DNA of 39,321 bases, from the IMG/VR virus record IMGVR_UViG_3300017989_000216, positions 1 through 39,321 of that record. The stretch is one strand, 5' to 3'. Shown piece by piece: positions 1-39,321 of the stretch; the first letter of the stretch is position 1, and the number at the start of each line of letters is the position of its first letter. Both the position numbers and the translations under genes were made by a program. The notes under the pieces were generated by a model. That model did no database searches and was not told the origin of the DNA. It saw only the letters and a program-made list of their open reading frames with translations. The stretch comes from a virus.

Positions 1-7
1 AGAAACG

Positions 8-571
8 ATGAAAGCGGGTAAGGCGTCTCGTGAGAATGAGATGAGACTTAATAGAATGAAGACTCTTCTTAAGAAGGGTAATCTTACTAATCCAGCTTTC
101 TATAATATATTAAATACGATAGATAAGGGTATTTTTGGTTTCGGTATTAACTTAAAGTTCCTAATGAATCCAGATTCACAGGAATTTGAAAAGCTATCTA
201 CTGACTTCACTAAGAACGCTAAAGATATCTTCGGATCTAGAGTGACACAAAGTGAAATTCAGCTCTTTTTGAAAACCATTCCTACATTGGCTCAAACTGA
301 TGAAGGAAAGAGAAGGGTTTTAAGAAACTGGGATAGGTTGAATAAAGCCGGAAAGCTTAAAAAGAAAGCTATGCTTGATATCATTGAAATGAATGGTGGA
401 AGAAGACCTGCAGGGCTAGAAGCTCTCGTTGAAAAGAAGGTTGGACCTCAGCTAGATAAACTTGCTGAAGACTTTGCGGTAGGTAAAAAGAAAAAGAAAA
501 AAGCTCCGTCCGGTATACTAGGAAGAATATTCTCAGGTATAGGAGCAGCTAAGGACTGGATGGAATCATAA
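8..571 (+). CDS. C-terminal part of virion internal protein (gene spans the closure point)
   Basis: This is the 3' part of a gene that begins at 38547. When one copy of the 11-base terminal overlap is removed, the reading frame at the right end runs without interruption into this one, so the ATG at 8 is an internal methionine. The whole protein is 444 residues. This part is lysine-rich, mostly helical-looking and soluble, with a run of six lysines (KKKKKK) shortly before a small glycine-containing tail ending in MES. No catalytic motif is visible. It is the last gene of the rightward virion operon and is followed by a strong terminator. Its position after the nozzle protein and a Gly/Met-rich small protein suggests an internal or ejected virion protein; this is inferred from context only. 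Confidence 0.7.
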   Translation: MKAGKASRENEMRLNRMKTLLKKGNLTNPAFYNILNTIDKGIFGFGINLKFLMNPDSQEFEKLSTDFTKNAKDIFGSRVTQSEIQLFLKTIPTLAQTDEGKRRVLRNWDRLNKAGKLKKKAMLDIIEMNGGRRPAGLEALVEKKVGPQLDKLAEDFAVGKKKKKKAPSGILGRIFSGIGAAKDWMES

Positions 572-604
572 TCTCCTTTTTTGTGGGTAAACGAAAATCG
601 TTAC

Positions 605-853
605 TTACATTTCTTTTGGCCAAGTGCGGTTTTGAAAACACTTGGCCATTTTTTCTGCTTCATCTGCAAGTTTATTGATGTTATAACAACGATCTATTCG
701 CTTCATTCTTTTGACTTTTTCTTTTAGAACAATGGTTCTTTTAGGTTCTCTCTCTCTTGTTTTCCATTCATCTTTTTTTTTCTCCATGTTCATGCATGTC
801 AGGACACTTAGAACAAACCATGAGATACCCATAAAGATAATTTTCGCAGCCAT
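605..853 (-). CDS. Small membrane protein, unknown function (82 aa)
   Basis: I do not recognise a family. One hydrophobic segment lies at about residues 4-22 (IIFMGISWFVLSVLTC), followed by a strongly charged Lys/Arg/Glu-rich region. The start is supported by a strong GGAGGAG ribosome site just before ATG, which lies within the last codons of the upstream gene. The upstream stop abuts this start directly, so the two are translationally coupled. The last part of the coding sequence reads through the terminator hairpin of the convergent late operon. A single-pass topology with a cytoplasmic charged tail is likely. A lysis, superinfection or regulatory role cannot be told from sequence. Confidence 0.7.
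   Translation of the reverse strand: MAAKIIFMGISWFVLSVLTCMNMEKKKDEWKTREREPKRTIVLKEKVKRMKRIDRCYNINKLADEAEKMAKCFQNRTWPKEM
617..654 (+). terminator. Intrinsic terminator of the rightward late operon
   Basis: A perfect 10-bp stem TGGCCAAGTG/CACTTGGCCA (617-626 and 639-648) with a 12-base loop is followed by six T on the plus strand. It ends the operon whose last gene stops at 571. On the other strand the same bases encode the C-terminus of the convergent gene 605-853, so the hairpin is dual-use. Confidence 0.9.
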
Positions 854-988
854 CTATCTCCTCCTACGTTTCTTTTTTTTAGATTTAAAATATTTCGGTA
901 ACTTTAATGATCGTAGAGTACGATAATGCTTAGGTCTAGCGAAGTAAATTCCTAGTAAAAAACAAATGAGCCCTAAAAGGTAGGCCAT
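854..988 (-). CDS. Tiny membrane protein with polybasic tail (44 aa)
   Basis: A 44-residue ORF: MAYLLGLICFLLGIYFARPK, then a basic tail ending in KSKKKKRRRR. One N-terminal hydrophobic helix (residues 2-17) is followed by an entirely cationic tail. An AAGG ribosome site lies seven bases before ATG. The final Arg codons AGG AGG AGA form the ribosome site of the next gene, so tail and downstream translation signal are the same bases. A small hydrophobic-plus-polybasic peptide could be a holin/pinholin-like or membrane-tether peptide, but there is no homology evidence. Confidence 0.6.
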   Translation of the reverse strand: MAYLLGLICFLLGIYFARPKHYRTLRSLKLPKYFKSKKKKRRRR

Positions 989-1037
989 AGATCAACCTTT
1001 CCAGCTTGTCGAGCCGAGTCGGCACGAAAAATAGACG

Positions 1038-1066
1038 AAAAAAACGGGAGCCATATAGGCCCCCGT
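1038..1066 (-). terminator. Intrinsic terminator of the leftward exported-protein operon
   Basis: Read on the minus strand, ACGGG-G-GCC (66 to 58) pairs with GGC-T-CCCGT around a five-base loop: nine pairs with one mismatch, followed by seven T. It lies downstream of the gene at 1132-1635. Genes 854-988 and 605-853 would need readthrough or their own promoter. Confidence 0.8.
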
Positions 1067-1131
1067 ATCTTAGTAAATTTATGGAATGGTACTCCACAAA
1101 TTCAGCTTATTTCTTGGATTATGATGGATGG

Positions 1132-1635
1132 TTATTCTTGGGCGTATACCATGATGTCATCATAATCTTCTTCAATAACTTCCTCTTCTAGTTCACTCAA
1201 AGGAGTTGATTCTTCTTTTTCTTCTTTTTTTTTTACTTGTTTCTTCTTAGGTTGTTCGACTATAAGGTCTTCTACAAGTTTCTCTTCTTCTTTATGAGAA
1301 GCGAGCCATCTCATAAACCTGATAGCTTGTACGCCACCAAATACGGCAGCTGCTGTTGTTGCTAGTGCTGGGTTAGCGGCAATCGCGGTGTATGTGCAGT
1401 AACCTGCCAAGCCGGTTGCTACTGCCGCAGCACTCAACAACATAGGACTACCGAGTACGGTATTAGTTAATTTATTTGCTGCAACGGTTGCACTCATGCG
1501 AGCATAACTCTTAGCTGCCATTGCTGATCTGTAAGCAAAATCTTCTGAGTCATACGATACTGATGCTTTGTATTCAGCGACACCTGTTCCAGCAACTCCA
1601 CATAACATAGTTAACATTAGTAATGTTTTTTTCAT
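1132..1635 (-). CDS. Predicted exported Ala-rich protein with charged tail (167 aa)
   Basis: Residues 1-20 look like a signal peptide (MKKTLLMLTMLCGVAGTGVA, cleavage after A20). Residues 21-60 are polar and alanine-rich. Residues about 63-110 contain two weak hydrophobic stretches with small residues. The rest is a Lys/Glu-rich tail with a very acidic end (EEEVIEEDYDD). No known domain is recognised. The overall plan (signal peptide, small-residue hydrophobic core, highly charged C-terminus) matches the next gene upstream (1664-2227) and partly 3552-3917, suggesting related envelope-located functions. The start is preceded by a G-run ribosome site inside a mini-hairpin. Confidence 0.75.
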   Translation of the reverse strand: MKKTLLMLTMLCGVAGTGVAEYKASVSYDSEDFAYRSAMAAKSYARMSATVAANKLTNTVLGSPMLLSAAAVATGLAGYCTYTAIAANPALATTAAAVFGGVQAIRFMRWLASHKEEEKLVEDLIVEQPKKKQVKKKEEKEESTPLSELEEEVIEEDYDDIMVYAQE

Positions 1636-1638
1636 GAT

Positions 1639-1652
1639 AATCCCCCCGGATT
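1639..1652 (-). promoter_or_regulatory. G-loop mini-hairpin containing the ribosome site of 1132-1635
   Basis: Minus-strand RNA reads AATCC-GGGG-GGATT, a 5-bp stem with a GGGG loop, four bases upstream of the ATG. The only Shine-Dalgarno-like bases (GGGGGGA) lie in its loop and 3' arm, so folding would hide them. One of four such elements in this leftward region. Confidence 0.5.
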
Positions 1653-1663
1653 TTTTCTAATAC

Positions 1664-2227
1664 TTATCTGTTGTCCTCTAAGTCCTCTTCTCTTTCTTCG
1701 TCTTCTTCATCGAGATCTTCTTCGACGCACATCATTTCACGCTGTTTTCTTTTTCTTCGTAGTTTTCGTGCTTTTCTCATCATGCGTTCGTATTTTCTAT
1801 CTCGACGTTCCATCATTCTTGTAAGGTGTGCAACTTCGTCCTTAAGTTCTTCTTCATACTTAAGACGAGCAATATCTATACCAGAGACCTTCTTTGTAAC
1901 ATAGTTAGCACCTGCTGCAATAAGATATGGAGCAGCTACTGTAGCAATAGGTCCTAATCCGTAAGGAATCAACGAAGATGCAGCTACTGAGCCTACAACA
2001 CCAAGTGCTGGTACTGCAGCTGAACCTGCGCTAGAGAGTGCATTAGTTACGCTAGAAGTCCAAGATGTTGAAACTGGAGTGACTGGCGCTGCTGTAGCAC
2101 CTGGAGCAACCCAAGATGCTGCTGCGGCTATGCCGGCACCGATTCCTGAACCTATTCCACCACCAAAAGCTGGCTTAGCAACTGACAATAACAACAAAAA
2201 TAATAGAGTTTTTTTAGAGTTGTTCAT
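1664..2227 (-). CDS. Predicted exported Gly/Ala-rich protein with coiled basic and acidic tails (187 aa)
   Basis: Residues 1-22 form a signal peptide (six-leucine core, probable cleavage at AFG-G). Then comes a glycine/alanine/serine-rich region with a hydrophobic stretch about residues 68-107, a strongly basic helical region (repeated R/K with MM pairs, about 125-165) and an acidic end rich in D and E. No family is recognised. The ribosome site AGAAGGGA stands before the ATG. A shared-family promoter and two G-loop hairpins lie in its leader, so it is probably the first gene of a transcript also carrying 1132-1635. The Gly/Ala hydrophobic core could insert in a membrane; function unknown. 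Confidence 0.75.
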   Translation of the reverse strand: MNNSKKTLLFLLLLSVAKPAFGGGIGSGIGAGIAAAASWVAPGATAAPVTPVSTSWTSSVTNALSSAGSAAVPALGVVGSVAASSLIPYGLGPIATVAAPYLIAAGANYVTKKVSGIDIARLKYEEELKDEVAHLTRMMERRDRKYERMMRKARKLRRKRKQREMMCVEEDLDEEDEEREEDLEDNR

Positions 2228-2244
2228 GGTAGTCCCTTCTGTTT

Positions 2245-2258
2245 GTCCCCCCCGGGAC
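2245..2258 (-). promoter_or_regulatory. G-loop mini-hairpin in the leader of 1664-2227
   Basis: Minus-strand RNA reads GTCCC-GGGG-GGGAC: a 5-bp stem with a GGGG loop, about 18 bases upstream of the start codon and just before the ribosome site. Confidence 0.5.
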
Positions 2259-2271
2259 GGTTTAACTAACT

Positions 2272-2286
2272 GAGTCCCCCCGACTC
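2272..2286 (-). promoter_or_regulatory. G-loop mini-hairpin at the predicted 5' end of the transcript
   Basis: Minus-strand RNA reads GAGTC-GGGGG-GACTC: a 5-bp stem with a five-G loop. The predicted transcription start from the promoter at 2296-2324 is about 2289, so the hairpin would sit within the first 20 nucleotides of the RNA, where 5' hairpins can protect against decay. Confidence 0.5.
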
Positions 2287-2295
2287 GTTATAAAT

Positions 2296-2324
2296 ATCTT
2301 ACCATTACTTATTACTTATGTCAA
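2296..2324 (-). promoter_or_regulatory. Leftward sigma70-type promoter A (shared family)
   Basis: The minus strand shows TTGACA, a 17-base spacer, then TAAGAT. The -35 box is the exact consensus and the spacer contains AAGTAAT twice in tandem. The block is nearly identical to the one at 4066-4094 and shares TTGTTGACAT plus AATAAGTAA with 18781-18809. It reads toward the exported-protein gene at 1664-2227. Confidence 0.8.
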
Positions 2325-2334
2325 CAAATTAATT

Positions 2335-2817
2335 TCATTTATACAATTTCTTTAATTCATCGTGTAATTTCTGCTTCTTTTCGTCTAATTTCAGTAGTTT
2401 TTCGGTCAAATTCTGGAAGTTTTCGGCTCTTTTCCGGGCTGTCTCTAGTATTTCTTTGTCGATTTGCTCGATATGTAGCCATAATTGATCTTTTTTGTGC
2501 TGATTGCACCATAGAGTACATGAATAGCACAGCATTAAGAGAATGAATAACATGAATTTTCGATACTTTTTATCTATTTTTGCTGTGAATTGCTGTATTT
2601 TGCTATTTTTTGCCATTTCTAGCATTGCTCGCTTATCGAGACCTAGCACTGATGATATCTTACAAATAAGCTCAGGACGTGGTATTTCACCGTGAAGTTC
2701 GATCTTTGTGATATAGGAAGGAGATAGATCTTCTCCGAGTATTTTTATGAATTGCTCTACGGTCCATTCATTTCTTTGTCTGCATTTATATACTATCTCT
2801 CCAAATGAGTCTTTCAT
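2335..2817 (-). CDS. XRE-family DNA-binding protein with membrane anchor and coiled coil (160 aa)
   Basis: Residues 5-63 fit a Cro/C1-type helix-turn-helix: the pattern around WTVEQFIKILGEDLSPSYI followed by KIELHGEIPRPELICKISSVL is typical of that fold. Unusually, residues about 88-105 (MLFILLMLCYSCTLW) form a transmembrane segment, and 110-158 a Lys/Glu/Leu heptad region likely to be coiled coil. This predicts an N-terminal cytoplasmic DNA-binding domain tethered to the membrane with a coiled coil on the other side. It could sense the envelope or an entering partner and regulate the nearby promoter family. A candidate promoter (TTGTAT-N17-TACACT) lies upstream; promoter A for the next transcript lies just downstream of its stop. 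Confidence 0.8.
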   Translation of the reverse strand: MKDSFGEIVYKCRQRNEWTVEQFIKILGEDLSPSYITKIELHGEIPRPELICKISSVLGLDKRAMLEMAKNSKIQQFTAKIDKKYRKFMLFILLMLCYSCTLWCNQHKKDQLWLHIEQIDKEILETARKRAENFQNLTEKLLKLDEKKQKLHDELKKLYK

Positions 2818-2864
2818 GATACCCTGACAGGACTGGAACTATTCCCCCTCAAGCAACTGTATAT

Positions 2865-2893
2865 AGTGTAATTTAGGCCTTTTTTTCATACAA
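2865..2893 (-). promoter_or_regulatory. Candidate leftward promoter of the XRE-type gene
   Basis: The minus strand has TTGTAT, a 17-base spacer and TACACT, ending about 48 bases before the ATG at 2817. It overlaps the 3' end of the HNH gene. Motif quality is moderate and the spacer lacks the AAGTAAT repeats of the shared family. Confidence 0.4.
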
Positions 2894-3316
2894 TACAACT
2901 TCGTACAACCGCCTGAGGAGGTATTTTGTTACGGTTTGGTCGTATTTTTCTGCGGCCAGTTTAATCTCTCTTATTAATCCTGTTGGAAGGTCTAGTGAAA
3001 GACGTTCCCGCCCTAGACGTTTGGAACAGCCTCTTTCAGCTTTTTCTCTAGATATGTATAGATGGCGAGGATTGGTGCACACCTTGTTATCGCACACATG
3101 CCTGATGTAATGATGCTTAGGTATATTACCTTTTAGTACAAGCCACGCTGCTCGATGCGCACCAATACTTTTACCATCTACGTATACCCGAGGGTGTAAT
3201 CCTTCCCTCAAAGCGCCCTTCCAGCCAAAGCAATCGTTTTCGTTTGCTGGAAGGACCCTAAATTTTTCCAAGGTTTTCAAAATCTTGGCTCTTTTAGCCA
3301 TACCTATCTTCACCAT
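2873..3316 (-). CDS. HNH endonuclease fused to a ribbon-helix-helix domain (147 aa)
   Basis: Residues 28-96 match the HNH_3-type homing-endonuclease pattern: a beta strand region ending HRAAW (54-58), then GNIP, RHVCDN with catalytic-type H73, a CTNPRHL block (80-86) supplying N82 and H85, and a final helix. C75 and C80 suggest a metal-bound knuckle. Residues about 104-140 (RLSLDLPTGLIREIKLAAEK and on) resemble a ribbon-helix-helix DNA-binding domain, so the nuclease carries its own DNA-recognition module. The start at 3316 overlaps the upstream stop by seven bases; an in-frame ATG at 3301 is an alternative. It could be a free-standing homing nuclease or a phage-exclusion/packaging-linked nuclease. 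Confidence 0.8.
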   Translation of the reverse strand: MVKIGMAKRAKILKTLEKFRVLPANENDCFGWKGALREGLHPRVYVDGKSIGAHRAAWLVLKGNIPKHHYIRHVCDNKVCTNPRHLYISREKAERGCSKRLGRERLSLDLPTGLIREIKLAAEKYDQTVTKYLLRRLYEVVLYEKKA

Positions 3317-3552
3317 TTCCTCATCCTTACGCTTCCTCTCTCTCGAGATTTGCTTTGTAATCTAGAGCTTTTTACGATTGCGAATTCGCAAGCTAGTTCG
3401 CGAAATTTCTTCGCAAGCTTTAGATATTTACGAAACTGATCTTTAGGAATCTCTTCGATATCCATGCCTATCTCTTCTACGAAAACATCGGCCACAAAAG
3501 GAATAGCCATGAATTCGGCATGAATCTCTCTGAGTTGTCGTTCAGAAAGCAT
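3310..3552 (-). CDS. Small helical protein of unknown function (80 aa)
   Basis: No family is recognised. The sequence is mixed-charge and mostly helical (LSERQLREIHAEF, then FRKYLKLAKKFRELACEFA) with a basic C-terminus RSKSRERGSVRMRKW style. There is no signal peptide or membrane segment. Its ATG shares one base with the stop of the upstream gene (TAATG), and its end overlaps the HNH gene by seven bases, so translation is probably coupled across all three genes. A partner or regulator of the HNH protein is possible but unsupported. Confidence 0.65.
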   Translation of the reverse strand: MLSERQLREIHAEFMAIPFVADVFVEEIGMDIEEIPKDQFRKYLKLAKKFRELACEFAIVKSSRLQSKSRERGSVRMRKW

Positions 3553-3917
3553 TATGCGCCAGTGATAGCACTTATCGCAGCTTTGATGACTTCTGGATTA
3601 AGAGCCAAATATAGGGCTCCAGCACCTAGTGACATCCAAAACGTTTTACCAAAGATCGATTTCGTTGCTCTTATTACTACGTGAGGCTTCTTCTTCTTTG
3701 CATGCTCAGTGTGCTTCTTCCACTTTGCATAGTTAGCCTCGTTCCTTTTTGCTTTACTGTCTCGTCGTCGTTCTGCTTTCGTCTTAGCGTTTTGTTGTTG
3801 TTTTTTACGCTTTGCACGCTTTGCGCGTACCATCTCGATGTATTCTCTGCTGTTCTTTACTCCAAAAACTGGCGTAATAACGCCAAAACATAAGCAAAAT
3901 GCTATAATCTTCTTCAT
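3552..3917 (-). CDS. Predicted exported Lys/Arg-rich protein with C-terminal hydrophobic helix (121 aa)
   Basis: Residues 1-19 form a signal peptide (MKKIIAFCLCFGVITPVFG). Residues 25-75 are exceptionally basic and Gln/Ala/Lys-rich (RAKRAKRKKQQQNAKTKAER) and probably helical. Residues about 90-119 form a hydrophobic segment (FWMSLGAGALYLALNPEVI) that could anchor it in a membrane. First gene after promoter B, with a leader of about 140 bases that can fold in alternative ways. It shares the exported-plus-charged plan with 1664-2227 and 1132-1635. Function unknown. Confidence 0.75.
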   Translation of the reverse strand: MKKIIAFCLCFGVITPVFGVKNSREYIEMVRAKRAKRKKQQQNAKTKAERRRDSKAKRNEANYAKWKKHTEHAKKKKPHVVIRATKSIFGKTFWMSLGAGALYLALNPEVIKAAISAITGA

Positions 3918-3942
3918 ATTTTATCCCTATTTCAAAGCCCTT

Positions 3943-4009
3943 AAGTAAGAGCGGTTAGACTCAGTGGGCGTGGTGTTCCCTGAAAAACCAGCCCTTACTT
4001 CCCCAAGTA
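3943..4009 (-). promoter_or_regulatory. Leader element with G-loop hairpin and competing stem
   Basis: Minus-strand RNA has TACTT-GGGG-AAGTA (4009-3996), a 5-bp stem with a GGGG loop. The 3' arm and two following bases, AAGTAAG (4000-3994), can instead pair with CTTACTT (3949-3943), a perfect 7-bp stem. The two pairings exclude each other, as in an attenuator or a translational switch upstream of 3552-3917. Confidence 0.45.
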
Positions 4010-4065
4010 TACGCAATAAAAACCGTGCTAAAAAATGGCTACTTACACGATTTCTATTGGTAAAA

Positions 4066-4094
4066 ACGATATCATTACTTATTACTTATGTCAA
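4066..4094 (-). promoter_or_regulatory. Leftward sigma70-type promoter B (shared family)
   Basis: The minus strand shows TTGACA, a 17-base spacer, then TATCGT. From TTGTTGACAT through both AAGTAAT heptamers it is identical to promoter A. It drives 3552-3917 and probably the genes beyond it. It sits between divergent leftward and rightward operons. Confidence 0.7.
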
Positions 4095-4181
4095 CAAACT
4101 TTCCTAAACCTTCGCTTTTTTAGTTTTTCAGGTGTTACGGTTATATCGACAAATCTATTCATTTTTAAAAAGGAGTGAGTG

Positions 4182-6527
4182 ATGGCTGTAAATAACAGGA
4201 AAAATTTACGTTATAACGTCTTCAATCCCGACCAGCTAGGTGGGATATACCAATCACCTATAGTTAATGAGAATCGTGCACCTACAACTGCAGACCTTTC
4301 TGATATTGGTACTGTTTGGGTTGATCAGAGTGCAGATGCTGCATACATTCTTACGAGTGTTGCTGCTGGGGCAGGAAACTGGGAAAACTTAGTTGATATT
4401 CCATCTGCAGGAACAGACGGACAAGTTTGGATTGGTGCTACAGGAGCAGCAGCTGCCTGGGCAAACATAACATCTACTGGTGGGTCTGTCACAATTACCA
4501 ATGGTGCAAATACAATTAACCTTGAAGCAGCTGGTGTGGCAGCTCTCACCTCTCTTGATGGTGATGCTGGAACCGCAACCCCAGTAGCTGGTGTTATTAC
4601 AATAGCTGGTGGAACAAATATAACGACAGCTGGTGCAGCAGGAACACTTACAGTTAATCTTGATGCGTCGCCTTCCGTAGCTGGTTCTCTTACAGCAGGT
4701 GTTGACCTTAATATGACATCTGGTGACTGTACAATTTCAGCAGACACTGATGGTGCACAAACAATTTACCTTCACGCTGACGGTGGAACATCTGAAACGA
4801 TTGATATCCACTCGGACCAGGGAACCGGCGTAGCGTCGATCAACGTTCACTCGGATGTTGGTGGTGTTACTGTCGCATCTGGCCTTGCATCCGCTGACGC
4901 TATTAACATCAATGCATCAGATGCTGCTGGTGGCATAGATGTAGACTGCGGCACAGGCGGATTTATATGTGAGGTTGCAAACGGTGAAATTAGACTTGCT
5001 TCTGGAACAGGGGCAGTAAATATTGGAGCAGACGCAGCAGCCCACACGGTTACTGTTGGATCGACAACCACAACAGCTGCAACAGTAGTTCAGTCAGGAA
5101 CAGGAGATTTAGCTCTTACGTCTACAGATGCTGTTACGGTTGATGCAGCTGGCGTGCTTGAGTTGAACTCATCAGCTGGTGTGATTGGTATCGGTAATGA
5201 TGCTGTCGCTCAGAACATCAATATAGGTACAGGTGCAGCCGCAAGAACTATTACAATAGGTAATGCAACAGATGCAACAGCTATAGACCTCAATTGTGGA
5301 ACTGGAGACATTACTGTAGGTACGAATGCAACAGCTCACACCGTTACTGTAGGTTCAACAAATACGACAAGTAACGCAATTATACAATCTGGAACAGGTG
5401 GAATCGCAGTCAATTCTGGCGGTGTATGTGATATTGATGCCGTCGGGGCTTTAAGCCTCAATTCCTCTACTGGCGTTATCAATATGGGTAATGATGTTGT
5501 TGCTCAGAATATTAACGTTGGTACTGGCGCAGCAGCCAGAACAATCACCATTGGTAATGGTACAGGTGCTACATCCGTTGTTCTTAATGCAGGAACAGGG
5601 GCTGTAAACATAGGTACAAACGCAGTTGCTCATACAACGACAGTCGGTACAACAACTGGTGCGGGTGCAACAACCGTTCAGGCAGGTACAGGTGACTTGA
5701 TTGTTAACGGTGGTGGAGATGTAACTGTTGATGCTGCGGGTGTTCTAGAATTGAACTCATCTGCAGACGTTATTGGAATTGGTAACGATGCTGTAGCGCA
5801 AAATATCAATGTCGGTACGGGGGCTGCTGCAAGAACAATAACAATTGGTAATGCAACAGATGCAACATCAGTTGTTATCAATGCAGGAACTGGAAATGTT
5901 GAGATTGGGGCAAATGCGATTGCTCATACAACAACAGTTGGTTCTGTAACAGGTGCAGCTGATACAAATATATATTCAGGTACAGGTGCTTTAACGATTG
6001 ATGGCCTTGGAGCTATTGATATTGATGCAGCCACAACAATAGGAATCAACTCTGATGGCGGAGCTATTAACATCGGTACAGATGCTGATGCTCAAGCTGT
6101 TAATGTTGGTACTGGTGCTGCGGCTCGTCCTGTAACAGTTGGTTCTACTAACACAACATCTGCTACAACAATTCAGTCTGGTACAGGTGGTATCTCTCTT
6201 GAAGCTGCAGGTATTGTTGATGTGGTTCCAGCAACAGCAAATGTTGCCGGAGTTTCTTTAACAATTAATGCTAACGTTGGTGTAGCAACATTCACTGGAC
6301 AAACAACTGCTTCTGCAGCAACCCAGGTGTTTACAATTACTAACTCTGTATGCACTGTAGGTTCTGCAATTCTCGTAAGTGCATCGAACTTAGGTGCTAA
6401 TGATGCACAGATGACGGTAACAAGAGTAACTCCAGGTGCAGGGTCATTCACGGTAACGTTGACTAACAATGGTGCTGCTGCTCTGAACGGAGATGTTCTT
6501 ATTACTTTCTGGATTATAGCGGCTTAA
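4182..6527 (+). CDS. Repeat-rich tail fibre-like protein (781 aa)
   Basis: The ATG at 4182 is preferred to the GTG at 4179 because AGGAG lies six bases before it. Residues about 30-70 form a small domain (GTVWVDQSADAAYIL ... GNWENL) also present at the N-terminus of 12912-14744. Residues 80-170 contain the TITIAGGTN.. /TVNLD module shared with two other fibre genes. From about residue 325 there are repeats of roughly 97-100 residues, each with LNSS, GIGNDAVAQNIN.GTGAAAR and AHT.TVGS, at about 325, 423, 519 and a degenerate copy near 619. The low-complexity G/T/A/N-rich composition fits a trimeric beta-helical fibre. A C-terminal globular cap (about 690-781) may bind the receptor or drive trimerisation. 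Role in adhesion is inferred from composition and its neighbours. Confidence 0.8.
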   Translation: MAVNNRKNLRYNVFNPDQLGGIYQSPIVNENRAPTTADLSDIGTVWVDQSADAAYILTSVAAGAGNWENLVDIPSAGTDGQVWIGATGAAAAWANITSTGGSVTITNGANTINLEAAGVAALTSLDGDAGTATPVAGVITIAGGTNITTAGAAGTLTVNLDASPSVAGSLTAGVDLNMTSGDCTISADTDGAQTIYLHADGGTSETIDIHSDQGTGVASINVHSDVGGVTVASGLASADAININASDAAGGIDVDCGTGGFICEVANGEIRLASGTGAVNIGADAAAHTVTVGSTTTTAATVVQSGTGDLALTSTDAVTVDAAGVLELNSSAGVIGIGNDAVAQNINIGTGAAARTITIGNATDATAIDLNCGTGDITVGTNATAHTVTVGSTNTTSNAIIQSGTGGIAVNSGGVCDIDAVGALSLNSSTGVINMGNDVVAQNINVGTGAAARTITIGNGTGATSVVLNAGTGAVNIGTNAVAHTTTVGTTTGAGATTVQAGTGDLIVNGGGDVTVDAAGVLELNSSADVIGIGNDAVAQNINVGTGAAARTITIGNATDATSVVINAGTGNVEIGANAIAHTTTVGSVTGAADTNIYSGTGALTIDGLGAIDIDAATTIGINSDGGAINIGTDADAQAVNVGTGAAARPVTVGSTNTTSATTIQSGTGGISLEAAGIVDVVPATANVAGVSLTINANVGVATFTGQTTASAATQVFTITNSVCTVGSAILVSASNLGANDAQMTVTRVTPGAGSFTVTLTNNGAAALNGDVLITFWIIAA

Positions 6528-6536
6528 CTTTCTCCT

Positions 6537-6621
6537 TTGGTTTGATGGCCAAACCAACAAGATGTAGCATCTGCTTACGGGTGGATGCTACATTCTAAGT
6601 ACAACCTTGGGTCGCGGACCC
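6537..6621 (+). other. Three consecutive intergenic hairpins
   Basis: Three perfect hairpins follow one another: TTGGTTTG/CAAACCAA (6537-6557), ATGTAGCATC/GATGCTACAT (6562-6593) and GGGTC/GACCC (6609-6621). None is followed by a T run, so they look like mRNA processing or stability elements, or a sequence that lowers downstream expression, not a standard terminator. Confidence 0.6.
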
Positions 6622-6639
6622 GTAAAAATAGGAGATGAT

Positions 6640-6984
6640 ATGAAAGCGCGTAATGCAGTTCATGCTATTAGAAAAATATCTATAGATGTTTCTACGTTTA
6701 CAGGCACTGAGGACTTTCTTGCGATTAATGATGAAGGATTACCAGATGCAATTTTCATTTTGCGGCTGGTAAACGATTCAGATACTGATTGCATTATTAG
6801 TTACAACGGTGTTCATGCACATGACTATGTCAGAACTGGTGAGAGTGTAACGCTCACGTTTCCAGACTTGAAGCCAGACAGGGCTAATTTACCTCTTGGA
6901 ACGATTGTGTATGCAGCTGGAGAAACTCAAGGAACAGGAAGATTACATTTAGTTGGATATTATAGAGATCAGAAAAACCCATAA
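6640..6984 (+). CDS. Small beta-rich virion-associated protein (114 aa)
   Basis: The ATG at 6640 follows AGGAG; the longer TTG-started version would run into the preceding hairpin. The protein is soluble and beta-rich. It resembles 7318-7662 in length and pattern: a central strand of the form IFILRLVNDSDTDCIISYNG aligns with IRIIRIQNLTDAALWFSFDG, followed by an H-containing turn and a hydrophobic strand. Small proteins of this pattern occur beside structural genes in other podoviruses as far as I recall. It may be a capsid decoration or fibre-attachment protein; that is inferred from the neighbourhood. Confidence 0.65.
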   Translation: MKARNAVHAIRKISIDVSTFTGTEDFLAINDEGLPDAIFILRLVNDSDTDCIISYNGVHAHDYVRTGESVTLTFPDLKPDRANLPLGTIVYAAGETQGTGRLHLVGYYRDQKNP

Positions 6985-7000
6985 CCAATAAGGAGATATG

Positions 7001-7249
7001 ATGGAAGAAGAAAAGAAAGAGATGCAGCTACCTGAGTTAGAGAAGTCTATTCATAACGAGGTAGTGATCGGAGTTAAGGGTGAGAAACATGTTTATACCT
7101 TTAAGATTCCGTTTGGAGCACCGCTCGATGAAGCCTATTATGCAGCTTGCAATGCAGCCAATGAAGTAGCTCGTCTTTTTAAGGAAGCAGCAGAGAGACA
7201 GAAAGCTCAACAGGAAGAAGCTGCTGAGAAAGAAGAGAATAAAGAATAA
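7001..7249 (+). CDS. Small charged protein, unknown (82 aa)
   Basis: Two adjacent ATG codons occur; the second at 7001 has better spacing (five bases) from AGGAG. The N-terminus is acidic, residues 25-45 are beta-like (VVIGVKGEKHVYTFKIPFG) and the C-terminal half is an Ala/Glu/Lys-rich helix (about 50-82). It lies between the two related small proteins in the adhesion block, so it may be an assembly factor or chaperone for fibres. No family is recognised. Confidence 0.65.
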   Translation: MEEEKKEMQLPELEKSIHNEVVIGVKGEKHVYTFKIPFGAPLDEAYYAACNAANEVARLFKEAAERQKAQQEEAAEKEENKE

Positions 7250-7263
7250 TTAACTACTTTGGG

Positions 7264-7301
7264 CCCTCTGTAGGGGTTTTCTCCATGGCTTCTACAGAGG
7301 G
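7264..7301 (+). other. Intergenic 10-bp hairpin
   Basis: CCCTCTGTAG (7264-7273) pairs perfectly with CTACAGAGGG (7292-7301) around an 18-base loop, between two co-directional genes. No T tract follows. Probably an mRNA processing or attenuating element. Confidence 0.6.
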
Positions 7302-7317
7302 TTAAATAGGAGAGAGA

Positions 7318-7662
7318 ATGGCCAGATCGCAAGCTATAAGGCTTGTTCCGGAGCCAGCGCGTTCATTAGCGTTTGGTTCTATTGGTGCTGCATATGCTGC
7401 AGTAGGAACAGCTTTTCAAAATCCAATTCGTATAATTAGAATTCAAAATTTAACTGATGCCGCATTATGGTTCTCCTTCGATGGTATTTACGACCATGAA
7501 GCCATTGCAGCTAACGCGTTTCTTTTGTTGGATGTGACAGCTAATGCTTCTCGTGAGCAGGGTTGTTTTTTTGCAGAGGGAACACGTATGTATGTAAAAG
7601 AGTTAGATACGCCTACCTCAGGTAGTGTTTATGTAACTGTTTATCATGGTGAAACACTATAA
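7318..7662 (+). CDS. Small beta-rich virion-associated protein, relative of 6640-6984 (114 aa)
   Basis: Exactly the same length as 6640-6984 and with the same order of features: a strand with N.TDA, an S.DG..DH turn, then hydrophobic strands (ANAFLLLDVTA) and a C-terminal SGSVYVTVYHGE strand. Similarity is recognisable by eye but weak, so an old duplication is likely. It directly precedes the largest fibre gene with only nine bases between them. A structural role in the capsid or fibre base is inferred. Confidence 0.65.
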   Translation: MARSQAIRLVPEPARSLAFGSIGAAYAAVGTAFQNPIRIIRIQNLTDAALWFSFDGIYDHEAIAANAFLLLDVTANASREQGCFFAEGTRMYVKELDTPTSGSVYVTVYHGETL

Positions 7663-7671
7663 GGAGGCGAT

Positions 7672-10600
7672 ATGAGCCAAGCGGGTCAATTTTATCGCAG
7701 TGGGTTAATAGAGACTCTTACAGGGGATGTTGGCGGTGCGATTTCACCAGTCGCTGGCAATATCGACATTGTAGGAGGAGCAGGGATATCAGTAACTGGT
7801 ACTCCTGGGACTTTAACCATTGCACACTCTGGTGCATTCTCTGATTCCTTTCCGACAGATGCAGGAACGGCTGTACCGGTAGCAGGTGATACTAATATTT
7901 TTGGTGGTGCAAACATAAACACGACAGGTGCAGGTAACACTGTGACTGTCATTTTAGATGACGATGTTACGCTAGCAGGCTTTCTTTCTGCTGGGACTAC
8001 AGTATCTGCAACAACGACAGTAACTGGTGGTACAGGTGTCATAGCAACGACAGGAAACGTAACAGCTTCTGCAGGTAATGTTGTTGCGACAGCTGGTGAT
8101 ATCGTCGCAGATGTGGGTGATATAACAGCAACTGCTGGAGCACTAGAAGCTGGTACGACATTAACAGTAGGTACCGACGTAACATTTACTAGTATTACAG
8201 ACGGTGGACTCATTGCTGACAGTAGTGGTGACGTATATGCATCTGGAAGTCTTTTAACACCTAGTGGTTTTGAAGCATGGGCTGGTGCAGGACCTTACTA
8301 TGACGATACGACTCTAGGACAATTTGATGTTTTACAGGGTGGAACTGGTTACATAAAAGGTCTTCCTGTTACATGGGCTGGTAGTCAAACAGTAACTGGA
8401 ATGACAGCTGGAAATACATACGCTATCTATATAGATGATACTGGAACAATAGGTAAGACGACGACATTTAACCAAGCATTATATGAAGATTATATAGTTC
8501 TTTTTGAGTGTCTGAGAGATTCTACTGGAACAAACATCCAATATACAGTAAGAGAGAACCATCCATATGATTTCCAGGTTGGAGTTTCTTACTTCTTGCA
8601 TCAAACGGTTGGTCCAATTATTGAAAACGTGACTAATGGTGCAAACATTACTCTTTCTGGAACACAAAAAATATCTATAGCTGGTGCAGATGTTTTATCT
8701 GACCATGGATTGTATACAACAATTTCAGATACTGGTGGTGTTGGTGTTACTTGGAAGCAAATGTATACAAACGGTTCTGGAAAGTGGGCCACGTATACTT
8801 CCTCAGATACATTTGATGGGTACTGGAATAGCGCAGGTACAGCAACAGCTCCAACTGGAACAAAGTTTAGTGCGTATAGGCTGTATGTGTCTAAGGATGA
8901 TGCAAACTCTGCGACTCCTACTTACTGGGCAGTATTAGATGATCAAGAATATAATAATCTTGCATTAGCTCAGACTGCTGTTTCTAATGGAGATGTTAAT
9001 GGCACTAGTGGTGAGCTTGCAAAGCTAGAGCTTGCTCAGCTTGGTTATATTCTGTATCAGCAATCAACATCTACAATAGTCGACGTAATTATAGAGAAAG
9101 ATACGCTTAGATCGACTGTTTCTACTGGAGCTGGTACTAACGATGCAGCATTGGTATTAACTAATACAGCTAACTTTGATGGAATTTTATCTGCTGCTGA
9201 CACGAACGTTCAAGCAGCCTTGGATACTATTGATGAGTGGGGAAAAACATCTACTAATAATGCTCTTCTTGTTGGGAATGGGACTGGTAGTCCTATTGGT
9301 TCGCTCGCAGTAGGTGCTACTGGCGAGATACTAATTGGTAATACTGGTGCAGATCCATCGTGGAGTGCAACTCCTGCTGTTACATCTCTTACTGCTACAA
9401 CAGTTTACGGTACAACGTTTGATACTAACGTAGCAGCTGCAGGTGTTACACTTTCAGGAACATCTCTTACGGCTGATGGTACGGACGCTGATATAGACAT
9501 AAACATAACAGCTAAGGGAACAGGCCAAGTTATCATAGATGACTTACAGCTTACAACAGCTCTCACAGTTCCTTATGGTGGCACAGGTGCAACGACGTTA
9601 ACAGATCATGGTGTGTTGGTAGGTTCAGGGGTTGGAGCAATTACTCCTCTAGCAGTAGGAACAAACGGTCAGGTTCTTTTAGGTTCTTCAGGAGCTGATC
9701 CTGTTTTTGCAACATTGGCATCTGCTGATGGAACAATAACGTTTACTCCTGGTGCAGGTACTCTTGATATAGCAGGGACTGATGCAACAACGGCACAGGA
9801 AGGTGTGGTTGAGCTTGCAACAGATGCAGAGGCTATAGCTGGTGCTGATACGTCTAGAGCAATCGTTCCGTCGTCGTTGAAGGCAAAGCTTGGAACACAG
9901 ACTCAGTATGGATTGATAGTTGGAGCTGGTAATACAGCTGCCCTAGGGGCTCTTGCAGTAGGTGCAACAGGAGAGCTTCTTGTAGGAAATACAGGAGCTA
10001 ATCCTAGCTGGTCTGCTACGCCATCTGTTACGTCTATTACAGCAACAACAGTATATGGAACAACGTTTGATACTAATGTTGCTGCAGCTGGTGTGACTCT
10101 TACTGGAACTGCGTTGACAGCTGATGGTACCGATGCAGACATAGATATAAATATAACTGCAAAAGGAACAGGTCAGGTCATTATAGACGATCTACAGCTG
10201 TCTACCGACCTTGAAGTTCAGTATGGTGGTACAGGGGTTTCGTCTCTTACAGATCATGGTGTTCTTGTAGGATCTGGTTCTGGAGCAATTACTCCATTGG
10301 CGGTTGGTACTAACGGACAGGTTCTTGTTGGTTCAAATGGTGCTGATCCTGTATTCGCATCCATAACTAGCACGGATAGTTCTATAACGATAACTGGTGG
10401 TGCTGGCACGTTAGCTCTTACTGGAACACAGGCAACTGATAGTCAGCTTGGTTCTGTTGAGTTGGCTACTGATGCTGAAGCAATAGCTGGTTCTGATACT
10501 GCTCGTCCTATTGTTCCTAGTTCTCTTGCTGCAAAGCTTGGAACACAAACTGATCATGGAGTCTTGGTTGGTTCAGGAACTACAGCGGCTATAACGGCGC

Positions 10601-11043
10601 TTGCTGTTGGAACGAATGGGCAAGTATTAGTTGGAAGTACTGGAGCTGATCCGGTGTTTGCAACTGTTGCTTCTGCGGATGGTTCTATAGAAGTTACTGG
10701 TGGTGCAGGAACTATAGACTTGGCAGTTACTGGAACGATTGCGGTAAACAACCAGACTGGTACAACGTATGAGCTTGTTCTTGCTGACAATGGAAAGATA
10801 GTAACGTGTACAAACGCATCTGCGATTACAGTTACGATTCCTGTTAATGCAGACGTTGCTCTTCCTGTAGGAACAAATGTTCTTATATCTCAAAATGGTG
10901 CTGGTACTGTTACGTTGGCTCCAGAAGGTGGAGTGACTTTGAGGTCTAGAGGATCTCTGTTGGATACTGCTGGTCAGTATGCAGTTGTCTCTGCTACAAA
11001 GATTGCCACTGATGAGTGGATAATCGGGGGAGACTTAGCATGA
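7672..11043 (+). CDS. Very large modular tail fibre protein (1123 aa)
   Basis: AAGGAGG precedes the ATG. The N-terminal 190 residues carry the IDIVGGAGI/INTTGAGNTVTV module shared with 4182-6527 and 12912-14744, then a run of short VTATAG repeats suggestive of a beta-solenoid. Residues about 190-500 form a less repetitive domain with aromatic residues. From about 520 there are two long repeats of roughly 210 residues (starting LLVGNGTG.. and LIVGAGNT..) plus a partial third, each containing SWSATP.VTS, TVYGTTFDTN, TADGTDADIDINITAKGTGQ, YGGTG, LTDHGVLVGSG and VELATDAEAIAG. The C-terminal 80 residues form a compact beta domain (TYELVLADNGKIVTCTNAS). The VELATDAEA repeat is common in phage tail fibres. 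Its last bases overlap the next start (ATGA). Confidence 0.8.
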   Translation: MSQAGQFYRSGLIETLTGDVGGAISPVAGNIDIVGGAGISVTGTPGTLTIAHSGAFSDSFPTDAGTAVPVAGDTNIFGGANINTTGAGNTVTVILDDDVTLAGFLSAGTTVSATTTVTGGTGVIATTGNVTASAGNVVATAGDIVADVGDITATAGALEAGTTLTVGTDVTFTSITDGGLIADSSGDVYASGSLLTPSGFEAWAGAGPYYDDTTLGQFDVLQGGTGYIKGLPVTWAGSQTVTGMTAGNTYAIYIDDTGTIGKTTTFNQALYEDYIVLFECLRDSTGTNIQYTVRENHPYDFQVGVSYFLHQTVGPIIENVTNGANITLSGTQKISIAGADVLSDHGLYTTISDTGGVGVTWKQMYTNGSGKWATYTSSDTFDGYWNSAGTATAPTGTKFSAYRLYVSKDDANSATPTYWAVLDDQEYNNLALAQTAVSNGDVNGTSGELAKLELAQLGYILYQQSTSTIVDVIIEKDTLRSTVSTGAGTNDAALVLTNTANFDGILSAADTNVQAALDTIDEWGKTSTNNALLVGNGTGSPIGSLAVGATGEILIGNTGADPSWSATPAVTSLTATTVYGTTFDTNVAAAGVTLSGTSLTADGTDADIDINITAKGTGQVIIDDLQLTTALTVPYGGTGATTLTDHGVLVGSGVGAITPLAVGTNGQVLLGSSGADPVFATLASADGTITFTPGAGTLDIAGTDATTAQEGVVELATDAEAIAGADTSRAIVPSSLKAKLGTQTQYGLIVGAGNTAALGALAVGATGELLVGNTGANPSWSATPSVTSITATTVYGTTFDTNVAAAGVTLTGTALTADGTDADIDINITAKGTGQVIIDDLQLSTDLEVQYGGTGVSSLTDHGVLVGSGSGAITPLAVGTNGQVLVGSNGADPVFASITSTDSSITITGGAGTLALTGTQATDSQLGSVELATDAEAIAGSDTARPIVPSSLAAKLGTQTDHGVLVGSGTTAAITALAVGTNGQVLVGSTGADPVFATVASADGSIEVTGGAGTIDLAVTGTIAVNNQTGTTYELVLADNGKIVTCTNASAITVTIPVNADVALPVGTNVLISQNGAGTVTLAPEGGVTLRSRGSLLDTAGQYAVVSATKIATDEWIIGGDLA

Positions 11044-12890
11044 TAACGTCGTTACCTGGGGTACTATCTTCTAGAAGAAGAAGTGCTGCAGTAGTAGCTT
11101 TGACCTGGACGTCTAGGACGTCCGGGTTTACTACAGATGAAATAAGTAATGTTGCGTATGACGGCAATACGTATTGGGTAACGGTAGGTGGAAATGGAAA
11201 GATATATTGGGCAATTAATCCAACAGGTACGTGGACAGCAGCATCTACTCCTGGTTTTAGTACTACCCTCATTCTTGATGTGCATTATGGTTCTGATGGG
11301 TATTGGGTTGCTGTTGGGTTTTCTGGAAAAATAGGAACAGCTACAGATCCTACAGGAACATGGACACAGAGGTCTAATCCATTCTCTTCAGGAGGAGGAG
11401 ATTTTATTTCATCTGTGTATCATGATGGCACAACATGGACGGCTGTAGGTTCTGGTGGAGAGATGGCAACGGCTACTGATCCTACGAGTACCTGGACATC
11501 TAGAACTTCATCTTTTAGTTCAGATAATATCTATGGTGTTTACTACGATGATAGTATCTGGTGTGCAGTTGGTAACTCTGGAAAGATAGCAACTGCACCT
11601 GATCCTACAAGTACGTGGACACAGAGAACCTCTCCTTTTTCTAGCATTAATGTTAGAGACGTAACATACGATTCTAGCAATAGTCTTTGGGTTGCTACTG
11701 CTTACGATGGTGAGATAGCTACAACTTCAGATGCAACGACTGGCTGGGCACTTACAACTGGAACTGGATTTGGTTCTAGTGATGACTTTAGGCGTGTTGC
11801 TCAGAATGATCTTGGAAGAACAGGAACAGCTGGTCTTACGGGAATTATTGCTACTTCGTTAGCTCCAGATTCTGCATGGACACAGAATACGGATCCATTT
11901 TCTGGAAGCAATGCGTTGGGCATATCGTATGGTGATGATGGTTTCTGGGTGTGTACTGCTGCATCTGCAAAGTTATGTACTGCTCCTGAGCCAGATACAA
12001 CTCAGCTTCATTACGACTGGACGTCTAGGACGATGAACTGTGGTACTACACTTAGAGGTGTTACTTATGATGGAAGCACTTACTGGGTAGCAGTGAGCGC
12101 AGATGCTGCAGGATCTTCTGACATATCAACTTCTACTGATGCGACAACGTGGACTAATCAGGAAAGTGGAATGAATGTTATGCGTGATGTTCATGCTAAT
12201 GGAACGCACTACGTTGCTATAGGCGACTCTGGTTACATGGTAACGGCTACAGATCCAACAGGTACGTGGACGTCTAGGACATCTGGGTTTGGTTCTACAA
12301 ACATAGCTGGTGTTAACTATGTTGGTTCTACATGGGTTGCTATGGGTTCAAGTGGAGTTATGACTACCGCCAGTGATCCAACAAGCACATGGACGGTTAA
12401 CTCTAGCGCAGGTACTGTGTTTAGTTCGTATCAGATAAGATCTTGCGACTATGATGGTTCTACTTATTACGTTGCTGTTGGAGATAATGGAATACTTGCT
12501 ACGGCAACTGATCCTACTTCTACGTGGACGTCTAGAACATCTTCTTTTGGAACAACGTTTATTAGGTACGTTGTTTATTCATCAACATTATCTTTGTGGT
12601 GTGCTGTAGGAAGTTCAGGGAAGATAGCAACGGCAAGTGATCCTACAGGAACGTGGACTCAGAGGACTAATCCTGTTGATGGGTCTAGTATTATCACAAC
12701 GGTTCAATGGGATGCTACTAAGGAAGTATTTGTTGCTGTTACTAATGCGTCTGAAATTGTTAGTTCTAGAGATGGCATAACATGGATTTCTGATGCAGGT
12801 GGTGTTGCAAATATGTGGGACTTGGAATACGGAGATGGATTCCTTGTTTATGTAGGAAACAGTTCAGCTGGTTATACAAGTTTTAGCTAA
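11040..12890 (+). CDS. Double seven-bladed beta-propeller adhesion protein (616 aa)
   Basis: The ATG at 11040 overlaps the upstream TGA and has GGGGGAG seven bases before it. After about 20 residues the whole protein is fourteen repeats of about 40-46 residues, each starting with (T/S)WTSRTS.F, then an I..V.Y..G.YW strand, AVG.SGKI and TATDPT. A short non-repeat linker (EPDTTQLHYD) lies between repeats 7 and 8 at about residue 325, which fits two seven-bladed propellers in tandem. The repeat resembles sialidase/BNR-like and Kelch-like propeller blades, but no complete Asp-box or catalytic pattern is obvious. There is no fibre-attachment module, so it may bind to the preceding protein, with which it is translationally coupled. 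Confidence 0.8.
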   Translation: MITSLPGVLSSRRRSAAVVALTWTSRTSGFTTDEISNVAYDGNTYWVTVGGNGKIYWAINPTGTWTAASTPGFSTTLILDVHYGSDGYWVAVGFSGKIGTATDPTGTWTQRSNPFSSGGGDFISSVYHDGTTWTAVGSGGEMATATDPTSTWTSRTSSFSSDNIYGVYYDDSIWCAVGNSGKIATAPDPTSTWTQRTSPFSSINVRDVTYDSSNSLWVATAYDGEIATTSDATTGWALTTGTGFGSSDDFRRVAQNDLGRTGTAGLTGIIATSLAPDSAWTQNTDPFSGSNALGISYGDDGFWVCTAASAKLCTAPEPDTTQLHYDWTSRTMNCGTTLRGVTYDGSTYWVAVSADAAGSSDISTSTDATTWTNQESGMNVMRDVHANGTHYVAIGDSGYMVTATDPTGTWTSRTSGFGSTNIAGVNYVGSTWVAMGSSGVMTTASDPTSTWTVNSSAGTVFSSYQIRSCDYDGSTYYVAVGDNGILATATDPTSTWTSRTSSFGTTFIRYVVYSSTLSLWCAVGSSGKIATASDPTGTWTQRTNPVDGSSIITTVQWDATKEVFVAVTNASEIVSSRDGITWISDAGGVANMWDLEYGDGFLVYVGNSSAGYTSFS

Positions 12891-12911
12891 AAATCTTAAA
12901 AAGGAGATGTG

Positions 12912-14744
12912 ATGGCTAGAGGTAAAAGAGAGCCCAGAAGGGCGACGGGGCAGGAGCCTCTTTCATACATGGGTGTGAAGGCAACGACTCCTCCTCAGGT
13001 AATTACGGCTAATGATGATCCAACGACTGAACAGAATAATTTTGATCTTGGAACAATTTGGATTAACTATACGGACGATAACATTTGGATGTTGGAGGAT
13101 ATTACCTCTAATGTTGCTAATTGGATTCGTATAGATACTGATGACTTGGTTGTTAATGGTAATACTGGATCGGCAACGTCTGTGGATGCAGAGATGGATA
13201 TTGTTGGTGAGGGTGTTTTAACAACAACTGGTGCTGCGGATGTATTGACGATAGGGCATACTGCGGCAAGTGATGGGCAGTTGATTATTGGTGCTACAGG
13301 AAACTTGCCAGCATGGGCATCCTTGACGTCTTCAGGTGGTACTATAACCATAACGGCTGGTGCTAATACGTTGAATTTGGATATAGCGGGAGGGTATTTA
13401 GGTGCTCAAGACTTTGATACTGATTCTGGCACAGCTACTATCGCGGGGAACACGATCACCATAGCAGGTGGTACAAATATCAACACGGCAGGTGCAGGTA
13501 GTACGGTAACGGTCAATCTTGATAATGCTATAACGATTAGCGGTTTAACCATGAGTGGTTTTACTGCTGGTATTATGGAAACAGATGGTGCCGGCGTCGT
13601 ATCCTCTACTGCAGGAAATGATGGTCAGTTGATAATAGGCGCTACTGGAGCAGCTCCTGCGTGGGCTAATTTAGCTTCTGCTTCTGGAACTATACTTATA
13701 ACCAATGGTGCTAATAGTATTAATTTAGAGTCGGTTGATGGTCTTGGATTGACTTATAACATGCGTCAGAGAGGTTTTCAGTATCCAGCAGGTCCTCCTA
13801 CTCCTATGACTTCTACAAATGGAATTACGTTTGATACTGGAACTAGTCGTTGGGTTACTTGTGGTAGGGAAGTTTCGCCTAATAATCTGATTTACAGTTC
13901 TGCTGATGGAACAACATGGACGTTGGAGCATCAGTATACGTCTACTATTTCTGCTAGTGAGCCTAAGGCGATACATTGTGATGCTACGGCAGGTTTCTGT
14001 GTTGCAGTTCCTGCTACGTGTGCAGCTAACTTTGGTGTAATAGCGTATGCGGCAGATCCAACTGGTGCTTGGACTGAGGCTGCTAAGTTTGGTAATGCAG
14101 ATGCTGATGCGGTTTTTATTGAGGTTTACTCTAGTGGAACTCAGTGGGTTGCTGTGGGTGCCGGTGTTAATCCAGCGACATATTATTCAGCGGCAGATCC
14201 TAGTGGGTCGTGGACCAAGATGACCACAGGTTTAGGAACAGATACACTTGCTGATATTACTTACGGTAATGGTACTTGGGTTGTAGTTGGGGCTAATGGT
14301 TATCTTGCATCTACTACTGATATAACGGCTGGTTGGACGTCTAGAACGTCTACTTTTGAAGATCCAGGTGGTGGGTCAGATAGAGATATATTGGCTGTTA
14401 CATATTCATCTGCGCTTACTTTGTTTGTGGCAGTTGGAGCTGAAGGATGTATAGCAACTTCTGCGGATGGTATTACATGGACTAACAGGTCTAATCCACT
14501 TTCGTTTATTTATGACATTCAGTTTGTTGAATGGGATTCTACGAATTCATTCTTCTTTTGTGGATATAGGACCGGTGGTGCATCAGAACCTGCTAGAGGA
14601 GCTATTTCATATAATGGAATAAAGTGGTTGGATGTTGGTGATAAGTCGTGTCCTTTGGGAACAATTCCTGCTACATGTGCGGTTGATGATGGTGGAAATA
14701 TTATCCTAGGAGGATCGTCTAACAACTTTAATAGTAATTTTTAA
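12912..14744 (+). CDS. Fibre-type protein with C-terminal seven-bladed beta-propeller (610 aa)
   Basis: ATG at 12912 is five bases after AAGGAG; the GTG at 12909 is too close. Residues 30-70 contain the GTIWINYTDDNIWML ... NWIRI domain also found in 4182-6527. Residues 90-275 contain three related modules with DGQLIIGATG..PAWA.L and TITIAGGTNINTAGAG. From about residue 282 to the end I count seven propeller repeats of the kind in 11040-12890 (TWTLEHQ, AWTEAAK, SWTKMTT, GWTSRTS, TWTNRSN, KWLDVGD after a first incomplete blade). The layout suggests attachment domain, shaft, then a receptor-binding propeller. It ends the adhesion operon before a terminator. Confidence 0.8.
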   Translation: MARGKREPRRATGQEPLSYMGVKATTPPQVITANDDPTTEQNNFDLGTIWINYTDDNIWMLEDITSNVANWIRIDTDDLVVNGNTGSATSVDAEMDIVGEGVLTTTGAADVLTIGHTAASDGQLIIGATGNLPAWASLTSSGGTITITAGANTLNLDIAGGYLGAQDFDTDSGTATIAGNTITIAGGTNINTAGAGSTVTVNLDNAITISGLTMSGFTAGIMETDGAGVVSSTAGNDGQLIIGATGAAPAWANLASASGTILITNGANSINLESVDGLGLTYNMRQRGFQYPAGPPTPMTSTNGITFDTGTSRWVTCGREVSPNNLIYSSADGTTWTLEHQYTSTISASEPKAIHCDATAGFCVAVPATCAANFGVIAYAADPTGAWTEAAKFGNADADAVFIEVYSSGTQWVAVGAGVNPATYYSAADPSGSWTKMTTGLGTDTLADITYGNGTWVVVGANGYLASTTDITAGWTSRTSTFEDPGGGSDRDILAVTYSSALTLFVAVGAEGCIATSADGITWTNRSNPLSFIYDIQFVEWDSTNSFFFCGYRTGGASEPARGAISYNGIKWLDVGDKSCPLGTIPATCAVDDGGNIILGGSSNNFNSNF

Positions 14745-14775
14745 AGGGCTTCTTCATTATCTCCTTGTATGGGTG

Positions 14776-14811
14776 CCGCTCTGGTCTTTAACGAGGTCAG
14801 AGCGGTCTTTA
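14776..14811 (+). terminator. Terminator of the adhesion operon
   Basis: CCGCTCTG (14776-14783) pairs with CAGAGCGG (14798-14805), 8 bp with a 14-base loop, followed by T-rich TCTTTATTTA. It lies in the 68-base gap between convergent operons. On the minus strand there is no T tract after the stem, so it works best rightward. Confidence 0.75.
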
Positions 14812-14812
14812 T

Positions 14813-15565
14813 TTACTTTCCTTCTCGGATTCCTACGAACTGTCGTACTTGTCTCATGACGCTGTTGTATTTGGATTGAGGAAGGTCTGCTAGAGTCTGG
14901 ATATTGAATCGTTTCATGAGGTCTTCAGCGATGTCTTCGTATCCTTTGATGTCTTCTATGAGGTCTTTGAGTTGTTGTTCTGTGATTGGTTCGAAGGATT
15001 GTTTTCTGGCGCTGTAGTCTGCGTGAGGAGCTACTCCTTTGATTCGTTCTTGTCTTACTGTTTCCATATCTAATTCGCCGTCGTCGTCGTCTATATCTTC
15101 CATGATGGTGATATTGAGTAGTGACATTATGTCGTGACGTTTCATGGCTTTAAGGTTAGATGCGTAAGCCTGCACGTCATTCTTTGATGGTATGATACGG
15201 GATCGAGTTTGTATGAACTGGTCTGATTCGTGTCTTAGTGTTGTTACTAGTATGGTTTTATCGTCGTCTATTTTTGTTTGTTGAGTTATAGATAATCCAT
15301 TAACAGACAGGGCAGGTCGTACGGCTCTCAATATACCGTCTAAGTCTGTGTATTGGTTGAATAGGAATCTATTGTTTCTGTTGGTATTTATTGTAGGATA
15401 ATCGCCCTGAGCCTTAGCGAGTGCGGCGTTTATTTGGTCTGTTTTGTCTGACTCGTAAGGATCAGGACGATATTGTTTGAGTTGTTCTTTAGCTTCTTTT
15501 TGGATGTATAGTTTGAGTTCATCCAAATACTTTAGTTGTTGAGAAAAGTTCTCAATATTCTCCAT
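14813..15565 (-). CDS. Erf-family single-strand annealing protein, divergent copy (250 aa)
   Basis: Residues about 40-160 match the Erf recombinase pattern: INAALAKAQGDYPTI, then FNQYTDLDGILRAVRPALSV with NGLSI, ILVTTLRHESDQFI and a D/E-rich turn (EDIDDDDGE). Erf proteins anneal single-stranded DNA in phage recombination and genome circularisation. The helix that normally reads GsaiTYarRYal.sllgi is changed here to ASNLKAMKRHDIMSLLNI, a clear divergence. The C-terminal 80 residues form a helical tail ending in a basic patch and could recruit single-strand-binding or other proteins. AAGGAG lies before the ATG. Last gene of the leftward operon that also encodes a second Erf-type protein (17377-17910). 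Confidence 0.8.
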   Translation of the reverse strand: MENIENFSQQLKYLDELKLYIQKEAKEQLKQYRPDPYESDKTDQINAALAKAQGDYPTINTNRNNRFLFNQYTDLDGILRAVRPALSVNGLSITQQTKIDDDKTILVTTLRHESDQFIQTRSRIIPSKNDVQAYASNLKAMKRHDIMSLLNITIMEDIDDDDGELDMETVRQERIKGVAPHADYSARKQSFEPITEQQLKDLIEDIKGYEDIAEDLMKRFNIQTLADLPQSKYNSVMRQVRQFVGIREGK

Positions 15566-15587
15566 AATCTCTCCTTTTTATAAAAGA

Positions 15588-16208
15588 TTAGAAGTGTACG
15601 GGTATTTTGTATCTATCTATTTTTATTGTTTTTCTGGTTGCTTTTTTCCTTAGGTAATCGCTTATGTCTTTTCGGCTATAGAATATACGTCCTGAGTTAG
15701 TAACGTACCATGGGAATGGAGATTGTCCCCATTGCCTGGTTATTGATGCATCTCTTACGTCTTTGAATATTCCTAATTCTACTAGGTCTTTAGATGTCAT
15801 TAGTTCTGGGAATCGTCTGAGTTCTTCTAGTATATAGTCGTCTCCAATTGAGTAATCGAAGTCTGAGATTGGCATTTTTTTCTGGTAGTGATTCATGGCG
15901 TATTCTAGTTTACGGTGAGCTTGTTTTTGGGATTCTCTTAATGCGAGGAATGGGTTTCGTCTGTGAGTGATTAGGTGGTCGATGATATCTTTTTTCATAA
16001 AGAAGAGGCGGTCGTTTATTTTGAGTACTTTGAGAGGCTTGCACTTACGTCTCATTCGGTATTCTATTTGTTGTCGTCCTTTGAAAAGATATGTCTTTGC
16101 TAGTTCCCATATTGCTACGGGGTCTTCGTATTTTCTGAGTGCGTGGTTTATTTGTCTGAGGTACTCGAGTTCTTCATCTGTGTATTCGTCCATGTATACC
16201 TTCTCCAT
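15588..16208 (-). CDS. Protein with two excisionase/MerR-type winged helix domains (206 aa)
   Basis: Two similar segments fit excisionase-like winged helices: residues about 33-82 (IWELAKTYLF, then LKVLKINDRLFFMKKDIIDH) and 137-188 (MTSKDLVELGIF, then FPWYVTNSGRIFYSRKDISD). Each has the pattern of a helix-turn-helix followed by a wing with an aromatic-Arg-aromatic strand and a K-D pair. Two such domains in one chain would bind two neighbouring half-sites or bend DNA. The strong AAGGAG favours ATG 16208; ATG 16193 is an alternative. There is no integrase in the genome, so a regulator, replication-origin or recombination-architecture role is more likely than excision. Confidence 0.65.
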   Translation of the reverse strand: MEKVYMDEYTDEELEYLRQINHALRKYEDPVAIWELAKTYLFKGRQQIEYRMRRKCKPLKVLKINDRLFFMKKDIIDHLITHRRNPFLALRESQKQAHRKLEYAMNHYQKKMPISDFDYSIGDDYILEELRRFPELMTSKDLVELGIFKDVRDASITRQWGQSPFPWYVTNSGRIFYSRKDISDYLRKKATRKTIKIDRYKIPVHF

Positions 16209-16217
16209 GGTTTCTCC

Positions 16218-16505
16218 TTATTTTGTATGTTTTTCTATATATTCATGTCCTTGTTTTATGAGTTCTTTTAATTTTTCTATCTTAGCGTGGGTATCGTTTA
16301 GTATTTCTAGGATGTCTCGTCTTCTTTTTTTTGACGAGTTTACGTATCCCATATTGAAGTTTATTTTTTTCCCTCTGACAATTGTTTGAGCTGGGGAATG
16401 TAGAAGAGCTCTACATTCCTTTTCATGTTGTATATTTTTCTGAAGGATTTTTCTTAGTCTTTTTATTAGTAGTGCAATCTCTACTACGTTTGGTTTATTT
16501 TTCAT
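16218..16505 (-). CDS. Small basic helical protein, unknown (95 aa)
   Basis: The start at 16505 (MKNKPNVVEIALL) shares one base with the upstream stop (TAATG), so it is chosen over the ATG at 16532. The protein is Lys-rich with a long helix at the start (IALLIKRLRKILQKNIQHEK) and another at the end (ILEILNDTHAKIEKLKELIK), separated by a short polar loop with NFNMGYVNSSKKRRR. No family is recognised. A DNA- or RNA-associated helper in the recombination operon is possible. Confidence 0.6.
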   Translation of the reverse strand: MKNKPNVVEIALLIKRLRKILQKNIQHEKECRALLHSPAQTIVRGKKINFNMGYVNSSKKRRRDILEILNDTHAKIEKLKELIKQGHEYIEKHTK

Positions 16506-17089
16506 TACACTGCCATGTATACAGGGCCCCATCGTCCTTCTATTAGTGAATTTAGTGATAATAGGAATATGTAGTCAGTGAAGAATTTATCGAAATCGAA
16601 TCCTATTTTGTCGAATATGAATGTTTTGAGTTCGTCTTCGGTTCTTTTTTCGTCGTCTTTTAGTTCTCTGAAGAAAGCGTATCCTTCTTTGTCTACGTCT
16701 ACGGCTAGAGATGCGTCTAATAGTTTTTGGTAGTCTTCGAATTGTATGAATGTTTTTAGTAGCCAGAAGTAGTGCCATAGTTTAATGAATGCTTGTCTTC
16801 CTATGTTGGTTGCGTCTGACTGTAGGTAGTCGTCTATTATCTCTTGTGAGCTTTCTATTTCTCTATCGAACATTCGTTCTGTCCATTCGAAATCGTCGTC
16901 TGGGTCGATGTATTCAAGGTCTGGTTCGAGTTCGGCTTCTACTTCTAGAAAGTTTAGGAATTCTGATCCTAATTCTCCGATGATTTGGTATGGGAGTTGG
17001 ATATCATCAACCCCGTATGCTTTTTTTAGTTCTTTCAGGCAGTGTATGTATCGTTTAAGAGTCTCTGCTGCTATCATTTCCTTCTTCAT
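16505..17089 (-). CDS. Acidic helical protein of the recombination operon (194 aa)
   Basis: The ATG at 17089 (MKKEMIAAETL) has an AAGGAG upstream, though ten bases away; the in-frame ATG at 17149 would overlap the previous gene by 32 bases. The protein is acidic, with stretches such as EYIDPDDDFEWTERMFDREI and aromatic-rich helices (FIKLWHYFWLLKTFIQFEDY). No membrane segment or catalytic motif stands out. Acidic helical small proteins in phage early operons often bind host enzymes or mimic DNA, but that is only a possibility here. It overlaps the next gene by one base. Confidence 0.6.
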   Translation of the reverse strand: MKKEMIAAETLKRYIHCLKELKKAYGVDDIQLPYQIIGELGSEFLNFLEVEAELEPDLEYIDPDDDFEWTERMFDREIESSQEIIDDYLQSDATNIGRQAFIKLWHYFWLLKTFIQFEDYQKLLDASLAVDVDKEGYAFFRELKDDEKRTEDELKTFIFDKIGFDFDKFFTDYIFLLSLNSLIEGRWGPVYMAV

Positions 17090-17117
17090 AATTTGCTTTC
17101 TCCTTTTCTGGATTGTT

Positions 17118-17387
17118 TTATTTTTTGCCGTTTCTGATGGCTTCTCCAAATTTTGTTGCTAATTTTTCAATACAGTTCCAACACATCTCATCTATGAAAA
17201 CTTGGATTAATATTTCTGGTTCTAAGCAACCTTCAACGAATTTTCTTAGGGCCTGTGTTACCATTTCTTCGTTGGTGATTGTTTCTCCATCAATTAATCG
17301 TTGTGCCATTTCTGGTCCGAGTTCTTCTATTAGGATTTTGTTGAGTTGTTCTCTTTTTTCTTTTGGTATTTTTCTATTAAGAGCCAT
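17118..17387 (-). CDS. Small helical protein, unknown (89 aa)
   Basis: No family is recognised. Charged helical segments (KEKREQLNKILIEELGPEMA) are followed by a hydrophobic amphipathic region with a CWNC motif (FIDEMCWNCIEKLA). No signal peptide. The start overlaps the second Erf gene by 11 bases. The CxxC could bind metal or be redox-active, but only one such pair exists. Part of the leftward operon, so likely early and linked to recombination or takeover. Confidence 0.6.
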   Translation of the reverse strand: MALNRKIPKEKREQLNKILIEELGPEMAQRLIDGETITNEEMVTQALRKFVEGCLEPEILIQVFIDEMCWNCIEKLATKFGEAIRNGKK

Positions 17388-17910
17388 ATCGTTGTCCTTG
17401 GGTGTATGGGCTGTTTCCGTCGTTATCTTCGTCTGCGTCTATGCCGAGCATAGATTTGAGGGCGTGTCGTTTTGTGTAGGTTAGTGCTCCGCCCATGGCT
17501 TGGAGGTTTTCGTATGTTTTAACTAGTTTGTTGATCATGGTGTATTGTTCTGGGATTGCGGTTATAGATCGGAACCATTGTCCTGAGGTGTGGGTGATTA
17601 TGGTTATGACGTAAGTTTTGTCGCCGATTGTGTGTACTGGTTGTAGTAGTGATAGTCCGTGTTTTGCTAGGACGGGGTTGATATCTGAAAGTAGTCCTGG
17701 TAGAGATTGGTATTTGTATCGTCCGCCGGCGGCTTTATCTGTTTTGAGGTTTGGGGCATCTTTTTTGAATTCGCTGAGAGCCTTACTAATGTCCTTGGTG
17801 TCTGACGAAGATATGTTGTAGAACATCTCTCTCTTTGCGACGATTTTGGCGTATTTTTGAAGTTCTGAGAGTTCGGCTAGTCTTTGTCTCATTTGGTTAT
17901 TTTCGTCCAT
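17377..17910 (-). CDS. erf: Erf-family single-strand annealing protein, canonical copy (177 aa)
   Basis: Residues about 40-165 fit the Erf family closely: ISKALSEFKKDAPNL, YKYQSLPGLLSDINPVLAKH with GLSLL, YVITIITHTSGQW and the hallmark GGALTYTKRHALKSMLGI ending in DADEDND. It lacks the long C-terminal tail of the other Erf gene (14813-15565); otherwise the two align over the core. The protein anneals complementary single strands in phage recombination. The upstream tiny membrane-protein gene overlaps it by 14 bases. Having a canonical and a divergent Erf in one operon is unusual. Confidence 0.85.
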   Translation of the reverse strand: MDENNQMRQRLAELSELQKYAKIVAKREMFYNISSSDTKDISKALSEFKKDAPNLKTDKAAGGRYKYQSLPGLLSDINPVLAKHGLSLLQPVHTIGDKTYVITIITHTSGQWFRSITAIPEQYTMINKLVKTYENLQAMGGALTYTKRHALKSMLGIDADEDNDGNSPYTQGQRYGS

Positions 17911-18046
17911 TATTTTCTTTCTTTATTTCTCCTAGTTCTTTCATGATTATTTCGTGAGATCTGTATTGCATGTAGAGAATACAGCTCATGCATCCAATCA
18001 TGATTAAAGAGTTCATAATGAAATCAAGGGTATGGATATTTATCAT
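17897..18046 (-). CDS. Tiny membrane protein (49 aa)
   Basis: The ORF starts at ATG 18046 and overlaps the upstream TGA (ATGA), strong support for a real gene. The peptide has one hydrophobic Met-rich helix (about residues 9-27: FIMNSLIMIGCMSCILYMQ) and a polar Lys/Glu tail ending ENNGRK. Its end overlaps the Erf start by 14 bases. Function unknown; single-pass membrane protein in an early operon. Confidence 0.6.
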   Translation of the reverse strand: MINIHTLDFIMNSLIMIGCMSCILYMQYRSHEIIMKELGEIKKENNGRK

Positions 18047-18255
18047 TCGTAAAACTCCCGGTCTCGCTTGAGTCTATAGAGCATGTGTTTTAGGTTTCTG
18101 ACCTTTTCTTTGAGTTTAGGGACTTCTTGGAACTTTATGATTGCTTCTATGATGATGTCCTTCATGGTTGCGTTGTTTACAATGGCCAGGAATTTAAGTT
18201 TTTTATAGACGTCAGCAGGTATTTTAATATTAACGGCTCTTAGCTCTTCACTCAT
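18043..18255 (-). CDS. Ribbon-helix-helix DNA-binding protein with C-terminal coiled coil (70 aa)
   Basis: Residues 5-44 fit the ribbon-helix-helix fold: a beta strand (AVNIKIPADVYKKLKFLA), then a helix and MKDIIIEAIIKF. Residues 46-68 continue as a Leu/Lys/Arg heptad helix (KLKEKVRNLKHMLYRLKRD), so an elongated dimer is likely. RHH proteins are usually small repressors of their own operon. It is the second gene of the leftward operon, coupled to both neighbours by ATGA overlaps, so autoregulation at the palindrome near 18525 is plausible. Confidence 0.75.
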   Translation of the reverse strand: MSEELRAVNIKIPADVYKKLKFLAIVNNATMKDIIIEAIIKFQEVPKLKEKVRNLKHMLYRLKRDREFYE

Positions 18256-18470
18256 TTACTATCCAATTCATCTTTAAGTTCTCTGATTTCGTCTTTAAGG
18301 TCTTCGATTTGTTGTTTAAGTTCTTTGCGTTTATCTTTCTGTCTGTCTAATTCTCGTTCGATGATGCAGATATCTTCACTAGTGTTTTGTCTTATCTGTG
18401 TGATCTTGCTACCGGCCCACATCATAAAAAGAGCGAGTATAATTATTGCGATTCTGTTTTTGTTTTCCAT
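18252..18470 (-). CDS. Membrane-anchored coiled-coil protein (72 aa)
   Basis: One transmembrane helix at residues about 7-23 (IAIIILALFMMWAGSKI) is followed by a short polar linker and a regular Lys/Glu/Leu coiled coil from about 40 to 70 (LKQQIEDLKDEIRELKDELD). The plan resembles i-spanin-like or Rz-like phage proteins and also many small membrane scaffolds. It is the first gene of the leftward recombination operon, which argues for an early rather than a lysis function. ATGA overlap with the next gene. Confidence 0.7.
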   Translation of the reverse strand: MENKNRIAIIILALFMMWAGSKITQIRQNTSEDICIIERELDRQKDKRKELKQQIEDLKDEIRELKDELDSK

Positions 18471-18511
18471 GTCCCTATCCCTTCATTTTTAGCCAATTAT
18501 TAACTATTTAT

Positions 18512-18540
18512 AGTGTATCATCAGCTACATATGTAGTCAA
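18512..18540 (-). promoter_or_regulatory. Leftward promoter of the recombination operon with palindromic operator
   Basis: The minus strand shows TTGACT (18540-18535), a 17-base spacer, then TACACT (18517-18512), about 40 bases before the first ATG at 18470. The perfect 12-base palindrome CTACATATGTAG (18525-18536) lies in the spacer and touches the -35 box, an obvious place for a repressor. Confidence 0.65.
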
Positions 18541-18546
18541 GAGTAT

Positions 18547-18592
18547 AAAAAAAAGGGTGGTTTTTGGTTGAAAAGTGGGTTTTGACCACTCC
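18547..18592 (-). terminator. Candidate leftward terminator or attenuator before the recombination operon
   Basis: On the minus strand GTGGT (18589-18585) can pair with ACCAC (18561-18557), extended through one mismatch, followed by CC and eight T (18554-18547). The loop is long (23 bases), so the structure is modest. It would end RNA started at 18781-18809, before the promoter at 18512-18540. Confidence 0.45.
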
Positions 18593-18610
18593 AGGGTTCA
18601 GGTCTATCAC
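18582..18610 (+). promoter_or_regulatory. Candidate rightward promoter of the rep-like gene
   Basis: TTGACC (18582-18587), a 17-base spacer and TATCAC (18605-18610). The RNA would start near 18617 and have a leader of about 165 bases before the rep ATG. Confidence 0.5.
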
Positions 18611-18666
18611 ATACAAGGAGTGGTTTAGGCCCACCAGGAGGCGTCTTGTGTATCTCAGCCCTCCTG

Positions 18667-18760
18667 CTAGAAATTAAAAGATCCGGAGAAACATTGACGC
18701 CTCTCCGGAAATCTTTTAATTTTCTAGTACCCCTCATAAAGAGATCAATCAACCGAGGGG
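18667..18760 (+). other. Structured leader of the rep-like gene
   Basis: A long imperfect stem pairs 18667-18689 (CTAGAAATTAAAAGATCCGG...) with 18702-18727, about 22 base pairs with small bulges and a 12-base loop. A second stem pairs CCCCTC (18730-18735) with GAGGGG (18755-18760). Upstream, GAGGCGTC near 18638 can pair with GACGCCTC (18696-18703), competing with the loop/right arm of the large stem. This accounts for most of the 311-base gene-free stretch 18471-18781; no protein gene is supported there. Confidence 0.65.
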
Positions 18761-18780
18761 CATATAACATATGAGGTCTA

Positions 18781-18809
18781 AATGTATCCTTACTTATTCC
18801 CGATGTCAA
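18781..18809 (-). promoter_or_regulatory. Leftward sigma70-type promoter C (shared family), inside the rep start
   Basis: The minus strand shows TTGACA, a 17-base spacer, then TACATT. It shares TTGTTGACAT and AATAAGTAA with promoters A and B but only one clear AAGTAA heptamer. It overlaps the first codons of the rightward rep-like gene and points back across its leader, so its RNA would be antisense to that leader. Confidence 0.7.
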
Positions 18810-20044
18810 CAAAAGAAAACAGAAAAAACCCCATCAATACGGGGAAAAGTACTGTTTGTAATAGAAAGAATGACCCTGAGTTCTGGAAAGATCCTCGCCC
18901 TGTTGAGGATTTCTGCTTTAAGCCAGCTTTTTTCGTTAAGACCGTTCTGTCACCACTCGACCGCAAGGTCCTAAATTATATCTTACATTTTAAGCAAGTC
19001 TTCAAACAGCTCTACACTGCTCAATCAACCATTGCCCGTCACCTCGGGGCATCACGAGAGGAGGTGAACCGAAGTATTTCGCGCCTGAGAACATGGGGGC
19101 TCATCAAAACAAATTACCGACACTTTCAAACCAGTGTCTACAAGGTGAGCTCTCTGTTCTCCCTAAAACGTGTCAAACGACAACTCGCTAAACTCCTAAC
19201 AGCCCTCAGGAACAATTCTTACCACTACCTCACACAATTAAATTTTTTTACTAGAGAATATTTATATAAAAAAGCATGTCATGTCATGTACAGGTACTTG
19301 ACTTACATTAGAAAGAGAGAGACCCAAGATTTAATCCAAAATTTGTTCAAAACTTCCAAAATTCCAAAAACTCTCCCAAAATTCCCACCACCAGTCTGTC
19401 CAAGCAAAACAGGACCTGTCCCTGGCTACATCACAAAAAGGAGAGTAATGACGCCAGAAGAAGTAAAAGAGAGAGCCGATGCAGTAGAAGAAGCTAGCAA
19501 AGTGCTCATGCTATCTCTTTATGGGAAAGCTAGACTTACTATCTACCCTGCGATAGCTATACGCGAAGCCTTGAAGAGTTTCAAATCAAACCTAAAACGA
19601 GGTAAAAAAATAACCAAACCCTACGGCTTCGTATGTAACCGAGCTAATGACGCTACCAAAATCCTTAACCTAGAACCCGACTATCACATCTTCGATCAGT
19701 ACAAACTTAAACACGACTTCCAGTACGACGAAGAACCACATATTCCAGGTTTCTACACACATTACAAACGACTACAAGAAGACATCAAAGCAAAACAAAA
19801 AGAAAAACCATTGCCAGCAGCATACAAACCGTATCAAACTAAAGAAGACAACATAGACTACTACCAGGAAGTATTAAAGTTTGAACGCACCGAAAAACTC
19901 CCAGACTTCGAACACAGGTGCAACCTCTTTCAAGGCAAAAAAGCATTCTACGCCTGCAAAAACAACATGATTCGTAAAGCTCTCGAACACGCCTCCGAAG
20001 AGGAAAAACAAGAGCTAAAGGAGAGATATGGAGAAACCATCTAA
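18782..20044 (+). CDS. Replication initiator-like protein with winged helix domain (420 aa)
   Basis: GAGG five bases before ATG 18782 supports this start over the in-frame ATG at 18803. Residues about 55-122 fit a winged helix of the kind at the N-terminus of phage/plasmid replication initiators (VLSPLDRKVLNYI, TAQSTIARHLGASREEVNRS, LRTWGLIKTNYRHFQTSVYK). The middle is basic and helical. The C-terminal half has a GFVCNRAND segment and a Lys/Glu/Tyr-rich region, not matched to a known catalytic domain. Codon and base use is A/C-rich compared with the A/G-rich rightward genes that follow, a possible sign of separate origin. Best reading: origin-binding initiator; a transcription regulator is the alternative. 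Confidence 0.6.
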   Translation: MYPYLFPMSTKENRKNPINTGKSTVCNRKNDPEFWKDPRPVEDFCFKPAFFVKTVLSPLDRKVLNYILHFKQVFKQLYTAQSTIARHLGASREEVNRSISRLRTWGLIKTNYRHFQTSVYKVSSLFSLKRVKRQLAKLLTALRNNSYHYLTQLNFFTREYLYKKACHVMYRYLTYIRKRETQDLIQNLFKTSKIPKTLPKFPPPVCPSKTGPVPGYITKRRVMTPEEVKERADAVEEASKVLMLSLYGKARLTIYPAIAIREALKSFKSNLKRGKKITKPYGFVCNRANDATKILNLEPDYHIFDQYKLKHDFQYDEEPHIPGFYTHYKRLQEDIKAKQKEKPLPAAYKPYQTKEDNIDYYQEVLKFERTEKLPDFEHRCNLFQGKKAFYACKNNMIRKALEHASEEEKQELKERYGETI

Positions 20045-20534
20045 CGAGCATACCACATCAGTAAAACGTGAAAGATGTGAATGGGTAGACCAATACCTCG
20101 ATATTTACACCCTAAAACGAATACCTATAACTAAACTAACAATAGAAAGAATGGCAGCCGATCTAATCAAGTGGGCAAAGGAAACAAAAGACGCTTTTAC
20201 TATCTCAGAATTCTACCTAGACCGGGGAATTCCTCACTCAACATATAGCAAGTTAATAGTAGATCATAAGATACTAACTGAAGCGCATCAAACAGCACTT
20301 CTATTTTTAGCTAATAGGAGAGAAAAAGGCGCTCTTCAAAACAAACTCAACACAACAATGGTAATGTCACAACAGGCAAGATACGACGCTGAGTGGTGGA
20401 GCTTAGAACAGAAGAGAGCAAAGCTTAAAGCTGAGTCACAATCAAAGTCAGATGAGAATGTAAGATACACAATAGTAGTAGATAGCTACGCAGAGAAGGA
20501 GAAAGATGGAAAAGAAACTAAACCTGAAATATAA
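20028..20534 (+). CDS. terS: Terminase small subunit-like DNA-packaging protein (168 aa)
   Basis: The start overlaps the rep stop by 17 bases, with AAGGAG before the ATG. Residues 40-95 contain a homeodomain-like helix-turn-helix (FTISEFYLDRGIPHSTYSKL) that would bind packaging DNA. Residues 105-135 carry the pattern NKLNTTMVMSQQARYDAEWW followed by a Lys-rich helix and a final short beta strand (YTIVVDSY), an arrangement I know from small terminase subunits of many podoviruses. The large subunit lies 3.3 kb downstream, unusually far, with ten small genes between them. Confidence 0.65.
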   Translation: MEKPSNEHTTSVKRERCEWVDQYLDIYTLKRIPITKLTIERMAADLIKWAKETKDAFTISEFYLDRGIPHSTYSKLIVDHKILTEAHQTALLFLANRREKGALQNKLNTTMVMSQQARYDAEWWSLEQKRAKLKAESQSKSDENVRYTIVVDSYAEKEKDGKETKPEI

Positions 20535-20946
20535 AGAGTTATCACTTTATGCATATGTTGACGATGAAGACGGAGTGGATGAGGAATACGGTTTAGAAAA
20601 AACGTTCGAAGAAGATATGACTCCAGAAGAAGCAGTATTTTTTTATTTACAAACATTTTCGTCTGTTGTTTGTAAAGGTAAACCAGATGAAAAAACTGTT
20701 TATGAATATCCTGCTGCAAAGATACAAAAAATGGCTGATATGGTTGTTAAAGATAAGAATAAGACGCTTCATATAGAGCTCGGATGTATAGGAATGCGAT
20801 TAGAAGTTGCACTAACAGGAGGATGCTTTGTTGTTGATGCAGGAGAAAGAGTTCCAAAATATCAGATATATAAGCAAATTGCTCGAGCCATACGGGATCT
20901 ATGCAAAGAAATGGAAGAGTTTATTAAACTTGATGGAGAAGAATAA
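20506..20946 (+). CDS. Conserved-looking acidic protein of the inter-terminase cassette (146 aa)
   Basis: The ATG follows GGAGAAAG inside the end of the preceding gene (29-base overlap). The protein is acidic with a DEDGVDEEYGLEKTFEEDM segment, an alpha-helical middle with conserved-looking FFYLQTFSSVVC, a beta strand region (LHIELGCIGMRLEVALTGGCF) and a charged C-terminal helix. No family is recognised. First gene of the cassette; its stop overlaps the next start by one base (TAATG). Confidence 0.7.
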   Translation: MEKKLNLKYKELSLYAYVDDEDGVDEEYGLEKTFEEDMTPEEAVFFYLQTFSSVVCKGKPDEKTVYEYPAAKIQKMADMVVKDKNKTLHIELGCIGMRLEVALTGGCFVVDAGERVPKYQIYKQIARAIRDLCKEMEEFIKLDGEE

Positions 20947-21107
20947 TGATCGAGACAGCACTTATAATGCTAATACTTAAGATAGTACTAGCGGCCCTTG
21001 GAATAGGGTTAATCGTGGCAAAGGTAGCAGGTAAGTTTATTTTTACATGGTGGAGTTCTAGGTGTGCTAAAAAAAGTAAAGACAATAGCAGCGATAAAGA
21101 CAAGTAA
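20946..21107 (+). CDS. Tiny membrane protein (53 aa)
   Basis: Starts at ATG 20946, whose A is the last base of the upstream TAA. One long hydrophobic helix (about residues 4-30: ALIMLILKIVLAALGIGLIV) is followed by TWWSSRCAKKS and a polar Lys/Asp/Ser tail. The next gene begins inside it in another frame. Size and topology fit holin-like or other small membrane proteins; no homology evidence. Confidence 0.6.
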   Translation: MIETALIMLILKIVLAALGIGLIVAKVAGKFIFTWWSSRCAKKSKDNSSDKDK

Positions 21108-21435
21108 GGGTGTTATTTGCACTAACTACTTAGAAACACCAGGTAAGGCACCAGATGCTGAACGAATATACAATTCACTTGTTGAATTAATAGGTGTTGA
21201 GGGATTCGATAACTTTGTTAATCAGGCAAAAGAGAACGATGATGAAATAAACGTCGTCGTATCTGATGATGCTCTTGGCAAGGTATATGTAAATGGAGAC
21301 TTTAACCTTTACGATGATCCTGCAGAGTGTATACGTATGGCTATTAAGGTAGCCTCTGAGAAATTTGAACAGGTACAGGCCCAGGAATGCAACTGTGAGA
21401 GTTGTGGTAATAACGAAGAGTGTTACGAGGCATAA
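21064..21435 (+). CDS. Small protein with cysteine cluster, unknown (123 aa)
   Basis: Starts at GTG 21064, with GGAG eight bases before it, overlapping the preceding gene by 44 bases. The core is mixed alpha/beta (TIAAIKTSKGVICTNYLE, INVVVSDDALGKVYVNGDFN). The C-terminus has a tight CNCESCGNNEEC cluster, which could bind zinc. No known fold is recognised. Its stop is TAATG-coupled to the next start. Confidence 0.65.
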   Translation: MLKKVKTIAAIKTSKGVICTNYLETPGKAPDAERIYNSLVELIGVEGFDNFVNQAKENDDEINVVVSDDALGKVYVNGDFNLYDDPAECIRMAIKVASEKFEQVQAQECNCESCGNNEECYEA

Positions 21436-21677
21436 TGGAGATCAACACGATAATCATACTTTTCTTTATTGCACAGCTAAAAGTAGCAGCTTACGCGATC
21501 TGGAATATCAGTAAAAGATTGCAAAGGATAGAAAGTAATTATTATGTTCTAAAAAAGGTCGTTACATCGCTTCATAGAAAGGAACTAACCGAGATAAGAT
21601 CGCACATAGATAAGATAACGAGAGTGTCTCCTATCCTTGAGGTAAAGACAGATGAAGAAGAGGAGGAATGCGGGTAA
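21435..21677 (+). CDS. Membrane-anchored helical protein (80 aa)
   Basis: The start MEINTIIILFFIAQL at 21435 overlaps the previous stop by one base and is preferred to the upstream in-frame start at 21420. A hydrophobic N-terminal helix (residues 4-22) is followed by a charged helical region (ISKRLQRIESNYYVLKKVV) and an acidic end (TDEEEEECG). A small coiled-coil membrane protein of unknown role, one of a series here with the same plan. Confidence 0.65.
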   Translation: MEINTIIILFFIAQLKVAAYAIWNISKRLQRIESNYYVLKKVVTSLHRKELTEIRSHIDKITRVSPILEVKTDEEEEECG

Positions 21678-21864
21678 GAAGCTTGATGATCTTACTAAGC
21701 GTTTAATAAGCCTAGGTGAGCACAAGTTTATTGAGGAGGTTTACGATACTTACGATATTTTTAGGTACGCTGTATTACCACCGATAATAACAGCGTCTAT
21801 TTGTGATGTATTAGAAGAGAGGGTTGAGAAGATAGAGGAAGCGTATGGAGAAGAAGATGAATGA
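21652..21864 (+). CDS. Small helical protein, unknown (70 aa)
   Basis: Overlaps the preceding gene by 26 bases in another frame. Begins with a basic stretch (MKKRRNAGKKLDDLTKRLI), then a mixed region FIEEVYDTYDIFRYAVLPPI with a mild hydrophobic stretch, and ends acidic (EEAYGEEDE). GAAGAGGAGG-like bases precede the ATG. No family is recognised. Confidence 0.6.
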   Translation: MKKRRNAGKKLDDLTKRLISLGEHKFIEEVYDTYDIFRYAVLPPIITASICDVLEERVEKIEEAYGEEDE

Positions 21865-22126
21865 TCCAATACAAAGCGATGAGTTAAATACTCTTATAGT
21901 CAATCTAAGAAATATAACAAAAGCATTTATAAACAAAGACACACCATTTAATGACATAGCAGAATCTCTAAAGAAGATGACAGAGGTATTTACTAAGATA
22001 GAGAATACGTTATCTGTCATGGAAGATAGGGTAGATGCAGTACAGGGACGTCTTTATGATTTACACCATCTTATTGAAAAAGAGATGTTAGTTATTCTTG
22101 GAGATATAAGGGATTATACGGGATGA
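21845..22126 (+). CDS. Small coiled-coil protein (93 aa)
   Basis: Two starts are possible: ATG 21845 with AGAGGA six bases away and ATG 21857 (MNDPIQ) with GGAG six bases away; both fit. The sequence has heptad-like patterns throughout (LNTLIVNLRNITKAF, LKKMTEVFTKIENTLSVMED), so an extended helical oligomer is likely. No membrane segment. It ends in an ATGA overlap with the next gene. Confidence 0.65.
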   Translation: MEKKMNDPIQSDELNTLIVNLRNITKAFINKDTPFNDIAESLKKMTEVFTKIENTLSVMEDRVDAVQGRLYDLHHLIEKEMLVILGDIRDYTG

Positions 22127-22488
22127 ATTTAGTAGAGAAAAATAAAGAGTTTAAAGCGCAATACAAAGAGTTTAGACGCATAAGTCGAGAGCTGTTGAAA
22201 GGACCTGAGTTGAAGGTGCACGATCTTGCTGTAGACATGCGTATTTACGACTTGCGTGAAGAGATAGTAAAAGAGATAGAGAAGAAGCGTAAGAAGTTAA
22301 CAGAGCTCTACGAAAAGATTTATGACGGAGAGCCAAAGAGTAAAGATATAGATAAGTATATAGAGATATCAGAGGAGTTAATCCAGTGCGATGACTTTAT
22401 AGCGCCTGACTTGATGCAAACTATACGGGTATCACGTGATTTAGTTTGGGCCTTTAAGCATGCACAGGAGCAAAAAAGCATAGTCTAA
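22123..22488 (+). CDS. Charged helical protein, unknown (121 aa)
   Basis: The start is ATGA-coupled. Almost entirely Lys/Glu-rich helix (EKNKEFKAQYKEFRRISREL; REEIVKEIEKKRKKLTELYE) with a less charged C-terminal part containing two acidic turns. Long antiparallel coiled coil is likely. No family is recognised. Together with its neighbours it could form a scaffold-like complex. Confidence 0.65.
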   Translation: MNLVEKNKEFKAQYKEFRRISRELLKGPELKVHDLAVDMRIYDLREEIVKEIEKKRKKLTELYEKIYDGEPKSKDIDKYIEISEELIQCDDFIAPDLMQTIRVSRDLVWAFKHAQEQKSIV

Positions 22489-22500
22489 AGAGGAGATAGA

Positions 22501-23013
22501 ATGCATAGAGCAAGAGCATTGTATGCCATTTGTAACCGTGGCATGCATTCGATGGAAGCGTACGTTAAGTTGCAGTGGTTGATGTTTTATGCGGCAGTAT
22601 TTTTGGCTTTGATGTTAGCAATGTTTAGTTTTTTCTGGATCTTAAGCCGAGCCGTTAGCCGCATCATGGAGTACAGGACTAAGAGAAAGTACGACAGGGA
22701 GTTGAAGGAACATATCTTTGATAGAGATGAAATGATTAAGTGTCAGGAAAAGAGATGGGAGAACATGCAGGCTCGTTTGTTGAGCGCTGAGGGAGTGTCA
22801 CGAGGTTGCAGTGAGCATACCCATCATATGCGAGAGGAGGTTGTTTCGCTAAGAGATCGACTCGAAGCGACTCGCATAGAGTTACGTGATCTCAGGGAAG
22901 CCCTAGAGGAGTTGAAGAAGGCACCTAAGAAAGCAGCACGCAAGAAAAGGATGTCTAAGACTAAGAAATCTAGGAGTAAGCCTAATGATGTTACACGAGA
23001 CTCTCATATGTAG
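22501..23013 (+). CDS. Membrane protein with long coiled coil and basic tail (170 aa)
   Basis: GAGGAGATAGA precedes the ATG. A strong transmembrane helix lies at about residues 25-50 (LQWLMFYAAVFLALMLAMFS). Residues 58-140 form a charged helix with a well-formed heptad near 110-138 (VVSLRDRLEATRIELRDLRE). The C-terminus is very basic (KKAPKKAARKKRMSKTKKSR). The basic end could touch nucleic acid or phospholipid. Single-pass membrane coiled-coil proteins are typical of spanins and of virus-made membrane scaffolds; neither is proved. Confidence 0.7.
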   Translation: MHRARALYAICNRGMHSMEAYVKLQWLMFYAAVFLALMLAMFSFFWILSRAVSRIMEYRTKRKYDRELKEHIFDRDEMIKCQEKRWENMQARLLSAEGVSRGCSEHTHHMREEVVSLRDRLEATRIELRDLREALEELKKAPKKAARKKRMSKTKKSRSKPNDVTRDSHM

Positions 23014-23443
23014 TGTTATATCGCTCTTTTTTGTGTTCCCTATGGCTCTTGAAGGAGGCAAGAAGGAACAGCAGCAGATCTTTGATAAGTTGAACAAGAT
23101 GGAAAAGCAGATGCAGAAGGTCCGCTTTGCCACTGAGGACGATGAAGATAAGGTCTACGAGTCAACTAAGAATCCATATAAGGGGCTGTCTCAGTCAGCT
23201 GACTATGGGTTGAGAGCGATGACAAGTATCGCGTTTATGGTCTTTTTGATTAACCGTGAGTCGAAGCTAGAGGAAAAGCTTCAAAGGGAAGGGCTCACAA
23301 AGAACGAGATACAAACATTGGAGGATACGAAGAGTACCATCAAGATGTGCAAGTATTTGACGTTTATAGCAGGAACAACGTACGGGACGTTGTCTATTTA
23401 CAAGCTGGGAATGTACTTGAAGAATCTTGCTAATAAGAAGTAG
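22985..23443 (+). CDS. Multi-pass membrane protein, holin candidate (152 aa)
   Basis: Overlaps the preceding gene by 29 bases; AGGAG lies eight bases before ATG. Three hydrophobic segments are visible: about residues 6-22 (TLICSVISLFFVFPMAL), 77-92 (AMTSIAFMVFLINR) and 122-145 (CKYLTFIAGTTYGTLSIYKL). Between the first and second is a charged helical region (QIFDKLNKMEKQMQKV). This is the most holin-like protein in the genome by topology, but a long soluble domain inside it is atypical. Last gene of the cassette before an intergenic hairpin. Confidence 0.6.
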   Translation: MMLHETLICSVISLFFVFPMALEGGKKEQQQIFDKLNKMEKQMQKVRFATEDDEDKVYESTKNPYKGLSQSADYGLRAMTSIAFMVFLINRESKLEEKLQREGLTKNEIQTLEDTKSTIKMCKYLTFIAGTTYGTLSIYKLGMYLKNLANKK

Positions 23444-23456
23444 CCTTTATGTAAAC

Positions 23457-23494
23457 CCCGCCGGTTTTTGGACTCTCCCAGTTTTTCCGGCGGG
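23457..23494 (+). other. Intergenic GC-rich hairpin
   Basis: CCCGCCGG (23457-23464) pairs with CCGGCGGG (23487-23494); the 22-base loop is T-rich at both ends. There is no T tract after the stem in either direction. It separates the small-gene cassette from the zinc finger/TerL genes. Confidence 0.6.
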
Positions 23495-23513
23495 ACCTAA
23501 TAGGAGAAGAAGA

Positions 23514-23921
23514 ATGACGGATTTGTTGAAGGCAATTAAAGCGATAGTTGTACTCGAGAATAATAGTAATGATGGAACGTATCTTTCTGGTGAATGTCCC
23601 TTTTGCGAGGATCCCGGTAAGTCGTTCACCTATTCTCCTGGCAAAAACATATACTATTGCTTTGCATGTCATAAGGCAGGAGGAACGGTAGAAAAGTTTG
23701 AGAGTGATTTCCTTACTCGTTCACCGTTAGATCACTATAGATTTATAGAGAGTAACATCGATCTTATACTTGGAGATCTCAAGCCACATCTTTACTATGC
23801 AAAGCTGAGAAACAACAGGGAAGAAATCAATAAGATTTTGATAACGATGGAGTATTTGAAGAAAGTAGCAAGTGCGCTTAAGGAGTACGATGTCACAAGT
23901 GGAAGTGAAGATACACCTTAA
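23514..23921 (+). CDS. DnaG-type (CHC2) zinc-finger protein without a primase domain (135 aa)
   Basis: The start MTDLLKAIKA at 23514 follows TAGGAGAAGAAG; the longer in-frame version would run through the hairpin. Residues 26-60 fit the zinc ribbon of bacterial and phage primases: C28-x2-C31, 17 residues, C49-x2-C52, followed by HKAGGT. In DnaG this finger contacts single-stranded template. Here nothing resembling a TOPRIM or RNA polymerase domain follows; the rest (about 65-135) is helical. A stand-alone finger might recruit or inhibit the host primase or read template for the Rep-like protein. It overlaps terL by 32 bases. Confidence 0.8.
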   Translation: MTDLLKAIKAIVVLENNSNDGTYLSGECPFCEDPGKSFTYSPGKNIYYCFACHKAGGTVEKFESDFLTRSPLDHYRFIESNIDLILGDLKPHLYYAKLRNNREEINKILITMEYLKKVASALKEYDVTSGSEDTP

Positions 23922-25230
23922 CAGGTTTAAGCCTAGGGATTATCAGGAACCTATCTTTAAGGCTTTTTTTGAGGATAGGTTTAGAAGGCTAGTTATAGTG
24001 ATGTGTCGTCGTGCTGGTAAGGATCTATGTACATGGAACATAGTTATACGTGAGGCGGTAACGAAGCCTGGAGTTTATTACGTTGTTTATCCTACGTATG
24101 CTCAAGGTAAGAAGATTTTGTGGTCGTCAGTCACAATTCAGGGAGTTAGGTTTCTTGACTACGTTCCCAAGCAGTTGATCGAGTCTCTTAACTCCCAGGA
24201 AATGAAAGTCGTTTTAAGTAATGGCTCTATTATACAGATTATTGGTTCTGATAATCCAGATAGAATAGTTGGAACGAACCCATGTGGTGTAGTATTTTCT
24301 GAGTATGCGTTACAGAATCCGCGTATATATGCGTTGATGTCTCCGATTCTTGCGGCGAACAAGGGTTGGGCGATATTTCAGTCGACGCCACGAGGAAGGA
24401 ATCACTTTTGGGATTTATATCAGTTAGCCCTCAACTCTCCTGAGTGGTGGACGTGTAGGTTGGGTCTAAATGAGACAAGGCATATAGATCCAGCAGAGAT
24501 CGACAGGGAGATTGAAGAAGGATTAATGAGCCCCGATCTAGTTCAGCAAGAGTACTACGTCTCATTTGATGCGGGAGTTGAGGGTTCTTTCTACTGTAAG
24601 TACATAGATCGTATGAGATTGAACAATCAGATAACTGATGTTCCATGGGAAGGTGGCTTCAAAGTTCACACTGCATGGGATATAGGGGTTAGGGATTCCA
24701 CGACTATCATCTTTTTTCAGGTGATAGGGGAAAGTGTGAGAATAATAGACTATTATGAGAAGAATAAAGAAGGTCTTGAGCATTACGTGAAGTATGTGCT
24801 ATCCAAGGATTACACCTACGGTAAGCACATAGCTCCTCACGATATACAGGTTAAGGAGTTTGGCTCTGGCATGACCCGTATAGAGAAGGCGAAGCAGCTC
24901 GGGATTAGGTTTACGGTTGCACCAAAAGTTTCCATCATGGATGGAATTGAATCAGTACGTTCTGCTTTAAGTAAGATACGTATGGATGAGACTAAATGTG
25001 CTGGTCTTATTCGTTCGTTGGAGAACTATAGGCAGGAGTATGATTCGAAGAGGCAGGTATACAAGGACACGCCACTTCATGATAAGTACAGTCACGCGGC
25101 GGACGCGATGCGTTACTTGTGTATATCGTTGCCTAAGACGAGAGATAGTTTAACGTCGGAAGAGCTTGAGAAGATGCGTTACGAAGCAATCTATGGTGGA
25201 GAAGGTTCGTTACCGCCTTTTTTCAGGTGA
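23890..25230 (+). CDS. terL: Terminase large subunit (446 aa)
   Basis: The start MSQVEVKI at 23890 is inside the end of the preceding gene; the upstream in-frame ATG at 23872 adds MRLRST and is less likely. ATPase motifs: Walker A CRRAGKD (39-45), Walker B VVFSE (134-138) and coupling motif QSTPRG (164-169). Nuclease: TAWDIGVRDS with D264, and the terminal DKYSHAADAMRY pattern near 405-417. The protein pumps DNA into the prohead and cuts it. Length and motif spacing are normal for the family in podoviruses. Its distant small subunit is 20028-20534. Confidence 0.95.
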   Translation: MSQVEVKIHLNRFKPRDYQEPIFKAFFEDRFRRLVIVMCRRAGKDLCTWNIVIREAVTKPGVYYVVYPTYAQGKKILWSSVTIQGVRFLDYVPKQLIESLNSQEMKVVLSNGSIIQIIGSDNPDRIVGTNPCGVVFSEYALQNPRIYALMSPILAANKGWAIFQSTPRGRNHFWDLYQLALNSPEWWTCRLGLNETRHIDPAEIDREIEEGLMSPDLVQQEYYVSFDAGVEGSFYCKYIDRMRLNNQITDVPWEGGFKVHTAWDIGVRDSTTIIFFQVIGESVRIIDYYEKNKEGLEHYVKYVLSKDYTYGKHIAPHDIQVKEFGSGMTRIEKAKQLGIRFTVAPKVSIMDGIESVRSALSKIRMDETKCAGLIRSLENYRQEYDSKRQVYKDTPLHDKYSHAADAMRYLCISLPKTRDSLTSEELEKMRYEAIYGGEGSLPPFFR

Positions 25231-25247
25231 AAAAGAGGAGACTCTGT

Positions 25248-25688
25248 ATGAAACGTGCAATAACATTGTGTTGCATGATCGTGATGTTGGGAGCATTTTC
25301 GGCTTGTAATAAGCGCAAGAAGATTAATGCAAGCATAGCAACCCTTAGCACAGCTGTAGCTGGGGTTGTAGCGGCTAAGGTTGTAGATACCTCACTTGAT
25401 GTATCGAAGGCAACCATGAAGACAATGGGTAATACCTTCAAGAAGTTCATTCCCAAGCCATCTTGGTTTAAGATTCCATCACGGATGGCTGTGCCATTTA
25501 TCACTAAGAGTAAAGCGAAAGCATCTAAGCCACACGCTCCACATACGCACAAAAAAAGACCTAGTGTTAAGGTAAAAGAAGTCATCGAAACGCAGGAAGA
25601 AGTGACCATAAATGCGAAGCCTGTAATGAAAGAAGATCATACATGCTGCATTGCGGTCGAGTGCACCACAGGTGAAGACGCTGAGTAG
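25248..25688 (+). CDS. Predicted lipoprotein with basic region (146 aa)
   Basis: The ATG at 25248 has AGAGGAG eight bases before it; the GTG at 25227 is less likely. The N-terminus is a lipoprotein-type signal: a KR pair, hydrophobic core and AFSAC with C20 as the candidate lipid-modified residue (F at -3 is atypical). After it comes an alanine/valine-rich stretch (IATLSTAVAGVVAAKVVDTS), then a Lys/His/Pro-rich basic region (SKPHAPHTHKKRPSVKVKEV). Followed immediately by a small membrane protein, so an outer/inner spanin pair is a possibility. An exported protein of another sort is the alternative. Confidence 0.6.
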   Translation: MKRAITLCCMIVMLGAFSACNKRKKINASIATLSTAVAGVVAAKVVDTSLDVSKATMKTMGNTFKKFIPKPSWFKIPSRMAVPFITKSKAKASKPHAPHTHKKRPSVKVKEVIETQEEVTINAKPVMKEDHTCCIAVECTTGEDAE

Positions 25689-25957
25689 TGTTTAAGTACA
25701 TATTTTTAGCCTTCTCTTTGGTCGCTTTTATGATTTTGTATCACTGCGACCAGAGAGACAGGGCTGAGATTAAAAAGTCATGCAAGGAGATATGGTCTAT
25801 ATTGGATAGGCGTGCGACGTTTATGTTAGATAGGCTTCGAGGAATACCACACATAGTTATTTATGTAGATAAATCAGAGGATTGGTCTACGGATGAAGAA
25901 GAAAAGTCAGACATAGATGAGATCTATGGAGACGAAGTGTTGCATGTAAAAGAATAG
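25688..25957 (+). CDS. Small membrane protein with acidic tail (89 aa)
   Basis: Starts at GTG 25688, one base inside the upstream stop (TAGTG). An N-terminal hydrophobic helix (residues 3-18: KYIFLAFSLVAFMILY) is followed by a charged helix with DQRDRAEIKKSCKEIW and a basic patch, then a strand HIVIYVD and a very acidic end (STDEEEKSDIDEIYGDE). It could be the inner-membrane partner of the preceding lipoprotein. No family match. Confidence 0.6.
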   Translation: MFKYIFLAFSLVAFMILYHCDQRDRAEIKKSCKEIWSILDRRATFMLDRLRGIPHIVIYVDKSEDWSTDEEEKSDIDEIYGDEVLHVKE

Positions 25958-25975
25958 TATGGCTATGCTACTATT
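25953..25975 (+). other. Hairpin between the membrane gene pair and portal
   Basis: AATAGTA (25953-25959) pairs with TACTATT (25969-25975) around a nine-base loop, overlapping the stop of the upstream gene. No T tract follows. A shorter pair AGTCG/CGACT lies further on, before the portal start. Confidence 0.45.
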
Positions 25976-26027
25976 GTAAAAAGAACAGTCGTTTAAAAAG
26001 GGCGACTTAAAAAGCGAGGGTAGAAAT

Positions 26028-28094
26028 ATGCTTTTTCCTGAATTGGGTCCTCAGTTCTATGAGGAGAACGACAACGCTATTTTGGCCAGAATGTCTACCT
26101 TTTACAAGGACAGTATCACGATCAATCAATCTTTTTGGGAAGAAGCTCAAATCGACACGAGGTTCGAAGCGGGAGATCAAACCCTCTGGACTGACATGTA
26201 CGGGCTTATTCCACAAAATAGACGCAAGCAGTTCAATTTCAATCGTATACGTCGTGTTGTAAATATGATATCTGGTTGGCAGCGTAGAAACAGAAAATCG
26301 ACAGTTGTAACGCCAGTTGAGAACGGTGATATGGAGACCTCTGATCAATTCACAAAGATACTTATGTGGATTAATCAGAAGGAGGGGGTGCTAGAAACAG
26401 TTTCAGAAGCTTTTCATGGCTCACTTGTCACAGGTATGAACCTACTACAGGTGTGGGTAGACTATAGAACAGATCCTGTTTCAGGTTCTATCAAGGTAGA
26501 TAACTGTGCACATAATACATTTCTAATAGATCCTTACTTCCGTAAGAAAGATCTCTCTGATTGCAATGGTATATGGAAGCGTTCGTACCTCACACGCCGC
26601 GAGGTACTTTCGCTTCTGCCAGAGCAAGAAGACCAAATCATGTCTCTTCCTGCAAAGGATGATAGGGACGGTAAATTTAACTATATGCCTGAAAGTTTCA
26701 ATGTAGGTCCAAAGGATCTCATGGCATATGACGAGTACTATTACAAAGATTATCGTACGCAGAAGATGCTCATCGATACAGTTACTGGTGAAACAATGGA
26801 GTGGCGCGGAGACAAAGACGCGCTTAAGGAATATCTAAGGTTTTACCCTCAGGTCACGGTTACGGAATGTGAGATACCTACGGTTAAATTAGCCGTCGTC
26901 GTACAGGGTGCTGTAATGTATGACGGTCCTAACCCAATAGGTACGGATCGTTATCCATTTGTCCCAGTATTCGGATACTATAATCCGCAGATGTCCGATT
27001 ATTCGTGGAGGATACAGGGAGTTGTACGTGGACTCCGAGACTCCCAGTACCTTTACAATAGAAGAAAAGTTATTGAATTAGACATTCTCGAAAGTCAGAT
27101 CAACTCCGGGTTTAAATATAAGATTGATGCTCTGGTAAATCCTAAGGATGTATTCCTTTCAGGTCAGGGCAGGGGATTGGCTCTCAAGCAAGACGCGCAA
27201 ATGACAGACGTAGAACAGATCCTTCCTCCCCAAATACCGCCTTCAATGATTCAGTTGTCTGAAATTCTTGGTCGAGAGATACAAGAGATCTCTGGGGTCA
27301 ATGAAGAGTTGCTCGGTTCAGCGACTGATGAGAAGGCCGGTATTCTTTCGATGTTGCGTCAAGGTGCAGGCCTGACCACCTTACAGATACTGTTTGACCA
27401 GCTTGATAGGTCACAGAAGTTACTTGGCTCTCTCATGTTAGATATAGTTCAATCGAATTTCACTCCTGGTAAGGTGCAGAAGATTATAGAAGAGCAACCA
27501 ACAGCTCAGTTCTATAACAAAGCGTTTGGCAAGTACGACGCAGCGGTAGAAGAAGGGGTAAATACAACAACTCAGAGACAGATGCAGTTCGCACAACTCA
27601 TGCATCTTAAAGAGGCTGGATTGCCGATCCCTGACACTGTTATCATCGAAGCAGCTACCATTCAGAACAAGAAAGATCTTATCGAAACAATGCAGAATCA
27701 AGCAGATCAGCAGCAACAGATGGAGCAGATGCAACTGCAGGCACAGCTTGCAGAGCATGAAGCAAACATCGGGCTTACTAAGGCACGTACAGTTGCAGAT
27801 CAAGGTCTTGGTGTTGAGAGGTTTAGCCGTGTAGGTGAGAATGAGGCTCTTGCGGTAGAAAGACGAGCTGAAGCAGAGAAAGATAGAGCTATGGGTACCT
27901 TGAACATTGTTAAGGCAATGAAAGAAATCGAAGGTATTGACATTGAGCAGCTCGAGAAGCTTATCATGTTAGCTCGTATGCTAAGCGCGAAGAAAGAGAT
28001 TGAAGAAAATACAGTAGATAAGAAGCAGATGGGTTCTGTAGCTAGTGCTATGGAACGTGCCCAAAATGCAACACGAACAACCATGAGTGGTTAG
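26028..28094 (+). CDS. Portal protein, P22-type (688 aa)
   Basis: The length and order fit P22 gp1-like portals: an N-terminal YEENDNAILARM, FNRIRRVVNMISGWQRRNRK typical of the family, the clip/stem helices with SDYSWRIQGVVRGLRDSQYLYNRRK at about 325-350, then EISGVNEELLG and the TDEKAGILSMLRQGAGLTTL segment, and a long Gln/Glu-rich helical barrel tail (about 540-640: QADQQQQMEQMQLQAQLAEH). The portal dodecamer is the DNA gate between capsid and tail. A 71-base leader with short hairpins precedes it. It is followed by a GC-rich hairpin and a small gene. Confidence 0.9.
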   Translation: MLFPELGPQFYEENDNAILARMSTFYKDSITINQSFWEEAQIDTRFEAGDQTLWTDMYGLIPQNRRKQFNFNRIRRVVNMISGWQRRNRKSTVVTPVENGDMETSDQFTKILMWINQKEGVLETVSEAFHGSLVTGMNLLQVWVDYRTDPVSGSIKVDNCAHNTFLIDPYFRKKDLSDCNGIWKRSYLTRREVLSLLPEQEDQIMSLPAKDDRDGKFNYMPESFNVGPKDLMAYDEYYYKDYRTQKMLIDTVTGETMEWRGDKDALKEYLRFYPQVTVTECEIPTVKLAVVVQGAVMYDGPNPIGTDRYPFVPVFGYYNPQMSDYSWRIQGVVRGLRDSQYLYNRRKVIELDILESQINSGFKYKIDALVNPKDVFLSGQGRGLALKQDAQMTDVEQILPPQIPPSMIQLSEILGREIQEISGVNEELLGSATDEKAGILSMLRQGAGLTTLQILFDQLDRSQKLLGSLMLDIVQSNFTPGKVQKIIEEQPTAQFYNKAFGKYDAAVEEGVNTTTQRQMQFAQLMHLKEAGLPIPDTVIIEAATIQNKKDLIETMQNQADQQQQMEQMQLQAQLAEHEANIGLTKARTVADQGLGVERFSRVGENEALAVERRAEAEKDRAMGTLNIVKAMKEIEGIDIEQLEKLIMLARMLSAKKEIEENTVDKKQMGSVASAMERAQNATRTTMSG

Positions 28095-28112
28095 AGGTAT
28101 TATTTATAACCT

Positions 28113-28130
28113 TGCCGGGTAATTCCGGCA
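28113..28130 (+). other. Short hairpin after the portal gene
   Basis: TGCCGG (28113-28118) pairs with CCGGCA (28125-28130) around GTAATT. Followed by GTTTCC with no real T tract; a pausing or stability element at most. Confidence 0.5.
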
Positions 28131-28152
28131 GTTTCCAAAGAAAGGGCTTATT

Positions 28153-28383
28153 ATGGCCAGCAAAAAGAGATACTACGATAAGAAGATGTCCAAGATGGAG
28201 GGAGGCATGATCTCCGGAAAGCTTGGAATCGCGCTTATGCCACAAGACGTTGTCATGAAATATTATCCAAAAGATGGCAGCTATCTCCCAGAAAACCTTA
28301 ACGATGGCATGAGTGGCATCGATAAGCAGATCGGTGGAGATATGAGTGATACAAAGAAGAAGTTATCACCAACAAAATATTAA
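28153..28383 (+). CDS. Small portal-adjacent protein (76 aa)
   Basis: AAGAAAGGG precedes the ATG. Begins ASKKRYYDKKMSKME, then LGIALMPQDVVMKYYPKDG, and GMSGIDKQIGGDMS near the end. I recall small proteins of the pattern YYDG..MPQ...YP...GID.Q directly after portals in many marine and environmental phages, so this is a conserved family of unknown function. Basic and probably partly disordered. Confidence 0.75.
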   Translation: MASKKRYYDKKMSKMEGGMISGKLGIALMPQDVVMKYYPKDGSYLPENLNDGMSGIDKQIGGDMSDTKKKLSPTKY

Positions 28384-28411
28384 TTTGCTTCATTACTACT
28401 CTCTTGGCTGT

Positions 28412-28431
28412 GGGGGTGCTTATGCACTCCC
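28412..28431 (+). other. Strong GC-rich hairpin between structural genes
   Basis: GGGGGTGC (28412-28419) pairs with GCACTCCC (28424-28431) around TTAT, with one G-T wobble. No T tract follows. It stands just upstream of the AGGAGG ribosome site for 28453. Confidence 0.6.
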
Positions 28432-28452
28432 CGCCCTTAGTTAGGAGGAATT

Positions 28453-28677
28453 ATGCCGGTAAATATAAGAAAAGATGATGCGGCGCGTCGTATAGCGTTG
28501 AACATACTAGGAGAGCCTTCTGTAGGCCTTTACGATGCTTTTGGGAACAAGAAAAGGTATGTAAAGAAGAAGGAACTTAAAGATGCCGAAACCCTCTATC
28601 AAGAAGAAATCGACCCGGAAAAGATCAAAGGCAAAGCCTTCTGGAGCGGTATCCAAAAAAAAGACAGACGCTGGTAA
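28453..28677 (+). CDS. Small protein overlapping the next gene by 95 bases (74 aa)
   Basis: A strong AGGAGG ribosome site supports it. The protein begins PVNIRKDDAARRIALNILG, contains YDAFGNKKRYVKK and ends IQKKDRRW. No family is recognised. The last 31 codons are read in a different frame by the following gene, so both proteins are basic in the overlap. Both genes have good ribosome sites, so this looks like true overlapping coding. Confidence 0.7.
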   Translation: MPVNIRKDDAARRIALNILGEPSVGLYDAFGNKKRYVKKKELKDAETLYQEEIDPEKIKGKAFWSGIQKKDRRW

Positions 28678-28990
28678 GAAAAATCAGGTCGAGAAGCCTG
28701 TTGAAGAAGTTAAGGTTGCGAAAGAAGTCGAGATTCCGAAGAAGAAAAGCGAGAAACTCGAGCGTAAGCCTGGCTCATCTAATTCTGGTGAGTATACAAA
28801 TGTATCACCTGCCAATTTCGCAGGACGCTCCGGAGGTGCGTCCCCTTATTCATTTCCGATCAACACTATTAAAAGAGCAAGAAACGCACTCGCAAGGGCG
28901 CACTTTGCTCCAAGCCCTGAAGGTATTTGTAGGGAAGTTTATAAAAAGTGGCCTGAGTTGGATCCTAAGTCTAAGAAAAAGAAAGGATAA
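28583..28990 (+). CDS. Basic protein with conserved C-terminal helical domain (135 aa)
   Basis: AAGGAA lies eight bases before ATG. The first 70 residues are Lys/Ser/Glu-rich and probably disordered. The C-terminal part has the pattern FPINTIKRARNALARAHFAP then KKWPELDP, which resembles a short domain found in many phage and prophage proteins near portal or capsid genes (ypip...ARNALARV ... kyP). Function unknown. The 5' third overlaps 28453-28677 in another frame. Confidence 0.7.
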   Translation: MPKPSIKKKSTRKRSKAKPSGAVSKKKTDAGKKNQVEKPVEEVKVAKEVEIPKKKSEKLERKPGSSNSGEYTNVSPANFAGRSGGASPYSFPINTIKRARNALARAHFAPSPEGICREVYKKWPELDPKSKKKKG

Positions 28991-28992
28991 TA

Positions 28993-29187
28993 ATGGCGAA
29001 GAAAGCCGGATGCAAGAAGAAGAAAGCGCAGAAAAAAGTCAAAAAGGTAATGGAAGAGTGGAAATCTGGAGAGTTGAACATCGGGAAGAGCGACAAGAAA
29101 GTGAAGAGTCGGAAGCAAGCGGTAGCTATCGCTCTTTCGGAGGCTGGGATATCAAAGAAAAAGAAAAGGAAGAAGAAGGGTAAATGA
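28993..29187 (+). CDS. DUF6496-like basic protein (64 aa)
   Basis: The core VKKVMEEWKSGELNIGKSDK followed by KVKSRKQAVAIALSEAG is the DUF6496 signature, a small basic family frequent in phages with unknown function. Flanks are almost pure Lys/Arg (KKKKAQKK, KKKKRKKKGK). It may bind DNA or RNA during packaging or assembly. Start two bases after the upstream stop; ends with a four-base overlap with the next gene. Confidence 0.8.
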   Translation: MAKKAGCKKKKAQKKVKKVMEEWKSGELNIGKSDKKVKSRKQAVAIALSEAGISKKKKRKKKGK

Positions 29188-29459
29188 AGAAAAAAAGAAA
29201 CGTTAATTATCAAAAGAAGGAGGATGAAAAAACTGAACCTGAGGTAAACGTACAAGAACCTAAGGTAGCGGTTAAAGAAGCACCGGAGTCTAAAGAGGAG
29301 ATACCGATCGTTGACGAGGAGGAAATCAAGCCTCCTGGGAAGATGGAAAGGTTTCTTATGCTTCTAGTAAGAATTCTTAATCCTATCCTCCAGCTATTGG
29401 AGCATATGATTGCAAAAAGGAGAGCGAGACGACTAGCAGATAGAATGTCTCGTAAGTAG
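29184..29459 (+). CDS. Small protein with acidic/basic N-terminus and amphipathic helix (91 aa)
   Basis: ATGA overlap with the upstream gene. The first 50 residues are Lys/Glu/Pro/Val-rich and look disordered. Residues about 53-72 form a hydrophobic helix (MERFLMLLVRILNPILQLLE) that may be membrane-associated, followed by an Arg-rich end (AKRRARRLADRMSRK). No family is recognised. Position among capsid assembly genes suggests a minor virion or assembly protein. Confidence 0.65.
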   Translation: MKKKRNVNYQKKEDEKTEPEVNVQEPKVAVKEAPESKEEIPIVDEEEIKPPGKMERFLMLLVRILNPILQLLEHMIAKRRARRLADRMSRK

Positions 29460-29482
29460 TAAAAGAGTGGAAGAAGGAGAGT

Positions 29483-29974
29483 ATGGAAGAAGCAACAAAA
29501 AGGAAGACAGTAGGAGCAGAAGCTTTAGAGCTTTTGCAGAAAGAGCCGGGAACACACACAGCAGTTGATCAGATGCGTGAACAATTGGATGATTACGAAG
29601 CAAACATCCATGAGTGCATCAGAAAGAACAAGCGTAAGTTTCTCGGCGATTTCTATGTTGTGGTCATTACAAAGAAGGAGAAGCTAATGCAGAACGTGTT
29701 ACGCCACTACTTCTTTGCGCGACAGTCGTGTCCTACTCCAGACTATGATCAAGCAGTTTATAGATACATCAAAGCAGACGATAAGTTAGATTTTTTATGG
29801 GTTCTCCCAGCAGCTGATGCAGTGAACTTCATGAAGAACAATCCACACGCAATTAGTCAAGATAAGTACGAGCTACTTGGATATGTATTGCAGTTTGTTG
29901 ATGGTTCTCTATTAAGACTTGCTAAGAAGCTGAATATGGAGAAAAGGGATTCGAACATAATAGAAAAAAGGTGA
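29483..29974 (+). CDS. Conserved capsid-cluster protein (163 aa)
   Basis: AAGGAGAGT precedes the ATG. Residues 25-60 are a charged helix; the core has RKFLGDFYVVVITKKEKLMQ, RHYFFARQSCPTPDYDQAVY and LDFLWVLPAADAV followed by LLGYVLQF. The pattern VY.Y......L.FLWV.P is one I recall next to scaffold/capsid genes of other podoviruses with N4-gp56-type capsids. Function unknown, perhaps in assembly. Confidence 0.75.
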   Translation: MEEATKRKTVGAEALELLQKEPGTHTAVDQMREQLDDYEANIHECIRKNKRKFLGDFYVVVITKKEKLMQNVLRHYFFARQSCPTPDYDQAVYRYIKADDKLDFLWVLPAADAVNFMKNNPHAISQDKYELLGYVLQFVDGSLLRLAKKLNMEKRDSNIIEKR

Positions 29975-29977
29975 GAT

Positions 29978-30676
29978 ATGGAAGAAGCAAATAAAGAATT
30001 GGAAACAACGCTTCAAACTGAAGCTCCATCTGAACCCGTTCCTGAGAATAATCAGGAGCCCCCTGCTCAGGATTCGGGTTCTTATGATTACAATAAAGAA
30101 GCGACTAATCTTATTCGTTTAAGGGAAGCTAAAGAGCGAGCAGAGAGAGAAAAGGAAGAACTTCAGGCACAGCTTGAAGCGTATAGAAATCAAACTAAGC
30201 AAGAAGAAGAGACTCCAGAAGAGTTTCTTGATGACACTGAGCGACTTCAGAAAGAGGTTGAGACTGTTAAGAAGCAGCTCGAATCTTATCAAAAGCAACA
30301 GGCCATGTCAGCGGATGAGTCGCGACTGAAGTCGGTATACTCAGATTTCGAGCAGGTTGTGAATAACGATACGATTGCTAAGCTCAGAGAAGTAGATCCT
30401 GAAACAGCAGAAACGATCGCTACATCACAAGCTTCTCTTTATGCAAGGGGAGCGGCGGCGTATAAACGCATTAAAGAGCTGAATCTAGATGATAGATACG
30501 CGAAGGATCGCCAGAAGGCTCAAGAGAATGTGAACAAGCCGCGTCCAATGAACAGTGTCTCTCCTCAGACAGGAGACGGCCCATTATCGATGGCCAACGC
30601 GTTTGCCAGTGGATTAACTCCTGAGCTTAAGAAACAGCTTTGGGCAGAAATGCAGGCCGCTTCAAAGAAAATATAG
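29978..30676 (+). CDS. Capsid scaffolding protein (232 aa)
   Basis: Three bases after the preceding stop. The N-terminus is a Pro/Gln/Glu-rich disordered tail. Residues about 45-115 form a long coiled coil (LREAKERAEREKEELQAQLE; LQKEVETVKKQLESYQKQQA), then an ordered helical region DFEQVVNNDTIAKLREVDPE, and a C-terminal short helix (LTPELKKQLWAEMQAASKKI) likely to contact the capsid protein. Position immediately before the capsid gene and composition fit phage scaffolds. No protease is visible. Confidence 0.85.
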   Translation: MEEANKELETTLQTEAPSEPVPENNQEPPAQDSGSYDYNKEATNLIRLREAKERAEREKEELQAQLEAYRNQTKQEEETPEEFLDDTERLQKEVETVKKQLESYQKQQAMSADESRLKSVYSDFEQVVNNDTIAKLREVDPETAETIATSQASLYARGAAAYKRIKELNLDDRYAKDRQKAQENVNKPRPMNSVSPQTGDGPLSMANAFASGLTPELKKQLWAEMQAASKKI

Positions 30677-30691
30677 CACTATACTACTACA

Positions 30692-30768
30692 CATCGCCTG
30701 GCTTCACGGGCGATGCCCTCGGTGGAACGGACTCTATCTCCTCGCCACCGAGGGGCCTAATTTTTTTT
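30692..30768 (+). terminator. Terminator between scaffold and capsid genes
   Basis: Two perfect stems follow each other: CATCGCC/GGCGATG (30692-30715) and CCCTCGGTGG/CCACCGAGGG (30716-30754), the second followed by GCCTAA and eight T (30761-30768). The T tract begins six bases after the stem, so termination may be partial, which would let both read-through and the new promoter supply capsid mRNA. Confidence 0.75.
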
Positions 30769-30776
30769 CTAAATAT

Positions 30777-30806
30777 TTGCATCTCAATTTTTAAGAGCGT
30801 TATACT
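30777..30806 (+). promoter_or_regulatory. Promoter of the major capsid gene
   Basis: TTGCAT (30777-30782), 18-base spacer, TATACT (30801-30806). It directly follows the scaffold terminator and gives a leader of about 185 bases before the capsid ATG. This pattern raises capsid expression above that of scaffold. Confidence 0.65.
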
Positions 30807-30818
30807 AGTTATGCGTAA

Positions 30819-30965
30819 GAAGGGTCGCGCCTTCAATGAAGGTTATGCCTTCACAATCATATCGACGTAAGGGATTCGTCAACCCATCGACGTAAGGGCC
30901 TCGTCACCCCAGACGTAAGAGACTCGTCAACTCACTCGTAGTTGTTTTTCACGCATGGGCGTGAA
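30819..30965 (+). repeat. Capsid-gene leader: tandem repeats and six small hairpins
   Basis: In the non-coding leader are, in order: GAAGG-GTCGCG-CCTTC (30819-30834); GAAGG-TTATG-CCTTC (30838-30852); three tandem units of about 25 bases (30861-30885, 30886-30910, 30911-30933) with core GACGTAAG and TCGTCA, each able to form a GACG/CGTC stem; and TTCACGC-ATGG-GCGTGAA (30948-30965). This accounts for the 323-base stretch 30677-30999 together with the terminator and promoter; no gene is supported there. Confidence 0.8.
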
Positions 30966-30999
30966 TCATGTTTGTTTGTAATCATTAGGAATAAAACCT

Positions 31000-31947
31000 A
31001 TGGCTATAACAACAACGAGCGTGCTGCCTGCACCAGTGCAACAATCATTTTCTATGAAGTTGCTAAGTGTGCCGGTTCCTAATATGATCCACAAAATTCC
31101 TGCAGTAATGAAAACCATGCCTGCAAAAGGTGGAACAACCCTTAGGATGCGACGCTATAATCCACTTGATACTGCGATGGTGCCACTTGGTAACACAGGT
31201 GTAACACCTCCAGCTCAGCAGCTGACTGCTGTTGATATCGATGCCGAAATCTCTTTTTATGGAACATACATTCAATTGAATGAACAAGTCACACTGCAGA
31301 ACCAAGACCCTGTCTTGAATGAAGCAGCTAAGAGACTTGGTGTTTCTCTTCGTCAAACCGAAGACCAATTAACAAGAGACATGTTGGCAGCAACCGCTTC
31401 TTTCATTAACTGTGGTGGCGGTGTAAATGGCGACAACCCAACAGAACTAACACGTTCTGACGTTGATACCGTAGTTAGAACCCTTCTTTCTGCAGATGCT
31501 TATACAATTATGGACAACATCGAAGGTGAAAATAAGTTCGGTACAGCTCCAGTACGTGATGCCTATTTTGCTCTCTGTAACACAGATCTTACAGGTGAAT
31601 TAGATGCTGTTTCTGGTTTCATTAACAAGAACCAGTACCCAGCACCTATGAACGCTCTTAGATCTGAATGGGGTGCAATCGGTAACCTTAGATTCTTGGT
31701 ATCTTCCATTGGATCTAAGACAACCGCAGGCTCTGCATTGGGTGCTGACGTCTACAATATTTTCTGTGTTGGTATGGAAGCTTATGCATGTATTGAACAG
31801 AATCAATATTCTGCTCAGTTCATCTACAGACCACCTATATATGATGGTCCGTTAGCGCTTAATGCTTCTGTTGGATATAAGTTTGCTGAGGTTCCACGAA
31901 TCCTTAATGACGAGTGGATCATCAACTTACGCACAACACTATCATAA
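31000..31947 (+). CDS. Major capsid protein, N4-gp56 type (315 aa)
   Basis: The sequence fits the N4-gp56 family of HK97-fold capsid proteins: N-terminal LLSVPVPNMIHKIPAVMKTM, the P-domain-like GGTTLRMRRYNPLDTA, the E-loop region ending in LTAVDIDAEISFYGTYIQLN, the long spine helix LNEAAKRLGVSLRQTEDQL, and a C-terminal AYACIEQNQYSAQFIYRPP followed by GYKFAEVPRILNDEWI. The length (315) is usual for the family. AGGA lies nine bases before the ATG, after a structured leader. Builds the icosahedral shell around the scaffold. Confidence 0.9.
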   Translation: MAITTTSVLPAPVQQSFSMKLLSVPVPNMIHKIPAVMKTMPAKGGTTLRMRRYNPLDTAMVPLGNTGVTPPAQQLTAVDIDAEISFYGTYIQLNEQVTLQNQDPVLNEAAKRLGVSLRQTEDQLTRDMLAATASFINCGGGVNGDNPTELTRSDVDTVVRTLLSADAYTIMDNIEGENKFGTAPVRDAYFALCNTDLTGELDAVSGFINKNQYPAPMNALRSEWGAIGNLRFLVSSIGSKTTAGSALGADVYNIFCVGMEAYACIEQNQYSAQFIYRPPIYDGPLALNASVGYKFAEVPRILNDEWIINLRTTLS

Positions 31948-31957
31948 GGAGTAGATC

Positions 31958-32977
31958 ATGTCAGATAACACAATAATCCAACAAGGTGCGTTCACCTCTG
32001 ATGGAACAGATAAGATCATTCCTTTAAGATCTAGTGCTGATTGGGTAAAGGTTTATAACCTCACAAACATTTCAGGAACAACACAGTATGCAGGTTTAAC
32101 GTGGTGGTGGCAGAAAGAAATGACCTCCGATGACTCTGTAACGGAATACCATGCAGCAGCATCTCAGGCAGTTTCTATGTCGACATCAACTATCGGTTAT
32201 AACGGTGCTACCTATCGAGGTATCTCCCTCATAGATACATCAAACCTAACCCTTGGTGGTGAGGTTGCCGTTACAGCTGGTACTAACGTTACACAACCTG
32301 TTTACAGCACTGCTGATACAGGAACAATGATCAATGGCAGCATTGTCAGAATCCAAAATACGAACCATAACAACCTTAACGGCTTAGACTTCTCTGTAGA
32401 CACAGTCACAGCGGATACAAGCTTTAGGTTGGCTAACACAATTGCAACAGCTCCAGGGCGAATTGCAGGTGCTAATGGTACGTATAGACTTGTGGCTCAG
32501 AATGCGACTATCTATGAAACATTCAAGCCACGTAGCCGTGTAATCGCTAACATCACACAGGCAAACCCTGGTGTTGTTACAACACTCGTAGACCACACCT
32601 ACCAAACAGGTGAAAGAATTCGCCTCAAGGTTCCTGCAGGTAGTGGAATGACAGAACTGAACGATGTTCTTGTAACTGTCACACGAGTAAATGCATCAAC
32701 ATTCTCAATTGGTGTTGATACATCTGGTTACACAGCATTTGCATTCCCAATTTATTCGGCCGTCCCTTATACACCTGCACAGTCAATACCTGTAGGTGAA
32801 ACAGCTTCAAGCACATACGTGAACCTTCTTGATGATGCAACTCTTAACAGTGCATTCATCGGAATTGTTCTCGGAACAAGTGCAACAGCTGGTGTTGCGC
32901 TAGGAAGTCCTGGTGGAACAAGCGGAGACGCCATTAAGTGGGTTGCAGGTAAGTCATTTGCAACTGATATAGCATAA
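31958..32977 (+). CDS. Capsid/tail-associated structural protein with FCCH-like domain (339 aa)
   Basis: Beta-rich with N-terminal SDNTIIQQGAFTSDGTDKII, a WWWQKEM motif, and a middle region of small beta domains. Residues about 200-265 (ITQANPGVVTTLVDHTYQTG; RIRLKVPAGSGMTELNDVLV) match a fold like the E1 FCCH domain found in many phage structural proteins; a similar cluster is in residues 90-155. It follows the capsid gene and I recall related proteins in that place in other podoviruses. A capsid decoration or spike role is likely. Confidence 0.75.
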   Translation: MSDNTIIQQGAFTSDGTDKIIPLRSSADWVKVYNLTNISGTTQYAGLTWWWQKEMTSDDSVTEYHAAASQAVSMSTSTIGYNGATYRGISLIDTSNLTLGGEVAVTAGTNVTQPVYSTADTGTMINGSIVRIQNTNHNNLNGLDFSVDTVTADTSFRLANTIATAPGRIAGANGTYRLVAQNATIYETFKPRSRVIANITQANPGVVTTLVDHTYQTGERIRLKVPAGSGMTELNDVLVTVTRVNASTFSIGVDTSGYTAFAFPIYSAVPYTPAQSIPVGETASSTYVNLLDDATLNSAFIGIVLGTSATAGVALGSPGGTSGDAIKWVAGKSFATDIA

Positions 32978-32990
32978 GTCACGCAAATAT

Positions 32991-33010
32991 AGGGAGGCTT
33001 CGGCCTCCCT
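32991..33010 (+). other. Perfect 8-bp hairpin with UUCG tetraloop
   Basis: AGGGAGGC-TTCG-GCCTCCCT (32991-33010). UUCG closes very stable RNA hairpins. No T tract follows, so it likely protects the upstream capsid mRNA from 3' decay or separates expression levels; a weak terminator is the alternative. Confidence 0.7.
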
Positions 33011-33027
33011 TCAAGAAAGGGAGATAT

Positions 33028-33417
33028 ATGGAAGAGAAGCAAACGAGTGTAAGTAAGCCTAAAAAGAATATGAAGTATATGCGCGATAAAGAGCGCGAGA
33101 AGGTTAAGGGAGTTTTCCGTAATTTTGAGGTACCTGGCGGAGAGCTCGCTTTCGTTTATAAAAAGTATCCACAAGATCAGCCTGAAAGATTTAAACTCAG
33201 AGATGGCCAGATATACGAAATACCTTTAGGGGTTGCTAAGCACTTGAATACTAGTGGTTGGTATCCACAGCATGCACATGCAGTGAATGCTGATGGAAAG
33301 TCTATCGCTAAGATTGGTAAGAAAGTAAGAAGGTATGCGTTTCAGAGTATGGAGTTTGTTGATCCAGATGACTTTGAGACGGCTGATAAAGCTATAATAA
33401 CCGTCGAAAACGTTTAA
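33028..33417 (+). CDS. Conserved structural-cluster protein (129 aa)
   Basis: AAAGGGAG precedes the ATG. A basic N-terminus (MEEKQTSVSKPKKNMKYMRD) is followed by a compact beta-rich core: VFRNFEVPGGELAFVYKKYP, LRDGQIYEIPLGVAKHLN and a W.PQHA motif (GWYPQHAHAVNADG). I recall this pattern between capsid and adaptor genes of related phages. Function unknown, perhaps head completion. Confidence 0.7.
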   Translation: MEEKQTSVSKPKKNMKYMRDKEREKVKGVFRNFEVPGGELAFVYKKYPQDQPERFKLRDGQIYEIPLGVAKHLNTSGWYPQHAHAVNADGKSIAKIGKKVRRYAFQSMEFVDPDDFETADKAIITVENV

Positions 33418-33433
33418 CACAGATAGCCTGTGT
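33417..33433 (+). other. Short intergenic hairpin
   Basis: ACACAG-ATAGC-CTGTGT, starting on the last base of the upstream stop codon. No T tract. Confidence 0.45.
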
Positions 33434-33452
33434 ATTAAATAAGGAGTAGCCA

Positions 33453-34460
33453 ATGGCAACGCCAGATTCAACGCTTTCAGCGCTTAGCATGATCAGGACT
33501 AAAGTACGCAGGCTTACAAGAAGTCCGTCGTCGTCTCAACTAACAGACGATCAGATTGATGAATACGTAAACACATTTGTCTTGTACGATTTTCCTGAAT
33601 TTACAATCGACAATAAGCTGACATTTTTCTTGTCACCTAATGTTGATGTTTATGGAACTAATACGGTTGATGAGGACTCGCCGCTCTATAACTTTAAGAA
33701 TGTTTATCTCAGTGTTAAGAATCCATGTTATGTGGCAGGACAGGAGATAAGTGTCTCAGAGAATAGAACAGAGTTCTACAGGAAGTATCCGAAGTACGAG
33801 ACATCTGAAAATGTAGATACCGGGGATAGTGTAACAGTCTCATTTTCGGGGACTCTTGCTCAGACTCCTGTACTTGCCCGGACGGTTACATTTAGTTCCA
33901 TTGATGATGACGGTGAAGCCATTGTCTTGAAGGATGTTCCTCAGGTAGATGGAACTACCGGAATTATCACAAGTACAGGAGATTTGGTTGAGCCTGACTC
34001 TACGGTAAGCGTAGGAACTATTGATTACATTTCAGGTGTATATGCATTCACATTTCCTGTAGCTCCTGGCACAGGAGAGAATGTTGTTGCTCAGGCATAT
34101 GTATATCAAACAGGAATTCCTAGATCTGTACTTTATGAAAATAGAGAGTTTACATTCCGACCTGTTCCAGACAAGACGTATCGAGTAGAAATTGATGCGT
34201 TTAAGAGGCCTACTGAGTTACTTAACGTAACAGATATGCCAGATCAGGCTCAATGGTGGCAGTACATAGCGTACGGAGCAGCGAAGAAGATATTTGAAGA
34301 TAGGATGGATGTCGAAAGTGTTGAAGCCATTACCCCTGAGTTTATGCGACAAAGATCTCTCGTTCTACAGAAACTCGTCGTCCAGCAGTCAGAAGAGAGA
34401 ACGGCAACTATTTATACGAATCAAGGATCGGGATTCTATGTCGATGGAAACGATTTTTAA
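33453..34460 (+). CDS. Head-tail adaptor protein (335 aa)
   Basis: The N-terminus has IRTKVRRLTRSPSSSQLTDD followed by QIDEYVNTFVLYDFPE, a pattern typical of podovirus adaptor (gp4/tail tubular A-like) proteins; the C-terminal half returns to a helical adaptor fold (PDQAQWWQYIAYGAAKKIFE). Between them, about residues 120-215, is an inserted beta domain with an FSGTL, LKDVPQVDGTTG and VGTIDYISGVY pattern. It should dock under the portal and receive the nozzle. Insertion length makes it longer than the minimal adaptor. Confidence 0.75.
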   Translation: MATPDSTLSALSMIRTKVRRLTRSPSSSQLTDDQIDEYVNTFVLYDFPEFTIDNKLTFFLSPNVDVYGTNTVDEDSPLYNFKNVYLSVKNPCYVAGQEISVSENRTEFYRKYPKYETSENVDTGDSVTVSFSGTLAQTPVLARTVTFSSIDDDGEAIVLKDVPQVDGTTGIITSTGDLVEPDSTVSVGTIDYISGVYAFTFPVAPGTGENVVAQAYVYQTGIPRSVLYENREFTFRPVPDKTYRVEIDAFKRPTELLNVTDMPDQAQWWQYIAYGAAKKIFEDRMDVESVEAITPEFMRQRSLVLQKLVVQQSEERTATIYTNQGSGFYVDGNDF

Positions 34461-34569
34461 GGTTCTAGAACCCTACATGAATGAGACTGGAGTAGTCTAC
34501 GGTGTCTCTTTCTTTGTTGTTGGGTTTTTGGGATACAAGATATATAGAGACCATAAAAGGGGAAGATAA
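34438..34569 (+). CDS. Tiny single-pass membrane protein (43 aa)
   Basis: Overlaps the adaptor end by 23 bases in another frame and shares one base with the next start (TAATG). MSMETIFKVLEPYMNETG, then a hydrophobic helix VVYGVSFFVVGFLGY and a basic end (RDHKRGR). The start could be ATG 34438 or 34444. It fits a small holin-type or membrane-connector peptide within the tail operon. Function unknown. Confidence 0.6.
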   Translation: MSMETIFKVLEPYMNETGVVYGVSFFVVGFLGYKIYRDHKRGR

Positions 34570-35135
34570 TGGCATATAAGAATAATATACCGCAAGCGAC
34601 TGATCTCCTTTCGCAGTCGCAAGACGACATTCTAAATAATTTTGCAGGTATCAAGACGTTGGTAGATATAAACCACGTTACATTTGATGCCGGTGACCAA
34701 GGAAAACACTCTTTTGTTCAGCTCCCAGTACAGTCTCCAGTTCCTACCACTGGTGCTGGTGAAGTAGGGCTTTACTGTCAGACTTCTACGCTTACTGGGA
34801 ATCCTGAACTTGTGTTCTCACATGAGAGTGCAGGCTCTACATATGAGTTCACATCAGCAGTAAAAAATGAGCAGGGATACGCAATGCTCCCTTCTGGAAT
34901 TATATTCAAGTGGGGATCAGGCACTGTAAATGCTAACACAACGGCTACTGTCAACTTCGCCACAGGTGCTGGGGTACCGACCTTTACAACTGTATATAAT
35001 GTGCAAGTAACAAGGCAGGGCACGACAGGTGAAACCGGTGTGTTGTATTACGAGAGTTACACCACGTCTTCTATAACAGTGTTTAACACAGCAGATGCTA
35101 GCAAGAAGTTCTTCTATACAGTTATAGGAGTCTAA
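34569..35135 (+). CDS. Tail fibre/knob-like structural protein (188 aa)
   Basis: The N-terminus reads YKNNIPQATDLLSQSQDDIL followed by NNFAGIKTLVDINHVTFDAG and QGKHSFVQLPVQ, a module I recall in short tail fibres of many podoviruses. The C-terminal part (GIIFKWGSG, then TVYNVQVTRQG and SITVFNTADASKKFFYTVIG) resembles gp53-like/short-fibre knob domains. Probable trimeric tail appendage or tip. It lies between adaptor and nozzle. Confidence 0.75.
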   Translation: MAYKNNIPQATDLLSQSQDDILNNFAGIKTLVDINHVTFDAGDQGKHSFVQLPVQSPVPTTGAGEVGLYCQTSTLTGNPELVFSHESAGSTYEFTSAVKNEQGYAMLPSGIIFKWGSGTVNANTTATVNFATGAGVPTFTTVYNVQVTRQGTTGETGVLYYESYTTSSITVFNTADASKKFFYTVIGV

Positions 35136-35136
35136 T

Positions 35137-37422
35137 ATGCCTTACGATCGTTTTCTTATATCACCAATACAGAGTGGTTTAATAACGGACGTTCGTCCGT
35201 GGCAGATACCAGAGGATGCATACGCTAAGCTAAATAATGCTTACGTCCATAAGGGAGTGCTGAGAAAGCGATTCGGCTCAAAGCTTATGGGAGAAAGCAG
35301 CGCAACATCAGTTGAAGATCAACTTCGTTCTCGATTAAGGGTGTTAGTAGATATTACTAACGGCTCTGGCAATGCATCTGGAACTGTTCCTGGAACAGTG
35401 TTTGAAGTAGGTCAGATTTTCTCTATAGATGATAATATATATACTGTTGCTGTAACGGGAACGCCTGGTAATCTCCTGGACCAAGGGTTCCCAATTCCTA
35501 CCGCAACGTATAATACATCTACAGGGGCATACAACTTTGTTGGAGCTGCTCCTAATGCAAATGTTTACTTCTATCCATCACAGCCTGTTATGGGGATTAC
35601 TCACTTTGAAGATAATAAAGTAGCAAGTAATCCTGCATTTGCTTTCGATACTCAATTTGTTTATCGATATAACGGTAGTTCATGGAATGAAGATAGTGGT
35701 CCTGTATGGCAAGGATCTAATTCAGATTTCTTTTGGGCATCAAACTGGACTGGAAGAACTCTTGATGAGACGGCTTTGTTTGTTTCGAACTTTAATGCAA
35801 CCGTTGGTACCCCAGCAGCTACTGACGACCCATTGTATGTTTATAGAAACAGTGCATGGGTTGAATTTAGGCCTGTTTTTGAGGTTGCAGCTAATCTTCC
35901 ATCAAAGTATGTAGCAACAGCTAAGCTAGTTATTCCTTTTAAGGATAGGCTTCTTCTTCTTAACACAATCGAGTATGACGTTAGTACTAATACTAATGTG
36001 GAGCATGTTAACAGATGCAGGTTCTGTCATAACGGTGTTCCATTTCCAGCTGACGTTCCTGATAACGTTGCAGCTGCGGTATCTAATGCTTGGTTAGAAG
36101 GAAGTCAGACTTGGACAATAGGTGGAACAACACGTAGGTCTGATGGAGCAGGATTTATAGACGCTCCTACTGAAGAAGAGATTGAATCTGCAGAATTCAT
36201 CAAGGATAGATTAATCGTTTATTTTGAGAGAAGTACGTGGGAATTAGCCTATACAGGTAACCAGGTACAACCGTTTGTATGGCAGAAGATAAACACTGAG
36301 CTTGGATCAAAGTCTCTTAAGTCTCCAGTTCCATTTGATAAGGCTGTTTTCGCAGTTGGAAGGAACGAACTTCATGGTTGTTCTGGAGCAAATGTTTCAA
36401 AGATAGATGAAAAAATATCAGATCAGGTATTCGAAATACGTAATAGTAATGATGGTTTAAAGCGTGTCGCAGGTATAAGAGATTATTATACAGAACTTGT
36501 CTATTGGGCATTTCCGTCAGTAAATGCTGACACAAATTCTCAGATATTCAACGACAAGGTGCTTGTTTACAACTATATTGATGATGCATGGGCGACGGCA
36601 GATGATACCATCACAGCCTTTGGGTATTTTGAAGAACCGAACGCAGTCTCTTGGGAGTCAACAGAACTGTACTGGTCTGAGTCTAATTTCAAGTGGGATA
36701 GTGGAACAACTCAGACGAAGTTTAGGCAGATTATAGCTGGAAATCAGCAGGGTTTCATGTTCGTGTGTGATCCAGATATTTCTACAAATGAGGCTGTAAT
36801 GCAGATTACGAACCTTGCCTATGTGGGAACTGATCTGCACTGCACAATAATCAATCACACGCTGAACGATGGCGACTTTATACGTATCATCGATGAGGGT
36901 GTAACCCTTACCGGTTCAGGTATATATAAAATCGCCGTCGTAGATTCTGATACAGTTAATATTCTAGATTGTACGATGACTGGCACATACGATGGTGGTG
37001 CTAGGGCTGCGAGAGTTTCTCGTATCGATATTCTTTCTAAGCAATGGAATTTCTATATAGATAAAGGAAAAAACTTCTTCTTAGCAAAGATAGATTTTGC
37101 TGTAGAGAAGACTTCTAACGGAGAAGTAACTATAGATTACTATCCGTCTGCAACAGAGATTTCGATGATAGATAGCGCACAGGCAACAGGTATGATTTTA
37201 GGAGATAACATTCTCGAAACATCACCTTATGATTTGTATCCATTAGAGCAATCACAGAAACGTTTATGGCATCCAGTCTATTTCCAGACTGAAGGTGAAT
37301 GTGTACAGATACGTATATATCTAAGTGATGATCAGATGTTGGATCCTGATATATCAGCAGAAGACTTTAAGCTTGAAGGTCTTGTTGTTTTTGCGAGACA
37401 AACGTCTGAAAGGTTACAGTAA
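35137..37422 (+). CDS. Large tail nozzle / DNA-stabilisation protein (761 aa)
   Basis: Begins PYDRFLISPIQSGLITDVRP with PEDAYAKLNNAYVHKGVLRK RFGSK, a pattern shared by podovirus nozzle and P22 gp10-like stabilisation proteins. The rest is beta-rich and fits a multi-bladed platform; an inserted beta region (about 70-130) and a small E1/FCCH-like stretch (MQITNLAYVGTDLHCTIINH to YKIAVVDSDTVNILDC, about residues 550-615) are visible. It closes the tail tube beneath the adaptor. Ends with an overlap (TAATG) to the next gene. Confidence 0.8.
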   Translation: MPYDRFLISPIQSGLITDVRPWQIPEDAYAKLNNAYVHKGVLRKRFGSKLMGESSATSVEDQLRSRLRVLVDITNGSGNASGTVPGTVFEVGQIFSIDDNIYTVAVTGTPGNLLDQGFPIPTATYNTSTGAYNFVGAAPNANVYFYPSQPVMGITHFEDNKVASNPAFAFDTQFVYRYNGSSWNEDSGPVWQGSNSDFFWASNWTGRTLDETALFVSNFNATVGTPAATDDPLYVYRNSAWVEFRPVFEVAANLPSKYVATAKLVIPFKDRLLLLNTIEYDVSTNTNVEHVNRCRFCHNGVPFPADVPDNVAAAVSNAWLEGSQTWTIGGTTRRSDGAGFIDAPTEEEIESAEFIKDRLIVYFERSTWELAYTGNQVQPFVWQKINTELGSKSLKSPVPFDKAVFAVGRNELHGCSGANVSKIDEKISDQVFEIRNSNDGLKRVAGIRDYYTELVYWAFPSVNADTNSQIFNDKVLVYNYIDDAWATADDTITAFGYFEEPNAVSWESTELYWSESNFKWDSGTTQTKFRQIIAGNQQGFMFVCDPDISTNEAVMQITNLAYVGTDLHCTIINHTLNDGDFIRIIDEGVTLTGSGIYKIAVVDSDTVNILDCTMTGTYDGGARAARVSRIDILSKQWNFYIDKGKNFFLAKIDFAVEKTSNGEVTIDYYPSATEISMIDSAQATGMILGDNILETSPYDLYPLEQSQKRLWHPVYFQTEGECVQIRIYLSDDQMLDPDISAEDFKLEGLVVFARQTSERLQ

Positions 37423-37949
37423 TGGCACAAAGTGAGAATTTAGGTGCATTTGTTCCAACGACGTTTGTATGGGATGTTGGTGAGATAAAAGACATTGATG
37501 TTACAAGTCAGAAGTTTAAGGATTTATTGGTTCGGTTGTATCAGAATCTTAATTTGATTCAGCTTAATTTAAACGTGAAAGATTCTGCCTACTACGATAC
37601 GAATGAGTTTGTTAATGGTCATTCATTTCCTCCTAGTTCAACTGCAGGCTCTTCAAGCACGCAGGCAATAAACAGAAGGCAAGTGTTTCGAAAGATGATT
37701 TATTTTGGAGCATTGCCTAATACAGCAACAAAAAACGTTGCACATGAAATAGATATTACAGCTGGTTATACATTTACTAGAATTTATGGATGTGCATCTG
37801 ATACAACTAATTTAGTGTATACGCCGATACCAAATGCAAACACAGATATACGAATAACAGTAAATGCAACAAATGTGGTAATAACAACATCGGCGAATTA
37901 TTCTACGTATGATACGACATACGTTGTGCTTGAGTACTTAAAGCAATAG
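37422..37949 (+). CDS. Tail-associated structural protein (175 aa)
   Basis: TAATG-coupled to the nozzle gene. An alpha-helical N-terminus (IDVTSQKFKDLLVRLYQNLN) is followed by YYDTNEFVNGHSFPPS and a beta-rich C-terminal domain (RKMIYFGALPNTATKNVAHE; FTRIYGCASDTTNLVYTPIP). I recall this pattern after nozzle genes of other podoviruses. It is likely a virion protein, perhaps a tail needle or fibre base. Confidence 0.7.
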   Translation: MAQSENLGAFVPTTFVWDVGEIKDIDVTSQKFKDLLVRLYQNLNLIQLNLNVKDSAYYDTNEFVNGHSFPPSSTAGSSSTQAINRRQVFRKMIYFGALPNTATKNVAHEIDITAGYTFTRIYGCASDTTNLVYTPIPNANTDIRITVNATNVVITTSANYSTYDTTYVVLEYLKQ

Positions 37950-37961
37950 GAAAGGAGAGAG

Positions 37962-38537
37962 ATGGGATTATTTAAATCGCTAGGGCGAATGTTCTTTGGC
38001 AGTAAGCCAAAAGTTCAACAAGTAAAGCGATTCACTCCAGGTCAGGAAGCTGCTCTCAATCAGCTTTTAGGCCAAGGAATGGCAGATACAAACGTTGAAG
38101 GTTTAGAGAAAAGATATAGAAGTTTATTTGAAAGGGACGTCGTTCCAGACTTAGCTGAGAGGTTCACTGCCATGGGTGGTGGGCAGCGCTCTAGCGCCTT
38201 TGAAGAATCTTTAAGAAGAGGTGGTGGTGACTTGATGGAACAACTTGCAGGACTTCGTCATCAGTCAGGTATGCAGAAATTAGGATTTGGATTACAGCCT
38301 CAGTTCGACACAGTTATGACACCAGGATCTCAAGGTTTACTTGGAGGTATAATGTCTCCTTTAGGTGGTATGTTAGGTCAAAAGCTTGGAGGTATGATGG
38401 GCTTAGGAACTCCTCAGTATCAGCGTCCTCCAATGTATGCGCCGCCACAGGGTCAGTATCTTCCTGGTCAACCTAAGGGTCAGAGAAGAGGAATTAATCC
38501 TGTATTACTGAAGATTTTAGAAGGTATACAGTTATAA
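37962..38537 (+). CDS. Gly/Met/Gln-rich virion internal protein (191 aa)
   Basis: AGGAGAG precedes ATG. The N-terminus MGLFKSLGRMFFGSKPK is basic and amphipathic. Residues 22-100 contain helices with FTPGQEAALNQLLGQGM and DLAERFTAMGGGQRSSAFEE. Residues 110-150 are Gly/Met/Leu-rich (GLLGGIMSPLGGMLGQKLGG), a weakly hydrophobic stretch that may insert in a membrane. The end is Pro/Gln-rich. It resembles internal proteins that podoviruses eject into the cell envelope. Confidence 0.7.
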   Translation: MGLFKSLGRMFFGSKPKVQQVKRFTPGQEAALNQLLGQGMADTNVEGLEKRYRSLFERDVVPDLAERFTAMGGGQRSSAFEESLRRGGGDLMEQLAGLRHQSGMQKLGFGLQPQFDTVMTPGSQGLLGGIMSPLGGMLGQKLGGMMGLGTPQYQRPPMYAPPQGQYLPGQPKGQRRGINPVLLKILEGIQL

Positions 38538-38546
38538 GGAGTATAA

Positions 38547-39321
38547 ATGGCAGTATATTTTGCGCCGGCTGGTCATGGATCTAGGTCGGCATCACTGGGA
38601 GCCTCATTAGGACAAGGCCTAGGCCAAACACTCCAGATGCTGGCTCAAAATAAGATGTTAGCTAAACAGCAGGAAATACAACAACAAATGGCTCAAGACG
38701 CAAAGCGTCAGAAGGCATTTGATATAGGGGAAGGCCTAGCTGCCCTAGGTGTCCCGGCAGAAGTTGGTCAAAAAATAGGATTGCTTCCAGAGAAGCAGCA
38801 AGAAATGTTTCTTCAGCAGTTTTTTGGATCACAAGCATCTATGCCTCAAGCTCAACAGGGCCTAGTGGAAATGCTTGGAGCGTCTCCAGAAGGCTTAGGA
38901 GAACAACCTGGAGCAGGTCAAATGCTTGAAGGACTAGCTCCAGAAGCTATGCAACCAGAAGGAGTTCCTCAAGAAGGAGCACCTGGACCGCAAATGCAAC
39001 CAGAATCTGATCAAATAAGACAACAGGTACAGGACCAGGTGAATAAACTATCTCCTGCAGATAAAAGTATCTTAAAGAGAGAAATAGAGCGTCTTAGAAG
39101 CGGTGTTCCTATAGGAGCAAGCAAGGAGGCTGAACCTGGTTATAGATTGCAGACCAAGCCAACAAGACAAAAGACATTCCAAGAGCTACTCGCAACTCCT
39201 CGACCATCAAAAGAGGATAAAGCTAAGGCTCGTAAGATGGCTATGGAGGAAGAGAAACTCAGCTTGGCGAAACAGAAAGAGATCAACCAAGATACACGTA
39301 AGTATTTTGAAGAAACGATGA
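38547..39321 (+). CDS. Virion internal protein, 5' part (continues at position 1 after closure)
   Basis: Starts at ATG 38547 (AAGGAG eight bases before) and is open to the end of the window. It begins AVYFAPAGHGSRSASLGASL with a Gln/Met/Gly/Pro-rich region (about 30-170) and a Lys/Glu-rich helix (about 225-255). Its frame joins exactly to 8-571 when the 11-base overlap is removed, giving 444 residues. Direct joining without removing the overlap would make a stop. Composition like the preceding gene suggests an ejected internal protein. Confidence 0.75.
   Translation, partial: MAVYFAPAGHGSRSASLGASLGQGLGQTLQMLAQNKMLAKQQEIQQQMAQDAKRQKAFDIGEGLAALGVPAEVGQKIGLLPEKQQEMFLQQFFGSQASMPQAQQGLVEMLGASPEGLGEQPGAGQMLEGLAPEAMQPEGVPQEGAPGPQMQPESDQIRQQVQDQVNKLSPADKSILKREIERLRSGVPIGASKEAEPGYRLQTKPTRQKTFQELLATPRPSKEDKAKARKMAMEEEKLSLAKQKEINQDTRKYFEETM

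Follow-up and report, generated by a model that had tools for sequence, protein, structure and literature searches.

The window analysed here is the whole of an IMG/VR virus record (IMGVR_UViG_3300017989_000216; 39,321 bases). Its first and last 11 bases are identical (1–11 and 39311–39321), an uninterrupted 444-codon frame runs through the junction when the ends are joined, and two relatives have end repeats of 52 and 114 bases at differing gene positions. Because of these observations, the record is most simply read as a complete, circularly mapping genome of ~39,310 bp; such a map is equally expected from headful packaging and from a circular molecule. The window encodes a P22-type portal, a capsid protein, a terminase, two Erf annealing proteins, an Arc-like RHH protein and a winged-helix replication initiator. 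The two Erf-type proteins (14813–15565 and 17377–17910) are different from each other, are encoded in one leftward operon and are both kept in close relatives. The initiator gene, rep (18782–20044, plus strand), codes for a 420-aa replication-initiation-like protein with an N-terminal winged helix (phrog_8102, 2.1e-5; HTH_Crp_2, 3e-6), for which a search of phage records detected no close DNA or protein relatives. The features described below lie between rep and the divergently oriented leftward Erf/RHH operon.

With an E. coli sigma70 matrix, which may not suit the phage's host, a leftward promoter in the first rep codons (promoter C, or P_as; 18781–18809, minus strand; TTGACA-17-TACATT) ranks 4th among 78,570 genome positions, and it is the only 10/12 match in a 2.5-kb scan. 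Its predicted start site, ~18774, is located at the rep ribosome site, in agreement with the initial annotation, in which the leftward RNA starts there. The rightward promoter of that annotation (18582–18610, plus strand; TTGACC-17-TATCAC), with a leader of ~165 nt, was likewise recovered as a promoter-like site (score 9.2, one per 3,416 positions). A second candidate rep promoter, at 18692–18722 (plus strand; TTGACG-17-TAATTT; score 7.9, one per 970), would give a leader of ~53 nt; its TTGAC..CTCTCCGG sequence is similar to that of the strong rep promoter in the compact relatives described below. The leftward Erf/RHH operon has a strong predicted promoter of its own, P_L (18512–18540, minus strand; TTGACT-17-TACACT with TG, one per 26,190). 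Thus, promoter C is not needed for the operon and is free to serve as a separate unit. Another leftward promoter, upstream of the 3917 gene (4070–4098; TTGACA-17-TATCGT), shares 86% with promoter C over 29 bases, spacer included, and a common regulator might bind both.

The structured leader suggested earlier was borne out: the 221 bases at 18570–18790 fold at -78 kcal/mol (z -5.8), and none of 200 shuffles was as good. Four back-to-back hairpins precede rep, and on both strands the folding greatly exceeds that of shuffles (z about -5.8 and -5.7). The first, H1 (18575–18634; GTGGGTTTTGACCACTCC / GGAGTGGTTTAGGCCCAC), holds the -35 of the rightward promoter at 18582–18610, and H2 (18635–18666; CAGGAGG/CCTCCTG) has an AGGAGG Shine-Dalgarno-like site in its 5' arm. 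The long hairpin H3 (18667–18727) has a GC core (CCGGAGA/TCTCCGG) with flanking A and T tracts, and contains the TTGACG of the second candidate rep promoter. H4 (18731–18760; CCCCTC/GAGGGG) lies just before the rep ribosome site.

The leftward RNA had initially been proposed to be ~225 bases long and to end at a T8 tract near 18547. The tract exists (18554–18547); however, no GC hairpin abuts it, as H1 stops 20 nt short, and terminator scans favour the ends of H3 or H1. Termination at T8 was therefore rejected, and the RNA is probably ~100 nt long. H3 is predicted to be the leftward terminator, and may also be an attenuator for the rightward RNA. An end at H3, which is the most likely one in the window on the basis of promoter and terminator scans and folding, would give an antisense RNA of ~100 nt (18674–18774, minus strand) with two stem-loops, H4 and the terminator H3. 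Possibly, transcription instead reads through H3 and stops after H1, where the scan found a terminator-like site, although its hairpin has a loop of 24 nt, to give ~208 nt (18567–18774, minus strand). Relatives have a hairpin homologous to H3 with compensatory changes. The RNA of the window may be a discrete, terminated one: the terminator-like hairpin is predicted and covaries, and the window's own U tract is only moderate.

A perfect pairing between H2 and H3 (GAGGCGTC/GACGCCTC, 18638–18645 with 18696–18703) was given no weight, as ~0.2 such matches are expected by chance in a region of this size. Inside H2, AGGAGG and six further bases precede the GTG of a 9-codon ORF that ends at the foot of H3 (18636–18677; ORF 18648–18677; p ~0.03 in shuffles), and relative L022 has a 6-codon ORF (MYPRES) inside its own last large hairpin; both are possible leader peptides. 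Leader-peptide control is not claimed here because such Shine-Dalgarno-preceded mini-ORFs were not enriched in the 43 leaders of the comparison that follows (8 vs 5.4 expected). A leftward 91-aa ORF over the leader (18537–18812), whose TTG start is upstream of the predicted transcription start, was set aside, having no counterpart in the eight related genomes compared. Rfam, with RNAI, CopA and ctRNAs included, yielded no match at the gathering score for the window and eight relatives, and nothing meaningful at E <= 5.

About 100 related contigs were collected through terminase and portal searches. An HMM was made from the nearest initiators and then run iteratively against the ORFs of these contigs, where it detected 68 initiator fragments. 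From these we kept the 43 distinct genes that had sufficient upstream sequence; their proteins form 41 clusters at 50% identity. The same layout, with a backward promoter at rep, was observed in about half to two thirds of these 43 phages. A leftward promoter scoring at least 10 was found near the rep start in 47% of them and near 4.2% of 709 other gene starts (p 3e-17). When a downstream leftward terminator-like site was also required, the numbers were 17 of 43 rep genes and 1 of 437 other gene starts (p 9e-19), and in 24 of 29 loci the nearest terminator did not fall within any leftward ORF. Compared with dinucleotide shuffles of the same stretch, the antisense strand reached p <= 0.05 in 22 of the 43 (41 clusters) vs 4 of 43 for the sense strand; about half of the 43 thus have no significant antisense promoter in this test. 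A mirror control on the first leftward gene was at background (median 6.3 vs 9.8). Synonymous recoding with the protein fixed gave modest support (median p 0.11; p <= 0.05 in 7 of 43). Since this result is weaker, N-terminal residues or AT content may account for some of the signal; we base the claim of recurrence on the strand bias together with the joint promoter-terminator statistic.

Two layouts were found among the relatives. In six compact relatives (L007, L008, L011, L013, L015 and L111), the predicted antisense RNA is ~70–80 nt long and ends at a CCCGGAGAGTGTCAAACCTTTCCGGG-type hairpin; the best leftward promoter is at the same place, with a -35 of TTGAC, in all six and in L022. An RNAalifold alignment of eight such sequences, including the window, predicted 14 pairs in the terminator stem, 10 of them with changes on both sides; for H1, H2 and H4, covariation was covered by only one or two sequences. 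In most compact relatives the terminator hairpin holds a TTGACA or TTGACT, which is the -35 of a rightward promoter that is the contig's best or close to it. This rep promoter has 17 nt from -35 to -10, and the -10 lies 12–36 nt before the start codon; the rep mRNA would be nearly leaderless in L007, L013 and L015. The two predicted RNAs overlap by only about 15–25 nt, and antisense transcription would sweep the whole rep promoter. The window, L022 and many distant relatives instead have 150–250 nt before rep, and the predicted antisense RNA covers a long leader. From its sequence, this long-leader layout appears closer to the plasmid picture than the compact one. L008 (4320–4560) appears to carry two tandem copies of the rep control unit (hairpin, promoter and first rep codons). 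The upstream one runs out as an ORF of 45 codons, and the stem of the second hairpin differs but still pairs.

The DNA anatomy, its recurrence, the associated statistics and the compensatory changes in the terminator stem were obtained directly from sequence. Because the unit recurs at the rep starts of relatives and its terminator stem shows compensatory changes, we consider it rather probable that this is a dedicated cis-antisense control unit of the initiator gene, whose short RNA lowers Rep synthesis. The strong sigma70-type promoter in the first rep codons would produce a short leftward RNA (~100 nt in the window, ~70–80 nt in the nearest relatives) that stops at an intrinsic terminator hairpin upstream of rep and is antisense to the 5' part of the rep mRNA as far as the ribosome site. 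Antisense transcription would cross the rep leader and, in compact relatives, also the rep promoter. Rep synthesis would most likely be lowered by RNA pairing near the ribosome site together with head-on promoter interference, and the supply of initiator would thereby be tied to template number or time of infection. We infer that the RNA is produced, where exactly its ends lie and that rep is repressed. In six relatives the antisense unit crosses the rep promoter within the terminator hairpin, and therefore promoter interference may be no less important than RNA pairing. A more specific proposal, which we advance tentatively and regard as somewhat doubtful, is that a large group of uncultivated tailed phages uses a single hairpin both to terminate the antisense RNA and to hold the rep -35, and that replication timing or copy number is thereby governed by a combined interference-plus-antisense switch. 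With such a hairpin, antisense transcription would always sweep the rep promoter and stop exactly behind it.

Antisense control of initiator genes is textbook knowledge for plasmids and, to our knowledge, is documented for few phages. In R1 (CopA/CopT) and in IncB/IncI plasmids (RNAI), a short stem-loop RNA with its own promoter and terminator is antisense to the leader just upstream of rep. The predicted RNA of the window follows the same plan, including an opposite-strand promoter at the rep start; however, it matches no Rfam family, its phages have no detected ParA, and its action in trans and in copy control is putative. Antisense control of rep, as the initial annotation proposed it, is well supported by the recurrence of the promoter-terminator unit and by its covarying terminator stem; the length then given for the RNA is probably too great. 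The lytic replicon of P1 sits in a C1-controlled operon. Antisense RNA control of this replicon (repL) is indicated by the title of Heinrich et al. 1995, as cited in PMC9948254, and to that extent it resembles our proposal as control of a phage initiator gene by antisense RNA; however, no family match found here relates the window Rep to that of P1. Extrachromosomal mycobacteriophages also use non-coding RNA in replication, with RNA-based origins, but there the RNA replaces a Rep protein and adjoins parABS (PMC7157519), whereas the window has rep, and no parA was detected in it.

The closest competing explanation is offered by phage lambda, where pO, near the O start codon, directs a short leftward RNA and lowers pR transcription, and the RNA itself has little effect on replication (PMC3985674). 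By this precedent, promoter activity rather than the RNA may be the point: leftward transcription would interfere with rightward transcription into rep and the origin, and the small RNA would be a by-product. The geometry matches, as a short, terminated leftward RNA is predicted from a promoter close to the initiator start, and in compact relatives the RNAs overlap by little while the antisense unit spans the rep promoter. However, the window and many distant relatives have a much longer leader under the predicted antisense RNA, and we regard pO-like interference by itself as possible but unlikely. In addition, the known RNA target of OOP is cII, upstream, whereas upstream of rep there is a leftward operon and no rightward gene; the rep leader is therefore the sole candidate for a cis target.

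It is also conceivable, with a low probability, that the rep-internal promoter serves the leftward Erf/RHH operon as an additional promoter, the hairpins being simply the operon's leader or attenuator. In the close relatives L007 and L015, the leftward gene starts 80–85 nt from rep and no other leftward promoter was seen before it, and in these two the rep-start promoter may feed the operon as well. However, the window, L022, L008, L011, L013 and L111 have another leftward promoter (score 8.4–12.7) nearer the operon, and a terminator before it. That the hairpin array is a DNA element, such as a replication origin or a protein-binding site, with transcription incidental, is improbable: the initiator gene adjoins the four tight inverted repeats and the Arc-like RHH protein encoded next door could bind there, but the intergenic leader of the window has no iterons or iteron-like direct repeats, and the strand-biased promoter enrichment would be left unexplained.

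The initial annotation had argued from the antisense layout and the lack of an integrase for a phage-plasmid lifestyle. No tyrosine integrase (PF00589) or serine resolvase (PF00239) was detected in the window, and no tyrosine integrase (PF00589) in 25 related contigs, as expected for phage-plasmids; this absence is as compatible with a strictly lytic group as with an extrachromosomal one. However, the window also has no ParA-type ATPase (PF13614), the maintenance gene expected of a phage-plasmid, the P1 lytic replicon is itself reportedly under antisense control, and the circular map is equally that of headful packaging. The phage-plasmid reading was not adopted because positive evidence for it is lacking, and antisense control of this kind cannot alone count as evidence for a plasmid prophage. 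Of 234 genomes searched, all from the phylum to which a Simkaniaceae assembly belongs, 21 gave a terminase match, and five of these matches were almost full length (42–50% identity). One lies on a phage-like contig of 40.7 kb, where several structural genes of the window have matches too; two others are apparently isolated pieces, on 125- and 860-kb contigs. Within this one phylum, the only one searched, the matches are hints of Chlamydiota hosts for relatives. No plasmid prophage of the window's clade was identified among the terminase-bearing Chlamydiota genomes. Chlamydiota assemblies L154, L157–L160 and L166–L174 have terminases 42–50% identical to that of the window.

Antisense control of initiators is already known, and the present arrangement is a variation on it, not wholly new. 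Judged from sequence comparison, the rep antisense unit is a real feature and a good functional hypothesis with broad comparative support. Its recurrence over initiators that are mostly less than 50% identical suggests a standard way of metering replication in this phage group, and its defined promoters and hairpins are available for mutation. Some relatives also contain repeats at rep. Short tandem repeats, which could be iterons, are located directly before the rep start codon in L032, L061, L067 and L081 (ACAAACATGAGGTTCAT in L081; a 39-base unit in L032). Within the AT-rich middle of rep itself, L007 (6796–6847) and L111 (2797–2847) have direct repeats of the GTAGTAAGTTAA type that lie 36 bases apart, and it is possible that in these two phages the origin lies inside rep, as in lambda O.
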